DNA from: Halanaerobium saccharolyticum
Lineage (GTDB): Bacteria > Bacillota > Halanaerobiia > Halanaerobiales > Halanaerobiaceae
Length of the DNA: 64,000 bases
Direction of reading: 5' to 3'
Assembly (NCBI RefSeq): GCF_004362045.1
Contig: NZ_SNWX01000014.1
Span: forward strand, 1 to 64,000
The notes below the pieces were generated by a model. That model had not been told where the DNA came from and ran no database searches. It was given only the letters and a program-made list of their open reading frames with translations. Within the stretch, counting starts at the first letter, position 1. Each line of letters opens with the position of its first letter. Positions 1 to 64,000 of this stretch are shown piece after piece. The position numbers were made by a program, and so were the translations under genes.

Positions 1-111
1 TTCCTTCAGATTCCACCTCGCGATGGACACCCTTGTCTTCAGCTAGCGGTTGGCACTATTAACCCCCACATCAGACTTTCACTGATTAGCAAATATTCAT
101 GCCAGGCAAAC
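1..111 (-). ncRNA. 5' end of a group IIC (bacterial class C) self-splicing intron, partial
   Basis: Read on the minus strand, this stretch starts GTTTGCCTGGCATG and goes on through a GTGAAAGTC element to ACAAGGGTGTCC and TGGAATCTGAAGGAA. This matches, from memory, the domain I start of group IIC introns such as that of Oceanobacillus iheyensis (GTGTGCCCGGCATG..., then the CAAGGGTGTCC and GGAATCTGAAGGAA elements). It is GC-richer than its surroundings. The rest of the intron, and any reverse-transcriptase ORF, would lie beyond the left edge. The usual GUGYG start is here GUUUG, so the exact boundary is not certain. Confidence 0.75.
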
Positions 112-117
112 TATAAT

Positions 118-138
118 AATTACAGTTTAGCTGTAATT
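118..138 (-). terminator. hairpin immediately before the group IIC intron
   Basis: A perfect 8-bp stem AATTACAG/CTGTAATT with a 5-nt loop is followed on the minus strand by ATTATAG and then the intron start. Class C introns are known to insert just behind terminator-like hairpins, so this is the likely insertion target. The T-tract is weak. Confidence 0.6.
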
Positions 139-170
139 TTATTTTTACAAATTCTTTATGCAATAGAAAA

Positions 171-247
171 GCCGAAGAGAATCTACTACTCCCGTGGATC
201 AGTAATAGTTTCTCTTCGGCTCTTGCCTGATTTAACAGTAACATGCC
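171..247 (-). promoter_or_regulatory. RAT antiterminator overlapping a terminator, in the leader downstream of the antiterminator gene
   Basis: On the minus strand, TGTTACTG-TTAAAT-CAGGCAAGA at 218-247 matches the ribonucleic antiterminator bound by LicT/SacT/BglG proteins. Its 3' end overlaps the left arm of a perfect 11-bp stem (GCCGAAGAGAA at 171-181 with its complement at 210-220), the competing terminator. The T-run after the stem is short (TTCTATT). This normally heads a PTS sugar operon, but the next 60 nt hold only a hairpin and a group IIC intron, so the regulated gene must be beyond the window. Confidence 0.8.
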
Positions 248-316
248 TCAGCGAATATTCTTTTATTATTATTCAATAAATATCTATTTTGATAATTTGA
301 TCTTTATAAAAAACCT

Positions 317-1171
317 CTAATTAAAATCTCTCTTTAACCGGTGCAGATGTAAGGCCAGATAACCTTTCTCATCCTCTGGAACCTGATAATCAAATCTTGA
401 TTCAATTATTGCGGCCAGTTTGCCGGCAATTTCGTATGTTTCTTTAAAATCTTTCTTTATATTCTCTAACAGTGGATTAGTATTGTTTTCTCGACTTTCA
501 ATTCTCTCCAGTGCAAAGCGAAGATGATTTACCAGCCGGGCATAGTTTAAACTATCATATTCCAGTTCTGCCCCCAGCTCCTCTTCAACTTTTGCCACCA
601 GATTTTTGATTATAGAAGTGTTTTTTACAGTTCTGGAAACCTCACTGTTATTTATGGCTCCATGAATGTGAAAAGCAATAAATCCAATTTCACCCTCAGG
701 AATTGAAATTTCAAAACGTTTTTCTAAAATTCGAACAGCCTTTTTGGCCAGCTGATACTCTCTTTTATAAAGAGTTCGGGTCTCAACTAAGAAGGGATTA
801 ATAATTTCTAGACCCTCTTTTATCCGCTTTAAAGTAAAGGCTATGTGGTCAGTTAAGCCAATCCTGATATACTGATTTATATCCTCATCCAGCTCCTGAT
901 TAACCATTGTTATTATCTCTTCAGTTGCCTGAATAATTTTGCTGTCAACCTCTTCTAATAACTGAAAATAGTTGTTCCGCTTATCTCCTTTTAAAGGCAC
1001 AAATTCTTTTTTGATCTGATAATCATCCTTAGTAAAGATATCTCCTTTTTTGCTGGAAAATCCGATCCCGGTTGCAATAAGAATAAATTCCTGTTCTTCT
1101 GTATTTTTTTCTGCTAGAATCACATTGTTATTAAATATTTTTTTAACCTTATACTTTTCTCTAACAGACAT
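317..1171 (-). CDS. licT: BglG/LicT-family transcription antiterminator
   Basis: This cytosolic RNA-binding regulator stops premature termination of sugar (often beta-glucoside) PTS operons. At 284 aa it has the standard family length. Residues 1-60 are the CAT RNA-binding domain (KIFNNNVILA). PRD1 and PRD2 follow, with the four expected phosphorylatable histidines at His109, His168, His216 and His275. SD AGGAGG precedes the ATG. A RAT/terminator lies in its own leader and a second one just downstream, so it should control itself and the next operon. The symbol reflects family only; the sugar cannot be read from this window. Confidence 0.9.
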   Translation of the reverse strand: MSVREKYKVKKIFNNNVILAEKNTEEQEFILIATGIGFSSKKGDIFTKDDYQIKKEFVPLKGDKRNNYFQLLEEVDSKIIQATEEIITMVNQELDEDINQYIRIGLTDHIAFTLKRIKEGLEIINPFLVETRTLYKREYQLAKKAVRILEKRFEISIPEGEIGFIAFHIHGAINNSEVSRTVKNTSIIKNLVAKVEEELGAELEYDSLNYARLVNHLRFALERIESRENNTNPLLENIKKDFKETYEIAGKLAAIIESRFDYQVPEDEKGYLALHLHRLKRDFN

Positions 1172-1223
1172 CTGATTCCTCCTAAAATGTAGCCAATCGC
1201 ATTTTAAAGCAACAAAAAGAAAA

Positions 1224-1320
1224 ATCTAGAAAAAAATATAAAGTCCTCGCCCAAAATGAATATAGATCGCTGAGGAACTTATACTTTCTCCTAGATTATG
1301 CCTGATTTAACAGTAACACT
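1224..1320 (-). promoter_or_regulatory. RAT/terminator leader of the antiterminator gene (autoregulation)
   Basis: On the minus strand, GTTACTGTTAAATCAGGCA at about 1298-1318 repeats the RAT core of the copy at 218-247. It is followed by an imperfect stem (1237-1250 with 1269-1283) and a T-rich tract, that is, a terminator between promoter and start codon. The protein is therefore expected to promote its own readthrough. Confidence 0.75.
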
Positions 1321-1345
1321 CTCTTTTCTTGATTGAGTTTTTATA

Positions 1346-1374
1346 ATTGTAACACTATTTTTCTAACTTTTCAA
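1346..1374 (-). promoter_or_regulatory. sigma-A type promoter of the antiterminator gene
   Basis: TTGAAA (1369-1374), a 17-bp spacer, then TACAAT (1346-1351), read on the minus strand. It lies directly upstream of the RAT leader. Confidence 0.6.
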
Positions 1375-1410
1375 GCATTTTAAATAAAATTTTTCTAAAA
1401 AGAGAATTTC

Positions 1411-1437
1411 AAAGCTGCTGAAATTCACCAGCAGCCT
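1411..1437 (-). terminator. terminator of the siderophore ABC operon
   Basis: Stem GCTGCTG/CAGCAGC (1414-1420 with 1429-1435), 17 nt past the ATPase stop codon. The downstream tract on the minus strand is T-rich but interrupted, so efficiency is uncertain. Confidence 0.55.
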
Positions 1438-1451
1438 TGCAGTCTTAAAGT

Positions 1452-2252
1452 TTAAACAACCCGGCTCAGCTTACTCTTCCCGGTTGGAATACAGAGAGGA
1501 GTTCCAAATACAGGATCGGAGACAATCTGACAGCTTAAATCAAAAACTTCTTTAATTACCTGTTCATCAATTATTTCTTCCGGTTTTCCTTCCGCAAAAA
1601 TTCCCTTATCTTTAACCGCTACAATGTGATCAGCATAGCGGCAGGCCAGATTGAGATCATGTAAGACCATAATTATTGTGCGCTGGCCTTTTTGATTTAG
1701 CTCATACAATAAATCAAGTAAATCCACCTGATGAGAGAGGTCAAGATAGGTAGTCGGTTCATCAAGTAAAATTGTATCTGTATCCTGAGCTAAAATCATT
1801 GCCAGCCAGGCCCGCTGTCTCTGCCCACCGGATAAAGAACTCAAATCACGCTCTGCCAGTTCTTCCATACCAGTATCAGTTAAAGCTTTTTCTACAATTT
1901 CTTTATCTTCCTGTGACAGCTTCTGATACCATTTTTGATAGGGATATCTACCCTGCTCCACCAATTTGCGGACAGTTATTCCTTCTGGAATAGTAGAGCT
2001 CTGAGGTAAAAAGGCCATTTCCTTTGCTACTTCTTTTGTAGAAAGCTGATTAATATTTTTTCCATTAAGCTGGACTAAGCCAGCGGCAGGTTTTAAAAGC
2101 CGGGCCATCGAATTTAAAAGTGTTGATTTTCCAGAACCATTAGCACCAATAAAGATAGTTATTTTCCCTTCCGGTATTTTGAGATCCAGATCATCAATTA
2201 TCGTTTCTTCTCCATAGGCAAGTGAAAGATTTTTAGTTTCTAAAATACTCAA
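1452..2252 (-). CDS. iron-siderophore ABC transporter ATP-binding protein (FepC/FhuC type)
   Basis: This is the cytoplasmic ATPase that powers import through the two permeases encoded upstream. Walker A GANGSGKST (about residues 36-44), signature LSGGQRQR, Walker B LLDEPT and the H-loop VLHDLN are all present. The length of 266 aa is usual. The start is a TTG at 2252, chosen because AGGAGG lies 7 nt before it and the protein then begins SILETKNL like its family. A longer reading frame to 2375 would overlap the upstream permease without any SD. Fourth gene of the operon. Confidence 0.92.
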   Translation of the reverse strand: MSILETKNLSLAYGEETIIDDLDLKIPEGKITIFIGANGSGKSTLLNSMARLLKPAAGLVQLNGKNINQLSTKEVAKEMAFLPQSSTIPEGITVRKLVEQGRYPYQKWYQKLSQEDKEIVEKALTDTGMEELAERDLSSLSGGQRQRAWLAMILAQDTDTILLDEPTTYLDLSHQVDLLDLLYELNQKGQRTIIMVLHDLNLACRYADHIVAVKDKGIFAEGKPEEIIDEQVIKEVFDLSCQIVSDPVFGTPLCIPTGKSKLSRVV

Positions 2253-2265
2253 AGTCCTACCTCCT

Positions 2266-3276
2266 TTAAAAGTTATTGCGATTTCTGTACAGCAAATAAA
2301 TAAAAAACGGAGCTCCGATACCGGAAACAAAGACTCCTGCCGGTAAATCGAGCGGTAAAAAAGCTGTTCTGGCAATTAAATCTGCTGCCATCATAATCAT
2401 TCCGCCGGTTAGAGCAGAAATTATAATTAAATTTGAATATGATTTTCCACTTATACGGCGGGCCATATGAGGTGCTATCAAGCCGATAAAGGAAACTCCA
2501 CCGGCATAGGCCACAGCTGATCCGGCCAGCGCCACACTAATTGTCATCAGTAAAAATCTATTAAGCTGAATATTTAAACCAAGACTTGCTGCCACCTTAT
2601 CACCTAAAGCCAGCAGGTTTAAACTCTTATAAAAAGCAAAAGCCAGAGGAATAAATACTGCGACCCAGGGCAGAAACTGAAAAAGTTCATCCCAGTTTGT
2701 ACCATAAATACTTCCTGTCAGCCAGACATAGGACTGAACTGTAGTGCTGATCGGACTGAAGACAATGATCATCGTCACCAGAGCATCAACCGCTGCTGCT
2801 ATTCCAATCCCGATCAGAACCAGTCTGATTGAAGTTACACCCTTCTGCCAGGCTAAAAAATAAATTAAAAATGAGATTACTGCAGCTCCTGCAATTGCGG
2901 CAAAGGGGAGGCCGGCTATTCCAAACTTACTGCTAAAAAAACTGAGATAGATTATTGCTCCGGCTGAAGCACCACCTGTAATCCCAATAATATCGGGGGA
3001 AGCCAGTGGATTTTTAATATTTGCCTGTAAAATAAGGCCGGAAACTGATAAAGCTGCTCCAACCAGAAAAGCCATTAAGGTTCGCGGCAGCCGTAAAATA
3101 TTAATTGTAAAATTATATTCTCCCTGATCCAGCTGCAAAAAATGTTTAACAACAGCCGCAGGAGAAATATAACTGCTGCCAGAAGACAGAGACAAAATGA
3201 AAATCAGCAGAGTTAAAGCCAGCATTGTCAAAATCACTAAAAGTTCTTTTGATATTATTTTTGAGTCATTAATCAT
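2266..3276 (-). CDS. FecCD-family siderophore permease, subunit 2
   Basis: A polytopic inner-membrane permease, about ten predicted helices, forming a heterodimer with the product of the gene before it. It carries the family motifs LRLPRTLMAFLVGAALSVSG near the N-terminus and VSFIGLIAPHMAR, the ATPase-coupling loop, late in the protein. The 336-aa start at 3276 is chosen because its ATG overlaps the upstream stop (ATGATTAA), a typical translationally coupled junction. The longer frame to 3309 lies wholly within the neighbour. Confidence 0.93.
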   Translation of the reverse strand: MINDSKIISKELLVILTMLALTLLIFILSLSSGSSYISPAAVVKHFLQLDQGEYNFTINILRLPRTLMAFLVGAALSVSGLILQANIKNPLASPDIIGITGGASAGAIIYLSFFSSKFGIAGLPFAAIAGAAVISFLIYFLAWQKGVTSIRLVLIGIGIAAAVDALVTMIIVFSPISTTVQSYVWLTGSIYGTNWDELFQFLPWVAVFIPLAFAFYKSLNLLALGDKVAASLGLNIQLNRFLLMTISVALAGSAVAYAGGVSFIGLIAPHMARRISGKSYSNLIIISALTGGMIMMAADLIARTAFLPLDLPAGVFVSGIGAPFFIYLLYRNRNNF

Positions 3277-4285
3277 TAACTTTAAACCCCCGCCTGACAA
3301 TATACACAAAAAATGGTGCTCCCATAAAAGCTGTCATGACTCCAATTGGAACCTCCTGCGGCATAATTACAATTCTGGCAATAATATCTGCAAAAAGAAG
3401 CAGTGCCGCTCCCAGAATAAAAGAATAGATAATCAGCCAGTGGTAATTGCTGCCGACAAAAAAGCGGCCAATATGAGGCACAATCAAACCGATAAAAGAA
3501 ATTGCCCCTGCGGCAGCAGCTGAGCTGCCAGCCAGAATAACAATGCTCAGACCCAGTAAAAGCTTAATAATTATTGTCTTCTGACCAAGTCCAGCTGCCA
3601 TTTCCTCTCCGATTAATAAAATATTGATATCTTTAGCCAGAATTAGAGAGAGAATTACTGCAGCTAAAATAAAGGGAAGCAGAGGCAGTATCATTTCCAG
3701 ATCTCTACCTGCAGTTGAGCCCGACAGCCAGAATAAGACACTTTCTAAACTTTCTTGATTGATCACAAGTATTCCCTGAGTAAAAGAATGAAAAAGTGCA
3801 GTTACTGCGGCTCCTGCCAGGATCATCTTCAAAGAAGATAAGCCATTTCTACCAAGAGAAGCAATAAAATAAACTAAAAGTCCAGCTGCCATTGAACCAG
3901 TAAAGGCAAGCCAGATCCTAATAGTCATTGAACTGACCCCAAAAAAGGCTGCTGCAATCACCAGTAAGAAAACTGCACCTGAGTTAAGTCCAAAAATTCC
4001 GGGAGCAGCCAGTTGGTTTGCAGTCAGAGCCTGCATTAAAGCACCTGCTACAGCCAGACTCCCACCTGCAGCCAGGGCAATTACTGTTCTGCTTAAGCGG
4101 CTGGAGCGAATAATCAAATGCCTGGTAGACTCCTGATCATAGTTGAAAACAGCCTGGTAAACACTGCTGACAGAAATAAAGTGCTGTCCGACAGCCAGGC
4201 TTAAAATAATAAACAAAAGCAAAATGCCCATCAGCAGTAATAATATATTAAGTTTTGCTTTTTGGTCTCGCAGAATATATTTCAT
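3269..4285 (-). CDS. FecCD-family siderophore permease, subunit 1
   Basis: 338-aa polytopic permease of the BtuC/FecCD family. It has the conserved RSSRLSRTVIALAAGGSLAV region and the coupling helix ISFIGLIVPHIGRF. It starts five nucleotides after the stop of the binding-protein gene and overlaps the next permease by 8 bp. Two different permeases, one ATPase and one binding protein make a complete Fe(III)-siderophore importer; heme or cobalamin as cargo cannot be excluded from sequence alone. Confidence 0.93.
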   Translation of the reverse strand: MKYILRDQKAKLNILLLLMGILLLFIILSLAVGQHFISVSSVYQAVFNYDQESTRHLIIRSSRLSRTVIALAAGGSLAVAGALMQALTANQLAAPGIFGLNSGAVFLLVIAAAFFGVSSMTIRIWLAFTGSMAAGLLVYFIASLGRNGLSSLKMILAGAAVTALFHSFTQGILVINQESLESVLFWLSGSTAGRDLEMILPLLPFILAAVILSLILAKDINILLIGEEMAAGLGQKTIIIKLLLGLSIVILAGSSAAAAGAISFIGLIVPHIGRFFVGSNYHWLIIYSFILGAALLLFADIIARIVIMPQEVPIGVMTAFMGAPFFVYIVRRGFKVND

Positions 4286-4290
4286 TAAAT

Positions 4291-5220
4291 CTATTCTTCC
4301 AGATTAAAATGTTCGTATAATTGATCTAACATAATGTGAGCTGACTCAATTCCTCCGGCCATATTCCAGGCAACCTGGTCAACTTTAAATACCTGATCAT
4401 TTTTAACAGCATCAAGATTCTGCCAGAGCGGGTGTTCTGTCCATTCCTGATAGGTGTTTTTTGCTGCCTGATCATCTCTCATAAAGATAAAGAAAGCATC
4501 AGCATTCATTTCCGTAATACTTTCTTTAGAAGTTAGCTTTACTCCCCAGATATCCTGTTTGTGTTTTTCCGGTCTCTCAAAACCAAGTTCATTTAAAATC
4601 CTACCGGCATATCCACTATAATAGATGCGGGCATGATCAGCTCTAAAATTTAACACAGCAACTTCGATTGGCCACTTATCTCCCATTTTAGCTGCAATTT
4701 TTTCTCTAAAATCTGCTGCTCTTTGATCCCAATTAGCTAAAACTTCTGCAGCTTTTTTCTCTCTACCTGCAGCCTCACCGATTAATTTAACAGTTTCTCG
4801 ATAACGAAAAACAGTTTCTTCCATTACTGTGGGGGCAATCTGAGAAAGTAAATTATAAATGTCCTCATGTCTCATTTTGGAAGCAATAATTAAATCTGGA
4901 TTTAATTTATTTATTTCTTCCAGATTTGGCTGAGTCTCCAGACCAACCTGATCGACCTGGCTTAAATCATCTCTTAAATATTTATAGACAGGTTTTTCCA
5001 CCCAGGACTCAACAATTCCAACTGGAGTTATGCCCAGTGCAGCTGCAGCATCATTTGCCCCCTGATAAAGGGTAACAATTCTCTGCGGTGTACCTTCTAT
5101 CTCGGTTTTACCCACTGCATGTTCTATAACTCTTGTTTCTGCCATCACTGAAAAACTAAAAACAACCGTCAAAATTAATGCTAATGAAAATAATGATATG
5201 TATTTCTTTTTATTTAACAA
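4291..5220 (-). CDS. siderophore-binding periplasmic protein (FecB/FepB type)
   Basis: A 309-aa cluster-8 solute-binding protein that delivers the Fe-siderophore to the permeases. The signal peptide (MLNKKKYIS..., cleavage near VMA-ETRV) has no lipobox cysteine. Monoderm Firmicutes normally anchor this protein as a lipoprotein; a soluble form fits a cell with a periplasm. The core shows PQRIVTLYQGANDAAAALGI and PDLIIASK. The start is a TTG with AGGAGGG 7 nt upstream. First gene of the operon, directly behind a promoter and a Fur-like palindrome. Confidence 0.92.
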   Translation of the reverse strand: MLNKKKYISLFSLALILTVVFSFSVMAETRVIEHAVGKTEIEGTPQRIVTLYQGANDAAAALGITPVGIVESWVEKPVYKYLRDDLSQVDQVGLETQPNLEEINKLNPDLIIASKMRHEDIYNLLSQIAPTVMEETVFRYRETVKLIGEAAGREKKAAEVLANWDQRAADFREKIAAKMGDKWPIEVAVLNFRADHARIYYSGYAGRILNELGFERPEKHKQDIWGVKLTSKESITEMNADAFFIFMRDDQAAKNTYQEWTEHPLWQNLDAVKNDQVFKVDQVAWNMAGGIESAHIMLDQLYEHFNLEE

Positions 5221-5243
5221 AATAAACCCTCCTAAATTTTAGT

Positions 5244-5303
5244 TGAGACTGATTATCAAGCTCAGTCAATGATTATTATAACTAAACCTATTTATTTTGT
5301 CAA
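5244..5303 (-). promoter_or_regulatory. promoter and Fur-like operator of the siderophore operon
   Basis: On the minus strand TTGACA (5298-5303), a 17-bp spacer and TATAAT (5275-5280) make a near-consensus promoter. At the expected start of transcription lies a 21-bp imperfect palindrome (5244-5264) centred on TGATTATCA with TGAG/CTCA flanks, resembling an iron-responsive Fur-family operator. Placement between promoter and SD suits iron repression. The regulator itself is not in the window. Confidence 0.7.
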
Positions 5304-5312
5304 GATTAACGT

Positions 5313-5342
5313 TAAAAAAATCACCTTATCTCAAAGGTGATT
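5313..5342 (-). terminator. Rho-independent terminator after alkD
   Basis: Stem AATCACCTT/AAGGTGATT with a short loop, followed on the minus strand by a run of seven T. It lies 10 nt beyond the AlkD stop. Confidence 0.85.
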
Positions 5343-5351
5343 GATAATAGA

Positions 5352-6059
5352 CTATTTGTTTTTTCTAACTACCTTTAGTGCCTCTCTTTCTGACAGGGCT
5401 GATAGTTGATGAGTGTTGGTAAATTTAACAACTGCTATCGGTTCAGTCTTGGAATATTCTCTTAATGCCCAGCCGATTGCCTTTTGAATAAAAAATTCAT
5501 CTATCTCTTTTAGCTCTTCGATTATATCAAATAAAAGCTGGGCATCCGTTTCCTCTTTATAACCCAGCTGAAATAATAAAGCTGTCCGCTGCAGCCAGAT
5601 ATTATCTGAGTCAAGCCATTCTCTTATTTTCTCATCTCTTTTTTGAGGGAAAAGCATAAAATATTCCCCCACCAGTTTTTTGGCTATATGGTCAACTGTA
5701 TCCCACCAGGATTTATTGGTGATCATATACTCAAAAAGATTTATAATATCTTCTGTATATTCATTTTCATATTTTAAAATTAATTCCTGAGCAAAGTACT
5801 GAAATTCTCTTTCTGGCAGCTGCCATAGTTTTTTTACGGCCGTTTCGAGTTGGCTATAATCTGGTCTGTTTTTCTGCCGCATATATTTTCTTAAAATCTT
5901 ACGTCTCTCAGCTGCCCGCAGTCCGTAAAAAGTAAATTGACCCCTCATATAGCTGGCCATTCCTTCTGCTTTTTCGGGGTCTGCCTGCCCGGCCAGACTG
6001 CTGCGAATTTGCTCCAGATATTTCTCAAGTTTCACTTTTTTAACTTCTTCTTTTTCCAT
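5352..6059 (-). CDS. AlkD-like DNA alkylation repair protein (HEAT-like glycosylase)
   Basis: A 235-aa all-helical DNA glycosylase of the AlkC/AlkD family that removes cationic alkylated bases such as 3-methyladenine and 7-methylguanine. The catalytic pair corresponds to Trp119 and Asp123 in SWWDTVD, and Trp197 in AIGWALREY aligns with the third DNA-contacting tryptophan of Bacillus cereus AlkD (W109, D113, W187, by recollection). It is a short standalone gene with its own terminator, not obviously coupled to its neighbours. Confidence 0.88.
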   Translation of the reverse strand: MEKEEVKKVKLEKYLEQIRSSLAGQADPEKAEGMASYMRGQFTFYGLRAAERRKILRKYMRQKNRPDYSQLETAVKKLWQLPEREFQYFAQELILKYENEYTEDIINLFEYMITNKSWWDTVDHIAKKLVGEYFMLFPQKRDEKIREWLDSDNIWLQRTALLFQLGYKEETDAQLLFDIIEELKEIDEFFIQKAIGWALREYSKTEPIAVVKFTNTHQLSALSEREALKVVRKNK

Positions 6060-6092
6060 AATATCATTCCGTCCTATAGTTATATTAAAATT

Positions 6093-6509
6093 TTATTCTC
6101 CAATAATCTTGACCAGGACTCTTTTTTCCCGCTGACCGTCAAATTCTCCGTAAAAAATCTGCTCCCAGGGACCAAAATCAAGTTTGCCTTCTGTAACAGC
6201 AACTACAACCTCTCGACCCATGATCTGCCTTTTTAGATGGGCATCTGCATTTTCTTCAAAACCATTGTGAGCATACTGCGAAATTGGTTCATGAGGAGCC
6301 AGTTCTTCCAGCCATTCTTTATAATCCTGATGTAAACCACTTTCGTCATCATTAATAAATACACTGGCAGTAATATGCATTGCATTTACCAGACATAATC
6401 CCTCCTGAATTCCACTTTCATTTAAAACCTTTCGCACCTGATTGGTAATATTAATCAGCTCAACTCTCTCATCTGTGTTGAAATATAAGTACTTGCGAAT
6501 TGTCTTCAT
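6093..6509 (-). CDS. YjbQ/UPF0047 family protein
   Basis: A 138-aa single-domain protein of the YjbQ family, reported as having low-level thiamin-phosphate synthase-like activity. The hallmark region is present: [15 protein letters not shown], a HxxF-type segment around residue 82 ([18 protein letters not shown]) and [11 protein letters not shown] near the C-terminus. SD AGGAGTGAG precedes ATG. Physiological role unclear. Confidence 0.88.
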
Positions 6510-6550
6510 TTAGCTCACTCCTCTGTTTTTGTTTTTTGGTACTATATTTT

Positions 6551-6569
6551 TTAGGTATCTGGTACCTAA
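6551..6569 (-). terminator. small hairpin behind the GntP permease gene
   Basis: Inverted repeat TTAGGTA/TACCTAA with a 5-nt loop, followed on the minus strand by AAAATATAG. It sits 11 nt past the permease stop and just before the YjbQ SD. It may be a weak terminator or a processing hairpin; there is no good T-run. Confidence 0.35.
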
Positions 6570-6579
6570 CGTATGGTAT

Positions 6580-7833
6580 TTAAAAAATAATAGTAAATAA
6601 TACTGCCACACTAAAAGAAAGCAGTGGTGCCAGGACAGTAACCATAAAATAATCAAAATAGGTGTCTTTAAATTTAAGCCCGGTATAGGCCAGCATTGCC
6701 AGATAGGCACTGTTATGAGGCAGAGTATCAAGCCCCGTTGAGGCAATGATTACAATTCTATGTAATTTTTGGGGATCCACCAGCTGCACAATATTTTCTC
6801 CCACAGTACTCAAAGTTAACAGCATTCCACCTGAAGCACTGCCCAGTAGTCCTGCAGCTATATTTGTAATGATCCCCACCAGCAGATAGGGATTTAAGGG
6901 TAAATTTAATAGAGTCTGCAGGAAATCTTTAAAAACAGGCAGCGAAGAAATCACCTGCCCAAATCCCATCGCAGAAGCAGCAAACATCAGCGGTAAGACA
7001 GCATTTGAAATACTCTCATTCAAAATTTCCAGCAGATTAACTTTCCGAAAGTTTTTAATAATTGAAAGTACAACTCCCAGCAAAAGAGCAACAACCGGTG
7101 GTCTGGACAGAACCGCCAGAAAAATAAAGACAGTCAGCAGCGGCAGCATAGCTGTCAAAAAGTTGAGCAGTTTTGATAATTCCGGTTTCTTTAAAATGCT
7201 GTCCTTAAAGTTATTTTTACTCTCAGCCAGCAGTGATTTGCTCCTGTATCTTAAATAAATAATTGCAGCTGCTGCTCCAACTGAAATACTTACTAAACCT
7301 AAACTGAGACCGGCCAGAGCGGAGGTGTTTAAATAATCCATCATTATTAAATTATGAACCTGGGGACTCCCCGGTAAAGATAGACCAACTATTACATTTC
7401 CGCCGGCTATTGAGGCTAAAATAAGGGATTTGGATAATCCCGCTTCCTCAAATACAGCCTTAGCTATTGGATAAATGGTAAAAATCAGAACAAATGCTGA
7501 AATACCTCCAATTGATAAAAGCACACTGGCAAAAAAGATGCCTACTGCCGCATATCTATGGGAGAGGACATCCAGCACAAATTCGCCAATAAAAGTAGCA
7601 TCATCTGACTCTTCCATAATTTTACCCAGCAGGGCACTTAAGAGAAAAATAAATAAATAATCCTGCACAAAACCTGCAAATCCGGGTAGATACTGGCTGT
7701 TTAGTATTTCCAGTATGTTTAAGTTATTTAAGTATAAAATTACAGTTGAGGCTAAAGGTGCTGCCACAACTATGCTCACCTTGATGATTATCAAGGTGAT
7801 TAAAATTATAAAACCGATTGTAATACTTAACAA
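6580..7833 (-). CDS. GntP-family organic-acid permease
   Basis: A 417-aa polytopic membrane protein, about 12 helices, of the gluconate/H+ symporter (GntP) or closely related family. Typical features are the VLLSIGGISAFVLIFTIYPIAK segment, GGNVIVGLSLPGSPQVHN, and the late LLGSASGGMLLTL and HNSAYLAML motifs. It starts at TTG (SD AAGGGAG 7 nt upstream), two nt after the stop of the antiporter gene, so the pair is co-transcribed. Substrate is not determinable; gluconate-type kinase and lactonase genes elsewhere in the window make a sugar acid plausible. Confidence 0.8.
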   Translation of the reverse strand: MLSITIGFIILITLIIIKVSIVVAAPLASTVILYLNNLNILEILNSQYLPGFAGFVQDYLFIFLLSALLGKIMEESDDATFIGEFVLDVLSHRYAAVGIFFASVLLSIGGISAFVLIFTIYPIAKAVFEEAGLSKSLILASIAGGNVIVGLSLPGSPQVHNLIMMDYLNTSALAGLSLGLVSISVGAAAAIIYLRYRSKSLLAESKNNFKDSILKKPELSKLLNFLTAMLPLLTVFIFLAVLSRPPVVALLLGVVLSIIKNFRKVNLLEILNESISNAVLPLMFAASAMGFGQVISSLPVFKDFLQTLLNLPLNPYLLVGIITNIAAGLLGSASGGMLLTLSTVGENIVQLVDPQKLHRIVIIASTGLDTLPHNSAYLAMLAYTGLKFKDTYFDYFMVTVLAPLLSFSVAVLFTIIF

Positions 7834-7835
7834 TA

Positions 7836-9176
7836 TTATTCTCCCTTCAAAAAACTCCAGCTATCTTGTGATTTCATCTCATCTGATCTAATCAAAGCAT
7901 ATTCTGTTGCCAGTGAACCAAAGATTTCTGTAAAAATTGAAGTAAACAGGATTACATTTAAAATCAGCATAGAAATATTCGCAACATCACCCTGGATATG
8001 GATAAAATCCTTTTGAATTATAAACGCCAGATCTATTGTAATTCCGATCTGTGGTATTAAACCCAGTCCAATATAATCTTCCACATGTTTAGGGGCTGAT
8101 GACAGTTTTGCTCCCAGATGAGCTCCTCCAACCTTACCAATAATCCTCATAAGTGTGTAGGCAAAAGCGATAATTAAAAAGCTTTTATTAAACAAATTGC
8201 TGATATCTATCTTCGTTCCGGCAAGAATAAAAAATGTGGCCAGTAAAGGTACAGTAAGAATATCTATTTTGTCTGAAACATTCAGTCTTCTTTTAGGTAT
8301 ATTTCTGTAAACAAAACCAACAGTCAGATTAGCAAACAAAGGAGAAATATGTAAAAAAACTGCTGCTGCAGTAGCACCAATTATTGTTGCCAGAATTAAT
8401 AATATTTTTCGGCTTTCTGAATCACATTTGATCATTAAATGCTGCGAAATATAACCTATCACAAATCCCAGCAAAATTGCCGCAGAAACTCTAACTAACG
8501 GTTCAATCAACATATTGGTTATAGTTAATTCCACTTCCGGAGAGGCCAGAATATATGATAAAGGTTCCATAAAAGAGAAAATCAATAAGGCCAGAAATTC
8601 ATCTAAAGCAAGAACCACCATTAAGGTCGCCGAAAATTCGCCCGGGATACCATATTCTTTTAAAACCATTACTGTGGCTGCCGGAGCTGTTGCTGTGGCG
8701 ATGGTTCCAAATAAAATTGCCACAAAAAGTTCTTTCCCCAGTAAAAGCATTATTCCTGAGACTAAAATAAAAGCCCCAATTGATTCAAAAATAACGATCA
8801 GGGTTAATTCGAATTCTAATTGTTTTAGAATTTTGATGTATAAAGATGTTCCTATCCCAAATGAAATAAAAGATACGGCCAGAACAGTAATAAAGTTCAG
8901 GGTATTCAGTAAGTAGCTGTGCCAGGCTAAGAATTCTTTCGGTAAAAAAGAAAAGTTTCTAACTACACTCTGACTGAAGACTGTGCCTAAAAGTATATAT
9001 CCAACTACACTGGGAATTCTAAACTTATCAGTTATTGTCTTAATAATAAAAGCTGCCAAAAAGAGAAGTCCAATTAAATAAATAAGTTTATGGCTTTTAT
9101 GATTAAGCAGCATCCAGTGCTGTAAATTATTTAAACTACCCAGTACATCATAATTATTAATCTTTATCGCCCCCAA
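7836..9176 (-). CDS. CPA2-type cation/proton antiporter (KefB/NapA-like)
   Basis: 446-aa membrane antiporter with about 12-13 helices (Na_H_Exchanger family). RIPSVVGYILLGTVFSQSVV marks the family N-terminal helix, LVVLALDEFLALLIFS carries the central acidic residue, and TFFILAGTKIDISNL is the conserved later loop. No TrkA-N domain follows. The start is doubtful: TTG at 9176 has a poor SD, whereas an ATT at about 9161 sits 7-8 nt behind GGGGG. It is two nt upstream of the GntP gene. Confidence 0.85.
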   Translation of the reverse strand: MGAIKINNYDVLGSLNNLQHWMLLNHKSHKLIYLIGLLFLAAFIIKTITDKFRIPSVVGYILLGTVFSQSVVRNFSFLPKEFLAWHSYLLNTLNFITVLAVSFISFGIGTSLYIKILKQLEFELTLIVIFESIGAFILVSGIMLLLGKELFVAILFGTIATATAPAATVMVLKEYGIPGEFSATLMVVLALDEFLALLIFSFMEPLSYILASPEVELTITNMLIEPLVRVSAAILLGFVIGYISQHLMIKCDSESRKILLILATIIGATAAAVFLHISPLFANLTVGFVYRNIPKRRLNVSDKIDILTVPLLATFFILAGTKIDISNLFNKSFLIIAFAYTLMRIIGKVGGAHLGAKLSSAPKHVEDYIGLGLIPQIGITIDLAFIIQKDFIHIQGDVANISMLILNVILFTSIFTEIFGSLATEYALIRSDEMKSQDSWSFLKGE

Positions 9177-9269
9177 TTCCAGAAAATTTATTTATAAATG
9201 TTAAATTACTGTTTTGATTATAGCATAAAGTTGCCACCTCTGAACACCCCTATTTTGATATTAAAACAG

Positions 9270-9296
9270 AAAAACCCGCCTCCCGGCAGGTTTTTA
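9270..9296 (-). terminator. bidirectional Rho-independent terminator
   Basis: Stem AAACCCGCC/GGCAGGTTT with a TCCC loop and T-runs on both sides. It closes the hybrid-kinase transcript on the minus strand, just downstream of the tiny coupled ORF. Confidence 0.85.
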
Positions 9297-9321
9297 AAAC
9301 TTTGATAGGAAAATATATAAC

Positions 9322-9384
9322 CTAAAGAGTAATAATCTCATACCCCTCTTCAATATAAGCTTCCATGGAAGGGTGTCCGCTCAT
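9322..9384 (-). CDS. 20-aa microprotein coupled to the hybrid histidine kinase gene
   Basis: The ORF reads MSGHPSMEAYIEEGYEIITL and begins 9 nt after the kinase stop with SD AAGGGAG five nt before the ATG, which is better than many real genes here. It ends before the terminator at 9270-9296. It is acidic, has no membrane segment and is not recognised. Function unknown; it could be an expressed microprotein or a chance frame. Confidence 0.45.
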   Translation of the reverse strand: MSGHPSMEAYIEEGYEIITL

Positions 9385-9393
9385 ATCTCCCTT

Positions 9394-12165
9394 TTAAATA
9401 TATTTATCTATCATCTCATACAATTTACCCTTTTTAATTGGCTTAGTCAAATGATCATCAAATCCCTCACTCAAAGCTCTCTCTCTATCAGAATCTAAAG
9501 CATAAGCTGTTAAAGCAATTACTGTAGTTTTAGAAAATCCTTCTTCTGTTTCCCACTCTCTAATCTTATTGACAGCCTGATAGCCGTTCATTTCCGGCAT
9601 CTGTATGTCCATTAAAACAAGATCATAGCTGTTATTTTTAAATTTTTCTATACCTTCAAGTCCATCTTCTGCCATTTCAAGTAAATAATCTTTTTTTTGT
9701 AAAAAGGCTTTGATTAAAAAGCGATTATCCGGATTATCCTCTACAACTAATATTTTTTTATCTCTATTAGCAGTTGGATCAGAAACTTCTTTTTCAGGCT
9801 CAGGTCCACCAATCTTAATACCGTTATTTTCTTCTTTTTTATGAATCCGTCCAGCCGCCTTTTCAAGCAAAGTAAACAGTTCTTTTTTTCTAATTGGTTT
9901 CATCATATAATCATCAATAAAATCTTTGTTAGTTTCCAGATATTTGTTTTCAAAATCTGAAGAAATAATAATTATCTGTAAATTTTCTAGATCAAATTTC
10001 TCTCTAATTTCTTCCGCCGTTTCTAGACCATTTTTTTTAGGCATAAAGTTATCCATTAAAATAATTTGATAAGGATCACCAATTTCTATGCTTTCTGACA
10101 TAGATTTCACTGCTTCTTCGCCACTCATGACAGTACTAACTTCTGCCCCTTTTTCAGCCAGTATTTCTTCTAGAATAAAAATATTGGTTGGATTATCATC
10201 TACAGTTAGTATTTTCAAGTCACTAAACTGCTGCGATTTAGTTTCTGTTTGCTCACTTTTTTCACTCACTAATTCAAATGGCAGAGAAAAATAAAAAGTA
10301 CTCCCCAGCTCTGGACTGCTTTTCAGCCAGATTTCTCCCCCCATTAATTCTACTAACTGTTTTGAAATAGTAAGGCCAAGACCTGTGCCACCATATTTAC
10401 GAGTGCTGGAAGCATCTGCCTGAGTGAAACTATTAAATATATTTTTTTGTTTTTCTTCTGCTATCCCAATACCGGTATCTTTAACTGCGAAAATGACCTT
10501 TTTCTTCCCCTGTTCGGAAAAATCAGTATCAATTCTCAAATCTAAAAAGATCTGACCGCTTTCAGTAAACTTAACAGCATTGCCCAGTAAATTAATTAAA
10601 ATCTGTCTTAAACGCTCTGGATCACCGACTACACATTCAGGCACCTCAGAAGAAATTCTCAAAGGCATTTCTAATCCCTTTTTATAGGCTCTAACCGAAA
10701 TCATCTCTGCAACATTTTCCACTGTACTGACTAAATTAAATTCCTTCTTTTCAATTTCTACTTTACCCGCTTCGATTTTGGAAAGATCAAGAATATCATT
10801 AATTAAAGTTAACAAGCTTTCGCCAGCATTCTGAAAAATATTAACGTATTTTTTTTGCTGTTCACTTAAATCTGTGTCCTGCAGCAGTTCTGCCATTCCA
10901 ATTATCGAATTCATCGGAGTTCTAATCTCATGACTCATCGTTGATAAAAATTCTGATTTAGCTTTCGAAGCCTCTCTTGCTTTATCCCGAGCCTGTTCTA
11001 ACTCAATGTTTTTTAACTTCAATTCTTTAGAGTATTCTTCTAATTTATTTAAAGCTTCTACTTTTTCTGAGATATCAACATATACAATTTGAATCAAGTC
11101 GCTTCCATCTAAATTAATAGTACTCGCTTTTATTAAAACATCAATTATTGAGCCATCTTTTTTCTTGTGTTTGGTTTCAAATTTTAACTTACCGCCTGCT
11201 TTAATTTTTCTTAATTTATTACGGATTTCAGCTTGATCTGCTAAGGCCTCATAGTCCTCTATTCTAAGTTCAGCAAATTCTTCTTTTGTATAACCAAGCA
11301 TTTCACAGACAGTATTATTAAACTCAACAGCTTTTGCTGTTTCCGGATCAACTAAAGCTAAACCAAATAATGACTCATCAAAGATCTTTTTAAATTTCTT
11401 TTCGTATTTTTTTCTTTCAGTAATATCATAATTAACACCTATTACTTCAGTTGCCTGACCCTGATCATCTAAAACTGGTCTTCCAAAAGCTTTGATATAT
11501 TTAAGCTTACCAGATTCTGTTTTTATTCTAAATTCATGATTAAAAATTTCGTTGTTTTCTACTGCCTGCTTAAATTTATGGGAAGTTTCTTCTCTATCTT
11601 TGTAATAAATATGTTCAGTCCAGCTCTTATATGAATAACCATCATCAGCCTCTATCTCATAAATTTCAAGCATATATTTATCCCAAATTAACTCATCAGT
11701 TTCTAAGTCTAACTTCCAGACACCTATCTGGGCAGCGCTTGTAGCCAGTTTATATCTTCTGCTTAGTTCTTTCTTTTCTTCCTCTAACTTTTTTCTCTCT
11801 GATATATTGCGAGCACTACCTACAATATGGGTAACTTCTCCGTTTTCGATAACAGGGCTCAACTTAGTTGACCATACTTTTTTACCACCGGGTAAATCTA
11901 AAACTTCCTCATAAGTAACAGTTTCTTTTTTATTCAGGCATTTTTGATAGCGTTCTTTTACAAGATTACCAAGCTCTGGCCCCAGAATTTCCACCGGTGT
12001 TTTCCCTGCAATTTCTTCAGTTTTTAAACCTGTTAAGTTTTCATGGGTCGGATTTAATTTAAGAAAACGAAAGTCTTTATTTTCATCTACTTCCATTATA
12101 AAGAGTGCATCCTGAGTATTATTAAATACAATTTCATATTCTTTTTCTAAATTAAATTCAGACAA
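9394..12165 (-). CDS. hybrid sensor histidine kinase (three PAS, HisKA, HATPase, two REC)
   Basis: This soluble multi-input kinase has three PAS domains (about residues 5-375), a coiled coil, and HisKA with the phosphorylated histidine in SHEIRTPMNSIIG. A HATPase_c domain (DTGIGIAEE, STRKYGGTGLGLTISKQL) and two receiver domains (LTVDDNPTN/ILMDNFMPKKNG and LVVEDNPDN/VLMDIQMPEMNG) follow. The start is taken as the TTG at 12165 because AAGGGGGTGG lies just upstream; an ATG at 12192 has no SD and overlaps the Hpt stop. It lacks a membrane anchor. A partner Hpt protein and REC-GGDEF regulator are encoded directly upstream, so it probably feeds a phosphorelay ending in c-di-GMP synthesis. Confidence 0.92.
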   Translation of the reverse strand: MSEFNLEKEYEIVFNNTQDALFIMEVDENKDFRFLKLNPTHENLTGLKTEEIAGKTPVEILGPELGNLVKERYQKCLNKKETVTYEEVLDLPGGKKVWSTKLSPVIENGEVTHIVGSARNISERKKLEEEKKELSRRYKLATSAAQIGVWKLDLETDELIWDKYMLEIYEIEADDGYSYKSWTEHIYYKDREETSHKFKQAVENNEIFNHEFRIKTESGKLKYIKAFGRPVLDDQGQATEVIGVNYDITERKKYEKKFKKIFDESLFGLALVDPETAKAVEFNNTVCEMLGYTKEEFAELRIEDYEALADQAEIRNKLRKIKAGGKLKFETKHKKKDGSIIDVLIKASTINLDGSDLIQIVYVDISEKVEALNKLEEYSKELKLKNIELEQARDKAREASKAKSEFLSTMSHEIRTPMNSIIGMAELLQDTDLSEQQKKYVNIFQNAGESLLTLINDILDLSKIEAGKVEIEKKEFNLVSTVENVAEMISVRAYKKGLEMPLRISSEVPECVVGDPERLRQILINLLGNAVKFTESGQIFLDLRIDTDFSEQGKKKVIFAVKDTGIGIAEEKQKNIFNSFTQADASSTRKYGGTGLGLTISKQLVELMGGEIWLKSSPELGSTFYFSLPFELVSEKSEQTETKSQQFSDLKILTVDDNPTNIFILEEILAEKGAEVSTVMSGEEAVKSMSESIEIGDPYQIILMDNFMPKKNGLETAEEIREKFDLENLQIIIISSDFENKYLETNKDFIDDYMMKPIRKKELFTLLEKAAGRIHKKEENNGIKIGGPEPEKEVSDPTANRDKKILVVEDNPDNRFLIKAFLQKKDYLLEMAEDGLEGIEKFKNNSYDLVLMDIQMPEMNGYQAVNKIREWETEEGFSKTTVIALTAYALDSDRERALSEGFDDHLTKPIKKGKLYEMIDKYI

Positions 12166-12178
12166 AATATCCACCCCC

Positions 12179-12484
12179 TTATTGATCTTCATAGATAATT
12201 TCTATATTATCTAAATAATTTTTCAGTTCGCTGATTAAATTTTTAATCTCCTCTTTATTTTTTGCTTCGGCATTTTTTTCAATCTTGCTTCCGATTTCTG
12301 TCAGATAATCAAAACCATAACCCCCACCAGAACCCTTCAGGCTGTGACCGATAATTATAATCTGATCAAACTCTGATTCCTGCAGTAATTTTTTTAATCT
12401 CTGGATATCCTCTTCTCTGTTTTCCAGAAACTGTGGGATTAAAAATTCAAGATCCGGGTCAATGTAAACTTTATTTTTGGACAT
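12179..12484 (-). CDS. Hpt phosphotransfer protein
   Basis: A 101-aa single Hpt domain. His47 in IIGHSLKGSGGGYGF is the phosphotransfer residue with the classic HxxKGxxxxxG surround. The ATG at 12484 is preferred (AGGGG 9 nt upstream) to a TTG three codons earlier. It shuttles phosphate between the receivers of the adjacent hybrid kinase and response regulators such as those at 12531-13529 and 16049-16423. Confidence 0.9.
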   Translation of the reverse strand: MSKNKVYIDPDLEFLIPQFLENREEDIQRLKKLLQESEFDQIIIIGHSLKGSGGGYGFDYLTEIGSKIEKNAEAKNKEEIKNLISELKNYLDNIEIIYEDQ

Positions 12485-12530
12485 TTTTAACAACCCCTAT
12501 TTTATCTTATTATGAATTAATTTTAACTTT

Positions 12531-13529
12531 TTATTCAAAACTTTTATATACGACCTGATTTTTACCATTTTCTTTAGCCTGATATAATGCCTGATCTGCT
12601 TTTTCGATCAAAGTTTTAATCATTTCCTGATTAACATCTTTTTCCGCTTTAATACTGCTGACTCCCAGACTGACAGTAACATAATCAGAAACAGCAGAGT
12701 TTTGATGTTCTAACTTTAAATTCATAATCCCTTTTCTAATATCTTCCGCAATTTTTAGTGCCCCATCTTTAGCTGTATCTGGAAGAATAACAGCAAATTC
12801 TTCTCCACCATAACGGGCAGCAAAATCAGCTGCTCTTTTAGTTTTCTTATCTAAAACAGATGCTACCTCTTTTAAACATTGATCACCCTGCTGATGCCCA
12901 TAGGTATCATTGTATTCTTTAAAATTGTCAATATCGATCATAATTAAAGCCAAATCACTATTTTTTCTCCTGGCTCTTTTCAATTCTTTTTTGATAGTTT
13001 TGTCAAATAAACGTCTATTGGAAATCCCGGTTAATCCATCCACTAAGGCTATCTTCTCCAGTTTCTGATTTGCTTTTTTAAGTTCTTCTGAGAGCTGAAG
13101 CAGTTCTTTTTCTCTTTCGATTCTGGCTTTAGTTTCTTTTCGCAGTCTGATTGCAGAATTAACCCGGGCCATAAATTCTATTTTTATAATCGGCTTTTTT
13201 AAATAATCCATTGCTCCTGCTGCAAAAGCCTCTTTTAGATATTCTAATTCTTTTTGGGCAGTTATCATAATCACTGGAACTTCCTGATAGGCGGGATGCC
13301 TTTTTATTTTTCTGCAGATTTCAATCCCATTTTCCTCTCCTAAAATAATATCCAGAATTATTAAATCAACCACCGGTTCAGTTTTAAGGCCATTAAGCTT
13401 TAAAAATTCGTAGGTTTTTTGAGCTGTATCTGTAAAATGAATTTTCTCAACTTCCAATTTTTTTAAATAATTTTCCAGCAGCATTCTCATATCCTGATCA
13501 TCATCAACAACTAAAATGTTTATTTCCAT
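12531..13529 (-). CDS. response regulator diguanylate cyclase (REC-GGDEF)
   Basis: A PleD-like cytosolic output protein. REC domain with Asp60 as the phospho-acceptor (LIILDIILGEENG) and the KKP switch lysine, a helical linker at 120-160, then GGDEF with active motif GGEEF at 241-245. The inhibitory I-site RxxD is intact (RAAD, 232-235), so the enzyme should be feedback-inhibited by c-di-GMP. DGLTGISNRRLF marks the domain start. A GTG directly before the ATG is an alternative start. It likely controls the processive glycosyltransferase gene upstream in the cluster. Confidence 0.93.
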   Translation of the reverse strand: MEINILVVDDDQDMRMLLENYLKKLEVEKIHFTDTAQKTYEFLKLNGLKTEPVVDLIILDIILGEENGIEICRKIKRHPAYQEVPVIMITAQKELEYLKEAFAAGAMDYLKKPIIKIEFMARVNSAIRLRKETKARIEREKELLQLSEELKKANQKLEKIALVDGLTGISNRRLFDKTIKKELKRARRKNSDLALIMIDIDNFKEYNDTYGHQQGDQCLKEVASVLDKKTKRAADFAARYGGEEFAVILPDTAKDGALKIAEDIRKGIMNLKLEHQNSAVSDYVTVSLGVSSIKAEKDVNQEMIKTLIEKADQALYQAKENGKNQVVYKSFE

Positions 13530-13565
13530 CACCTTTTCTCTAAATTTTAAACAACATTAATTACT

Positions 13566-14963
13566 TTAAAAATTCTTTCGTTTCTGGGTACCCCAGCTTT
13601 CCTTTTTTAAAATAAGGTCAATTATTCCCCGCAGCCTCCAGTACGTATGCAGCTGTTTATAGCCCAGATTTTCTAAAAAAGCATATAAAATCAAACTCAG
13701 CTTATCACTTAATTTATCATATTTATGAAAAGTCATTTCTTCAAAAAGCAAAGAAATTATAGACAGCAGGATCCCCATTAAGACAGCCGTAATAAAAAAG
13801 AGAACTGCCACCGGGGTTATACCTGACTGCAGAAAGATAGTTAAAATTATTGCCAGATAGCCAAGTGTTTCGATCACCGGTCCTAAAAACTCCACAAAAA
13901 AGTAAAAGGGATAGGTAAATAGGCCAAGCAAGCCATAATCCTTATTAAAAAATAATTCTTTATTCATCAACAGACTCTGCCCCAATCCCCGCTGCCATCT
14001 CCGGCGCTGATTAGAAAGAGTCTGGATATCCTCCGGCACCTGAGTCCAGCAGACTGGATCCGGAAAAAAGACAACTCTGTATTCTCGCCTGGTTTTTTTC
14101 ATCATTCTATTTAACTTAAGTACTAACTCCATATCTTCTCCAACTGTGTCTGTACTGTAACCACCAGCATTAATTAAATGCTTGCGCTTAAAAACCCCGA
14201 AGGCACCGGAAATAATGAGCAGACTATTTAAAGCAGCCCAGCCAACCCGACCAAATAAAAAAGCCCGCAGATATTCTAAAACCTGCATCCTGACCAGTGG
14301 TTTTTTAGCAAGTCTAACTTTTGTTACCTGACCCCCTCTGATCTCACAATCATTGGCAACTCTAATAGTTCCGCCTGCAGCAATAACCCGCCAGTCCCGG
14401 GCAAAAGGCTCTACAATTTTCAGGAGGGCATGATCATCGATTAAAGAATCTGCATCGACATTGCAGACCAGAGGAAACTGTGCGATATTAATTCCTGCAT
14501 TTAAAGCATCAGCTTTACCACCATTTTCTTTATCTACTACCACCAGGTTAGGATAATCAGCTGAATCATAAACTTCTTTTACCAGCTGAGTTTCTAAATC
14601 TTTTCTATAACTTCGACTTGAAATAACTAGATTAAATTTATCTTTTAATTCTTCAATAGTATTATCTTTGGAGCCATCATTAACGACCACCACTTCATAT
14701 TCAGGATACTGCAGAGAAAGAATAGAAGTTATATTATCTACAACAGTTAACTCCTCGTTATAAGCGGGAATGATAATAGAAACAGGTTTGTAAAATTCAC
14801 TCTGAAATTTATTTTCAAACTCGACTGTCTCTCTAGCACTCCAGTACTTTCTGATTGAAAAAAATGCTTTGATATTTAAAAACAAATAAGTTCCATTAAC
14901 CAGGAAGAAATAAATTACAGCAAAATAATCAAACACCAGTAAGAAAAAATAAAAATTATCCAC
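13566..14963 (-). CDS. processive family 2 glycosyltransferase (exopolysaccharide synthase)
   Basis: A membrane polysaccharide synthase like PgaC/BcsA/NodC, about 465 aa. An N-terminal helix precedes the GT-A catalytic domain with VVVNDGSKDNT, DAD (NVDADSLIDD), GEDMEL (acid base) and QRRRWQRGL (QxxRW), followed by C-terminal membrane helices. The start is chosen at GTG 14963 (SD GGTGAGG, 6 nt), giving an 8-bp overlap with the HEAT gene; longer TTG/GTG starts exist to 14978. No PilZ domain is visible, so c-di-GMP control would have to act through a partner. Confidence 0.88.
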   Translation of the reverse strand: MDNFYFFLLVFDYFAVIYFFLVNGTYLFLNIKAFFSIRKYWSARETVEFENKFQSEFYKPVSIIIPAYNEELTVVDNITSILSLQYPEYEVVVVNDGSKDNTIEELKDKFNLVISSRSYRKDLETQLVKEVYDSADYPNLVVVDKENGGKADALNAGINIAQFPLVCNVDADSLIDDHALLKIVEPFARDWRVIAAGGTIRVANDCEIRGGQVTKVRLAKKPLVRMQVLEYLRAFLFGRVGWAALNSLLIISGAFGVFKRKHLINAGGYSTDTVGEDMELVLKLNRMMKKTRREYRVVFFPDPVCWTQVPEDIQTLSNQRRRWQRGLGQSLLMNKELFFNKDYGLLGLFTYPFYFFVEFLGPVIETLGYLAIILTIFLQSGITPVAVLFFITAVLMGILLSIISLLFEEMTFHKYDKLSDKLSLILYAFLENLGYKQLHTYWRLRGIIDLILKKESWGTQKRKNF

Positions 14964-16047
14964 TATCTGCCTCACCAACCTTCAAATCGCCAGCCTGATC
15001 CAGAATATATCTTCCCATTTCATAACCCGGCTCTTTGTTTTTAATAATTTCAATTAAAAGATCTTTTTTACCCAGTTCAAAAATAGCCAGAGCCGAATAA
15101 TATCGGACCCACCAGTTTTGATCACTGAGCAATTTTTTTAAATCCGAAAGATAATTGCTCTCCTTAATTTCTGCCAGGTAACGAGCAGCCTGGCTTCTTA
15201 CCACCCAACTTTTATGATTTAAAAATGGGCTCAGGTCTTTATCAATTGGATATTCGATTTTAACCAGTGCTTTAAAAATATGAATTAATACTTCTTCATT
15301 GAAATCTGCTTCTAAGGTGGGAACCATAACTTCGACTCCAGGTATAAAGCGAAAATATCCAAAAATATCAAAAAACAGAGACAGACTCTGATATTCAGGA
15401 ACTTCTAAAATTTCTGTTAAGTTGTTTTCCGCTCGATAGTTTATTTCTAAAAACTCTTTAATCTGATAACAGCTCTCTTCTCCAAAGCGAATTAAAATTT
15501 CTGTTAAAGCTTCAAAAGTAAAACTGTTCTCGTTTAAAACCGTTTTTAAAACTGGAAAGAACAATTCCTGTTCTCCAATATCAGCAATAGCCCAGATACT
15601 GGCGGTCATCAAACTTTTATCCTCAGAATTTAAATATTCTTTTAATAAAGGCAGTGCTCTTTTTTCCCTAACCTTACCCAGAAAAGCTGCTGCTTTTATT
15701 TTTTCTTCGCGATTTCCTTTTTTTAGTTTTAACAAAAAGAAATCAATCATCTTATTTTTCTGGACCAGCTGCCGCAATTTTTCAAAATTATCCCCTTTTA
15801 AATTTTTGAGGTATGGTTTTAAAAAATCATATAAATATAAATAACTGTCATTCATTACAGACGCTGTCTTTTCTAGACTTAAATCATTATTTAAATACTG
15901 AAACAAAACAGCTTCCCATTTTTCTTTTTTTTGCTCAAAAATCTTATTCCTTCTTTTATAGAGCAAGTGGTAAATAATAATAATTAAAACAATTGTTAAA
16001 ATAAATAAAATAAGCCCGCCCGAAAGATAATATAGGTATCTCAGCAT
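14956..16047 (-). CDS. membrane-anchored HEAT-repeat protein
   Basis: A 363-aa protein with one N-terminal transmembrane helix (LILFILTIVLIIIIYHLLY) and a cytosolic alpha-solenoid of HEAT/PBS-lyase-like repeats (for example KIKAAAFLGKVREKRALPLL, then several VRxxAARxLAE units towards the C-terminus). The ATG at 16047 starts one nt after the stop of the receiver gene, so it is translationally coupled. No enzyme motif is seen; a scaffold linking the receiver to the glycosyltransferase is an inference from gene order. Confidence 0.8.
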   Translation of the reverse strand: MLRYLYYLSGGLILFILTIVLIIIIYHLLYKRRNKIFEQKKEKWEAVLFQYLNNDLSLEKTASVMNDSYLYLYDFLKPYLKNLKGDNFEKLRQLVQKNKMIDFFLLKLKKGNREEKIKAAAFLGKVREKRALPLLKEYLNSEDKSLMTASIWAIADIGEQELFFPVLKTVLNENSFTFEALTEILIRFGEESCYQIKEFLEINYRAENNLTEILEVPEYQSLSLFFDIFGYFRFIPGVEVMVPTLEADFNEEVLIHIFKALVKIEYPIDKDLSPFLNHKSWVVRSQAARYLAEIKESNYLSDLKKLLSDQNWWVRYYSALAIFELGKKDLLIEIIKNKEPGYEMGRYILDQAGDLKVGEADSG

Positions 16048-16048
16048 A

Positions 16049-16423
16049 TCAATTAGCCAGCATTTTCTTGAGCCTGAGCAGCAGCTCATCAGGCCGAAAT
16101 GGTTTGGTGACATATTCATCAGCACCGGCATTTAAAGCCTTAAGAATATCTTCTTCCTGACTTTTGGCAGAAAGAACTAATACCGGCAGCTTAATCTCTG
16201 CTTCTCGAATTCTTTTCAAAACCTGCATCCCATCTAAAACCGGCAGCATCAAGTCAAGAACTAAGGCATCATAACTATCAGCCTTTATTTCGGCTAAAAC
16301 CTTATCTCCCTCTTCAATAACTTTAATTATATAATCCTCTTTTTCAAATTTATAAGCTATCAATCTCGAAATAGAAGCATCATCTTCAGCAATTAAAATT
16401 TTATCTGTTTTTTCAGCATCCAT
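16049..16423 (-). CDS. stand-alone response regulator receiver (CheY-like)
   Basis: A 124-aa REC domain without output. It has the acidic pair EDD near residues 13-15, the phospho-acceptor Asp57 in LVLDLMLPVLDG, the LSAK switch serine and VTKPF lysine. The ATG at 16423 has SD GGTGAG. It sits between the YaiO-like gene and the HEAT gene, so it probably acts by protein contact on the polysaccharide machinery. Confidence 0.9.
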   Translation of the reverse strand: MDAEKTDKILIAEDDASISRLIAYKFEKEDYIIKVIEEGDKVLAEIKADSYDALVLDLMLPVLDGMQVLKRIREAEIKLPVLVLSAKSQEEDILKALNAGADEYVTKPFRPDELLLRLKKMLAN

Positions 16424-16443
16424 AATACTCACCACCAGCTTAA

Positions 16444-17613
16444 TTATTTTAAATCCATGCGAAAGTCTAAATTAGATGTTTTTTGATCATTAAACCATAA
16501 ATTAAAGTTACTTAAATCAAATTTATCACCAGAAAACAGATCGGAAAACTCAAACCCTACTTTAAAAACATATTCTCCTCCCTGATAGTGGCTTAAAGCA
16601 AGATTTAGAAGATAATTATCTCTTGGATAATATAAATCAAGATGCTGCGAAAAATCTGCTGTCCAGCCATCAGAATAACGCCGGGAAGTATTTTTTAAAA
16701 CCATGATAGTTTGCTCAAATTTATGCTCATATTCTAACTCCAATGTTTGATATTCTGGATTAACATTATCCTCTATAAAATTATAGTTAAGCCCCAAGCG
16801 GTTTCTGGGATTGATTAAATAATCAAAATTATTATTTAACTCATATTCATCTCTGCTGCCGCCGCTATAGTAAACAAATTCTGAACTTAAACAGGTTTTA
16901 TCAGGAATAATGGGTTTGTCTAACTCTATTTCTGAGCTGAAAATAAAATTTGACTCATTTTTAAAATAATTGACTCCTGCTTCAGTATCAAAATTAAGTC
17001 CATCTCTAAACGGCTTTTCTAAACCAAATCTTAATTCCAGATCTTCTTTTTCAGCCTCCGAATAAACAGCTTTTCCTTCAAGATAAAAAGCCAGTTTAAG
17101 CTTATTGTTAATTCTTTTAAGATTTTCTTTATATTGAGCTGATAACTCCGGGGTTTCCGCTTTTGTAATCGCCTCTTTTATCAGTTTTTTTGCTTTAAAG
17201 TGATTATCCTGCCACTCTGCATGTCGGGATAAAAGAGCTGTCCTCTCTGAAGAATACTCAATATTTTGTGCTCTCTCTATAATATCTTCGGCTTTAATAA
17301 ATTCTCTCTGCCAGCCATAAATTCTACCCAGCTGATTATAAACATCCAGACGTCCTGGATTTGATTCAACCAACCCCAGTAATAATGCTTCTGCCTCCTG
17401 ATATTTCTCCTGCCAGCTTAAGAGAAGTGCTTTATAAAATTTAAGATCAGGATCTAATTCCAATTGACTCTGGTTTAAAATATCTAAGGCCTCTTCTGTC
17501 CTACCCTGGTTGATTAAATTCTGAATTTCCACCAGCCTGGGTTCAGCGGCTAATATAACACTAGAAACTATAAATAATAATAAAAGAGTTAAAATTATTG
17601 ATTTTTTTAACAT
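16444..17613 (-). CDS. TPR plus YaiO-like outer-membrane beta-barrel protein
   Basis: 389 aa. A signal peptide (cleavage near ILAA-EPRL) is followed by TPR-like helices (about 25-170: QGRTEEALDILNQ, YNQLGRIYGWQREFIKAEDI) and then a strand-rich C-terminal half. That half has alternating aromatic/polar strands ending FRMDLK, typical of YaiO/PgaA-like barrels. In diderms, such proteins export polysaccharide across the outer membrane. It is the first gene of a cluster that continues with REC, HEAT protein, GT2 synthase and c-di-GMP genes, supporting an exopolysaccharide secretion role. Confidence 0.78.
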   Translation of the reverse strand: MLKKSIILTLLLLFIVSSVILAAEPRLVEIQNLINQGRTEEALDILNQSQLELDPDLKFYKALLLSWQEKYQEAEALLLGLVESNPGRLDVYNQLGRIYGWQREFIKAEDIIERAQNIEYSSERTALLSRHAEWQDNHFKAKKLIKEAITKAETPELSAQYKENLKRINNKLKLAFYLEGKAVYSEAEKEDLELRFGLEKPFRDGLNFDTEAGVNYFKNESNFIFSSEIELDKPIIPDKTCLSSEFVYYSGGSRDEYELNNNFDYLINPRNRLGLNYNFIEDNVNPEYQTLELEYEHKFEQTIMVLKNTSRRYSDGWTADFSQHLDLYYPRDNYLLNLALSHYQGGEYVFKVGFEFSDLFSGDKFDLSNFNLWFNDQKTSNLDFRMDLK

Positions 17614-17802
17614 TTATTAGGACCACCTCTGATTGCAGCGTATAAATTGATTTCTGCAGCTAATAATTAATCTACACAAAAAACACCTGGGTGATAATTA
17701 TTATTAATTTTGTATTAACATAATTTTAGCATTTTTTGTATAAAAAAACAAAAATATATCATATTTAATCTAACTTTTTATAGGTATAATTTCTTAGCTA
17801 AT

Positions 17803-17841
17803 GAAAAAAGGCCTACTTTTAAAAGCAGACCTTTTTAAAAA
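17803..17841 (-). terminator. terminator of the chemoreceptor gene
   Basis: Imperfect stem AAAGG..CT..CTTTT / AAAAG..AG..CCTTT with a T-run on the minus strand, 25 nt past the stop at 17866. Confidence 0.75.
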
Positions 17842-17865
17842 ATAATTTCATTCAACTTTTCTTTT

Positions 17866-19857
17866 CTATAGTTTAAACCTGGCCACAGCAGCTGTTAACT
17901 GCTCAGCCATATTTGACAATGCTTCAGCTGAACTTACAATTTCTTCTGTAGAAGCACTCTGTTCTTCACTTGAGGCAGCTACCTCTTCCGAGTTTGCGGC
18001 AGCCTGTTCACTAACAGATGCAATTTCTCTTATGGTTCTTTCAACTTCACTGCTGTTTTCTGCCACTTTTTTAGTCTTGAGATTAATGTTATCAATCAAA
18101 TCACTTAAACTTACGACTGCTTCATTTATTTGATTAAAAGAATCCCCTGTATTCTCTATGGCATTAACACTATTATCCACTACTGTTTCGGTATTATCCA
18201 TTTTTTCAACAGCGTCATTGACACCTTTCTGTATTTCTTTAACAAGGCTGCCAATCTGGTTGGTAGCATTTTCTGATTCTTCTGCTAGCTCTCTAATTTC
18301 ATCTGCCACAACAGAAAAACCTCTGCCTGCTTCCCCTGCTCTGGCTGCTTCGATAGCAGCATTCAAAGCTAACAGATTAGTCTGGGCTGCTATATTATTG
18401 ATCAATTCTACGATTTGACCAATTTTATTTGATAAATCTCCCAGACCATTTATAGTCTTAGAAATGGAGATAGAGTTACTCTTTACATTATTAATCTGGG
18501 AAACGGAATCTTTAATAGAACTATTCCCTGAATTAATATTACCCATAACATTATCAGCCTGTTTATCCATTTTACCTGACATATCTTCAACATCACTTAT
18601 CTCATTAATTAAATTCTGCATTAAACTGGATGACTCCTCTACCTGAGCGGTTTGCTCTTCTGCTCCGGAAGCTATATCCTGTATAGCCTGACCCACATGT
18701 TCAGCAGAAGCTGCAACTTCTTCTCCTGAAGCTGATAATTCTTCGCTCGAGGCAGATAAATTAGAAGCTATGTCAACTACTTCACTTATCATATCAGATA
18801 GATTCCCGCTCATTTCTGAAAAAGAATTAGCTAAGTCGCCAACTTCGTCATTTTTACGCAGAAGTTTTTCAGAAATTTTTTGACTTAAATCTCCAGCTGC
18901 AATTTTTTTCGCATGATCTGCTAAATCTAAAATTGGATTGGTTATTTTACTGGAGAAAAAATATAATAAAATTAAAGAAATAATCAAAATAACTAAAGAA
19001 AAGATTGAAATTATATTACGCATGGAATAAAGACCAGCCATCACTTCATTTTCTTCTGCGGACACACTGACAATCCAATTAGTTCCTTCTACACTACTAT
19101 ATCCGCCATAATAATTTGTGTTAGAAAAATCATACTCTGCTGCACCAGTTTCTGAGTTAATGGCTTTTTCCATATAGTTTGCGAGTCCCGTAAATTCTTC
19201 ATTATCCCTCTCAGAAATGGGGTTAAATTGGTCCATTACATAATCACGATTTCTATGAGCTACAACTGTTCCCTCTTCATTAAACATAAAAGCTGTTCCA
19301 TTTTCTTTTAACTGAACATCAGTTATGATATTAATTACATCCTGACCAAGCATCCTGGCAATTAATAATCCTACAATCTCTCCTTCTCTTCTAACAGGAA
19401 CCGATGCCATAGCAACAGGTTCATTGATTGCTCTACTAATTAACATATCAGAAATAAAAGAATTTCCGCTAAAACCCTGCTGAACATAATTTCTATCTCC
19501 TAAATCTAAAGTACTCCCATCAGGATAGTGGGTTAAACCTCCTGGTTCAACCATTGCAATAGTAGCAAAATCTGTTCTTTCAACCTCTGCTATTAAAATA
19601 TTTTGTATCTGATCCCAATCCATAGTCTTTATAGACTCCTGATTGGCAATTGCTTCTAATTCTCTCAGACGGGTATCCAGTCTTGATCTTACAAGTTCTC
19701 CTGTATCAACGGCCTTTTCTTCCAGCCTCTCTTCAATTTCTGCTGTCAACATATTAGCTGTATTTAAATAGGCTAACAAACCTAAGCTAATACAGATAAC
19801 AAAAATCAGAGCCCCAATAAATAACATCTGTTTAGTTTTAAGTGACTTTATATTAAT
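17866..19857 (-). CDS. methyl-accepting chemotaxis protein (double-CACHE type)
   Basis: A membrane chemoreceptor. TM1 ([20 protein letters not shown]) is followed by a periplasmic dCACHE ligand domain with [17 protein letters not shown] and [12 protein letters not shown] motifs. TM2 ([20 protein letters not shown]), HAMP and a long signalling hairpin come next; the tip has [23 protein letters not shown]. The first ATG in frame (19827) would clip the usual cytoplasmic N-terminus and has no SD. An ATT at 19857 lies 8 nt after AGGAGG and yields [13 protein letters not shown], the normal receptor start, so ATT initiation is proposed. Ligand unknown. Confidence 0.88.
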
Positions 19858-19920
19858 TTTTATCCCCTCCTATTGTGTTATTTTAAATTATACCATGTTT
19901 TTTGACATAAAACGACATAA

Positions 19921-20562
19921 TTATCTAATAAAATTCATGAACTCCTTTTTTTCCTGCTCAGGTGCCTCCACTTCATTTTCTCCAGCTTTTTTTAATTTCA
20001 TCAAATAGACCATATTTTTAGCTAAAACTCTCATAATCTGTTTACCTTCTTTGTCTTTTAAAGCATCACCTGGACTGGTTCCATGGATAACATTCCAGTA
20101 GTTTGAAGTTGGAATCATCATTTCTGAGTAGTTAAGATAATTACTTAATTGATTGAAAGTGGGTAACCCGCCTGACCTTCTGACAGCTACAACAGGTGCT
20201 CCAACCTTATGCCTAAAAATCATTCCATTCACACTTGCTACATAAAAAGCTCTATCTAAAAATGATTTCATTGTTCCTGCTATTGCCGCATAATGAACCG
20301 GTGAACCCAGTATAATTCCATCAGCATTTTTCATTTTTTGAATCCAGCCATTTACCTCGTCATCGATAATACAGCGTTCATCCTGGCTTTTAACACATTC
20401 ATTACAGGCCAGACAGCCTCTGATTTTTTTATTACCTACCTGAATAATTTCAACCTCAATTTCTTCTTTTTCAAATTCATTCTGCATAATTTTCAAAGCG
20501 TGATAAGTGTTCCCTTCTGATTTTGGACTACCATTAAAAGCTATAACTTTAATAATATTCAC
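19921..20562 (-). CDS. iron-sulfur flavoprotein (NADPH-dependent FMN reductase fold)
   Basis: A 213-aa flavodoxin-like protein of the Isf family. The FMN phosphate loop is FNGSPKSEGNTY near the N-terminus and the compact cluster motif is Cys50, Cys53, Cys56, Cys64 (CX2CX2CX7C), ligating a [4Fe-4S] centre; GSPVHYAAIAGTMKSFLDR binds flavin. Such proteins pass electrons in anaerobes, often in oxidative defence. The start is GTG with a crowded SD. Two in-frame ATT codons slightly downstream sit at better spacing from AAGGAAGG and would also give a normal N-terminus. Confidence 0.88.
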   Translation of the reverse strand: MNIIKVIAFNGSPKSEGNTYHALKIMQNEFEKEEIEVEIIQVGNKKIRGCLACNECVKSQDERCIIDDEVNGWIQKMKNADGIILGSPVHYAAIAGTMKSFLDRAFYVASVNGMIFRHKVGAPVVAVRRSGGLPTFNQLSNYLNYSEMMIPTSNYWNVIHGTSPGDALKDKEGKQIMRVLAKNMVYLMKLKKAGENEVEAPEQEKKEFMNFIR

Positions 20563-20623
20563 CTTCCTTTATTTTGATTAATTAATTGTTTATAATTATA
20601 ACATATTTTGTGAGAAAGAAAAC

Positions 20624-20653
20624 AACCAACCTGCCTTGCAGCAGGTTGGTTAA
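20624..20653 (-). terminator. terminator of the FGGY kinase gene
   Basis: Perfect 11-bp stem AACCAACCTGC/GCAGGTTGGTT with a 5-nt loop and a T-rich tail on the minus strand. Confidence 0.9.
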
Positions 20654-20667
20654 ATCATAATTTAATG

Positions 20668-22128
20668 CTATTTCTTATTTAAAAAAGTAAATACTTCATA
20701 ATTTTCCTGAAGATGTTGATATACTTCATAAAAGTGCTGATATTTAGAGTCCAGATAAGAAGCGAATTCAGGTTCGTTATTATTTTTAACAGTTTTATAA
20801 TCCGGCAAATATTTTAACAAATCTTTATAAGAGATTCTATCAACCACTTTAATTCCCAGCATAGCAGCACCTACAGCCGTGTTTTGTTCATAATCAGGAA
20901 TATATTTTATTTCACCAATTAAATAAGAAAGTAGTTTCATAAAATGATCTGTCAGCCCAAGCCCTCCGGTCATAATAAGCTCTATTTGCTCACAGTTATT
21001 TAATCTTTTAAGATCTTCATAAATAAGCTTCAGGTGAAAAGCAATACTTTCATAGACAGCAAGAACCAGATCCTCTCGGCTGTGATTTAGAGACAGCCCG
21101 TAGAAAAACCCTCTTGTTTTTTCATTATAACTGGGAGCTCTTTCTCCCATCATCGTAGGTATATAAATAAGTTCATTTCCCTGATATGGAATTTGTGGCA
21201 GGTTCTCTCTGCTGAATTTTTTAATATCATCATAGCTTAATATATTTTTGAGCCAGTCAAAAACTAAACCAGCTCCATTAGTAGCCTCACCAATTATATA
21301 AAGATCTTGATCAATAAAATAATTCCAGGCTCTTCCCTCAGGATCATGTGTATACTCAGCTGAAGTGTAGCGAACTGCTGAACTAGAACCAGCTGTTAAC
21401 ACAATTTTATTTTCATTTATCGAACCTGCTCCCAAATTAGCCAGAGCCCCATCTGTAGAACCCAAGATTCCATTGACTTCTCTGTCATTAATCTCGAATT
21501 TAAAAATATGATGACCGGAATATACTTCTGCTAAATCATTTTCAGTTAAACCAAGAATTTTCAGTATTTTTTTATCATATTTTCTGTTTAGTGAATTAAA
21601 AATTCCCGAAGTTGAAGCAAGAGCATAATCTGTTTTCCATTCTCTGGTTAACCGAAAAATTATATACTCCTTAATTGAAACGTATTTATCTATTTTTTCT
21701 GAAATATTCTTTTTTAACCACATTATTTTAGCTGGCCAGTAGGAAGAATGTAAAGGACAACCTGTTCTTTGATAAAATAAATTTGAATCATACTTCTCAC
21801 TCAGTTTATCACGATATTCTTCTCCTCTGCTGTCAGCCCAGATAATTAAATTACTCAATTTATTACCTTCTTTATCCACGGCCATAATGCTGTGCATCAC
21901 TGAACAAAAAACTATATATAAGTCTTCCTGGCCGAAATTTTCTACCACGTCAGTCAGCAGATTATTAACCACATCGAATATCTGGTCAGGATCCTGTTCT
22001 GCCCACCCCTGCCGGGGAGAAAGCAGCTCATAATTAATAGAATTCTCATATTTCAATTCCAAATCCCCGGTGAGAACATCAACTCTGGCACCATCTGTAC
22101 CGATATCTAGTCCGGCAAATAATTTCAT
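20668..22128 (-). CDS. FGGY-family carbohydrate kinase, gluconokinase-like
   Basis: A 486-aa sugar kinase of the FGGY family (gluconokinase/xylulokinase branch). GLDIGTDGARVDV is the phosphate-1 loop, QGWAEQDP the substrate-loop signature, VLTAGSSSAVRY and MTGGLGLTDHFMKLLSYLIG the ATP-binding region. The ATG at 22128 has GGTGAGC upstream; a GTG three codons earlier is less likely. It probably phosphorylates a sugar acid or pentose; the GntP permease and SMP-30 lactonase in this window favour gluconate, but this is only suggestive. Confidence 0.85.
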   Translation of the reverse strand: MKLFAGLDIGTDGARVDVLTGDLELKYENSINYELLSPRQGWAEQDPDQIFDVVNNLLTDVVENFGQEDLYIVFCSVMHSIMAVDKEGNKLSNLIIWADSRGEEYRDKLSEKYDSNLFYQRTGCPLHSSYWPAKIMWLKKNISEKIDKYVSIKEYIIFRLTREWKTDYALASTSGIFNSLNRKYDKKILKILGLTENDLAEVYSGHHIFKFEINDREVNGILGSTDGALANLGAGSINENKIVLTAGSSSAVRYTSAEYTHDPEGRAWNYFIDQDLYIIGEATNGAGLVFDWLKNILSYDDIKKFSRENLPQIPYQGNELIYIPTMMGERAPSYNEKTRGFFYGLSLNHSREDLVLAVYESIAFHLKLIYEDLKRLNNCEQIELIMTGGLGLTDHFMKLLSYLIGEIKYIPDYEQNTAVGAAMLGIKVVDRISYKDLLKYLPDYKTVKNNNEPEFASYLDSKYQHFYEVYQHLQENYEVFTFLNKK

Positions 22129-22365
22129 TTTGCTCACCAGTCCCTCTATATAAATATATTAAAAATCATGGACTTCTGAATATTTCAAGCTTAAAGACTC
22201 CTTTGATTTTATCAGCATTAAAATTATTTAATCTTATTATAAATATATTTATTCAAAACTAATGTTTTTCCTTTTATTTTTAAAAAAAGTACAGACTTCA
22301 CTCATTTTTTATCTTACAAAGACTAAAAAATGTTAGGATTTTGTCAGGATTTACCCCTAAAACAC

Positions 22366-22392
22366 AAAAAACCCGCCTCTCGGCAGGTTTCT
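22366..22392 (-). terminator. terminator originally downstream of the tRNA-Ser gene
   Basis: Stem ACCCGCC/GGCAGGT with a TCTC loop and a run of T on the minus strand. It lies directly beyond the left att repeat, so before integration of the element it would have ended the tRNA-Ser transcript. Confidence 0.75.
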
Positions 22393-22406
22393 TAAAATGG
22401 GCGTCA

Positions 22407-22478
22407 GCCCTTAATATTCAATGGCGGAGAGACAGGGACTCGAACCCTGACACCTTTCGGCTTCACCGGATTTCAAGT
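22407..22478 (-). repeat. left attachment site: 72-bp copy of the tRNA-Ser 3' end
   Basis: Identical over 72 bp to 49256-49327. It covers the tRNA from the anticodon loop through the T arm and CCA and 15 bp downstream. The 5' half is missing, so this is a tRNA fragment, not a gene. Divergence on both sides is immediate, marking the recombination core. Confidence 0.95.
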
Positions 22479-22737
22479 AAGGAAATATCGGGGAAAACCT
22501 TTCAAACCTAGTATAAAAGGCTCTGCACCAAAATTAACTGATTAAACTTCATCTGATTAACTCCTATAATAATATAATAATACTTATAGCTTTAAATAAC
22601 AAGGAAAGAATATAACTTTTACAAATTTAACAAAAAAATCAGTTTATATCAGGAAAAAAATCAGGATAATTTGTAAAAGCAGTAGTTGTTGAATTAATTA
22701 GACCAACTGTACTTTCGTGGTTGAGAAAGGTTGCAAA
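22479..22737. promoter_or_regulatory. left terminal region with integrase arm-type repeats
   Basis: No gene is seen in this AT-rich stretch. AAAATCAG occurs at 22635-22642 and 22657-22664 in direct orientation, with a degenerate TATATCAG between them. The same octamer recurs four times at the integrase end, so these are probable arm-binding sites for the element's integrase or excisionase. Confidence 0.55.
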
Positions 22738-22786
22738 TAAAAATAAACGGCTGGGTTCTAAAACAATTAAGAACCTAACCGTTTAT
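22738..22786 (-). terminator. terminator of the interrupted outer-membrane protein gene
   Basis: Stem TAAACGG..GGGTTCT / AGAACC..CCGTTTA with a 10-nt loop and TTTTTATTT after it on the minus strand, about 60 nt beyond the barrel gene stop at 22846. Confidence 0.8.
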
Positions 22787-22845
22787 CTAGAGAATTTTAC
22801 TTTATATTTGATATAACTCGATTCAAATAACTTTATTATTACTTA

Positions 22846-23243
22846 TTAAAATTGATATGATAAGCCTGCTTTAAATTCTAAACCATCAAAATCAATGGAT
22901 TCAGAAGTATTATCAATATCTAATTCTAAAATTCTATAATTTGCTTCGCCCAATAATGACAGATTTTTTGTTAAATTATAATTAGTAGAAGCACCAAATT
23001 TAAAACCAAAACCTCTTTCTAAATCATCAGAACCAGAAGCAGAATCAGAATATGTAGTTCCACCATAATATTCTTCTATACTTTCTGAAAAACTAATTTC
23101 ACCTGAATAAAGCCCTATTCCACCATTAACTGCAAAAAATTCATTGATTGGTTTTTCAACATCTACAAAAACACCACTAACTTCAATTTCTAAAGAATCA
23201 TTAATTTTTAAATAATCAGAAGTGTTTAAATCAGTTGCATGTA
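22846..23243 (-). pseudogene. 3' part of an outer-membrane beta-barrel gene split by a transposon
   Basis: Encodes strand-rich sequence with alternating hydrophobic residues and the C-terminal phenylalanine of outer-membrane barrels (FKAGLSYQF). It has no start or SD of its own. Joining it to 26279-26609 and removing the 3,029-bp transposon plus one 6-bp target copy restores a continuous 242-codon frame (331 + 398 nt, an exact multiple of three). The break is after the residues EVEAN, continuing LHATDLN. Confidence 0.92.
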
Positions 23244-23249
23244 AATTTG

Positions 23250-23271
23250 TGTTATCTATCAAATTAATCCA
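23250..23271 (+). repeat. left terminal inverted repeat of the transposon
   Basis: Starts TGTTATCTAT then CAAATTAATCCA; 17 of 22 positions match the reverse complement of the right end. It is preceded by the target duplication at 23244-23249. Confidence 0.9.
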
Positions 23272-23371
23272 TTAGAAAACGATAAATATTAATCAAAATA
23301 AATAAAACAAGCACTTCCTTTTCCTAAAATAATCTGATAAAATATTGTCAGAATATTTAGGATGTGATCAG

Positions 23372-23896
23372 ATGCAAATCATTCATGATTTTAAAATACC
23401 TGTAAAAAAATATTCTGAGCTTGGCCAGAATAATAATTTTCCTTGCCCTGAAGAATGTCCTCACTGCCATGACACACTCCTTAAACATGGATTTTACCAC
23501 CGCTATGTAATCACTATTGATGGCAAATGTTTCTGGATACCGATTAGAAGATACAAATGCCAGCACTGTGGCAAAACTATTTCCATACTTCCAGCCTTTC
23601 TCTTCCCTAAATTTCAGAGATCTCTAAATTACATTATCTCGTGTATGAAAGAATATCTGCTGCAGAAAAAACTCCTTCTCTACAAACGGGCAGTATATTT
23701 TTATTTGCACAGGTTTACCCGCAATATTCCTGGTCTGATAGCCTTTTTTAGAGATAAGCATCATTCCCTGATTCCCTTTAAATTATCTAGAATAAAAAAA
23801 GCCACAAAACTAATTAAAATGATTTGGAGCTCGGACGCTCAGATACTCTCAAAAGAGTATCAGGATCACTTTAATCAATGTTTTATGGCACTTTAA
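23372..23896 (+). CDS. transposon-encoded zinc-ribbon protein (DUF6431-like)
   Basis: About 174 aa. Two CxxC knuckles (CPEECPHCHD and YKCQHCGKT) frame a treble-clef or zinc-ribbon domain, followed by a basic helical part. Proteins with this layout, which I associate with DUF6431, often sit beside transposases. As the first gene of the element it may recognise the ends or the target. The ATG at 23372 is chosen; a TTG at 23345 is possible and neither has a strong SD. The C-terminus looks complete (stop 23894-23896). Confidence 0.65.
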   Translation: MQIIHDFKIPVKKYSELGQNNNFPCPEECPHCHDTLLKHGFYHRYVITIDGKCFWIPIRRYKCQHCGKTISILPAFLFPKFQRSLNYIISCMKEYLLQKKLLLYKRAVYFYLHRFTRNIPGLIAFFRDKHHSLIPFKLSRIKKATKLIKMIWSSDAQILSKEYQDHFNQCFMAL

Positions 23897-24052
23897 TTGT
23901 ACCATAAAGATTGACTTTTTGGAACTATTTTTTTAAACACAAAAGCTTTCACTAGAAAAGAGCTATTTTTCTGATTAAAATGTTATTATCAGCAGTTTAA
24001 GAACAATTTTGCTCTTAAATGCTAAAATTCAAGCTTAAAGGAGCTGATTTTG

Positions 24053-25315
24053 ATGACTGATAATGACAGAGAACAGATAGCTCTATTTCGCTTTTCTCTC
24101 ATTTCACCTATCCTGAATAGACAGGTGAAAAAACAGAACGAGTATCTGGCAAAGGTAGCTGCTAAAAAACATAATGTCCCTTACTATGGTGTCAGAGAAT
24201 ACTCACCAAAAACTATATCCATGTGGGTTAGAGCCTATCGCAAAGGTGGTTTTGAAGGGCTAAAGCCCAAACCCAGAAATGACAGAGGTAAAAGTCGTGT
24301 TTTAACTCCAGAACTTAAGGAAGTTATTTTAGAAGCCCGAAAAGAACATCCTGATCGGTCTGTTTCTTTGCTCTATGATCAGCTGATTACGGAAAAGAAA
24401 ATGCTGCCTTCTCAGGCTTCTTACTCTACTGTTTATCGATTTCTTAAAAAGAAGAATTTGCTGGTTAACTCACCTCGCAAAGAAGAAAACAGACGCCGTT
24501 TTGCCTATGACCAGGTTAATATGCTCTGGCAGGGAGATGAGATGTATGGACCCTATCTCAACCTTGATGGCAAAAAAGTTAAGACTTTTCTCTTTGCCTT
24601 TATTGATGACTGCTCCAGGGTTATTACTTATGCCAAATTCTTAACAACAGAAAAGTTTTCTGCTGTGCAGCAGGTGCTTTCTGAAGCTATTTTAAGAAGA
24701 GGTATTCCAAAACTCCTCTATGTTGACAATGGTAAAGTCTACCGCAGTGATAATCTCCATTTTGCCTGTGCTTCTTTAGGTATTACTCTGATTCACACTA
24801 AGCCGTATTCTCCTGCTGATAAAGGAAAAATTGAAAGGTTTTACTTAACTGTCAGAAAAAGGTTTTTACCTCTTTTAACTGATGAAGATTTATCTTCCCT
24901 GGATAAACTGAACAAGAGCTTTTTTAAGTGGCTGGAAAAAGATTATCACCGTAAAGTGCACTCTTCTTTAAAGATGACTCCTCTGGATAAATACATGTCC
25001 CAGATTAGTCAGGTTAAAACCTATGATAATCCTGAAAAACTTAAGCTGCTTTTTCTCAAAAGAGCTCAGAGAAAAGTTAGACATGATGGAACTATATCTG
25101 TTAATTCTAAACTCTATCAGGTGCCACCTGTCTATATTGGCAAAACGGTTAAGATCCGCTTTGATCAAGAAACATACGATAATATTTATCTTTATGAAAA
25201 TGGTAAATGCATTACTAAAGCTGAGCCTGTGATTATGGCTGACAATGCTCATGCTAAAAGAGGTAATCCTATCTCCTTTGCTAAAATGACTGAAGGAGGC
25301 AGCAAAAATGTATAA
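24053..25315 (+). CDS. DDE-family transposase (rve / Mu-type integrase core)
   Basis: A 420-aa transposase. An N-terminal helix-turn-helix region (TISMWVRAYRKGGFEGL) is followed by the RNase H-like core with the acidic triad Asp162 (GDEMYGP), Asp225 (YVDNGKVY) and Glu261 (KGKIERFYLTV). The D-to-E spacing of 35 residues matches DD35E. A beta-barrel-like C-terminal domain follows. SD AAAGGAG precedes ATG 24053. It overlaps the ATPase gene by 8 bp. It should catalyse strand transfer with the ATPase choosing or activating the target. Confidence 0.92.
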   Translation: MTDNDREQIALFRFSLISPILNRQVKKQNEYLAKVAAKKHNVPYYGVREYSPKTISMWVRAYRKGGFEGLKPKPRNDRGKSRVLTPELKEVILEARKEHPDRSVSLLYDQLITEKKMLPSQASYSTVYRFLKKKNLLVNSPRKEENRRRFAYDQVNMLWQGDEMYGPYLNLDGKKVKTFLFAFIDDCSRVITYAKFLTTEKFSAVQQVLSEAILRRGIPKLLYVDNGKVYRSDNLHFACASLGITLIHTKPYSPADKGKIERFYLTVRKRFLPLLTDEDLSSLDKLNKSFFKWLEKDYHRKVHSSLKMTPLDKYMSQISQVKTYDNPEKLKLLFLKRAQRKVRHDGTISVNSKLYQVPPVYIGKTVKIRFDQETYDNIYLYENGKCITKAEPVIMADNAHAKRGNPISFAKMTEGGSKNV

Positions 25316-26108
25316 ATCTTTTTATTCTTTATCAGATAATCCATTTAAAAAAGAGATTGAAACTAAAGATCTTTACCAGTCTGAAAACTTAAAAGAGCTT
25401 TCTGCCAGACTTGATTATCTTAAAAAAACAAGAGGTATTGCTGTCATTATTGGTGAACCTGGAAGTGGTAAAACTTCTGCCCTGAGATCTATGGCTGACA
25501 GTGTTAATCCATCATTATTTAAGGTCATCTATTTCCCCTTATCTACAGGCTCAGTAATGGATTTTTACAGAGGCATAGCCATTGGCCTGGGAGAAGAACC
25601 TAAATTCAGAAAGGTAGACCTTTTTAATCAGGTTCAAGCTGCTATCTTAAAGTTTTACAACGAGAAAAAGATTACTCCGATTATTATATTAGATGAAATG
25701 CAGCTTGCTCCCAACAAATTCTTAAGTGATCTTGGTATTTTATTTAATTTTGCTATGGATTCTCAGAATCCATTTATTCTTATTTTAGCTGGTTTATCTC
25801 ACTTTATGACCAAGCTAAATTTAAATCATAATCAGTCCTTAAATCAGCGAGTGATCATGAAGTATCAGCTGAACCCCTTAAACAAAGAAGAAGTTAAAGA
25901 ATATGTTGAGCACCAGCTTAAACTTGCTGGAGCAAATCACCCAGTATTCATACCTCAGGCTCTGGAGGCAATTGCCTTGAGATCCAGAGGGCTACCTAGA
26001 TTGATCAACAATATCGCAGTTAATTCTCTGCTTTTAGGATTTCAGCTTAAAGCAGAGCAGATAAACCAGGAAATTGTCTTCAAAGCCTGCGAAAAAGATA
26101 CATTTTAA
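25308..26108 (+). CDS. ExeA/TniB-like AAA ATPase of the transposon
   Basis: A 266-aa P-loop ATPase of the ExeA/MuB/TniB type. N-terminal FYSLSDNPFKKEIETKDLY is typical, Walker A GEPGSGKT spans 49-56, Walker B IIILDE ends at Asp129-Glu130, and RSRGLPRLINN is the sensor 2-like C-terminal motif. In this transposon class the ATPase binds target DNA and delivers it to the transposase. Translation is coupled to the transposase gene by the overlap. Confidence 0.9.
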   Translation: MYKSFYSLSDNPFKKEIETKDLYQSENLKELSARLDYLKKTRGIAVIIGEPGSGKTSALRSMADSVNPSLFKVIYFPLSTGSVMDFYRGIAIGLGEEPKFRKVDLFNQVQAAILKFYNEKKITPIIILDEMQLAPNKFLSDLGILFNFAMDSQNPFILILAGLSHFMTKLNLNHNQSLNQRVIMKYQLNPLNKEEVKEYVEHQLKLAGANHPVFIPQALEAIALRSRGLPRLINNIAVNSLLLGFQLKAEQINQEIVFKACEKDTF

Positions 26109-26161
26109 AGTGAAAAATATTATTCAAATTAAAGGGGCTTATTTTTAGGTCCCTTGCTAAT

Positions 26162-26278
26162 TTAATCTGCAAAATATTTTTAGTTTTACTGATTTAATTT
26201 GAAAATTATGCTGTAATTTTAGCTGATTTAGGCTGATTTAATCTGATTAATTTAACTGGATTAATTTGCAAAATCACA
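26162..26278 (+). repeat. right transposon end with repeated transposase-binding motifs
   Basis: Three copies of a TTAATYTG-(C)AAAAT motif at 26162-26175, 26194-26206 and 26261-26274 run up to the terminal inverted repeat (26257-26278). TGATTTA units lie between them. Multiple subterminal sites are usual at the ends of Tn7/Tn5053-type elements. Confidence 0.7.
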
Positions 26279-26609
26279 AATTTGCTTCGACCTCATTAGA
26301 GAAAGTTTCATAATTAACACCTATATTATAATTTTCCATATTATTTTTCATACCAATCCAAAAACCAGTAGCACTATCAAATTCGTCCATTTTGTCAAAG
26401 TTATTGATTTGTAAATCAATAGCAGGATCATTTTCAGCATTATCAAGTTCACTTTGATAATATTGATTAATACCTTCGATTGAATCGTTAACATTACTTG
26501 GGTCTAAAGTAGTATAAATAAAACCACCATCAAAACTGTAACCTGCTGCCAAAGAAATGCTTGATAAACTAAACACCAAAATCGTTGTAATAATAAATAA
26601 TTTTTTCAT
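26279..26609 (-). pseudogene. 5' part of the split outer-membrane beta-barrel gene
   Basis: Has the true start: GGAGGAG then ATG at 26609, a signal peptide (KKLFIITTILVFSLSSISLAA-GYSF) and the first strands of a barrel (GFWIGMKNNMENYNIGVNYE). The frame runs into the transposon and ends at a stop within its terminal repeat (26274). A truncated product of about 111 aa is still likely to be made and exported. See 22846-23243 for the other part. Confidence 0.92.
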
Positions 26610-26661
26610 TTTTATCTCCTCCATTTTTTTGTGTTATTAACTTAATTCAACATGATATGGA

Positions 26662-26711
26662 ATATTCCTTTAAAAAAACTGTATTTTTTACTTATTAGAC
26701 AAAAAAATACA
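26662..26711 (-). promoter_or_regulatory. palindromes upstream of the split outer-membrane protein gene
   Basis: A perfect inverted repeat TGTATTTTTT/AAAAAATACA with a 12-bp centre lies around 26680-26711, and GGAATATTCC is a perfect 10-bp palindrome near 26665-26674. They fall between the recombinase stop and the barrel-gene start, where a promoter is expected; they are operator candidates only. Confidence 0.35.
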
Positions 26712-26742
26712 AATTTTTCGGTTTTATATTATTCTTTTCTCT

Positions 26743-27288
26743 CTATAAAGAGAAATTTTTCATAGAATTATCCATAACATCCTGATTAATCCCAATATAG
26801 TCTAGAGTAATACTGGGGGCTGAATGGTTAAATAGTTCCTGCAGTAATGCTACATCCTTATGTTGCTTGTAATGGTGATAACCGAAGGTTTTCCTCGTGG
26901 AATGACAACCAATACTTTTTAGACCCACTTTTTCTCCTGCACCGTTTAGAATCCTATAAGCCTGACTCCTAGATAAGGGCTGATTACTACCATTTCTACT
27001 CTGGAATAAATACTCATGATCAGCCATATTACTAGTGTAATTATCTAAGGCATTTCTTAATACTGAGTTAATGAAGAATTTTTTAGATTTATTAGTTTTC
27101 TCCTCTTTAAGAATGATATGAGTCTGATTTCTAACATCCTTTACTTTAAGTTTAAGCATATCACCAATTCTAAGCCCTGTATTAATTCCAACCACGAAGA
27201 GTAAGTAATTCCTGTAATTATCTTTTAGAAGTTCCATTTTGACTTCTTCAATCTTTTCTCGATCACGAATAGGTTCAACTTTATTCAT
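26743..27288 (-). CDS. short single-domain tyrosine recombinase
   Basis: 181 aa, only the catalytic domain of the lambda-integrase family. Arg in NTGLRIGDML, HSTRKT (H-x-x-R), the second His in FNHS and the nucleophile in TLDYIGI are present; an N-terminal SAM-like arm domain is absent. FimB/FimE-type inverting recombinases have this size. The ATG at 27288 follows AAGGAG by 8 nt. It faces two surface-protein genes, so control of surface variation is conceivable, but no clear invertible repeat was found. Confidence 0.82.
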   Translation of the reverse strand: MNKVEPIRDREKIEEVKMELLKDNYRNYLLFVVGINTGLRIGDMLKLKVKDVRNQTHIILKEEKTNKSKKFFINSVLRNALDNYTSNMADHEYLFQSRNGSNQPLSRSQAYRILNGAGEKVGLKSIGCHSTRKTFGYHHYKQHKDVALLQELFNHSAPSITLDYIGINQDVMDNSMKNFSL

Positions 27289-27297
27289 TAATTTCAC

Positions 27298-27552
27298 TCC
27301 TTAATTTTGTCTTTTTATATACACTAAAATGTATTTAATGATAAATTTAATAACAATATGTTGTATTCAAATCTAAAAAAAGAGGAGAGAAGAGCTAATA
27401 TCATTGTTATATAAGCGATAATAGCACTTCTAACCAATGCGACTTAATACATATTTTGTTGTGTTAGTAAAATTAAGTTTAAATTCCTATTATAATAATT
27501 ATCCTTTTTAATAGATGAAACAGCTTTATAAAATTCTCTACTAATTTTAAAC
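27298..27552. other. intergenic region between recombinase and repeat-protein genes
   Basis: No ORF. It holds one imperfect hairpin (CATTG..TT / AA..CAATG around 27410-27445, including TTATATAAGCG) that resembles the attC-like sites further right, otherwise AT-rich sequence. Confidence 0.35.
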
Positions 27553-29199
27553 TTACCAACCAATAAGCTCAACATCTTCATCAAAAGCATCCTCCCTGAT
27601 AGTTCTAACACTTTCTGGAATTTCTACTGTAGTTAATTCATTATCTTTAAAAGCGGTAGATTCAATATATTTTACATTACTTCCTAGATCTACAGATCTT
27701 AAGTTATTATAAGCAAAAGCTCCCATACTAATAGAAGTTAAATTCTCTGGGATTTTTATCGATGTTAAATTATTATAAGCAAAAACTAAAAAACCAATCG
27801 AATTTATACTATCTGGTATTTCTACTGATTTTAAATTATTTTTCTGGAATCCAAAATCGCCAATTGAAGTCACGTTATTACTTAAATCAACTGAGGTTAA
27901 ATTATTATCAAAAAAAGCAGCCATACCAATGGAAGTAACGCTATCTGGTATTTGTATTGATGTTAACTCATTTTCACTAAAAGCACCATCACCAATTGAT
28001 ATAACACTATTTCCTAAATCTAATGAGTTCAAATTATTTGCCTTAAAAGCATCCTTGCCAATAGAAGTAACACTATCTGGTATCTCTACTGAGGTTAATT
28101 CATTATATGCAAATGCTTTATTCCCAATAGAGTTTATTTTATTTCCAAGAATTAGTGATGTTAATTTATTTTCAAAATCTAATTTTGTCTTACTTCCCAT
28201 AAAAGCTTCTTCTCCAATTGCTGTAATACTATTAGGGATATTTACTGTTGTAAAATCATTATCTTTAAAAGCAGCTTTACCAATGGTAGTAACATTATTT
28301 GGAATATTTATTGATGTTAAATCATTTCCCATAAAAACTTCATCAGCAATAGAGGTAATACTATTTGGGATTTTTATTGAAGTTAAGTTATTATCTTTAA
28401 AAGCGGCTTTCCCAATAGAAGTAACACTATTTGGAATATTTATTGATGTTAAATCATTCCCACTAAAAGCATTATCTCCTATCGATGTAACGGTGGTTGG
28501 AATATCTACTGATTCCAAAACATTTGATTCTAAAACTTCTCTACTAAAAGCTCCATCGCCAATTGATTTTACCTCAACACCATCAATATGAGTAGGGATA
28601 ATAATATTTTTATCTTCTATATCAAAATTAAAATCTGTAATGATCACTGATTTTTTGTTTTCTATTCTAAACTGTAAATTTTCAGGTGATACTTTAATTT
28701 TTCCATTTTTGTAATTAACTTTTTCTTTAACCTGACCATTTTCATTGTATCGTATAGCTTCTCCATGTTCTTTTCCCATTTTAAAATTAGTTTTTGATTT
28801 AATCTGTCCATTAGGATAATAAGTTATTCTTTCTCCATTTATTTCTCCATCTTTATAATTAAGTTTTGATGTAACCTGACCATTAGAATAGATCCATATA
28901 AGGGATTCTCCGTGTTTCTCCCCATTTTTATAGGATATTTTTTGTTTAAGTTGTCCATTCTCATAATATTTTATTGTTTCTCCATGCTTTTTTCCGTTTT
29001 CAAAATTAATTATTTCTTCAACTTGACCATTAGGATAATATTTTATGGTTTTTCCTGTAAATGGTTCTGTCTCATTGACTATGTAGTAGGTTCCATTTCT
29101 ATTTTGCAACTTCGATTTGCTTACTTTTCTTTGACTGGAGCCAACTACCAAACTTAAACTTAATATTAAAATTAAAGTAATAATAAGTATTTTTTTCAA
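27553..29199 (-). CDS. secreted MORN-like / BspA-type leucine-rich repeat protein
   Basis: 548 aa with a signal peptide (MKKILIITLILILSLSLVVG). Residues 30-165 hold about six MORN_2-type units (YYPNGQVEEIINFENGKKHGE). From about 200 on there are roughly fourteen 23-residue BspA/LRR_5 repeats of the form SIGxxAFxxNxLTSIxIPxSVT. Both repeat types are protein- or surface-binding scaffolds. There is no lipobox or sortase signal, so it may be periplasmic or secreted. The repeats are similar at DNA level too, so copy number could vary by slippage or recombination. Binding partner unknown. Confidence 0.82.
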   Translation of the reverse strand: MKKILIITLILILSLSLVVGSSQRKVSKSKLQNRNGTYYIVNETEPFTGKTIKYYPNGQVEEIINFENGKKHGETIKYYENGQLKQKISYKNGEKHGESLIWIYSNGQVTSKLNYKDGEINGERITYYPNGQIKSKTNFKMGKEHGEAIRYNENGQVKEKVNYKNGKIKVSPENLQFRIENKKSVIITDFNFDIEDKNIIIPTHIDGVEVKSIGDGAFSREVLESNVLESVDIPTTVTSIGDNAFSGNDLTSINIPNSVTSIGKAAFKDNNLTSIKIPNSITSIADEVFMGNDLTSINIPNNVTTIGKAAFKDNDFTTVNIPNSITAIGEEAFMGSKTKLDFENKLTSLILGNKINSIGNKAFAYNELTSVEIPDSVTSIGKDAFKANNLNSLDLGNSVISIGDGAFSENELTSIQIPDSVTSIGMAAFFDNNLTSVDLSNNVTSIGDFGFQKNNLKSVEIPDSINSIGFLVFAYNNLTSIKIPENLTSISMGAFAYNNLRSVDLGSNVKYIESTAFKDNELTTVEIPESVRTIREDAFDEDVELIGW

Positions 29200-29231
29200 T
29201 TAAAACCCTCCTGTAAATGTCAAATAATATT

Positions 29232-29942
29232 TTATATCTCTAAATTATAACTGATCTCAAAATAAGAGCCAGAAGCATCAAAGTTTAAATCATGTTCTCC
29301 TAAATAAGTAGTGTGTAATTCATCAAATTTAATGTCTCTTATGTTATAACTTAGAATTAGATTGGATCTCTCTGAAATTTTATATGACAAACTTACTTTA
29401 TATTTAAAGCCACTTCCTAAAGAAGAAGCATAAATAGGTGTTCCAGGATCTATAAAGCTTCCTCCTGTATAATAACCAGGGTCTCCAGGCCAAGCCGAAC
29501 CGTATTCATCATATTTAAATTCATAATCAATTTCTTCATAATAAACTTTAGTGTCTAATCTAATTTTATCATTATCAAATAGAATTAAACCACCACCAAT
29601 ATCATATAATTTATAGCTGTTATCATCATTAGGCATACCTTTCCCCAATCCAAAGCTAAAAATTAATTTATTAATTGTATAGTTACTATAAAGGATTATC
29701 TCATTAGATTTTGTAGATTCTTTTAAAGGATCCATTGAAAAATAGTAAGTATCTCCATATCCATCCTCAAAAGTTGCAGAATCTCCTTCAAGACTATCAT
29801 GATAAAAAGGGATATTTGGAGATATTGATAAAGAAAAATCAAAAGACTTTGAATAAGCAGTTGTACTATTTACTAATACTAATAATAAAATAGATAATAG
29901 TATTAAGAATGAACTATATTTATGTGCTTTATTAAAGATAAT
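29232..29942 (-). CDS. outer-membrane beta-barrel protein, apparent ATT or ATC start
   Basis: Conventional starts give only 167 aa beginning MDPLKES, with no signal peptide. Extending in frame without a stop to 29942 adds a textbook signal peptide (HKYSSFLILLSILLLVLVNSTTAYS) and an SD (GGAGG at 29946-29950). The only codons at the right place are ATT (29942) and ATC (29939). The resulting 236-aa protein has amphipathic strands, a TYYFSMDPLKES region and an end YFEISYNLEI, consistent with an outer-membrane barrel. It is followed by the MORN/LRR gene in the same direction. Confidence 0.65.
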   Translation of the reverse strand: MIFNKAHKYSSFLILLSILLLVLVNSTTAYSKSFDFSLSISPNIPFYHDSLEGDSATFEDGYGDTYYFSMDPLKESTKSNEIILYSNYTINKLIFSFGLGKGMPNDDNSYKLYDIGGGLILFDNDKIRLDTKVYYEEIDYEFKYDEYGSAWPGDPGYYTGGSFIDPGTPIYASSLGSGFKYKVSLSYKISERSNLILSYNIRDIKFDELHTTYLGEHDLNFDASGSYFEISYNLEI

Positions 29943-30015
29943 TAACCTCCTTCAGTTTCTTAATTTTAGAATAACACAATAAGATAGGTGTCTATGAAGT
30001 CTTGGAAATAGAAAA

Positions 30016-30100
30016 TGCTGAGTATTATATAAGGCGTATCAGAAAACCAACTCCAACTCAGATATAAGGTGCGAACGATACGCCAATGGGAGTAACAGCA
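30016..30100 (-). other. attC-like nested inverted repeat downstream of the ATPase module
   Basis: Outer TGCTG/CAGCA and inner perfect 8-bp GGCGTATC (30033-30040) / GATACGCC (30077-30084) arms, with a TTATATAA element beside the inner arm. It sits 24 nt beyond the stop of the NOV-type ATPase gene. It has no T-run and so is not a normal terminator. Confidence 0.4.
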
Positions 30101-30123
30101 CTATGCCTCTTAAAATATTTAAA

Positions 30124-32163
30124 TCAACTTTTAGATAATTTAAAAACTTGGGTATCAAAAGAATAATTGGTACATTCCCAGACCCATTGTCTACATTTTC
30201 TATCCATATTTAATTTTTTCAAAGGATTTTTTAAGAAAGCAACTTTTAATTTATTACCTTCCTGTTTAATTATTGTAATAACATATTTCCCCCCTTTATC
30301 TTTTGCAGCAGACCATTCATTATTTGTTATTATAAAAGATTGACCAAAATTATCCACTGACTTAACTTCAAAATAAATATCATTTCCATCAGGATCAATA
30401 CCTTCAATATCAAAGCCTAAATTTTGCTTACTAACATCCTTTACATTATAATTTTTATAATTTAATATTTTACAAACTTGTTGTTCAGCACTTCTCCATT
30501 TAGTTATGCTCAAAACTTCCTTTTCTTCTTCGTCATCTTGCTGAATGTTTTTGTTGTCTGTAAATTCAATTTGAGTTTTTTCTCTATCTAAATTGATTTT
30601 CGGAAATTTAATATTCAAATTGTTATATTCCATTATAGAGCTTATAAAACTTTTATATTCTGCATATGAGACTTTTTCTAAAATTAATTCTATAAATTCA
30701 TTATTAACCATTATATTATCTTTATTAATTTCGTTTAAACTATATACATTATCATCTTTACCAATCCATATTTTCATATCTAAAGATAAATCTCTTATTA
30801 AGATTTCTCGAACAACATATTTATTAATCAGCAATGAAATAAATTCAGCATAACCTCTAATTGAAAGATTAAATTTATTGATATTATTTATTATTGAGTT
30901 ATTATTTATTTCTTTAGCCCCAAAATAACTTAATAGATTTTTCAAGTTGTTTAATCCAGCTATGTCTCTATCAACCATCCATAAGTTTAATTCTTTAGCT
31001 ATTTTTTCAAAATCTAAACTATTAATCCATGAGGGTTTTAATATTAGATCTTCCAATTCATTATTAATTATTTTTTTAATGTTTTTTAACAGTTCTGTAC
31101 TAAAAGTCTTCTTTTTATAAGCAATACTTCTAGGATCAATGTATGGTAGCAAAGCGTTAATAATTTCTTTTTCATTAGCAATTTCAAATTCATTTTTTAA
31201 GCATTCAATGAATAACTTTGAGATGATTTTGGAAACGGATCTAATTACATCCTGAGTATTATTATCTAATATCACTTTTCTTCTAGAAGGATCAGTACTA
31301 ACATCACCATTAATTTTAATTCCTAAACCAGTTTTCTCTTCAGTAGGTAAGAAAGCATATACAAGAGATTCCTCATCTTTTAATCTATTAATACCCCCAT
31401 TAACATTTAATGAAAATGAAATAGATTCCTGGGTTTCACTCCCTATAGTTAACCATCTTTTAATTTTATCCCCTTTACTAATAATTGATTTACTAATTTG
31501 AGGTGATATGATTTTTCTTTTAGCTTCTATGATTTCTATATTTTTTTCTGTATTCAATTCTATTTTATTGATATTATTTAAAAATAATAATGAACTACTA
31601 TTAAAATTATCAATTTCTGTTTCTATTTGTTGCTTGTTAATATTTTCAAAAATAAATATAGTTTTATATCCTTTATTTAAAATTTTATTAACCAATTTCA
31701 TTACATTAGCATCTAGATTATTCATAGGATGAGGAATTCGTATAAGAGGAACATTAATATCTGCTGACATTTCGTTTTTAGTAAGTTTTTTTGAAAATGT
31801 AGTTTTAATATCCCCACTAAGTAAATGTAATTTTCCCGAAAAGCCTACTACAGATTTAAAACCAATACCTCTATAGCCTATTTTTTCTCCTCGTTTTTTA
31901 AATGATCTTGTGCTTCTGCATAAACTTTCAAAATCCTTTTTATTAAAATATCTGCCATCATTAGCTATTAAAATATAATTCTCTGCTATATCAATTATAA
32001 ATTTTGTTGAATCAGCATCATCAGCATTTTGTAATAATTCTGCAAAAGAACGATTGTGATAACTTTCTGCAATATAGTGTTCTAAACCAGCTAAATCTGA
32101 GAGTAAATTTGGTGACATTTTTGCTTCCTTTAATAGAGAAGAACGAACTTCTTCTAATATCAT
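30124..32163 (-). CDS. NO VEIN-type GHKL ATPase with C-terminal DUF3883 domain
   Basis: 679 aa. The N-terminus is a Hsp90/sacsin-like GHKL ATPase: N-box FAELLQNADDADS (about 40-52), G1 IANDGRYF and G2 KIGYRGIGFKSV. A long helical middle follows. About residues 555-660 form a DUF3883/NOV domain with EVKSV and QSFIITNNEWSAAKD, related to PD-(D/E)XK nuclease folds. SD AAAGGAGC, ATG 32163. Third gene of a tight operon with a HIRAN protein and a small paralogue of its N-terminal domain. Proteins of this architecture occur in phage-defence islands; this set is not one I recognise. Confidence 0.82.
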   Translation of the reverse strand: MILEEVRSSLLKEAKMSPNLLSDLAGLEHYIAESYHNRSFAELLQNADDADSTKFIIDIAENYILIANDGRYFNKKDFESLCRSTRSFKKRGEKIGYRGIGFKSVVGFSGKLHLLSGDIKTTFSKKLTKNEMSADINVPLIRIPHPMNNLDANVMKLVNKILNKGYKTIFIFENINKQQIETEIDNFNSSSLLFLNNINKIELNTEKNIEIIEAKRKIISPQISKSIISKGDKIKRWLTIGSETQESISFSLNVNGGINRLKDEESLVYAFLPTEEKTGLGIKINGDVSTDPSRRKVILDNNTQDVIRSVSKIISKLFIECLKNEFEIANEKEIINALLPYIDPRSIAYKKKTFSTELLKNIKKIINNELEDLILKPSWINSLDFEKIAKELNLWMVDRDIAGLNNLKNLLSYFGAKEINNNSIINNINKFNLSIRGYAEFISLLINKYVVREILIRDLSLDMKIWIGKDDNVYSLNEINKDNIMVNNEFIELILEKVSYAEYKSFISSIMEYNNLNIKFPKINLDREKTQIEFTDNKNIQQDDEEEKEVLSITKWRSAEQQVCKILNYKNYNVKDVSKQNLGFDIEGIDPDGNDIYFEVKSVDNFGQSFIITNNEWSAAKDKGGKYVITIIKQEGNKLKVAFLKNPLKKLNMDRKCRQWVWECTNYSFDTQVFKLSKS

Positions 32164-32178
32164 ATTTAAGCTCCTTTA

Positions 32179-32502
32179 TTATAGATAATTTGGATATATT
32201 CTAATTTTATTTGGTAACTGAGAAAGTTCATATATCGATATTTGTAGAACTTCAAACCCAAAAAATTTATTGTCATAAATAATAAATTCAGACTTTTTGA
32301 TAACTCTATTTTTATCATCATAACAAACAGCTAAAATTTGGATGTCTTGATCAAGTTCATTACCTTCTTTAAGATGAACTTCACCTGTGATAAATATGTT
32401 ATTATTTTCATCACTTTCACAATACAAACCATCTAAATCAATATTAAATTTTTCTTCAAAAACTTCTAATCGCTCAAGTTTATTAGTAATATCTTTAGCC
32501 AT
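32179..32502 (-). CDS. small protein homologous to the N-terminal domain of the HIRAN protein
   Basis: 107 aa, unknown family. It aligns over its full length with the first 110 residues of the next upstream gene product: ITNKLERLEVFEEKFNIDLD against ITNRINRLEKYEKKYDIELN, and NKIRIYPNYL against SIIRIYPEKI. It therefore represents a stand-alone copy of a beta-rich domain. ATG 32502 lies five nt after the upstream stop with AAAGG overlapping it, so translation is coupled. It ends 15 nt before the ATPase start. A scaffold or adaptor role is an inference. Confidence 0.7.
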   Translation of the reverse strand: MAKDITNKLERLEVFEEKFNIDLDGLYCESDENNNIFITGEVHLKEGNELDQDIQILAVCYDDKNRVIKKSEFIIYDNKFFGFEVLQISIYELSQLPNKIRIYPNYL

Positions 32503-32507
32503 TATAA

Positions 32508-33185
32508 TCAACCTTTCTTGTTATATATTTCTATTTTAAAAGTAATATTGTTATCATCTTTAGGCAATTCATAAATTTTAGCTTCAAAGCTTTGTTTTTT
32601 ATCAAATTTTGGAGCTAGTTTAAATGCTAATTCTTTTGGTAAATAACCTAATATATCTCCAATTTTTGAAACTACTTTAATTGCGTTATTGTCATATTCA
32701 TTTTCATAATCTCTTTTAAGAAAAATGGAATCGTTATAGTTTAAGTTCCTTATTTTATTCTCTCTATTATTAAATGTTATCCCTACAACTTTAGTTTTAA
32801 TAATATTATTATTAAATTTAAATTTATTTTTAGGTGCATAAAACTTTTGAGTTGGATAAATCTTTTCAGGATAAATTCTTATAATAGATGGTTTTGATTT
32901 CAATGTCATAAGCACATGGAAAACTTTGATTTTAAAAAAATTTTCCATAGCATAAATTCTTTTGAATTTACCCATTAAATTATTTTCTTGATCATATACT
33001 TTAAAATTAATTTTTATTCTACCATCTAATGTATCTTTTTCTAAAGAATGAATTTCACCATTTAAAATTAATATGTAACTATCTTTCATTTTGTCTTTAA
33101 TGAGCTTAGCAAATAAACTGTTGAGTTCAATATCATATTTTTTTTCATATTTTTCTAAACGATTTATTCGGTTTGTTATATCCAT
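32508..33185 (-). CDS. HIRAN-domain protein with a novel N-terminal domain
   Basis: 225 aa. Residues 1-110 are a beta-rich domain shared with the next gene. Residues 125-225 form a HIRAN domain (KTKVVGITFNNRENKI, LKRDYENEYDNNAIKVV, DILGYLPKELAFKLAPKFD), known to bind 3' DNA ends or stalled forks in HLTF/Rad5 proteins. The start is the ATG at 33185 with GGAGG five nt upstream. First gene of the three-gene operon; it may sense aberrant DNA ends and signal to the GHKL ATPase. Confidence 0.78.
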   Translation of the reverse strand: MDITNRINRLEKYEKKYDIELNSLFAKLIKDKMKDSYILILNGEIHSLEKDTLDGRIKINFKVYDQENNLMGKFKRIYAMENFFKIKVFHVLMTLKSKPSIIRIYPEKIYPTQKFYAPKNKFKFNNNIIKTKVVGITFNNRENKIRNLNYNDSIFLKRDYENEYDNNAIKVVSKIGDILGYLPKELAFKLAPKFDKKQSFEAKIYELPKDDNNITFKIEIYNKKG

Positions 33186-33327
33186 GACATCCTCCAAATT
33201 ATATTAAAAGATTAAATCAAAATGACTGATATTAGCTTTTACAGTAATTTGATAGTCCAGTTTATTCATAGTCATTTATTCTTAAAATTTATTATAGTGT
33301 TCCGCAACTTTACAAAGCCCATCAAAC

Positions 33328-33756
33328 TTAGACAACTTTAATCTTATCTTGTTGATTCCATGGAGTAATATGTAAATCTTGTAACGCTCTAACTTTAAAA
33401 ACAGGCCATAACTCACGAAATTGTCTTGAAAGTCTTAATAATTCTTCATCTCTTTCTAAAAACAACTCAAATCTAGAACTCAATTCTTCATCTCTTCCAA
33501 AAGCTTTAACTAAATACCAATTTTTTTCTGCATACTCTCTTTTTTTAACTACTTGAGAAGCCCAACTATTAAATACTATCCAAAGATAAATCAAACCACT
33601 AAAAGAATCACAACTTCTATAAGCTTCAAGAGTTTTATTAATCCATGGTCTAGCAAAAATCATAAAGTCTTGTTGACGAATTAAAGAACGATCAAGTAAA
33701 TCTTCTCGCCCATTGTGAGGGCTATTCATATCTGGGCAAATCTGTAAAGTAGACAT
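33328..33756 (-). CDS. hypothetical HEPN-like cassette protein
   Basis: 142 aa, not confidently assigned. It is helical, with a central FSGLIYLWIVFNSWASQVV segment of a kind seen in HEPN-type proteins, but the diagnostic RX4-6H motif is not evident. No signal peptide or membrane segment. SD GAAGGTG precedes ATG. It lies between an attC-like repeat (33787-33892) and the HIRAN operon and looks like a single-gene cassette. Confidence 0.55.
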   Translation of the reverse strand: MSTLQICPDMNSPHNGREDLLDRSLIRQQDFMIFARPWINKTLEAYRSCDSFSGLIYLWIVFNSWASQVVKKREYAEKNWYLVKAFGRDEELSSRFELFLERDEELLRLSRQFRELWPVFKVRALQDLHITPWNQQDKIKVV

Positions 33757-33786
33757 AAAAACACCTTCAATTATTTTAGATCTATT

Positions 33787-33892
33787 GCGTATAAAGTCTC
33801 TGGGATTTAAGAAGTTCGTGAGGCTTAGGGCGGCTGTCCTTGCCGAATAAATTTACATGAAACGCAGCGGAATCTTCAATCCCATGTTATAT
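33787..33892 (-). other. attC-like recombination site between cassette genes
   Basis: On the minus strand the 106-bp site starts ATATAACATGGGATTGAAGA and ends TCTTAAATCCCAGAGACTTT then ATACGC. The outer arms TATAA/TTATA and the inner arms GGGATTxAAGA/TCTTxAATCCC fold with asymmetric spacers as in integron attC sites. The same outer and inner boxes recur at 34738-34870. No T-run is present. Confidence 0.5.
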
Positions 33893-33974
33893 GAAGAGTG
33901 AGACTTTTTTAAGTTTAGTAACTTATAATTAATAGTATTCTTATAAGGATTCCATTAATTAGGTTTATTATTTT

Positions 33975-34670
33975 TTATTTGATAAACTCTATAATTCCTT
34001 TAGAAATTGAACTTAATAAAAAATTGAAATTTTCAGGATTAATCTTAGGAGATCTATATTTTCTATTAATTTCAACTTGTATAGCAGGTATTCCTAATTC
34101 ATTTGCAACAAAATAAGATACATTAGTTTTTAAAGAAGCAGCAAAATAATCATGCGAGATTTTATTAATATTAAAGTCTTTAAACGAACTTTCTAAAATA
34201 TTCAAAATTTTTATATTACCCAATAAATTTATATTTGAATTGGTACCAAAATCTATATCCCATGTTTTACTACCAGCAGCACCATGTATATCTAAAAAAA
34301 CTTTAATATCATTATTACTACAAATATCTTTTATCTTTCTTTTATAGATACATGTGCTATCTATATTAGGGTCGCCACCATAATTTTTTGTTAAGGATAT
34401 TCCATGACAACCAGTTAATTCATTTAATAGATAAACAATTGAACCTGTCAAATAATCTGATTGTTTTACCCTCCCATATCTACAATGTCTAACAGCATGT
34501 GGTGCTGATATTAATATAGGAATATCTCCTTTTGCAGTCCAAAATGGATTTTCTTTCTTTGGATTTATTTTTTTATCAGATTTTTTAAATAAATTTTTTT
34601 CAATCTTAATGGCTTTATTATCTAGTTTTTTATTTCGTACATCTTGTAAAGTTATATGTTCTTTTTTCAT
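33975..34670 (-). CDS. N-formylglutamate amidohydrolase-like protein
   Basis: 231 aa. The motif ISAPHAVRH (first zinc histidine), a later acidic segment and FLDIHGAAG (second zinc histidine) match the N-formylglutamate amidohydrolase/M14-like zinc hydrolase fold. The protein is shorter than the catabolic enzyme and has a lysine-rich 45-residue N-terminal extension. It sits in a cassette-like setting between two attC-like repeats, away from histidine catabolism genes, so its substrate is probably different. SD AGGAGAGG, ATG 34670. Confidence 0.72.
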   Translation of the reverse strand: MKKEHITLQDVRNKKLDNKAIKIEKNLFKKSDKKINPKKENPFWTAKGDIPILISAPHAVRHCRYGRVKQSDYLTGSIVYLLNELTGCHGISLTKNYGGDPNIDSTCIYKRKIKDICSNNDIKVFLDIHGAAGSKTWDIDFGTNSNINLLGNIKILNILESSFKDFNINKISHDYFAASLKTNVSYFVANELGIPAIQVEINRKYRSPKINPENFNFLLSSISKGIIEFIK

Positions 34671-34737
34671 AATACATTTCCTCTCCTTTTGGATTAAAAA
34701 TATTTATTAAAGTTTTTATTGTATGTTTCATCTTTTA

Positions 34738-34867
34738 TATAACGTTACAGGGATTTGCACTTGTGCCTGATTCCGCAGGAACTGGCGTAAAGCTTGCTTT
34801 TCTGTATCAGTGATTGGTTAAATTGCAAGCTTTATGACAGAAGGCATGACGCCAATCACATGTTATA
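34738..34867 (-). other. attC-like recombination site between cassette genes
   Basis: On the minus strand it starts GTATAACATGTGATTGGCG and ends GTGCAAATCCCTGTAACGTTATA, about 130 bp. Outer boxes TATAAC/GTTATA and inner boxes GTGATTxGC/GCxAATCCC correspond to those at 33787-33892. A further perfect 9-bp stem AAAGCTTGC/GCAAGCTTT forms the apical part. Confidence 0.5.
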
Positions 34868-34881
34868 CGCAGTAATACCTG

Positions 34882-35676
34882 TTACCCCCTTTCAACTTTA
34901 TCTCTTATATCCGGGCTGATTTCTAAATCTAATTTTTCTTCCCACCAATCATTAATGAGTCTATATGACACTTTCCGTATTTCTTCCAATCTATTATCAA
35001 CTTCATTTATAAACTCAACATTAATTTCTTTAACTCCATGTGCTATATTCTTCCTAATTTCATAATTTTCATCAATCCAATCTTTATCATCAGCAATTAT
35101 CGGCCACTGAGAACAATCTCCCCATATCTTTTTAAAAGTTTCCCACATGTGGCTTTTAGATCCCTTTTCCTTTCTCTCATATTCAGGATGATATTTATTA
35201 GAAATAATTTCTAAAGAATTATAAAAAGATAAAAATTTATCAGTTACTTCTTCTGTGTAAAGTGCTTTTCTGTACCAACCTATAGCTCTTAAAAAAACTG
35301 GCTGCTTAAAAAATAATAATCTTGAATCTTTAAATGCTTTATTCCATTCAACTTTAGTTATTTCTCTTCTCAAATTGTGATTGGTTAATGACTTATTTTT
35401 ACTATATTCTAATTTAATTGGTAAGTTTATTTTAAAACTTAAAACATCAACCGCATGACCAAAAAAGAATAAAGCTGCTTTCTGAGCCGAATGTTTATTT
35501 TTAGCAAAAGCAGTTACAACTACGTCTACCCCATTATTTCTATTATAAATTTCTATATCACTATATAAAGGTTCTTCATGAGATATATCCTTCCTATGTC
35601 TTAATACAAATTTATTTTTAATGTAAATCGGTCCATAGACTGATAAATTGACTTTCCATCTCGGTAAATCAGGCAT
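34882..35676 (-). CDS. hypothetical protein with HEPN-like C-terminus (MauJ-like)
   Basis: 264 aa. The first 100 residues are beta-rich; the rest is helical. Near residue 220, IRKNIAHGVKEIN carries R-x4-H, the catalytic pattern of HEPN ribonucleases. The overall layout resembles MauJ/ApeA-type proteins, although I cannot assign it firmly. SD AAGGAGG, ATG 35676. Upstream lies an isolated GTTATACGC box; downstream is an attC-like repeat, so the gene looks like a mobile cassette. A role in abortive infection is possible. Confidence 0.6.
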   Translation of the reverse strand: MPDLPRWKVNLSVYGPIYIKNKFVLRHRKDISHEEPLYSDIEIYNRNNGVDVVVTAFAKNKHSAQKAALFFFGHAVDVLSFKINLPIKLEYSKNKSLTNHNLRREITKVEWNKAFKDSRLLFFKQPVFLRAIGWYRKALYTEEVTDKFLSFYNSLEIISNKYHPEYERKEKGSKSHMWETFKKIWGDCSQWPIIADDKDWIDENYEIRKNIAHGVKEINVEFINEVDNRLEEIRKVSYRLINDWWEEKLDLEISPDIRDKVERG

Positions 35677-35966
35677 TATTATTCCTCCTTAAAAAATAAA
35701 GTATTATTGCGTATAACTCCAATATTTATGAATATAAATTCACTAAAATCAAACTAATATGACCTGTTCTAAGCTAAAGTTTTAGCTCTATTATAATTAA
35801 CAAGAATTTGGGTTTATAGAATGATTATCATATCATTAAAAAAATAAAATAATAAATTTTCTTATATAATAATGTTTTAAAATCAAAACAATTTTTTCTC
35901 GTGATTGATGGGAAGAGTCCGTCAATGAGATCTTAAAAATTAAAATTACTTATTTTGAATATATTT
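35677..35966. other. AT-rich intergenic stretch with a half attC-like box
   Basis: No gene visible in 290 bp. GTTATACGC (35709-35717 on the minus strand) matches the outer box of the two complete attC-like sites. At 35908-35936 TGATTGATGG/CCGTCAATGA forms an imperfect hairpin after the HEPN gene, and TTAGCT-type short repeats lie near 35780. Confidence 0.4.
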
Positions 35967-37058
35967 TTATCTACTGTTTGGTTGTTCATTAAGCTTTTCA
36001 TCAACAACTGTTAATTCTAAATGAATAAACCTTAAAAGGCAATATCTTATTATTCTTTCTAATCCAATAAATGTAGGAGTTCTTTTCAAAAGTTTTCTTA
36101 ATCTTTTTTGTTCAACCAAAGGCTCGCCTATAATTAATTCATTCAAATGGTTATCATGATGCTGGATATGTTGACCAAAGGAAATTCCCTCATGTAAATA
36201 TAGACTTCTAATATCATAGGAAGCTTTAATGTTTTTTTGGATGTTTTTTTGTTTTAAAGCAAAGACATGATTACTACCTTCATAATTAAAAAACCCTTCA
36301 TTTAATAAATTGGTTAAAGTTAAAGAATATTTACTTCGTACTTGATATAATCTACTTTTTATTTGTTTGCTAATCTTACTTCCTTCATCTAGGCCTTCTT
36401 CAATTTGTCTTAAAATTTCTTTTAAATTCTCATCAAACAATGCGTTTTCACTATAATTATAGAAATTAGATAATACTTCTCCTGAATTAATCAAATTTAA
36501 ATAAGCTATATTCGGATCTTCTTCAAAATCTTGGATAGCTTTTAAATAAAAATTACCTGCAGTCAATAAAGTATTTAAAACCTTCTCATTTTCAACATCA
36601 CCAACTAATAGTCTATTAATTTTTTTTAATTTATCTAATTTCAGTTCAATATCTATATCTTTTCTTGGTTTGTGATTGTTAATCCCTATTTTAGTATAAC
36701 GAATAGGGTTAATTTGATTTAAATTTGGTATACTAAAGTTACCGTGAGTTTCTATCATTCCATGATTATCAAATCTTTTTCCATAAAAAATAGATAATAT
36801 TATGCAGATTATATCCCCAATATATTTATAATTAGGATAAACAAAAAAATTTCTATTTCTTTTTAACTCAGGAGTTTTAACAACTATTGTGAAATAGTTC
36901 CTACAATAAGGATTTTCACTAGAATTAAGATCAAGATGCACACTATCATTAAAAATCCAAGAATGAGTAATTAATAAGTTTTCTGTTTCATATTCTCCTT
37001 TAAATCGGCTGGTAGTAGAAATTAATATTTTCTGAATATTTTCATTAGGTTTTAACAT
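35967..37058 (-). CDS. HEPN-domain protein of unknown function (ApeA/abortive-infection type)
   Basis: 363 aa. The N-terminal part is beta-rich; the C-terminal part is helical with ASYDIRSLYLHEG near residue 285, carrying R-x4-H as in RNase-type HEPN domains. The start is ATG 37058 (SD GGAGGT, 4 nt); a TTG at 37076 lies upstream of the SD and is rejected. It stands alone between the cassette genes and the RadC-led maintenance module. Function inferred as RNA-targeting defence, not proven. Confidence 0.65.
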   Translation of the reverse strand: MLKPNENIQKILISTTSRFKGEYETENLLITHSWIFNDSVHLDLNSSENPYCRNYFTIVVKTPELKRNRNFFVYPNYKYIGDIICIILSIFYGKRFDNHGMIETHGNFSIPNLNQINPIRYTKIGINNHKPRKDIDIELKLDKLKKINRLLVGDVENEKVLNTLLTAGNFYLKAIQDFEEDPNIAYLNLINSGEVLSNFYNYSENALFDENLKEILRQIEEGLDEGSKISKQIKSRLYQVRSKYSLTLTNLLNEGFFNYEGSNHVFALKQKNIQKNIKASYDIRSLYLHEGISFGQHIQHHDNHLNELIIGEPLVEQKRLRKLLKRTPTFIGLERIIRYCLLRFIHLELTVVDEKLNEQPNSR

Positions 37059-37245
37059 GTTTACCTCCAGTTTCAATATTCAATCAAACAACACTTAAAT
37101 ATATACTTCTTGAAATAAATGGGTTTTCCTTTATCTACAATTCGACAAATTTATTTCACTAATAAGAAATTATGCAAATTATTTTAGAATAATGAATTAA
37201 GAATACTGACTCAGATTTCAAACCTAAGCCAGTATTCCATAATAA

Positions 37246-37695
37246 TTAAATTAGATTTCTTTCCTTCATACTGATATAATTATCTTTGCTACCAATAATT
37301 ATGTGATCCACAATATCTATGCCGAGTATTTTACCTGATTTGATGAGTTTCTTAGTTACAGTAACATCAACACTACTTGGTTCAGGTACTGTACTCGGAT
37401 GATTGTGGGCTAGAACAATAGCTGCTGCATTCTGTAAAATAGCCCGCTTAAATACTTCTCGTGGTGAGACAAGGCTAGAGGTTAGATTACCAATAGAAAC
37501 CTCAAATACACCAGTTACCTTGCTTTTGATATCAAGAGTGGCCATAGCAAAGACTTCTTCAGCTCTCTGGTCAAGTTCTAATACCTCAATGAATAGATCT
37601 CTTGCCTGTATAGGGTTACCAACACTCTTGTCTATGTCATATCTTCCACCTGACTCCTTAACGACTCTTAAACTAAACTTCTGAATATTTACCAT
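37246..37695 (-). CDS. radC: RadC-like JAB-domain protein
   Basis: 149 aa, only the C-terminal JAMM/MPN+ domain of RadC proteins: AHNHPSTVPEPSSVD (H-x-H-x10-D zinc motif) and VDHIIIG near the end. It is shorter than chromosomal RadC (about 220 aa) because the helix-hairpin-helix part is missing, as is usual for copies carried by islands and phages. ATG 37695 has AAAGGAG 9 nt upstream. Its biochemical role is unknown; its company (Bet, ArdC-like) fits DNA handling by the element. Confidence 0.9.
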   Translation of the reverse strand: MVNIQKFSLRVVKESGGRYDIDKSVGNPIQARDLFIEVLELDQRAEEVFAMATLDIKSKVTGVFEVSIGNLTSSLVSPREVFKRAILQNAAAIVLAHNHPSTVPEPSSVDVTVTKKLIKSGKILGIDIVDHIIIGSKDNYISMKERNLI

Positions 37696-37718
37696 TAATA
37701 TCATCTCCTTTTAATTTT

Positions 37719-37901
37719 TTAAAACGGCATTTTAAAGTCAAGATCTTCACACTCACGAATAGAAGTCTCTTTAGATTTTAATTTCTTTTTCTGTAATTTT
37801 TGATGACATCTTCGAGCTTGATCTGCATCCATTCTTTCGGCATAATAACCCATAGCTTGTCTAACTCTCCAATCATCACTGGGAACACCATTAACAGGCA
37901 T
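37719..37901 (-). CDS. small hypothetical protein before radC
   Basis: 60 aa, starting MPVNGVPSDDWRVRQAMGYY, highly charged with a basic centre (HQKLQKKKLKSK). SD AAAGGAGGTGA five nt before ATG 37901. It ends 23 nt before the RadC start, so it is in the same transcript. Not recognised. Confidence 0.7.
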   Translation of the reverse strand: MPVNGVPSDDWRVRQAMGYYAERMDADQARRCHQKLQKKKLKSKETSIRECEDLDFKMPF

Positions 37902-37957
37902 TAATTCACCTCCTTTCAAATAGAAAAAGCCACCACACAGTTATTCCTGCATGATGG

Positions 37958-38230
37958 CTAATTTTTAGGTAATATTATTTTTTGATTGACCTTTAAATAA
38001 CTATCAATTTTATTAACTTTTTTAATAGCGGCTATTACAATTCTGTAATCTTCCTCAGCAGAGCTAATATTTTCTGCTAAATCCCAAAGTGTGTCACCTC
38101 TTTCAACATAATAAGTATTATCCCACTCATATTGATTGATATAACTTTCAACAACAGGCTGACTGCCAAACCATAAAAAGCTACCGACAAATAAAAAAAA
38201 TCCGATTATTAAACTGCTTAATGTTTTCAT
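37958..38230 (-). CDS. LysM-domain small secreted or membrane-anchored protein
   Basis: 90 aa. One N-terminal hydrophobic segment (LSSLIIGFFLFVGSFLWFG) and one LysM domain (YYVERGDTLWDLAENIS to LKVNQKIILP) that binds peptidoglycan. This is the YneA/cell-division-inhibitor size and layout, though that role is only a guess. SD GAAAGGAGAG, ATG 38230. It lies inside the element's recombination module. Confidence 0.82.
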   Translation of the reverse strand: MKTLSSLIIGFFLFVGSFLWFGSQPVVESYINQYEWDNTYYVERGDTLWDLAENISSAEEDYRIVIAAIKKVNKIDSYLKVNQKIILPKN

Positions 38231-38281
38231 AACTCTCCTTTCATTTTTTTGACCAGATAATAATCAATGACCCAACCTTAC

Positions 38282-38536
38282 TTATTCTTTATTAATTTCA
38301 TCATCTTTAATAACAACATCTATACTAGAATCATCCATTTCATCACTACAGCGATTTACAATAATTTCTCCAACATAATCAAAAGTTTCATTAGCATACT
38401 TATCTATCATAATTTCCAGTAATCTATTCTGATCTGATTTTAATAATTCAATTGCTTCCTTCTCGTTTTCAGTTTCAATTATTAGATTACCTCCATGTCT
38501 TTCAATCCAATTAACATCCACCTTAAATTTACTCAT
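38282..38536 (-). CDS. small acidic hypothetical protein
   Basis: 84 aa, beginning MSKFKVDVNWIERHGGNLII, with an acidic tail. ATG 38536 has GGAAGG upstream; a start 11 codons earlier lacks an SD. It may be a phage-type accessory protein next to Bet. Not recognised. Confidence 0.65.
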   Translation of the reverse strand: MSKFKVDVNWIERHGGNLIIETENEKEAIELLKSDQNRLLEIMIDKYANETFDYVGEIIVNRCSDEMDDSSIDVVIKDDEINKE

Positions 38537-38605
38537 TTTTATCATCCTTCCAATTTTATTTTTGTCCAATTTAACCTTTAACAGAAATCAGATGAATCAT
38601 CCTGT

Positions 38606-39469
38606 CTATGCAAGCTTTTTGAAACTGCTTAAAATACTCTTTAACTGCTCAAACTGCTTCTCGGTAAGTTTATCAATAGATATCTTTTCATGCTGCTTAA
38701 GTCCATTCTCTTTTTTAGCATGTTTAAGATAATTGAATAGATCATTCTTAAGCTTATTATTGTTACCGACTATTTCTTTGATTATTTCTTCTCTTTTAGA
38801 TAACTCACTATTATCATCTGCTTTCACCTCCTCAATATCTACTGACTGATCATTCTTATTCTGCACCTGGCTAAATGGAACATCATCATAATTATTATCT
38901 TCCATCTGCTGCGTATTCATTTCTTCCCGAGAAACTAAACCACTAACAGTAAAGGCTCTTTTTAAGGCCATAGATTCGGCAACCTTTAATATCATGGCAG
39001 AAGGATAGGAATTCCAGACTCTCTTATCAGCCTTATATTCCTCATATGGAGCAAAAACATAAATAGGATACTTGCGGTCCTTTCTATAAACTAAAGCATA
39101 AGCACCTACAATCTGTCCCCTCTTGGTACCATATTGATGATTAATTCCAGTTTCTTTCCGTCTGAACTTATCATTCTCCCTAACTACATCTGATACAAGA
39201 CCATCATAATTAGGATTTCTATCTGCAATCTTTAAATATCCATCACGAGAAGTCATAATTGTTGGCCTTCCATCTATTTTCCAGAAGAATATTTCTTTGT
39301 TAAAAGGGTCTAATCCATAACTTTTAGCAATATGCAGGAACATTCTTAACTCATCAGGATTGGCATTATCTGCAACAGTATTTCTGATTGTTTCAACTTC
39401 TTCCTTAGTAAAGGTAATTAACTCATCACGATTCTTATTAATATCAACTACTTTGTTTTGAGCACTCAT
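38606..39469 (-). CDS. bet: phage recombination protein Bet (RecT/Redbeta-type annealase)
   Basis: 287 aa single-strand annealing protein. The conserved core shows FLHIAKSYGLDPFNKEIFFW, TIMTSRDGYLKIADRNPNYDGL, PIYVFAPYEEYK and AMILKVAESMALKRAF, typical of Bet. It pairs homologous single strands during recombination. No partner 5'-3' exonuclease is visible nearby, so it may use a host nuclease. The C-terminal part is charged and variable. SD AAGGAGG, ATG 39469. Confidence 0.92.
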   Translation of the reverse strand: MSAQNKVVDINKNRDELITFTKEEVETIRNTVADNANPDELRMFLHIAKSYGLDPFNKEIFFWKIDGRPTIMTSRDGYLKIADRNPNYDGLVSDVVRENDKFRRKETGINHQYGTKRGQIVGAYALVYRKDRKYPIYVFAPYEEYKADKRVWNSYPSAMILKVAESMALKRAFTVSGLVSREEMNTQQMEDNNYDDVPFSQVQNKNDQSVDIEEVKADDNSELSKREEIIKEIVGNNNKLKNDLFNYLKHAKKENGLKQHEKISIDKLTEKQFEQLKSILSSFKKLA

Positions 39470-39482
39470 TTTTTATTCCTCC

Positions 39483-40313
39483 TTAAGATGTTTTAAATTC
39501 TATTTTCTGATCACAATAGCTAATTATTGAGGTTGCCAGCTTACTGATCCGTTTTAAGCTGTCTTTTAAATCATAACTTTCCTTATAGAGAGCAAGATAC
39601 TGATCTGATTTGATCTCCAAATTGTAGTGGTCCATAACGACAAATGATACAGCTTCTGCTTCCAGCTCTTTAACCTCTTTAGTCAACACAGTTCTTTCTT
39701 CTCGTGAGTGAAGAATTTCATGTGCTAGTTCGTGGATAATAACTGCAGCTTTCTCAGTAGGATTAAGAGCCTTATTAATAACAATCTCACCTCCTTTTGA
39801 ATAACCATCTAACCCATTCTTTAGGCTCTCAAATTTAAGCGTTACTCCCTTTTCATTAACAAGACTCAGAATAGGGTTGAGTAAGTATTGGTGCTTATTA
39901 TCAAGGCTTGTATCAATTTCTGGTAGATCTTCTCCTTCAGTCTGAGATACATCAAATACATAAACTGGTTTAAAATAAGTTTTCTTAACATAGTTATCTC
40001 TATCTGAATCTGTCTCTTTTTGACTATCATCACTGGCTTTTTCTATTCTCTTTTTATAAGAAAAGGGGGCTAGAATAGCAATACCATTTTCACCCTTCTT
40101 TACATAACGATTAAACTTCTGCTGCCATTGTTTATATCCAGCTACAAAACTGGCCTCTGGTTTTTGAGTCAGAATTAATAGTGAGTTATGATATGAATAG
40201 CTATGAAACTTGCTGAATGTTTCAAGAATAGAATGAAATTCTTCTGATGACTGTACACTCTCAATTTTCTTATCCAATTTCTCTAAAAGTTCTCTAGTTT
40301 TAAATTTTGACAT
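39483..40313 (-). CDS. ArdC-like protein with ImmA/IrrE-type zinc-peptidase motif
   Basis: 276 aa. Residues 1-120 match the ArdC N-terminal ssDNA-binding domain (YSYHNSLLILTQKPEASFVAG, QWQQKFNRYVKKGENGIAIL). The C-terminal half carries HELAHEILH with a downstream glutamate (ELEAEAVSF), a zinc metallopeptidase site. ArdC proteins protect incoming DNA from restriction on conjugative elements. ATG 40313 has GGGAGGT 7 nt upstream. Start of the block running through Bet to RadC. Confidence 0.87.
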   Translation of the reverse strand: MSKFKTRELLEKLDKKIESVQSSEEFHSILETFSKFHSYSYHNSLLILTQKPEASFVAGYKQWQQKFNRYVKKGENGIAILAPFSYKKRIEKASDDSQKETDSDRDNYVKKTYFKPVYVFDVSQTEGEDLPEIDTSLDNKHQYLLNPILSLVNEKGVTLKFESLKNGLDGYSKGGEIVINKALNPTEKAAVIIHELAHEILHSREERTVLTKEVKELEAEAVSFVVMDHYNLEIKSDQYLALYKESYDLKDSLKRISKLATSIISYCDQKIEFKTS

Positions 40314-40389
40314 ATTATTACCTCCCAAAAAGTTTAATCAGCCCTGTCATTTAAACAGAGCTGATAGATATTAGTAGTTTAAAATATTT

Positions 40390-40521
40390 TTACTCATTGT
40401 CATCTGTCATAACTGCTTCAACATCAGTCAAATCTTCTTCACAATAAGGACAGGTCCATTGACCTTTACTGTAAGAACTGTAGGAGCTGCCATTACAATC
40501 AGGGCATTTTTTCTTATACAT
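40390..40521 (-). CDS. 43-aa zinc-ribbon protein
   Basis: Reads MYKKKCPDCNGSS...WTCPYCEEDL..., a classic CPxC-x14-CPxC zinc ribbon with an acidic tail. SD AAAGGAGGTG and two in-frame ATGs (the second, 40521, is used). It precedes the ArdC-like gene and is a paralogue of 41574-41711. Too short for many gene callers but clearly coding. Confidence 0.82.
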   Translation of the reverse strand: MYKKKCPDCNGSSYSSYSKGQWTCPYCEEDLTDVEAVMTDDNE

Positions 40522-40550
40522 CAACATCACCTCCTTTAAATTTAGGCATA

Positions 40551-40590
40551 AAAAAATCCCCACCTTACCTCTTTAAAAGAGGGGGTGGGG
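40551..40590 (-). terminator. Rho-independent terminator after unknown-family gene 3
   Basis: Stem CCCCACC/GGTGGGG with an inner CCTCTTT/AAGAGG part and a run of seven T on the minus strand. It separates the 40654-41382 gene from the following zinc-ribbon gene. Confidence 0.85.
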
Positions 40591-40653
40591 CGTCGAAAGA
40601 TTATTTTCTTTTTCAGTTAAAACAATAGTTCCGGTCGTAAAATTTTTAGATTT

Positions 40654-41382
40654 TTAGGCTATTAAAGAAAAATCAAATCCTACTTTTTCATCACCTAAAT
40701 CTAATTCCTTATTTATTTCAATTTCTAAATTATTCAAGCTGTCTATTATCAAATTACATTCATCCGCATAATAAGGGAAACGCCAACTTAAATCTTCAAA
40801 ACTAACTCCAGTTTCTCTCATGATTATCCCAATCGAGAAGTGGAGACCTCTGACAAAAGACATAAGTCGAGTGATGTTATTTATCCCAGTTTGAAAATCT
40901 AACACATCAACTTTCTTTTTTAAAATAAACATTGATTTTAATGGCTTAATTAAATATTCATTAGAGATTATCATTAACCTGATGATTTTATTCAAAATTA
41001 TATTGTTGCTATTAGTTTCTTCAATAACATCTATATTTTCTATTATTCGAGAGCTGTTAATATTATCAGTCATAAATTTATCTATCCAAAAATGTCCATC
41101 AAAATTATATCTATTAATTACTGAGCTAAGATGATTTTTTGTCTTTTTATTATTGCTAAAACAATTTCTCAACTCATAAATAGCAGCATGAATACCATAG
41201 ATATATCCTAAATGATTATTCATCATTTTAGTAGCTCTTAGCATCCCTTTATAATCACCAGCAAAACTTTCTGATGTCTGAAAGTCAGCTTCGAAAGACT
41301 TAAAGTTAGATATTCTATCATTAACTTCATCATTAAGCACTTCAATAATATCCTCAGCAATTTTCTTATCAATTTTAATCAA
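40654..41382 (-). CDS. unknown-family protein, third paralogue
   Basis: 242 aa, helical, unknown. It shares layout with the genes at 41773 and 42560: two segments with a Gly-x3-Gly-type turn (NHLGYIYGIHAAIYELRNCF near 60 and SFVRGLHFSIGIIMRE near 180). TTG start with GGAGG 8 nt upstream. It is followed by a terminator and then a zinc-ribbon gene. No enzymatic motif or membrane segment seen. Confidence 0.72.
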   Translation of the reverse strand: MIKIDKKIAEDIIEVLNDEVNDRISNFKSFEADFQTSESFAGDYKGMLRATKMMNNHLGYIYGIHAAIYELRNCFSNNKKTKNHLSSVINRYNFDGHFWIDKFMTDNINSSRIIENIDVIEETNSNNIILNKIIRLMIISNEYLIKPLKSMFILKKKVDVLDFQTGINNITRLMSFVRGLHFSIGIIMRETGVSFEDLSWRFPYYADECNLIIDSLNNLEIEINKELDLGDEKVGFDFSLIA

Positions 41383-41528
41383 AATAAATTCCTCCTAATA
41401 TTTTTTATTAGTCTATTAAAATGTCAAACCTTCAGTCACGAGAAGTAATCTTTGTTAGTTCCAATAATTCAGAGATAAAATTTTTCTTCGTGAGTGATAG
41501 AGAACTTAATTTTTTATTCCATTATAAT

Positions 41529-41564
41529 ATCCAGTCCGACCGGAGCTATCCGAGCAGACTGGAT
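41529..41564 (-). terminator. hairpin after the second zinc-ribbon gene
   Basis: Perfect 8-bp stem ATCCAGTC/GACTGGAT with a 20-nt loop, 10 nt past the zinc-ribbon stop. The tail on the minus strand (ATTATAATGG) is not a T-run, so termination is uncertain. Confidence 0.45.
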
Positions 41565-41573
41565 TAATCTATA

Positions 41574-41711
41574 TTAGTTATTAAAACCATTTTTTGTTCT
41601 TGTTGCTGTTACATCAGTTAGATTTTCTTCACAATAAGTGCAAATCCATTTGCATTTCTTACAAGCACTATATGAATTCTGATTACACTCAGGACATTTT
41701 TTAGTGTATAT
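41574..41711 (-). CDS. 45-aa zinc-ribbon protein with no ATG (ATA at the start position)
   Basis: A clear paralogue of 40390-40521: KKCPECN..., then KWICTYCEENLTDV. SD GGGAGGT is intact, but both ATG codons of the sister gene are ATA here (41717 and 41711). It is either translated from ATA or silenced by loss of its start; the four zinc cysteines and the frame are intact, which argues for a living gene. Confidence 0.6.
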   Translation of the reverse strand: MYTKKCPECNQNSYSACKKCKWICTYCEENLTDVTATRTKNGFNN

Positions 41712-41772
41712 GAATATTACCTCCCAAAAATAAATCATCTTAGATTACAAAAGTCTAGGTTTTTAATAGCTT

Positions 41773-42471
41773 CTAAATTACTTGATCAAGAATTTCAAAA
41801 TCATAATGTTCTTCTATATTTTTTAAATACTTCACATTTTCCTTGTGTTGATCTTTTAAAAAAACTAGATATTTCTTAAAATCTAAAATATAACTTTTTA
41901 AATCAAAATATTTTTCAACTTCTTCAATATCATCAGTAAGAATTTCAAGAGTCCAAAAAATCCCCTGAACAAATCCTTGATTTCTAATATAATCAGTAAT
42001 TAATCCAACCATTTTCTCAGTATCAACTCTAGATTTATTCTCAAAATTTAAATTGAATAATAACTCATTATTTTTCTTTAAATTATAAGATCTTCTTATT
42101 AACTTACTTAGGATCTTTTTCAAGATAACACTGTCTGATTTTTCATCTGATATGTCTAATAAAGAATATTCATTTAAAGCTTCTTCAATATCATCTTTAA
42201 AATTTTCATCATTGAGTAAGTCACTATATTGATTTGAATTAAATGCGTTATAATCACTATTATTGCGAAAATGATCTCTTATTAAGTTGAGACTATATTC
42301 TATGCCTTCAATATAACCTTTACTACTATAGATATGACAAAAATAGTCTCTTTCTTTTTCAGTGCTTAAATCACTAGAATAGGCCTGAGCGATTAAACCA
42401 TCTACTGACTTTTCAGTATTACTTCTTTGAGCACATAAACTTTCAATACTTTCATCTAATTTTTTTCTCAT
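41773..42471 (-). CDS. unknown-family protein, second paralogue
   Basis: 232 aa, helical and acidic. Motifs shared with the next upstream gene: SKGYIEGIEYSLNLIRDHF (about 50-68) against ERGIYKGFLYSLSLIANYI, and RNQGFVQGIFWTLEILTDD against EMRGFKLGLYYTIEMLIDY. Both end with ExxYDxxxxDxxI. The internal repetition of the G-x3-G-x3-[ST]-h pattern suggests a duplicated helical hairpin. SD GGAGG, ATG 42471. No function known. Confidence 0.75.
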   Translation of the reverse strand: MRKKLDESIESLCAQRSNTEKSVDGLIAQAYSSDLSTEKERDYFCHIYSSKGYIEGIEYSLNLIRDHFRNNSDYNAFNSNQYSDLLNDENFKDDIEEALNEYSLLDISDEKSDSVILKKILSKLIRRSYNLKKNNELLFNLNFENKSRVDTEKMVGLITDYIRNQGFVQGIFWTLEILTDDIEEVEKYFDLKSYILDFKKYLVFLKDQHKENVKYLKNIEEHYDFEILDQVI

Positions 42472-42511
42472 AATTTTATTCCTCCATTAATTGTTTTTTT
42501 GATAATATTAT

Positions 42512-42545
42512 CCCTCCCAGTCGATTAACTTTAAAAAGGGGAGGG
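42512..42545 (-). terminator. hairpin between first and second unknown-family genes
   Basis: Arms CCCTCCC (42512-42518) and GGGAGGG-type sequence (42539-42545). The minus-strand tail is AT-rich (TAATATTATC) rather than a T-run, so this may be an attenuating or processing hairpin. Confidence 0.45.
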
Positions 42546-42559
42546 GTTTACCTTAAGAC

Positions 42560-43267
42560 TTATATTGCTTTATCGAACCACGTAAGATCATATGAATTTT
42601 CAAATTGTGTTACTAACAGTTCATTTTTTTTGTAAATTTGTTTTAGTAAGTCAGAATAACTTTCCGTTTTGAAAGCCTCGTCTCTTAGTTCTTTATATAT
42701 TTTTTCATTGGGCAGATAATAATCAATTAACATTTCAATTGTATAATATAGACCAAGTTTAAAGCCACGCATTTCAATAACTTTAGTAATACCAGTATTA
42801 AGCAGCATTTTAGAATTTAAACGGGCATCTACATCTAATCTAAAAGAAATCATATATTTAATAAGAGATTCTATTTTTTTGGCAGTTATGATTAAATCAT
42901 TAAATAATTTGTTTTCTATATTTTTAAGTTCTAAATTTGTTGAATGATTTGTAGCAGCAGAAATGTTATCAATAAATACAGATAAGTTTTTGCTGAACTT
43001 ATTATCAATAGTAAAGCTATTAAGAATTTCTGGGTTATGGTCAATATCATTTTGAATATAATTGGCTATTAGACTTAATGAATAGAGAAATCCTTTATAA
43101 ATTCCTCGTTCGTTTCTGGTATAAATTAATTCTTTTTGTAAGCCACTTTTATTATTTTTAACATGTAATTCAAGTGTAGTTTCTGGCAAGTCCATACTTG
43201 CATACTTAGCTTCATTTGCCTTCGCTTCGATTTCTTTTTGTATTATTTTTAAATTCATTTTTTCCAT
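42560..43267 (-). CDS. unknown-family protein, first paralogue
   Basis: 235 aa, helical. Same architecture as the two following paralogues, with the GFLYSLSLI and GLYYTIEML repeats. ATG 43267 has GAGGTG 10 nt upstream; a second ATG three codons on is possible. It lies just behind a palindromic operator-like site (43305-43327). The cluster of three paralogues plus two zinc ribbons is the least explained part of the element. Confidence 0.75.
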   Translation of the reverse strand: MEKMNLKIIQKEIEAKANEAKYASMDLPETTLELHVKNNKSGLQKELIYTRNERGIYKGFLYSLSLIANYIQNDIDHNPEILNSFTIDNKFSKNLSVFIDNISAATNHSTNLELKNIENKLFNDLIITAKKIESLIKYMISFRLDVDARLNSKMLLNTGITKVIEMRGFKLGLYYTIEMLIDYYLPNEKIYKELRDEAFKTESYSDLLKQIYKKNELLVTQFENSYDLTWFDKAI

Positions 43268-43304
43268 TTATTTTTTACACCTCTATTTGTGTTTTTATTT
43301 AAGA

Positions 43305-43327
43305 AGTGCTATTATAATTATAGCACT
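43305..43327 (-). promoter_or_regulatory. palindromic operator over a -10 element
   Basis: Perfect arms AGTGCTAT/ATAGCACT around a TATAATT centre. The centre supplies TATAAT on either strand, so a repressor bound here would control the unknown-family operon on the minus strand and possibly a short plus-strand transcript. Confidence 0.5.
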
Positions 43328-43390
43328 AATGACTCTTTGCAATATTCGTTAGTGTGAACATCCACCAATGCCAGTTGGTGGCTTTTTTTA
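43322..43390 (+). ncRNA. candidate small RNA with its own terminator
   Basis: On the plus strand a CACTAA/TTAGTG hairpin (43324-43354) is followed by a strong terminator, CCACC/GGTGG stem plus seven T (43362-43389). No plus-strand gene lies upstream, yet the T-run is only on this strand. A -10-like TATAATT is present in the palindrome at 43305-43327. It may equally be a terminator guarding against readthrough into the opposing gene. Confidence 0.35.
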
Positions 43391-43391
43391 T

Positions 43392-45488
43392 TTACACTAA
43401 CTTTTTTACTATTTCTTTTTGTTTCTCCTTAGTCGGTATAACAACTGGCAATTTGGATAAATCAGCTAATTTAATGTATTTCATAGTTTTATTAACAGCA
43501 GCTTCATTCATTATTTCTTTAGCAAAATAACTATTAAGATAAATAGCCAAGTATTCTGCTAATATCTCTTCTGAGCTAACTCTTATTCGTGTTAATTTAT
43601 CATCAAAAGTAAGATCAGAGAGACTTTTATCTATAATTGCTGCCGGTCCAATGTCACCTTTACGTCTAATCAATATATCTCCTTTAACAACCGTTCTTAT
43701 TTTATCTTCGATAAGTTTCACCTCATCAAATTCGTCTATAAAGGCAAGAACTTTTAAATTTTTTGATTTAATTATCCTAGATTTTAACTCACCTCCTTTA
43801 TAGCGGGATAGATTAACTCCATTTTGAATTTCAGCTATCTCTTTAAGTGGAACAATCTGAGTTCCATTTTCTAATGCTAAATAATTCCTAACTTTTTCAC
43901 TGTCATGTTTAAGTGATAATTCATTTTCAAAGTAACTACCTAACACTTCATTTATCAATGTTTGATTTTCTTTTGATAATTCTTCAACTGATTTACTTTG
44001 GAAGCTTTCTTTGGTGTCTTTAGATATCTGTTGTCTTTTTTCATCACTAAACCATGGTATTTCAAACTCTTTTAAAGCTCTTATAGGCAATCTCCTTATA
44101 ACTTTACCTCTAGTATTTGCACTAATTTGCTGTTTGAAATAGTCAGTCTTTAAAGCCCATAAAATATAGTGAGTGTCATAATCTGAGCTAATTACAGCAA
44201 AGTTATCAGATACTAAAAAATCATCTGCTTCAACTAGTGCAGGTGTATAATCCCCCTGGATTAATGGCATTAAGATGTCACCCTTATATGCTTTTAATCT
44301 GACCTTCGAAGATAAATCTTCAACTCTTTCATTACTAGTAGATATGATCTTTCCTTTATTATCAATAGACTTAAGATGAACTACTTGCTTAGTTTCTTCA
44401 GATTCTAAATCCTCATCAGTTATTCTACGTGAGCTGAGGTTTATATCCACTTTTTCTTTTAGCTTTTTAGTTGGATAATCAGGAGTTTGAGGCTCAAGTA
44501 GATATTTAGTAAACAACCAGTTATCAGTTTCTAAATTATTATATTTTATATCACGACCGTTTTCTTTAATTTCCTGAATGTTAGAACCAAAAGACATATA
44601 AATATAATCGGAATCATTTATACTGGGTTTTGATTGTTTCCTTAGTTTAATTATTGCAAACTCAGCAGCTGTATTCTTAAAAATAGGTCTGTCAATTCCT
44701 ATAATTGATAATAATTTTGAATGCTTAGAAATTAGTTTCCTAATAGGTTCATTTTTATTAGTAAATAATAGTGAAGTTGGCACTAGAGCAAATAGAAGTC
44801 CTTTTTCTTTTAAATTTTCCAAGGCTTTAAGGATTGTTGCAGCTTCCACACTAATATTTTTGCTGTAATTGAGAAGATTTAAATCAAAATAATCCAGTTT
44901 AATATTTTCCAGAGATATATTATTACCTAACGGTGAATTACAAAATATAAGATCATATTTTTCTTTAGAGCTCTCAATCACGAATGGATTAACTTTTTCA
45001 AAACTAATGTCATAATCAACTATGGAATATATTTGCTCTTGAAATTTAATAACCTTTTCATCAAATTCCTGAGCAACAAATTTTGAAGTAGGATATTTAA
45101 TTAGAAATTCATCCAGCAGACTTGTAAAACCATTATTTATACTCAGGACATTTCCAATAGATTTTTCTGGTGATATACTCTTGATCTGTTCATTGATTAG
45201 ATATTTTGTATCACTGTTCTTTCTAAAAACATAATTCCCTTTCATTTTTATTCTGGTACTTTTTTCATTTAAATAGGCCTCAATTTCTCTAAGTTGCCTA
45301 AGCTTAATCTCATCAGGCAAAAGTATAATTTCTTTAACCAAAGGATAATAATCATCCTCAGGATTCATCTTTTTCCTTTCTTCTGCTTCGGCAATCTTTT
45401 TGTTAAATACTTCCATTATATTACGAGGATTTTTACCCCCTTTGCTCAATTCATCCAACTTATTTTTAAGATTTTTGTCAAGAGACAT
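43392..45488 (-). CDS. degenerate adenine methyltransferase fused to type I specificity domains
   Basis: 698 aa. After a helical N-terminus, about 100-320 resemble an HsdM-type N6-adenine methyltransferase, but motif IV reads FCNSPLGNN instead of NPPF/Y and the SAM motif (VLSINNGFTSLLDEF) is weak, so catalysis is doubtful. Residues 340-698 carry two HsdS-like target-recognition domains (LKAYKGDILMPLIQGD and TVVKGDILIRRKGDIGPA; end VVIPTKEKQKEIVKKLV). No HsdR is present. A divergent SF2 helicase gene is adjacent. SD AAAGGAG, ATG 45488. It may be a DNA-recognition factor rather than a modifying enzyme. Confidence 0.75.
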   Translation of the reverse strand: MSLDKNLKNKLDELSKGGKNPRNIMEVFNKKIAEAEERKKMNPEDDYYPLVKEIILLPDEIKLRQLREIEAYLNEKSTRIKMKGNYVFRKNSDTKYLINEQIKSISPEKSIGNVLSINNGFTSLLDEFLIKYPTSKFVAQEFDEKVIKFQEQIYSIVDYDISFEKVNPFVIESSKEKYDLIFCNSPLGNNISLENIKLDYFDLNLLNYSKNISVEAATILKALENLKEKGLLFALVPTSLLFTNKNEPIRKLISKHSKLLSIIGIDRPIFKNTAAEFAIIKLRKQSKPSINDSDYIYMSFGSNIQEIKENGRDIKYNNLETDNWLFTKYLLEPQTPDYPTKKLKEKVDINLSSRRITDEDLESEETKQVVHLKSIDNKGKIISTSNERVEDLSSKVRLKAYKGDILMPLIQGDYTPALVEADDFLVSDNFAVISSDYDTHYILWALKTDYFKQQISANTRGKVIRRLPIRALKEFEIPWFSDEKRQQISKDTKESFQSKSVEELSKENQTLINEVLGSYFENELSLKHDSEKVRNYLALENGTQIVPLKEIAEIQNGVNLSRYKGGELKSRIIKSKNLKVLAFIDEFDEVKLIEDKIRTVVKGDILIRRKGDIGPAAIIDKSLSDLTFDDKLTRIRVSSEEILAEYLAIYLNSYFAKEIMNEAAVNKTMKYIKLADLSKLPVVIPTKEKQKEIVKKLV

Positions 45489-45573
45489 TTTTGTGCTCCT
45501 TTCATTTATTATGTGAATTATTTTTAGTTTTTTAAACTCCGATCAAAAAAATTACTATCTCAACTCTGATACT

Positions 45574-45602
45574 ATTATACCATTCATATTACCTCAAGTC
45601 AA
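45574..45602 (-). promoter_or_regulatory. promoter of the methyltransferase-specificity gene
   Basis: TTGACT (45597-45602), 17-bp spacer, TATAAT (45574-45579) on the minus strand; near consensus. Confidence 0.75.
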
Positions 45603-45641
45603 GAAAAACTAAAAATAATTCAATAAATATTTGCATTATTC

Positions 45642-45684
45642 TTTGACTTATTTAATTATATGCTGTATACTTTAAATAGTCAAA
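45642..45684 (+). promoter_or_regulatory. promoter of the helicase gene enclosed by an inverted repeat
   Basis: TTGACT (45643-45648), 17-bp spacer, TATACT (45666-45671). The promoter is framed by arms TTTGACTTATTTA (45642-45654) and TAAATAGTCAAA (45673-45684), complementary except for one extra base, suggesting a repressor site over both promoter boxes. Confidence 0.65.
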
Positions 45685-45714
45685 CTAATAAATTAGGAGG
45701 TTATCAATACAGAT

Positions 45715-47766
45715 ATGGCAGAAACAAACGAAGACATCATAAGACAAAATTTGAACATATATAAAGGAAAAGAGTTAGAAATAGAAGGGAAATATATTCA
45801 AAATAATCACATTGATAAAATATTTGAGTCATTATTCCAAAATGACAATAAAAAGATATTAGTTACCAGTGTGACCGGAAGTGGGAAAACTTATTCATTC
45901 TTAAAAAATGTTCAAAAAAATGAAATCAAAACAATATTTTTGGCACCTTATAAATCTACAACCTGGCAAACTTCCGTTAGTTATAAACACGAAAATACAG
46001 TTGGTTTCTGGGGGGATAAATCTGTAGATTTAACAGGAGACGAAACTGTGATAATTGCTACTTATGATAAATCAAAACAAATTAGCGAGCAAATAGACTG
46101 CTCTGATTTTACATTAATTATAGATGAATCTCATAATTCAATTGGCCAATACGGATTTAGAAAAGAGGCAATAAAAAATGTTAACAAGCTATCTGAAGTG
46201 GTTGAGAATATTATCCATATTACAGCAACTCCAGTAGGTTTAAATCCAAAATATGATATGATTTATAACTTTAAAAAGGAAAAAACTTTGGAACAGGCAG
46301 TTATCGTTAATAGTAACCAATTATCTGATTTGATTAGTTTTTTAAAAGATAATAAAAAGGAGAATCATCTTGATATTATTCGGATAAACAATAAAAAGAA
46401 ACAACAGATAATTAAGGATACTCTCGTGAAGGATGATTTTTATTCAAAAGAAGAAATATTGATATTTAATAGTGATGTAAAAGGGAATAGTGAATTTAGA
46501 AATCTTATTAATAATGATAAAATAAATAAGAAGATTAGACTTGTGTTAACTACTAGCTTAATCGATGATGGAGTTAATATTAAAAATAAAAATATTAATA
46601 ATATATACTATTTTGGAAGTTTAGATTTTAATGCAATAGTCCAGTTTCCAAATAGAAATCGAAATGGATTTAATACCATGTTTTTATTCGGGAAACATAA
46701 TAATGACCGGGAGGCATTTAATATAAATGAGAGGTTTAACTATCTTTATAACGCAGATAAAGAAACAATTGGGAGGTATAATAACGTTCTTAAAGAGTTA
46801 AACTATTCTCCTGAAAACAAGAAAAAAGAAAATGAATTGTCTAGTCTTATTAATTCTATTACTAAAACTTTGGAAACTTTGGATTCAAATTTTGTATCTT
46901 TGGATAAGAAAAAGAATATATATTACATAGATAAAAATAAAATTTCATTAAGAGTATATCAAAAATTAAACGGCACGCTTTCAAATCATGACATTTTAGA
47001 AACTGTGTTAAATGAGTATGCTGGCTTTAAAAATGTGAAAAAGATTAACCAATCAAATAATAAAAATTACAGCTCTGAAAAAAAACAAGAAATGAAAAAG
47101 GCTTTAAAATCTATTCTAAAAGATCCAAATATTAATCGAGAAATTGCTGTTAAAAGGCTAGTGCAATGGTCTGATATATCTGTAAATATTAACTTAAGTG
47201 AACCTGATAATGAAATAAACAGGATTGAAGATAAATATTTTAAATTGAGTGAAATTGCAAGTACTCAAAAAAGAGCAGTTAATAAGTTGGGTAGATTATA
47301 TAGTATTCTTAATAAAGCAAAAATGAATCAGAATGTTGTTCAAAATGTTTTGGAACTATACGAGAAAAATATAACTCCAAAAACTTTAGATGCTAGGATT
47401 GGTTTTGCTATAATTATTAATAGCCCCAGTATCATTAAAAAAATTGATCCAATAAAATCAAAAAAATTAGATGAAATACTTGCTTTAGAATATACCACTA
47501 AAACCAACTCTAAGCTTAAAACTATACTCAATGAAATAACAGGTAAATGGATAAAAAGTCCTAAAGTTTTTTTAGCTAAATTTTTTGAGATTGATACAAC
47601 TACCAAGCGAGATAAAAATGGTAAGTCAAAGAGATTTACTGTAATAAAGAATAGAATTAAAATTGACAATATATATGGAATTGATTTCAGTTATATCTTG
47701 AAGCGATTAAATAAGGATCAATTGAGTAAATGGTCGAATCATAATTTTAGTTTATTGGCAGCATAA
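45715..47766 (+). CDS. SF2 DEAD/DEAH-like helicase
   Basis: 683 aa, the only plus-strand gene of the element outside the nested transposon. Walker A TSVTGSGKT, motif II IIDESHN, motif III ITATP, motif V TTSLIDDGVNI and motif VI QFPNRNRNG define an SF2 helicase of about 350 residues. A 330-residue helical, lysine-rich C-terminal part follows with no recognised nuclease. AGGAGG lies 14 nt before the ATG, an unusually long gap. It could be the motor of a restriction-like system with the divergent methyltransferase-specificity protein, or an origin-binding replication helicase of the element. Confidence 0.75.
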   Translation: MAETNEDIIRQNLNIYKGKELEIEGKYIQNNHIDKIFESLFQNDNKKILVTSVTGSGKTYSFLKNVQKNEIKTIFLAPYKSTTWQTSVSYKHENTVGFWGDKSVDLTGDETVIIATYDKSKQISEQIDCSDFTLIIDESHNSIGQYGFRKEAIKNVNKLSEVVENIIHITATPVGLNPKYDMIYNFKKEKTLEQAVIVNSNQLSDLISFLKDNKKENHLDIIRINNKKKQQIIKDTLVKDDFYSKEEILIFNSDVKGNSEFRNLINNDKINKKIRLVLTTSLIDDGVNIKNKNINNIYYFGSLDFNAIVQFPNRNRNGFNTMFLFGKHNNDREAFNINERFNYLYNADKETIGRYNNVLKELNYSPENKKKENELSSLINSITKTLETLDSNFVSLDKKKNIYYIDKNKISLRVYQKLNGTLSNHDILETVLNEYAGFKNVKKINQSNNKNYSSEKKQEMKKALKSILKDPNINREIAVKRLVQWSDISVNINLSEPDNEINRIEDKYFKLSEIASTQKRAVNKLGRLYSILNKAKMNQNVVQNVLELYEKNITPKTLDARIGFAIIINSPSIIKKIDPIKSKKLDEILALEYTTKTNSKLKTILNEITGKWIKSPKVFLAKFFEIDTTTKRDKNGKSKRFTVIKNRIKIDNIYGIDFSYILKRLNKDQLSKWSNHNFSLLAA

Positions 47767-48106
47767 AATTAATTTGTAACAATTCCCACAATTAAGTTCT
47801 TAATAAGATCTTAAATATAATACCCAATATTGTTACAGATTATTGATATTGAGTAGTTTGAGATACCTGTCAGCCACGTAAAAGAGCGTTGTCCTTTAAC
47901 TAACAGTCATATCTGGGGCAAACATTATCTTACGTGATTGAGGAGGGGTTTAATTCGAATTTGAAATTTTAAGGTTAAATAGAACTATCTCAATCAATTT
48001 AAGCCATTTAACTCCCTATAATTCAGAACGGATCAAAGTTTAATCTTAATTAATAATTTACTAATAAGAATAAAGATGGAGAAATTAATCTCCATCTAAT
48101 TGTTCA
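47767..48106. other. intergenic region with inverted repeats between helicase and integrase
   Basis: 340 bp without a gene. It holds two separated inverted repeats: GTAACAAT (47776-47783) / ATTGTTAC (47829-47836) and CACGTAA (47875-47881) / TTACGTG (47930-47936). The integrase terminator is at 48074-48097. The repeats beside a helicase gene could form an origin or transfer site, but nothing proves this. Confidence 0.4.
48074..48097 (-). terminator. terminator of the integrase gene
   Basis: Perfect 9-bp stem AGATGGAGA/TCTCCATCT with a 6-nt loop, then TTTATTCTT on the minus strand, 10 nt past the integrase stop. Confidence 0.8.
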
Positions 48107-49057
48107 TTATTCCTTTTTCATAGTAATTCTCTTGTTTCTAGTATTAGTAAAATTCTCTAACGGGCAATATTCATTAAATCCTTCTTTTAGATCTTCACTA
48201 AAAAGATTAATATAATTTTTTGTAACCTTAATACTTGAATGTCCAAGTAATTTCATCAGAGTAAATGCATCTATGCCATTCTTTATTGCTAATTTAGCAA
48301 AGGTATGGCGGTATTGATGAATTGAGTATCTACTTATGTCACGCTTTAAATGATAAGTTTTTATGGCACTCTGCATACCTCTTTTAGTAAGCTGTTTACC
48401 CGTCTGTTGGCTGCAGAATAAATATTCATCTTCAATACCTTTACGATAAATTAAATACTCTGTTAAAACCTCAAAAAGAGTTTTACTCATAGGGATGATT
48501 TGAGTCTTTCTACTTTTAGTATGGGCTAAATTAATAACAAGATTCTCAAAATCCAGATGCTTTATTTTCATATTTAACAGAGTAGATAATCTTACTCCTG
48601 TTGCTAAAAGAAAGTTAACCATAACCCAGTTTCTATACTCACTAAAGCTGCAGTCATTGGTGTTAGGTTTTTTTAGTAGTTTCTTTAATTCTTTATTAGT
48701 ATATGTTTCCTTAACAGCTGCTTGAGTTTTTAATAGCTCCACTTTGAATTCAACTATATAATTCAGCTTCTGACAATAATACACAAACGCTCTCACGCCT
48801 CTAAGATGTGCATTTACTGACTTATTATTCAGATCAAATTCTGACTGTAGATATATAGCATACTGTTGGATTATTGGAGAAGTGATATCAGCTATATGAG
48901 TTTTATTTTCTTTTAACCAGCCTAAAAATCGTTTAAGTTTTTCTTCATAAAAAGAAATTGATCCATCAGATAAATTCTTCGAATGCTTATATCTCATAAA
49001 ATCTTCAAATACTTCATAATTAGTTTTATCCGCTGAAATAGTATTCATTCTAATCAT
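48107..49057 (-). CDS. int: tyrosine integrase of the element
   Basis: A 316-aa tyrosine recombinase. A SAM-like core-binding domain at about 15-105 (FEDFMRYKHSKNLSDGSISFYEEKL) and the catalytic domain show Arg in ATGVRLSTLLNM, HQYRHTFA (H-x-x-R), LLGHSSI (His) and the nucleophile in VTKNYINLF. It sits 200 bp from the tRNA-Ser att site, the usual arrangement, and should catalyse integration and excision at the 72-bp core. ATG 49057 has GGTGATG upstream. There is no obvious separate excisionase. Confidence 0.93.
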   Translation of the reverse strand: MIRMNTISADKTNYEVFEDFMRYKHSKNLSDGSISFYEEKLKRFLGWLKENKTHIADITSPIIQQYAIYLQSEFDLNNKSVNAHLRGVRAFVYYCQKLNYIVEFKVELLKTQAAVKETYTNKELKKLLKKPNTNDCSFSEYRNWVMVNFLLATGVRLSTLLNMKIKHLDFENLVINLAHTKSRKTQIIPMSKTLFEVLTEYLIYRKGIEDEYLFCSQQTGKQLTKRGMQSAIKTYHLKRDISRYSIHQYRHTFAKLAIKNGIDAFTLMKLLGHSSIKVTKNYINLFSEDLKEGFNEYCPLENFTNTRNKRITMKKE

Positions 49058-49074
49058 AAGACATCACCAACTCT

Positions 49075-49199
49075 AAATCAGAAAAAAACAGAGAAAAATC
49101 AGCAATAATAGACTTTTTTAACATAAAAAACCCCCATCAATTTAGTTTGATAGGAGTTAATCAGTGTATCGGATCAGCCTAAAATCAGGCAAAAATCAG
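49075..49199. promoter_or_regulatory. right terminal region: integrase arm sites and terminator hairpin
   Basis: AAATCAG/AAAATCAG occurs at 49075-49081, 49095-49102, 49181-49188 and 49192-49199, all in one orientation and matching the two copies at the left end. Between them, a CTCCTATCAAA/TTGATGGGGG-type hairpin with a T-run (49126-49156, minus strand) probably ends the tRNA transcript. Confidence 0.6.
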
Positions 49200-49255
49200 A
49201 TACGTTTTATTTAATTAACGAGCATTTCAATAACAGGTACTATTCCCGTTATAAC

Positions 49256-49327
49256 GCCCTTAATATTCAATGGCGGAGAGACAGGGACTCGAACCCTGAC
49301 ACCTTTCGGCTTCACCGGATTTCAAGT
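49256..49327 (-). repeat. right attachment site: 72-bp direct repeat within tRNA-Ser
   Basis: Identical to 22407-22478. It comprises the tRNA from the anticodon loop to CCA plus 15 bp of 3' flank. Integration regenerates a complete tRNA here. Confidence 0.95.
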
Positions 49328-49358
49328 CCGGCTCCTTAGCCAATTCGGACATCTCTCC
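49271..49358 (-). tRNA. tRNA-Ser (anticodon UGA), CCA encoded
   Basis: 88 nt on the minus strand: acceptor GGAGAGA paired with TCTCTCC, anticodon stem CCGGA/TCCGG around loop CTTGAAA giving anticodon TGA, a class II long variable arm, the T loop GGTTCGAGTCC and an encoded GCCA end. It is intact and hosts the integrative element at its 3' half. Confidence 0.96.
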
Positions 49359-49548
49359 ACTTATGTCACAAGTAGTATTGTACTATATCTTTTTAGTGGT
49401 GTCAAGAGAAATTAGTTATTTTCAGAGATTATTATTTTTGGGGAACAAAAACTATCCTAATTCCAATTATAAGATTTTTATACTTTAAGCAAGTATTTTT
49501 GTTGAAAATAAAACGTTGTTTCTATAAATCTTAACTAAATTACTAAAT

Positions 49549-50094
49549 TCACCATCCAATTAACTCACTAAACAACTTTCCCAACTCAGCTGGCGATTCT
49601 TCCATCCCTTTTTCGATCCACTTATCTAAAGTACTCCATAACGCGCCAGCATAAAACTTAGGTGCATATTCTGCCGCACTTTCACTTAAACCTAAACATT
49701 TAAAAGCTGAAAAAGCTTTATCAAGTTCTTCTATATATTTTTCAAATCCTTTTAATAAAATTAATAAATCATTATTTTTCAATAAAAGTACAAAATCTAA
49801 ATGCTTAGCCCATAATTTGAAATATATTTCTGCTATAGTAAGTTCAGAATGATCATCAAGCTGCAAATAGGACTGAATATGTTCTTCAATAATTTGATTA
49901 ATATAGCAGACTAAAACTTCTTCTTTGTTCTTAAAGTGAGAATAAAAAGTTCTTCTTACTAGATCTGCCCTCTTTGTGATTTCAGCAACTGTAATCTTTG
50001 AGTAATCCTTTTCCTCCATTAAAGAAATTAAGGCTTGAGTTATCATTTTTTTTGATTTAAAAGCACCAGAACTTTCACGTTTTATATTTTTCAT
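49549..50094 (-). CDS. TetR/AcrR-family transcriptional regulator
   Basis: 181 aa. The N-terminal helix-turn-helix (ITVAEITKRADLVRRTFYSHFKNKEEVL, about 34-62) is standard TetR; the C-terminal ligand domain is short and of the TetR_C_33-like kind. It is divergent from the nitroreductase gene, with an 18-bp palindrome between them, so it probably represses that gene and itself. SD GGAGGT, ATG 50094. Confidence 0.9.
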   Translation of the reverse strand: MKNIKRESSGAFKSKKMITQALISLMEEKDYSKITVAEITKRADLVRRTFYSHFKNKEEVLVCYINQIIEEHIQSYLQLDDHSELTIAEIYFKLWAKHLDFVLLLKNNDLLILLKGFEKYIEELDKAFSAFKCLGLSESAAEYAPKFYAGALWSTLDKWIEKGMEESPAELGKLFSELIGW

Positions 50095-50154
50095 CTTGCT
50101 ACCTCCGATCTTATTTCACACAATTTAAATTATGAGTAACTTAGTTGATATTCA

Positions 50155-50213
50155 TTGACACAATCTATCAAGCTTAGTATACTAAAAAATGCACATTTAC
50201 ACAAGTGTGCAAA
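50155..50213 (+). promoter_or_regulatory. promoter and TetR-type operator of the nitroreductase gene
   Basis: TTGACA (50155-50160), 17-bp spacer, TATACT (50178-50183). The palindrome TTTACACAAGTGTGCAAA (50196-50213) follows at the expected transcript start, a suitable site for the divergently encoded TetR protein. Confidence 0.7.
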
Positions 50214-50252
50214 TTAAAATAAAATTATTAAAATATTAGGAGTGGTTTTTAA

Positions 50253-51074
50253 ATGATGAATGTTGACAAAGAAAAATGTATTGGCTGTAGCAAATGTATT
50301 GATGATTGTTTAGTAAATGATATTATAATGGTGAAGGGAAAAGCTCAAATAAAAAATGAAAGTTGTTTTAAATGCGGTCATTGTATTGCTATCTGTCCAG
50401 CAGATGCAGTTTCATCTAACGAATATAAAATGAACGAAGTAAAAGAGTATAAAGAAGAAAAATTTTCAGTTCCAGCTGATAATCTCTTGAATTTTATTAA
50501 ATTTAGAAGAACTATTAGACAATTTAAAGCTAAAAAAGTTGAAAAGAAAAAGATTAAAAAAATTATAGAAGCAGGACGTTTTGCCCCAACCGGCAGTAAT
50601 CAGCAGGATGTTTCTTTTACAGTTGTCAAAGATAAAATCGATTATTTTAGAGGACTAGTCCTAAAAAACCTAAATGAAAAAGGTAAGTCAATACTTAATA
50701 ACTTAGAACCAGAGAAAATGAAGTTCAAAAAATATGCTGAAATGTGGATCAAAATGTATCAAGATTATCAAAATGAAAATCTAGATAATGATCTCTTATT
50801 TTTTAATGCGCCACTAGTAATTGTAGTTACAGCAAATTCTACTGTTAATGGTTCCCTTGCTTCTGCCAATATGGAATTAATGGCAAATGCCCTAGATTTA
50901 GGCGCTTTATTTAGTGGCTTTACTTTAAGAGGAGCCAAAGGCCAACCAGAAATTAGAAAATTTTTAAACATTGAAAATGATAAGGAAATAATAACATCTT
51001 TAGTAATCGGCTATCCTGATGTAAAATATCTAAGAACAGTCCCCAGAAAAAAAGCTAATATTAACTGGACTTAA
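50253..51074 (+). CDS. ferredoxin-nitroreductase fusion protein
   Basis: 273 aa. Residues 1-55 are a 2[4Fe-4S] ferredoxin (CIGCSKCIDDCL and CFKCGHCIAICPADA). From about 80 an FMN-dependent nitroreductase domain follows (RRTIRQF, GRFAPTGSNQQD, LGALFSGFTLRG). The ferredoxin part can feed electrons to the flavin for reduction of nitro or quinone compounds in anaerobes. It is likely induced by a ligand of the adjacent TetR regulator. A second ATG directly follows the first. Confidence 0.92.
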   Translation: MMNVDKEKCIGCSKCIDDCLVNDIIMVKGKAQIKNESCFKCGHCIAICPADAVSSNEYKMNEVKEYKEEKFSVPADNLLNFIKFRRTIRQFKAKKVEKKKIKKIIEAGRFAPTGSNQQDVSFTVVKDKIDYFRGLVLKNLNEKGKSILNNLEPEKMKFKKYAEMWIKMYQDYQNENLDNDLLFFNAPLVIVVTANSTVNGSLASANMELMANALDLGALFSGFTLRGAKGQPEIRKFLNIENDKEIITSLVIGYPDVKYLRTVPRKKANINWT

Positions 51075-51193
51075 CTTTAACTTTAACTTAAGCTTAATCT
51101 GCAACTAAATCCTGCTGCAGTAAGAATGATTCTATCTATTAACTTAGCTTTATTTCTAACCTTTTCTCTATTTTTGTCTCAACACTGGTACAG

Positions 51194-51266
51194 ACTTAAA
51201 ATCCGGTAAGCCAAAAATATCTAAGGGTTCTCTCGAGTCTCTATCTCTCCACCATTGAATATTAGG
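51194..51266 (+). pseudogene. decayed, inverted copy of the tRNA-Ser 3' end / att core
   Basis: On the plus strand ACTTAAAATCCGGTAAGCC, then AGGGTT, CTCGAGTC, TATCTCTCCACCA and TTGAATATTA follow the tRNA-Ser 3' segment in order, with scattered substitutions and small indels. It spans almost exactly the 72-bp att core, including the 3' flank, and lacks the tRNA 5' half. Orientation is opposite to the intact tRNA 1.9 kb away. Confidence 0.8.
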
Positions 51267-51293
51267 ATTGAGGCCCATTTTAAAAGACCTGCC

Positions 51294-51338
51294 GAGTGAC
51301 AGGATTTGTTTTTTAGAAGTGAATCCTGTCACTCTCCC
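51294..51338. repeat. perfect 13-bp inverted repeat
   Basis: GAGTGACAGGATT (51294-51306) and AATCCTGTCACTC (51326-51338), with a 19-nt T-rich loop. It has no T-run after either arm. It lies in the 360-bp gene-free stretch that also holds the decayed tRNA fragment; it might be a small mobile-element remnant or an RNA hairpin. Confidence 0.65.
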
Positions 51339-51436
51339 CTCATAAAATCACTTAATTGACAAAGGTATCCCCGTCCTTTTGTTGAATATATTAAATGCAA
51401 GAAAATAATATATTTCCTAATGAAAGGATGTAAATT

Positions 51437-52174
51437 ATGAAAATAATATTGTCCCCAAGTAAAACTCAAAATCATGAGAGAAAACGCGAAAAAAAGGGTA
51501 AAAACATTTTAAAAAAAGACATGACAAAAAAATTATTCAATTACCTCAAGTCTTTATCAAAAAAAGAATTAGGATCAGAGCTTGATATTCAGGGCAATCT
51601 TTTAGATAGAACCTATGAGCTCTATCAGGAGCACAGCTGCGCAGATCAGACTATCCCGGCAATTGAATGCTATAATGGATCAGCGTTTAAACAGATCGAT
51701 ATAGATAATTATGATAAAGAGCAGTTCTCCTATATGCAGAAAAAACTCATTATTCTCTCTCCAATGTATGGTCCAGTTCATTCTGATACAGAAATCTGGC
51801 CTTACAGACTGGAAATGAAGCTAAAACCAGATGGAATTAACCTTTATGATTACTGGCAGGAAGTAATGGAGGATTATTTTGCTGATGTTGATTTAATTAT
51901 CAACCTGGCTTCAAATGAATACAGTAAAGTAGTTGAAAAAAATTATCAGGGAAAGATAGTTGACTTCTATTTTAAAGAAGAAAAAGAAAATGGCAGTCTT
52001 AAAACAGTCGGCTATTACGTCAAACAAAACAGAGGTAAAATGCTTGATCAGCTGATCAAAAATCAGGTGAAGAGTCTGGAAGAAATTAAGGAAATTGAAC
52101 TGGATGGCTATCAATATAATGAAGAACATTCTGATGGAAAAAACTTTTATTTTATAAAACCATTTGAAAAATAA
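51437..52174 (+). CDS. yaaA: YaaA-family peroxide-stress protein
   Basis: 245 aa, DUF328/YaaA family: starts MKIILSPSKTQ, with a conserved LSPMYGPVHSDTEIWPYRLEM core and the IVDFYFKEEK segment late. In E. coli YaaA limits free iron and DNA damage under peroxide stress. It is a single gene with SD GAAAGGATG and a terminator after it. Many Clostridia have this shorter, diverged version. Confidence 0.88.
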   Translation: MKIILSPSKTQNHERKREKKGKNILKKDMTKKLFNYLKSLSKKELGSELDIQGNLLDRTYELYQEHSCADQTIPAIECYNGSAFKQIDIDNYDKEQFSYMQKKLIILSPMYGPVHSDTEIWPYRLEMKLKPDGINLYDYWQEVMEDYFADVDLIINLASNEYSKVVEKNYQGKIVDFYFKEEKENGSLKTVGYYVKQNRGKMLDQLIKNQVKSLEEIKEIELDGYQYNEEHSDGKNFYFIKPFEK

Positions 52175-52209
52175 AAGTAAAATAATTAATAAAAGTTAAG
52201 TCATATTGT

Positions 52210-52236
52210 AAAGCCCGCTGAAATGGCGGGCTTTTT
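52210..52236. terminator. bidirectional terminator between yaaA and the lactonase gene
   Basis: Stem AAAGCCCGC/GCGGGCTTT with T on the plus side and A on the other. It serves the convergent genes on both strands. Confidence 0.9.
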
Positions 52237-52268
52237 GTTAATTAAATCTATTTTACTTATATCAAAAT

Positions 52269-53156
52269 TTACAGTTCAAACTTAACAGCAGCTAAACCAT
52301 TAACACCTGCCTGATATTTAAAAATCCCACCAGCATAAGGCTGCTTCTCTTTTTCTTCTTCACTCAGACCAACACTTGCTGTTGTAATATATAGTTCGTC
52401 CAAATTCTTGCCTCCAAAGGCACAGGAAGTCACATTAGAAACCGGAAGCTGAATAGAATCAATCTTTTCTCCGCTGACGGAATCCCATCTTGACACCTGG
52501 GATCCACCAAAGTGTGCTATCCAGAGTTTACCTTCAGCATCAATCGTCATTCCATCAGGTACTCCTTCACCTTCTGCCAAAGAAATAATTGTTCTCTTAT
52601 TTGAAATTTCAGCAGTTTCTAAATCATAATCAAAAGCTAAAACTTCTTTAGTCGGTGAATCAATATAATACATTGTCTTATTATCCAGACTCCAGGCCAG
52701 TCCATTAGAAATCTTAACATTTTTAACTTTCTCTTCTAAATTCAAATCCTGATCCAGACAGTATAACTTGCCGAGCTCCCTGTTTTCTTCTAAATCCATA
52801 GTTCCCACCCAGAATCTACCTTTTTGATCACACTTACCATCATTAAATCTTGTCTGGGCAGTATTAGATTCCGGATTGACTAGAATCCTCGGCTTAAAAG
52901 TTTCTGGATCAATTAGATAGAGTCCATCTTCTAGAGCTGCCAGTAATTTACCCTTTGCTGTCGGGATTAAAGCCCCTATCATCTTCTCCAGCTGAATAAC
53001 CTCATTGGCTGCTGTCGCTGGATTATAAATATTAATCGTCTTCCCTAAAATATCCACCCAGTATAACAGCTGCTTTTCTTGATCCCAGAAAGGTCCTTCT
53101 GCTATTTGTGCTCCGGCATCTATAACAAGTTCAAGTTTTTCATTAATTTTCTTCAT
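52269..53156 (-). CDS. SMP-30/gluconolactonase family lactonase
   Basis: 295 aa six-bladed beta-propeller. AEGPFWDQEKQLLYWVDILG at the start (metal-ligand Glu), NDGKCDQKGRFWVGTMD, NGLAWSLDNKTMYYIDSP and PDGMTIDAEGKLWIAHFGGSQ are the family metal-site motifs. It hydrolyses sugar-acid lactones. ATG 53156 has AAAGGTGAG 8 nt upstream; a GTG three codons earlier is possible. It is the last gene of a likely sugar-acid operon after the alcohol dehydrogenase. Confidence 0.9.
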   Translation of the reverse strand: MKKINEKLELVIDAGAQIAEGPFWDQEKQLLYWVDILGKTINIYNPATAANEVIQLEKMIGALIPTAKGKLLAALEDGLYLIDPETFKPRILVNPESNTAQTRFNDGKCDQKGRFWVGTMDLEENRELGKLYCLDQDLNLEEKVKNVKISNGLAWSLDNKTMYYIDSPTKEVLAFDYDLETAEISNKRTIISLAEGEGVPDGMTIDAEGKLWIAHFGGSQVSRWDSVSGEKIDSIQLPVSNVTSCAFGGKNLDELYITTASVGLSEEEKEKQPYAGGIFKYQAGVNGLAAVKFEL

Positions 53157-53172
53157 CAAACTCACTCACCTT

Positions 53173-54456
53173 TTATTCATCCATATTTTTTATCAGACTT
53201 AAATCCCCAGTTTTTGCAGCCTCCAGGATTGGAGCCATATACTCATCTACCAGTGAAGCATCAAGTGGAATTGGCATATTCTTTAATTTCATTTCCAATT
53301 GAGGATCTTTAGCAGCTTTTAAAGCTCTTTCTAGATGCTGATCAGTAAATCCATCCAGTTCTGACAGGGTGGTTGGAAAATCAATTTCTTTTGCAAAATT
53401 GATCATTCCCCTGGCAACTGCTTCACCCAGATGGCGGCCACTTAAATCATCAAGATCAGTTTCTAGATACCCATTTTTTTGAAAAATATCACCAATAACT
53501 TTTAATTGGGGTTCTATAGCAGGAGCAAAAAAGACTGTGTAATAAATATTCATTATCCCACAGGCGCGACCATGACTGCTTGCATCTACTAAAGAAAAAC
53601 TGGTTAGATGACCGCCATTAGTACCTCCGACCATAATTGAATAAGCTCCTAAATCTGTTGCTAATCCTAAAGCCTCCCGGGCTTCAGTATCCTGTAAGTC
53701 ATTAACTACTTTCGGTGTATTTTTAACTATCAGCTCTACTGCTGTAGAAGCAATTTCTTTTTCTAAATCATAATTTTGATCATTGATCCCATAAAAAACT
53801 TCCAGGCAGTGTGAAATACCATCAAAAGCACCATCAACTGTGACATCTAGAGGCATTGTTTTTGTTAGTTCATAATCAAAAACAGATTTGGCTGGAATAA
53901 CAGCATCATCTACAATTAATTTTTTCTGGCCGCTGACTACATCAGTTACATTTGAATATTTTGTCAGATGAGCACCAGAACTTGATGCAGTTTGAACAGC
54001 TATAGTTGGGATTAAATGTTCTTTACTGTGCCCTAAGGCTTCTGTTACCATATCCGTTCCAAAGTATTTATCAATATGAGGACTATAATGGCCAAGTGAA
54101 GCCAGTACATTTGCAGCTTTAACTGCATCAATTGTACTTCCACCACCAATAACTATTATGCAGTCAGGTTCAAAAGTATGAAGATATCCTGCCAGACGAT
54201 AGACATCTTCCCGCGGAGCATTTGGGTCTGCACCCGGCAGTACTCTATTTCCGGCTATTTTTATCCTGTTTTTCTTAAGCGATTTCTGAATATCTCTAAC
54301 AGCAGTCTCCAGATATGTATCATTAGAGATTAACAAAACATTATCTCCATATTCTTTAGCATATTCACCGACTTTATTTAGAATTCCAACACCTGAAGCA
54401 TATTCATCTCCTTTAAAATCATAGAGAAGCTTTTCTGCCTTTTCTTTTAAAGTCAT
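53173..54456 (-). CDS. iron-containing alcohol dehydrogenase
   Basis: 427 aa, group III metal-dependent ADH. NAD site VIGGGSTIDAVKA; metal ligands in DGAFDGISHCLEVF and HLTSFSLVDASSHGRACG. It probably reduces or oxidises a sugar-derived aldehyde, ketone or hydroxyacid; its position between a D-2-hydroxyacid dehydrogenase and an SMP-30 lactonase suggests a role in sugar-acid catabolism. SD GAAAGGTGG, ATG 54456. Confidence 0.92.
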   Translation of the reverse strand: MTLKEKAEKLLYDFKGDEYASGVGILNKVGEYAKEYGDNVLLISNDTYLETAVRDIQKSLKKNRIKIAGNRVLPGADPNAPREDVYRLAGYLHTFEPDCIIVIGGGSTIDAVKAANVLASLGHYSPHIDKYFGTDMVTEALGHSKEHLIPTIAVQTASSSGAHLTKYSNVTDVVSGQKKLIVDDAVIPAKSVFDYELTKTMPLDVTVDGAFDGISHCLEVFYGINDQNYDLEKEIASTAVELIVKNTPKVVNDLQDTEAREALGLATDLGAYSIMVGGTNGGHLTSFSLVDASSHGRACGIMNIYYTVFFAPAIEPQLKVIGDIFQKNGYLETDLDDLSGRHLGEAVARGMINFAKEIDFPTTLSELDGFTDQHLERALKAAKDPQLEMKLKNMPIPLDASLVDEYMAPILEAAKTGDLSLIKNMDE

Positions 54457-54503
54457 TTTAAAAATTCCACCTTTCGTGAAGGTTTTTGAATTCCAGAATT
54501 GTT

Positions 54504-55457
54504 TTAGCTTACCACATTCTGCGGTTTACCGGCCAGCCAGGTTTCTATATTTGTAAATACTATCTCAGCTCTTTTTAAAAATGCTTCCTCTGTGGCAAAA
54601 GCTGTATGAGGAGTTAAAATAGTATTTTGGGCATTTAAAAGCGGATGATCTCCGGGAATCGGCGGCTCCATCTCAAAAACATCGATACCTGCTCCGGCAA
54701 TTTCTTCCTTATTTAAAGCCTCAGCCAGCGCCTGGCTGTCAACTACAGGACCGCGAGCTGTATTAATTAAAATTGCACTTTTTTTCATCAGAGCAATTTT
54801 TTCGGCATCAATTAAATTTTCCGTTGCTTCTTTAAGTGGGACATGCAGACTCACAATATCACTTTTCTGCATCAGCTCATCTAGTTCCAGATATTCCACT
54901 TCAAGTTCTTCTCCGCTTTGATGTTTTTTATGATTATCTACTAAAATATTGCAGCCAAAAGCATCTGCAATCCGGGCAGTCTTCTGACCGATTGAACCAA
55001 AACCAACTATGCCAAAATTTTTGCCGGCAAGTTCGTTTCCAATTAGACCCGCTCTGGTTTCTCCTGCTCTTACTGCCTGATCAGAATCCTTAATCTTCCG
55101 CATTAAGTCAATTGTCAGTCCAAAGACCAGCTCAGCCACAGCCTGATTGGCATAACCAGAAGCATTGGCAACCAAAATATCATTTTCCCGGCAGGCTTCC
55201 ATAGCAAGATGATCAAAACCGGTAAAAGCAACCGAAATCATCTTTAAATTCGGACAGGCATTAATAACTTCTGCAGAAAGTGGCTGATTGGCAATTATTA
55301 TTATATCAGCAGCCTCTGCTCTTTTAATCATTTCTGCCTCATCTTTGGCTCGATTAGAATAAGCTGTCAGCTGATGTCCCTCAGCCTCAAATCTCTGCCG
55401 ATATTCTTCAATCTTCATCATCGAGATATTAATTGGCTCAATCATCACAATTTTCAT
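54504..55457 (-). CDS. D-2-hydroxyacid dehydrogenase (NAD-dependent)
   Basis: 317 aa of the SerA/PdxB/GyaR family. Rossmann motif GIVGFGSIGQKTARIADAFG, catalytic Arg in NTARGPVVD, Glu in GAGIDVFEMEPP and His in ILTPHTAFAT. No ACT domain. It may act on glyoxylate, hydroxypyruvate or another 2-ketoacid, in step with the next two enzymes. SD GGGGGG, ATG 55457. Confidence 0.92.
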   Translation of the reverse strand: MKIVMIEPINISMMKIEEYRQRFEAEGHQLTAYSNRAKDEAEMIKRAEAADIIIIANQPLSAEVINACPNLKMISVAFTGFDHLAMEACRENDILVANASGYANQAVAELVFGLTIDLMRKIKDSDQAVRAGETRAGLIGNELAGKNFGIVGFGSIGQKTARIADAFGCNILVDNHKKHQSGEELEVEYLELDELMQKSDIVSLHVPLKEATENLIDAEKIALMKKSAILINTARGPVVDSQALAEALNKEEIAGAGIDVFEMEPPIPGDHPLLNAQNTILTPHTAFATEEAFLKRAEIVFTNIETWLAGKPQNVVS

Positions 55458-55504
55458 TTAGCATCCCCCCTGAATTATAATCGTTAACTAAAAGTTAATT
55501 TATT

Positions 55505-56281
55505 TTAAGCACTTTTCTCTTCTTTAATTTTTTCAAAAGCATCATTTATTTTTTTGAATTCCTGTTCAGCAAAATCCACAAATTCTTCCGGCAGTCCTTT
55601 ACCAATTACATTGTCAGGATGAAAGTCTTTTGCCTTCTGACGGTACTTGCGTTTAACCTCTTTAAAATCCGCCTCAGGTGAACATTCTAAAATTTTATAG
55701 TATTTTTCTAAATCAGCTGTATCTACATACTGAGATCTGATACTCTCATACTGACTGTCATCTATATTAAATATTTTTTTAGCTTTTTTTATGTATTCCT
55801 CTTCTTTATGATGAAAATCATTATCTGCCACCGCAACTCGCATCAGTAAATCAAACATTCCTAAAACCAAAGTCTGTTCATTTTTAAAGTTGTCATAAAA
55901 CTGCTGTGCATATTCTTCAAAAGTGCTGTTTTTCTTTTTTGCTTCATCAAAAACTCTAATAGCCAGTTTTCTGGCTTCTCCCTGCAGCTTGAGCTCATTT
56001 TTTATAAAACGATCGATAGTCTTAATCTCTGCTCTGCTGACTGTTCCATCAGCCTGAGCAAATTTTGCCAGCATCGAAAAGATACTGGTAAAAAAGATTG
56101 TCTGTTTTTCTTCCTGCTGATTTAAATTACCTCTCTGCCCAGCTCCAAATTGATTACCATTAGAATTACTGGAACTACTCTGATCAAAGTGATTCCCAAT
56201 AGCAGCTCCAATTACTGCTCCTAAAGGACCACCAAAAGACCAGCCAACTGTACCGCCAAGAATTTTTCCCATCCAGGCCAT
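55505..56281 (-). CDS. TerB-DnaJ protein (DjlA-like co-chaperone)
   Basis: 258 aa. A glycine-rich N-terminal segment (GKILGGTVGWSFGGPLGAVIGAAIG) is followed by a Gln/Asn/Ser linker, a TerB domain (about 65-180) and a C-terminal J domain with the essential HPD (KAKDFHPDNVIGKG). The order equals that of E. coli DjlA, a membrane-associated DnaK partner. ATG 56281 follows GGAGGT by 7 nt; the frame could be read five codons longer. Confidence 0.9.
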   Translation of the reverse strand: MAWMGKILGGTVGWSFGGPLGAVIGAAIGNHFDQSSSSNSNGNQFGAGQRGNLNQQEEKQTIFFTSIFSMLAKFAQADGTVSRAEIKTIDRFIKNELKLQGEARKLAIRVFDEAKKKNSTFEEYAQQFYDNFKNEQTLVLGMFDLLMRVAVADNDFHHKEEEYIKKAKKIFNIDDSQYESIRSQYVDTADLEKYYKILECSPEADFKEVKRKYRQKAKDFHPDNVIGKGLPEEFVDFAEQEFKKINDAFEKIKEEKSA

Positions 56282-56306
56282 AATTTTAACCTCCAATTAA
56301 ATTTTA

Positions 56307-57074
56307 TTAACTCTTAACCTTATACCCGATCTTGAATAAATAAGTAACTATCACCAGCAAAACAACAACCAGACTGCTGATAATTAAAGCTGAAAAAGCA
56401 GGTGCAATATCTGATTGACCGACAAATGAGTAACGAACCGCATCAACCATGTAAAAAACGGGGTTAAATAAAGAAACTTCACTCCAGATTCCGGGCAGAC
56501 CCTTAACCGAATAAAAAACACCACTTAAAAAAGTCAGCGGGGTAATAAAAAAGTTGGAGAAAATTGAAACATGATCAAATTTCTCTGCCCACAAACCGGC
56601 AATTATCCCAAAAAGGGAGAAAATAGAAGAAACTAATATTGCAAAAAATACAGCTAAAAACGGATGAGCAACAGCTCCCCCATAAAAGAAAGTAGCTACC
56701 AGATAAGTCACGCTACCAACCAGCATTCCCCGGACCATTCCCCCGATCATAAATCCTAGAGTTAGTTCAATATGAGAAAAGGGGGCCAGCAAAAAATCAA
56801 TAATAATCCCATTGTATTTAGCTCCAATCAAAGAAGAAGATGTATTGGCAAATGAATTCTGAATCAAGCTCATCATAATCAAACCGGGTACGATAAAATT
56901 TATATAGGGAATTCCATATCCTGCAACCTCTCGATTCTGAAAAGAATAGGAAAAAATAATTAAATATAAACCTGTGGAAATTAAAGGCGCAAATATAGTC
57001 TGAATGGCCACCTTGGAAAATCTGGCAACCTCTCTTTTAACAAGGCTGAAAAAAGTAATTGTATTAATTGTCAT
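56307..57074 (-). CDS. ABC-2 type exporter permease
   Basis: 255 aa, six predicted membrane helices. It contains the ABC-2 features KVAIQTIFAPLISTGLYLIIF, FIVPGLIMMSLIQNSFAN, the FDHVSIFSNFFITPLTFLSGVFY segment and LFNPVFYMVDAVRYSFVG, as in NodJ/YadH-type exporters of polysaccharides or drugs. It overlaps the ATPase gene end by 11 bp, so subunits are made in step. Substrate unknown. Confidence 0.9.
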   Translation of the reverse strand: MTINTITFFSLVKREVARFSKVAIQTIFAPLISTGLYLIIFSYSFQNREVAGYGIPYINFIVPGLIMMSLIQNSFANTSSSLIGAKYNGIIIDFLLAPFSHIELTLGFMIGGMVRGMLVGSVTYLVATFFYGGAVAHPFLAVFFAILVSSIFSLFGIIAGLWAEKFDHVSIFSNFFITPLTFLSGVFYSVKGLPGIWSEVSLFNPVFYMVDAVRYSFVGQSDIAPAFSALIISSLVVVLLVIVTYLFKIGYKVKS

Positions 57075-57984
57075 CATCCCCTAAATTAGTCAGCTTAATA
57101 AAGACATCTTCCAGCTTCGCACTTTCAATGTCCATGTCAATAATATCTAAATTCAAATCGTTTATTTTTCTAAGAATTTTATTCAAATTCTTTTTTGCAG
57201 ATTCAATTTTGATCTGTCTCTGGTCATCACTTAATTCAAAATCAATTTCTAAAAATTCTTCCTCTAGGCCTTTTACTGGATCAGCAAATTTAACACTAAT
57301 TACTTTTTTATCAATAGAATTAATTAGGTTTTCTTTGCTGTCAACCTTAACTATCTTTCCTTTGTTCATAATTGCAATCCGGTCACAGAGTGCCTCTGCC
57401 TCTTCCAGATAATGGGTGGTTAAAATGATAGTTTTCCCCTGCTGATTAAGCTGGATCACATATTCCCAGAGGCTGTTTCTCAACTCCACATCAACCCCGG
57501 CAGTTGGCTCATCTAAAACAATAATTTCCGGATCATGAACCAGGGCTTTGGCTATCAGCAGTCTTCTTCTCATCCCACCAGATAGCTGCCTTGGTCCTAT
57601 CTCTGCCTTATCATCAAGGCTTAAAGCCTGCAGCAGTTCATCAATTTTATCCCCGTTATCTTTAATTCCAAAATAGCCGGAATGAATCTCCAGTGTTTCC
57701 CGCACAGTAAAATAAGGATCAAAAGTAATCTCCTGAGGCACAATTCCCAGTGATTTTTTAGTTTTCCTATAATCAGTTATAATGTCATTACCTAATACCG
57801 TGACCTCACCCGAATCCTTATGGACCAGACCACCTAAAATTCCAATCAAAGTACTTTTCCCGGCCCCATTGGGACCTAACAAACCAAAAAACTCACCTTT
57901 TTGAATATCTAAATTTATATCATCTAAAGCCTGTAAATTACCATAACTTTTATTAATCTCTCTAATTTTAATAGCTGTCGACAT
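57064..57984 (-). CDS. ABC exporter ATP-binding protein
   Basis: 306 aa, CcmA/YadG-like ATPase. Walker A GPNGAGKST, signature LSGGMRRRLLIAKAL, Walker B IIVLDEPTAGVD and switch TTHYLEEAEAL. About 90 C-terminal residues form the extra domain of drug or polysaccharide exporter ATPases. SD AAGGAGG, ATG 57984. Forms the exporter with the next gene. Confidence 0.93.
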   Translation of the reverse strand: MSTAIKIREINKSYGNLQALDDINLDIQKGEFFGLLGPNGAGKSTLIGILGGLVHKDSGEVTVLGNDIITDYRKTKKSLGIVPQEITFDPYFTVRETLEIHSGYFGIKDNGDKIDELLQALSLDDKAEIGPRQLSGGMRRRLLIAKALVHDPEIIVLDEPTAGVDVELRNSLWEYVIQLNQQGKTIILTTHYLEEAEALCDRIAIMNKGKIVKVDSKENLINSIDKKVISVKFADPVKGLEEEFLEIDFELSDDQRQIKIESAKKNLNKILRKINDLNLDIIDMDIESAKLEDVFIKLTNLGDDDN

Positions 57985-58045
57985 CTTATTCCTCCTTATA
58001 CCCCTATCAATAGGGCTGTTATCTTCTTATCAATCAATTTAAACT

Positions 58046-59413
58046 TTAAATGGTTTCTCTCATTCTGCCCATTGAACTTTTAATTGTAGCTATCAGCCAG
58101 ACTATCATGATTACAAAAGATACTGTTTCTGCAATCGGAAAGGAAAGCCAGACAGCATTCAGTCCAAAAAATTCTCCTAAAAGATACATTCCGGGAACTA
58201 AAAGTACTGCCTGTCTTAAAAATGTTATCGCAAAACTGGGCATTCCCTTACCAACAGCCTGAAAAGTCGCGACTCCAATAATATTTAAAACCATAAAGAA
58301 ATAGGATAAGCTTACTCTTCTTAAGGCTCCGATCCCAATATTTAAAAGTTCTGGATCACTGTTAAATAATCTAATGATAGCTCCTGGAAATAGCTGAAAA
58401 ATTATAAAACCAAATACCCCAAAACTTAAAGCAGCTGCATTACCAACCAGAATGGTTTTTTTCATTCGCTCTGGATTATTATGGCCATAATTATAGCCGA
58501 CTATTGGCAGATATCCCTGAGTTAAACCAAAGACCATCATCAAGAAAAAAGACTGCATTCTAAAAATTAAGCCCATGACCGCTATTGCAGTCGAAGAAAA
58601 GGCTCCTAAAATTAAATTGATAAATACAATTGAAACACTAAACAGCAGTCGGTTAGCCATTGCTGGAATACCCACATTATAGATTTCTTTAATAATTTGA
58701 AAATCAAATTTAAAGTCCTCTAATTTTAGAGTTAACTCATTTTTATCACTAAATAAAACAAAAACTATAAAAATTCCACCTATAAAACGTGAAAAAACAG
58801 TTGCATAGGCAGCTCCAGCTACACCGAGCTGAGGAAATGGACCCAGACCAAAAATTAAAAAAGGATCAATAATCATATTTAAGACTGCTCCGATCATCAT
58901 TGTCAGCATTGGGACAAATGTATTTCCTTCTCCCCGCAGTATATAGTTAAAAGTAGCAGGAATAAAAATTGCAATCGAGCCGGTTAATATTATATTTATA
59001 TACTGATAACCTAAGTCGATTAAAACTGGATCATTAGTAAATAATCTGATGATATTTTCTGAAAAAAATATTCCCAGCAGCCCACCTAAAATTCCATAAA
59101 TAATTGCAATAAAAAAGACGTGTTCTGCCACATTATTAGCTCGACATTTATCTCCTTTTCCTAATAATCGGGAGATCAAAGAACTTGTACCCACTCCTGT
59201 TCCAACTCCAACTGCAATTAAAAACATCTGTACCGGAAAAGAAATGGATAAAGCTGATAGAGCATCTGTACTTAAACGGCCTACATAAATACTGTCTACT
59301 ATATTATACAGAGCCTGAATGAGCATCCCTGCAATAGCAGGAGCAGATAATTTGAAAAGTAATTTTACTATCGGTTCTTCGCCCATTCTAGCTGATTTTG
59401 ATGTAAGTGCCAT
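58046..59413 (-). CDS. MATE-family efflux transporter
   Basis: 455 aa with about 12 helices in two MatE halves. ALYNIVDSIYVGRLSTDALSALSISFP and RGEGNTFVPMLTMMIGAVLNMIIDPFLIFG are the family signatures. It likely exports drugs or metabolites with Na+ or H+. SD GGAGGG, ATG 59413. It is followed by the ABC exporter genes after 61 bp but probably has its own promoter. Confidence 0.93.
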   Translation of the reverse strand: MALTSKSARMGEEPIVKLLFKLSAPAIAGMLIQALYNIVDSIYVGRLSTDALSALSISFPVQMFLIAVGVGTGVGTSSLISRLLGKGDKCRANNVAEHVFFIAIIYGILGGLLGIFFSENIIRLFTNDPVLIDLGYQYINIILTGSIAIFIPATFNYILRGEGNTFVPMLTMMIGAVLNMIIDPFLIFGLGPFPQLGVAGAAYATVFSRFIGGIFIVFVLFSDKNELTLKLEDFKFDFQIIKEIYNVGIPAMANRLLFSVSIVFINLILGAFSSTAIAVMGLIFRMQSFFLMMVFGLTQGYLPIVGYNYGHNNPERMKKTILVGNAAALSFGVFGFIIFQLFPGAIIRLFNSDPELLNIGIGALRRVSLSYFFMVLNIIGVATFQAVGKGMPSFAITFLRQAVLLVPGMYLLGEFFGLNAVWLSFPIAETVSFVIMIVWLIATIKSSMGRMRETI

Positions 59414-59578
59414 TTTATCCCTCCAATTAAAACAAATTTATTTTTCTCGTGTAACTTTGTCCAAATTTAGTTTAATTTAATTCATGATTAAAATTTTATC
59501 CAAATATCTCACTATTTAAATATTCTATCACAAAAAGAGTGAGTAATAAAATAAGACTGACAACAATTCTTTAATTAA

Positions 59579-59623
59579 AAAACACCCTTATCGGCAGATT
59601 AATCAAGCCTTTAAGGGTGTTTT
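59579..59623 (-). terminator. terminator of nrdJ
   Basis: Stem AAACACCCTTA/TAAGGGTGTTT with a 21-nt loop and T-runs on both strands. It lies about 55 nt past the nrdJ stop. Confidence 0.85.
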
Positions 59624-59677
59624 TTTATCAGAGTTATTGTTTTTCCATTAATTGGTTCCATACCCGGTACGGGCACT

Positions 59678-62068
59678 TTATCTTACAGGGCAGGCTCCTG
59701 TTTCACAGGAAGCATCATCAATTTCTCGCTCTAAGTATTCTGTTTCATACTTAGATACTAATGATGGATTGAACCTTTCCATCTCTTCTACCCGCTTATT
59801 ATACTCTTCTTCCGTAATTTCTTCATAGGGCATTAAATCATAGAAGTTATCACTATAGGAAATAAAGGAAATACCAACAACACTATTCCAATTTTCCCAT
59901 AACCATTCTTCTACATCTTCCCATTCATCATCTTTAACATGAACAGTAATAGAAGCATTGTGATCAACATAATTGTCCATAAACATCTTGTATGTTTCCA
60001 GCTGATCTATCGCATCTACATCTCCCTTTACCTCTCCCTCTGGAGCTTTAACAGGGAATTCTACAACCAGTGTTTCCGGATCTTCTGGATCCTGACCTAC
60101 TTCTGGATGAATCGGATAATCGAGTTCTTCACAGACCCGGGCCAGCGGATCAGAAGCAGAAATTCTTACCCGGCGCACATAATAAGCACTGTGAGAATAA
60201 TGCAGTCCACTGGAAACTGTAGGCATCTGAGTCTGAGTACCCTCAGGCTTAACAGTAGTAATTAGTTTTGACTCATTATCTCCTACTTCTTTTGCAATTT
60301 CTCTGGCAGCTTGATGAGCAGTCTCACGCAGTTCTTCCAGTAACTCTGCTTCCTGAGCTTCATTTAAATCAGCAGCATTTTTCATATCCTGCCAGCCGGT
60401 TAAGGAAGTACCAATTAACCGATCCCTTTTATTAATTTGATCCCATTCCGGTAATTCAAATTCAATTAAGGCCATTCTATAGCCAGATCTAGCTGAAAGC
60501 TTCTGAGCTTCAAACATTGCTTCTTTGTCTAGAATACCTTCCTCATCAACAAAGGCCATTACATTTAAGGAAGTTAAGTTGCAGACTCCTCTGGAATCTA
60601 AAAGAATCTCTGCACAGGGATTAACTCCTTTAAAGTTTTCACGGCGTCGGCTTCCCTCTACAGCATTGATAAATCCAGGTTCACCACTAAAACGCATCTG
60701 CTTAACATGCCAGTTTAACTGTTCTTTAGAAGGCTTATCTTCATAAAAAATACTATTATTGCTCATCTGACGGTGAGATATTTCTTTATTAATTACCCAT
60801 TCGTCATCTTCTTTAACATATAGATTATTTTTTGCCTGAGCAATTTCTTTATCATCTTCACTGAAAAGACAGATTTGAGATGAGCGTCTAACTCCACCAG
60901 ACACAACATTTTCGGCAATTATGTTTGCTACATCCATCGCATCTATTGGTTTTAATTTAACCCGATTAATGTCATCTAAATCACGATCAGGCTTTTCCTT
61001 TAATAATTTATCGATTTTTGTGAACATCCGCTTTAAACTCTGATGTCCGGAAGCTGTTCCCCCAAAAGTTTTTAGCTTTTCCCCTTTTGGACGCACAGAA
61101 TCATAATTAAAGATAATTCTCTTTAGCGGCCGGTAGGCATGATCAACTAAAAACTTAAAATAATATTCCAGCGACTGAATCCAGCCCTCTTTGGAATCAC
61201 CAACATTAACTGTTACTACATCATCTTCATCAAAATCAAAATCAGTGTATTCTCTTCTTTCATCTTTTTCTACCGGCTCATAATATTTATGAATAACTTC
61301 AATATCTGTTCTAATTTTTGGCAGCTGTTCTACATCACGCGGCAGGACACGAAAACCAACTCCTGATCCTATCATTAAAAGATAAAACAAGTCCTGATAA
61401 GCTTTAAAGCTGTCAATTACTGTAAAGGAACAGTTATAGTTTGACATTCCATATTTTTTAGATGACTCTGTAGAAGCTGTCCAGAGTGTCCGGCCAGCTA
61501 AAAAGTTTCTCAAATTATATACATTATCATATAGTTTTTCGGCTTCTTTTTTTGTTGTAGGAGCCAGAGAACAATTATATTCCACAGCTCTTTTTACTGT
61601 TTCCCACCAGTATTCCCGACGCTGCTCATCTTCTAACCAGCGTGAATATGTTCTGTAATAAATAAATTCTCCCAGCTCAGTTGGAAAAGGGTTTGGCTGG
61701 TGCTTATATTTACTTAAAAATTCGTTTGTTAAAAGTGCGTTTTCCTTTTCTTTTTTTCTGTGCAGTCTTGACTGCTGTCTCTTATTTCTGTATAAAATAT
61801 AGGTCTTTGCTGTTGACACATAAGCAGCCTTCATTAATTTTTCTTCCACTAAATCCTGAATTTCTTCAACCCTGGGAACCCGATCCTGATTGTAAAATTC
61901 TGTTATCAAATCTGATTCTACATCTAAAGCTACCTGTTCTGCATCATCCTCAACTGCATCTTCTCCTGATTCGATCATTGCTCTGTTGATAGCCTTGGTA
62001 ATCTTATCCCGACTGTATGCTACTTCTCTCTCATCCCGCTTAATCACCGTCATGTCGGATTTGCTCAA
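59678..62068 (-). CDS. nrdJ: adenosylcobalamin-dependent ribonucleoside reductase (class II)
   Basis: About 796 aa. An N-terminal ATP-cone (VIKRDEREVAYSRDKITKAI) gives dATP control. The core has the class II features SNYNCSFTVIDSFKAYQDLFYLLMIGSGVGF, NPCAEILLDSRGVCNL (catalytic Cys and Glu) and a C-terminal redox pair CETGACPVR. It reduces ribonucleotides for DNA synthesis using vitamin B12, as the monomeric lactobacillar type does. A TTG start at 62068 is preferred because AAGGAGG is 8 nt upstream; the ATG at 62098 precedes that SD. A large palindrome overlies its promoter region. Confidence 0.9.
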   Translation of the reverse strand: MSKSDMTVIKRDEREVAYSRDKITKAINRAMIESGEDAVEDDAEQVALDVESDLITEFYNQDRVPRVEEIQDLVEEKLMKAAYVSTAKTYILYRNKRQQSRLHRKKEKENALLTNEFLSKYKHQPNPFPTELGEFIYYRTYSRWLEDEQRREYWWETVKRAVEYNCSLAPTTKKEAEKLYDNVYNLRNFLAGRTLWTASTESSKKYGMSNYNCSFTVIDSFKAYQDLFYLLMIGSGVGFRVLPRDVEQLPKIRTDIEVIHKYYEPVEKDERREYTDFDFDEDDVVTVNVGDSKEGWIQSLEYYFKFLVDHAYRPLKRIIFNYDSVRPKGEKLKTFGGTASGHQSLKRMFTKIDKLLKEKPDRDLDDINRVKLKPIDAMDVANIIAENVVSGGVRRSSQICLFSEDDKEIAQAKNNLYVKEDDEWVINKEISHRQMSNNSIFYEDKPSKEQLNWHVKQMRFSGEPGFINAVEGSRRRENFKGVNPCAEILLDSRGVCNLTSLNVMAFVDEEGILDKEAMFEAQKLSARSGYRMALIEFELPEWDQINKRDRLIGTSLTGWQDMKNAADLNEAQEAELLEELRETAHQAAREIAKEVGDNESKLITTVKPEGTQTQMPTVSSGLHYSHSAYYVRRVRISASDPLARVCEELDYPIHPEVGQDPEDPETLVVEFPVKAPEGEVKGDVDAIDQLETYKMFMDNYVDHNASITVHVKDDEWEDVEEWLWENWNSVVGISFISYSDNFYDLMPYEEITEEEYNKRVEEMERFNPSLVSKYETEYLEREIDDASCETGACPVR

Positions 62069-62108
62069 AATAAAAACCTCCTTAAAATTTTGGTTCATTT
62101 ATATTAAG

Positions 62109-62146
62109 TATGCTCTAATAAATGTCTAGATATTTATTATAGCATA
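62109..62146 (-). promoter_or_regulatory. 38-bp palindrome over the nrdJ promoter region
   Basis: TATGCT.TAATAAAT on both sides of TCTAGA, symmetrical with two mismatched pairs. It contains TATAAT in the nrdJ direction. It is likely an operator for a dimeric regulator; it does not match the NrdR box that I would expect (ACA-C-ATATAT-G-TGT-like). No cobalamin riboswitch is seen here. Confidence 0.55.
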
Positions 62147-62414
62147 AAAATGCTAATTAATTAAGTATGATATACGACAAATAAATTGATTCTATAAACA
62201 ATAACTATATTTAAAGCTTTAATTGTAGGGCTTAAGCTAAATTGAAAATTTTCGGTATTTATTTTCCAACTTAATCTTTTTTCTACAAATGTAATTAGTT
62301 TAATTGGTATTTTCTTCAAATATATAATATAATTTAAATAATGAATTATTGTTACATTGAATAATTAAATTTATAGAAATATTTCTATCAAAAAGTATAG
62401 AAAAGAGTTGTTTT
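62147..62414. other. AT-rich intergenic region between divergent nrdJ and the GGDEF gene
   Basis: No gene. A perfect 16-bp palindrome ATAGAAATATTTCTAT lies at 62373-62388, 27 bp before the GGDEF start, and may be an operator. An opposing ORF-like frame near 62300-62521 is only a shadow. Confidence 0.4.
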
Positions 62415-64000
62415 ATGGATAATAAAAAAGTCAAATGGTATAAAAGCTTAATAGTTAAGGTTAACTGGAGCATAATTTTGATCCTAATTATTTTCATTTC
62501 ACTTTTAGGCTGGTCAATCAATAGATTAACTTCTGAGGAAATAAGTGAACAGGTTACAGAAGTTAATTTAGAAAATGCAAAATCTCTAAAAACTAATGTT
62601 AATAATTTTATGGATAATACAGAAAATATTATAAATTTGACTGGAGCCTTTATTGATCATCATCTGGATAATGAGGAAGAAATTTTAGCATTATTAAAAG
62701 AAGTTAAAGAAGAATACTCCATTTTTAAATATATTTATTACGCAGATAACAGTGGTAAAATAATTATTCATCCAGATGTTTCTTTAAGTCCAGACTATAA
62801 ACCACAGGAAAGAAAATGGTATCAAAAAGCGGCTGAAAACAAAAAACTTATCTGGACAGATTCCTATTTAGATGCAAATAACAGATATTTAATGATCACT
62901 GCAGCTTTACCAATTAAAAACAAAAAAGGCGATGTTTTAGGGGTCCTGGCTGGAGATATCCTGCTCAATCAATTAAGCAGTACAATTGCTAACAAAAAAA
63001 TGGGAGAAACAGGTTATGCATATATAACAAATCAAAAAGGAGAAATTATAGCTCATCCCAATTTCAATCTTGTTGAAAATAAATATAATATAAACAATTT
63101 AATTAATTATAATCAGGTATATGATGATCAGATTGGTTCTATAAAATATCAATATAATAATGAACAAAAATTAGCTTCCTTTGTTTTTTTAGAACGTTTA
63201 AATAGTGTGATTTTTTCTCAAATTGATACTGACGAAGCTTTTTCTGTTAGGAACAAATTGGAATTACTTATTTTTGAAATTAGTTTGATTATTTTATTTA
63301 TTTTAATTTTGACAGTATACTTTATCAATAAAAGATATTTACTTAAACCGATTCATCAATTAATTAACAATATAAGAAAAGTTGCTGATGGTAATTTTGA
63401 GGTGCAAATTAAAAATAATCGAGATGATGAGATAGGTAAACTGACTCAGAATTTTAATTATATGACTGAGGAAATATCTGCTGCTTATCAGCAGTTAGAA
63501 GCATATAATCAGGAAGTTACAGCTTTAAATACAAATTTAGAATACCAGGCATCTCATGATCCCCTGACTGATCTTCCGAACAGAGTAAATTTTATGGAAA
63601 AATTAGATTTAGCCCTGGCTAAGAAAATAAAAGGTTCCATTATTTTACTTGATTTTGATGATTTTAAAGAAGTTAATGACACCTTTGGCCATATATATGG
63701 TGATAAAATTTTAAAAAAGTTCAGCCAATTATTGCTTGATTCTTTCTCTGATAATGTTTTTGCTGCCAGATATGGTGGTGATGAATTTTTGCTCTTATTA
63801 AAAGGTATTGATACAAATTATGAAATTAAAGAATATATTTACAAATTAAAAACTTTGGTGGCTCAGCCATTTTTAATTGAAGAAAGTGAATTCTATCTTG
63901 ACTTCAGTTTAGGAATAAGCCTTTTTCCCAAAGATTCTACCAATAGTTATGAGTTAATTGCTATGGCAGATACTGCAATGTATCAAGCTAAAGAAATTAA
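62415..64000 (+). CDS. membrane diguanylate cyclase (dCACHE-HAMP-GGDEF), incomplete at the right edge
   Basis: Open frame from ATG 62415 to the window end (528 codons). TM1 (SIILILIIFISLLGWSINRL), a double-CACHE sensor (PQERKWYQKAAENKKLIWTDS, MGETGYAYITNQKGEIIAHP), TM2 near 295, HAMP (KPIHQLINNIRKVADGNFEV), a coiled coil, then a GGDEF domain with RYGGDEF at 63768-63788. The inhibitory I-site is not RxxD (reads SDNV). The entry motif DPLTDLPNR is common in GGDEF-EAL proteins, so an EAL domain may follow beyond the window. The SD is weak. Confidence 0.88.
   Translation, partial: MDNKKVKWYKSLIVKVNWSIILILIIFISLLGWSINRLTSEEISEQVTEVNLENAKSLKTNVNNFMDNTENIINLTGAFIDHHLDNEEEILALLKEVKEEYSIFKYIYYADNSGKIIIHPDVSLSPDYKPQERKWYQKAAENKKLIWTDSYLDANNRYLMITAALPIKNKKGDVLGVLAGDILLNQLSSTIANKKMGETGYAYITNQKGEIIAHPNFNLVENKYNINNLINYNQVYDDQIGSIKYQYNNEQKLASFVFLERLNSVIFSQIDTDEAFSVRNKLELLIFEISLIILFILILTVYFINKRYLLKPIHQLINNIRKVADGNFEVQIKNNRDDEIGKLTQNFNYMTEEISAAYQQLEAYNQEVTALNTNLEYQASHDPLTDLPNRVNFMEKLDLALAKKIKGSIILLDFDDFKEVNDTFGHIYGDKILKKFSQLLLDSFSDNVFAARYGGDEFLLLLKGIDTNYEIKEYIYKLKTLVAQPFLIEESEFYLDFSLGISLFPKDSTNSYELIAMADTAMYQAKEI

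Follow-up and report, generated by a model that had tools for sequence, protein, structure and literature searches.

A conserved gene pair of a sacsin/Hsp90-like ATPase with a nuclease-like domain and an Ig-like partner domain carrying exchangeable modules: a candidate bacterial defence module

What do three tightly packed genes in Halanaerobium saccharolyticum encode, and do they represent a defence system that has no name? The genes lie on the minus strand and form an operon at positions 30124-33185 of the window, the whole 64,000-nt stretch of DNA that was analysed (NZ_SNWX01000014.1). The original prediction had described them as three coupled genes for a HIRAN protein with a new N-terminal domain, a small protein consisting of that domain only, and a 679-aa Hsp90-like ATPase ending in DUF3883. 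All three genes are present, and they are separated by gaps of 2 and then 15 bases. A Shine-Dalgarno-like GGAGG precedes gene 1 and AAAGGAG precedes gene 3. The genes and their parts, in which the new domain is called DOM, are as follows.

32508..33185, minus strand: DOM-HIRAN protein, 225 aa, operon gene 1 (Pfam HIRAN, E 5.6e-14; relative in locus L076)
32865..33185, minus strand: DOM of the HIRAN protein, a new Ig-like, putative adaptor domain (profile match; alignment A3)
32526..32795, minus strand: HIRAN domain, residues 131-220, predicted DNA-end binder (PF08797; HLTF alignment)
32179..32505, minus strand: stand-alone DOM protein, 108 aa (paralogue match; AlphaFold2 pLDDT 97, beta sandwich)
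30124..32163, minus strand: sacsin-type GHKL/Hsp90-like ATPase with a C-terminal NOV_C (DUF3883) nuclease-like domain, 679 aa (Pfam, NCBIfam, AlphaFold2 pLDDT 87)
30919..32118, minus strand: Hsp90/MORC/sacsin-like ATPase and middle region, residues 16-415 (sacsin SR1, Z 15.6; invariant residues)
30214..30498, minus strand: NOV_C/DUF3883 domain with the D585...E599-V-K601 motif, residues 556-650 (Pfam; invariant residues)

The predicted domain composition also held. The 679-aa protein has a sacsin-type N-terminus (PF25794 in Pfam, E 6.7e-8; P_loop_sacsin in NCBIfam, E 3.2e-19) and a NOV_C/DUF3883 match at residues 570-641 (PF13020, E 2.9e-13). The 108-aa protein, in which Pfam found no domain, is a paralogue of the N-terminal half of the HIRAN protein (35% identity, E 1.7e-10), and these two are the only copies of DOM that a profile search found in the host genome. 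The AlphaFold2 model of the 108-aa protein is a confident Ig-like beta sandwich with a short helix. Foldseek returned no solved structure at E<1e-3 for this model, and a search of PDB sequences gave no convincing relative. VIA-align placed the model next to the Ig-like domains of GH2 enzymes with Z up to 9; this likeness was taken as one of common fold only, and the GH2 domains were rejected as relatives of DOM. The shared domain is real and new, as had been proposed: it is covered by no model in Pfam, NCBIfam, or PADLOC, and it recurs beside the same ATPase in many phyla.

The HIRAN domain of the window aligns with the solved HIRAN domain of human HLTF (E 8e-6) and keeps the YD-x-NAIKV stretch. 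HIRAN domains of the HLTF type bind DNA ends according to literature cited in PMC8262856, and DNA ends are the predicted ligand here as well.

The features expected of a GHKL (Hsp90/sacsin) ATPase, namely the N-box, the G1 and G2 motifs, and the fold, were all found in the 679-aa protein. The best structural match of its AlphaFold2 model is sacsin SR1 (residues 16-215; 177 residues at an rmsd of 3.0), followed by MORC, Hsp90, and SMCHD1. The ATP-site residues E42, N46, D48, G70, G99, and G101 are invariant in 42/42 full-length proteins, and so are D585, E599, K601, T613, N615, and E616 in DUF3883. The assignment of DUF3883/NOV_C comes from both the profile match and the D...E-x-K motif. Anantharaman and colleagues described DUF3883 as a novel REase domain (PMC3710099). 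On the basis of the motif and this literature proposal, the C-terminal domain is a probable DNA-cutting domain.

How firmly are these genes tied to each other in other genomes? Of 398 genomes in the host's phylum that were searched with a two-sequence DOM profile, only two matched clearly, the host and G154 (E 6.3e-9); a further weak match in G121 (E 0.003) contains a stop. A separate search for the ATPase at E<=1e-20 led to the same two of the 398 genomes. The G154 ATPase is 35% identical to that of the window over its full length (E 5.6e-112), and its gene adjoins a DOM gene at a distance of 26 bp. Further evidence of linkage comes from 84,980 species genomes that were scanned with the ATPase alignment; the scan yielded 52 loci, and in 50 the ATPase gene is clear. 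Together with the window, G154, and a Planococcus plasmid, these made up 53 ATPase loci. A DOM gene adjoins the ATPase in 36 of the 53, always on the same strand, and it lies upstream in 33 of the 36. The two genes are no more than 50 bp apart in 33/36 loci, with a zero or negative gap in 20/36. In whole-genome searches of 25 DOM-positive genomes, every DOM match (31/31) fell at the ATPase locus. The named DOM hosts span eight phyla (Bacteroidota, Planctomycetota, Verrucomicrobiota, Hydrogenedentota, Deferribacterota, Pseudomonadota, Actinomycetota, and Bacillota). The module was found in none of 13 other genomes of the host family, in 1/345 genomes of a second phylum, this one being the seed itself, and in 2/331 genomes of a class surveyed with the ATPase of L076, namely the seed and one with FAM209, the alternative partner described below. 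The module is rare, widely scattered, real, conserved, and apparently unnamed.

The linkage does not extend to HIRAN, which is present in only 2 of the 36 DOM loci, the window and L076. The latter is a Clostridium MAG in which the three parts seen in the window recur, arranged as DOM, ATPase, DOM-HIRAN. Its DOM-HIRAN protein matches that of the window over nearly the full length (28% across residues 9-210 in the form that starts at TTG, E 1.7e-13). No HIRAN domain was found in other neighbour proteins of the ATPase loci. HIRAN as a core gene was rejected, as a search of the 398 genomes with the HIRAN protein gave mostly proteins of ~1200 aa and others that match the HIRAN part only. These ~1200-aa proteins, whose HIRAN matches that of the window, occur in many genomes of the phylum (L009-L026 and others). 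The expectation that the genes co-occur elsewhere stood for the ATPase and DOM and failed for HIRAN as a constant member. In other words, the core is the pair of ATPase-nuclease and DOM, not the triad with HIRAN.

Elsewhere, DOM stands alone or is fused to ankyrin, Ig-like, or helical modules. L063 and L078, from Flavobacterium or Bacteroidales, have a module of two genes. Ankyrin repeats are fused to DOM in L081 and L097, and Ig-like domains in L067 and L054 (weak DUF5067/DUF4352 matches). The N-terminal parts of Bacteroidales DOM proteins look similar to these Ig-like ones, and long helix-rich parts were recognized by inspection in L061, L065, and L104. Eight loci have two DOM proteins each. 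In L055, two DOM genes precede the ATPase, and a RES-domain gene (8374-9243) continues into the first of them. HIRAN belongs to the exchangeable accessories outside the core and is one of several proposed sensors. Likewise, the partner itself has an alternative: FAM209, an apparently helical family, takes the place of DOM beside 12 ATPases that lack it (L007, L082, L084, L085, L086, L087, L090, L091, L094, L095, L098, and L099). In a maximum-likelihood tree of the ATPase, the DOM and FAM209 groups are split on one branch with support 100/100. Read most simply, these data suggest that a given ATPase lineage stays with a single dedicated partner and that the sensors borne by DOM are exchanged.

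The genomic surroundings point toward defence. In G154 the locus is flanked on one side by type I HsdM/HsdS genes and on the other by a CBASS cyclase and its 2TM effector. The neighbours of 23 DOM loci (125 pooled genes) were compared with 125 genes taken from control regions in these genomes at PADLOC E<=1e-15; they matched 133 PADLOC families vs 49 for the controls, tallies that count overlapping HMMs rather than systems. Among the best 25 matches listed for DOM neighbours, type IV REase, type I/II MTase, AbiEii, AbiLi, Hhe, and PD-T4-2 lead, and the control-region matches among those listed are mostly PD-T4-6 models. Many neighbours of DOM loci are housekeeping or ordinary metabolism genes. 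Because overlapping models were counted, only the best 25 matches were listed, and many neighbours are metabolic, this enrichment is supportive rather than conclusive. Around the operon of the window, PADLOC recognized no other defence system in the genes scanned.

The original prediction had placed the three genes in an island among HEPN-like proteins and attC-like sites. One attC-like site survives this view, the hairpin repeat at 34737-34870, which belongs to an element with more than 20 copies in the genome, in arrays where it alternates with small genes (copies on contigs C12, C38, C45, C53, C56, C60, and C62; L164-L170). None of the further hairpin candidates in the window is a copy of this element. 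The neighbours described as HEPN-like gave no Pfam match over threshold; the 264-aa protein among them scores 22.9 bits to MauJ, under the cut-off of 28. Some small genes in the arrays look toxin-antitoxin-like by inspection, and the arrays resemble integron cassette arrays. On C38, repeat copies lie near a 368-aa tyrosine recombinase that scores under the integron-integrase cut-off, and no integrase in the genome scores over it. The module as an integron cassette was rejected, for the window has a single attC-like copy, none flanks the module, and no integrase passes the cut-off. A mobile island is suggested by a 184-aa phage-integrase-family protein (26743-27297) and a RadC protein (37246-37704) in the flanks. 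A short way downstream of the operon, the gene at 27553-29199 encodes a protein of 548 aa whose start looks signal-like; by inspection, it has MORN-like repeats in its N-terminal part and leucine-rich BspA-like repeats of 22 aa. As for mobile elements elsewhere, one complete relative, of the FAM209 type, is on a plasmid; phage records gave no complete relative and one weak partial match. Viral contigs gave only distant and mostly long ATPase homologues, among them proteins of 1409-1436 aa in L107 (7893-12203) and L109 (7926-12155), and a search of them with the HIRAN protein gave none.

How might the module work? We lean toward an ATP-gated nuclease, probably antiviral, for which a DOM adaptor bearing interchangeable sensors would act as the switch. 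The Hsp90/sacsin-like ATPase would probably form a dimeric clamp with the restriction-endonuclease-like DUF3883 at its C-terminus. DOM would most likely dock on the ATPase as a regulatory subunit, either alone, as in the 108-aa protein, or bearing a sensor. The sensor in the window would be HIRAN, which may bind exposed DNA ends or single strands, for example those of injected or replicating phage DNA; in other bacteria ankyrin, Ig-like, or helical modules may take this role. Binding of the ligand would drive closure of the clamp by ATP and bring two nuclease domains together, so that nucleic acid, the presumed target, is cut and the phage is blocked or the infected cell is killed. The roles proposed originally, with HIRAN as sensor, DOM as adaptor, and ATPase-DUF3883 as effector, fit the comparative data, except that HIRAN does not belong to the core. 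We infer from neighbours and architecture that anti-phage function is the most likely role. Taken further, the module may represent an undescribed prokaryotic immune class, in which a sacsin/Hsp90-type ATPase-nuclease is licensed by an Ig-like adaptor with exchanged sensors and has a sister clade with a helical partner; this broader proposal is tentative.

Sacsin/Hsp90-like ATPases are present in bacterial defence and among human disease genes. A dedicated adaptor family whose sensors are naturally swapped and which is tied to one ATPase-nuclease would offer a direct handle on the trigger. If HIRAN acts as a sensor, it would connect DNA-end recognition to an Hsp90-like nuclease.

Three other explanations have to be weighed against an adaptor-switched antiviral nuclease. 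One is that the locus is a compact Tiamat system, with a short TmtA as its ATPase and the DOM genes as accessories. The PADLOC TmtA profiles do match the ATPase, up to E 7.7e-51 with the best stretch at residues 4-449, and both proteins start with a sacsin-type GHKL ATPase. However, the match covers only ~14-487 of a 1538-position profile, and the TmtA profiles have 1302-1782 positions, whereas the window protein has 679 aa, ends in NOV_C, and has DOM partner genes. Furthermore, the long relatives that were fetched (L107 and L109) share only 23-25% identity in the ATPase part, and no DOM gene adjoins them. A compact Tiamat is improbable, and assignment to Tiamat as such was ruled out by length and partial profile coverage. 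The ATPase is a remote relative of TmtA in its N-terminal two thirds only; to that extent, it does have a named relative.

A second explanation is DNA repair or genome maintenance, with HIRAN sensing damaged or stalled DNA and the GHKL-nuclease acting like MutL or MORC. The DNA-end binding ascribed to HLTF HIRAN would suit such a role, and so would the fold matches to MORC, SMCHD1, and GyrB. Yet the module is rare and patchy, as its absence from the host family and its single occurrence in the second phylum illustrate, most relatives have no HIRAN, and defence genes are nearby; we consider a repair role unlikely. A stress or chaperone function, in which the Hsp90-like ATPase and its partners remodel proteins and DUF3883 merely binds nucleic acid, draws on the Hsp90/sacsin fold and on partners that resemble protein-binding modules (ankyrin, Ig-like), but it is very unlikely because the REase-like D and E-x-K residues and those flanking them never vary among the full-length proteins.

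Where does the adaptor-switched nuclease stand among known systems? No named system with this exact set was matched in Pfam, NCBIfam, PADLOC, or the literature, as had been anticipated. The set is not described in the open-licence papers searched, a scope that leaves an earlier description possible, and none of them treats DUF3883 and HIRAN together. The main text of the DefensePredictor paper makes no mention of DUF3883, HIRAN, and the like. The nearest systems each share one part. HipIN (PMC8262856) and PDC-M03, which we infer to be the same system, also have a small protein with a C-terminal HIRAN, and PDC-M03B profiles match the HIRAN part of the window protein (E 5.2e-11 in PADLOC), only from residue 125 on. 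In contrast to them, the window locus has no kinase (Pfam gave no kinase match, HipA-like or other, in the ten proteins scanned), and the N-terminus of its HIRAN protein is DOM rather than HipS-like; on these two grounds the assignment was ruled out. A pair of the PDC-M03/HipIN kind is seen in the same genus (L004, 462-2064), where a HipA-like protein, recognized by inspection, stands with a HIRAN protein in which the DOM profile gives no match. The SNF2 helicase-DUF3883 fusions of restriction operons (PMC3710099) share DUF3883 as the predicted nuclease of conflict systems, but the motor in the window is Hsp90-like rather than SNF2, and the operon has no methylase; Pfam and PADLOC found no DNA methyltransferase among the proteins scanned around it. 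Sacsin, MORC, and Hsp90 share the ATPase fold, with sacsin SR1 as the closest solved structure. The window protein differs from them in that it is prokaryotic, carries a nuclease-like fusion, and belongs to a family with a DOM or FAM209 partner gene.
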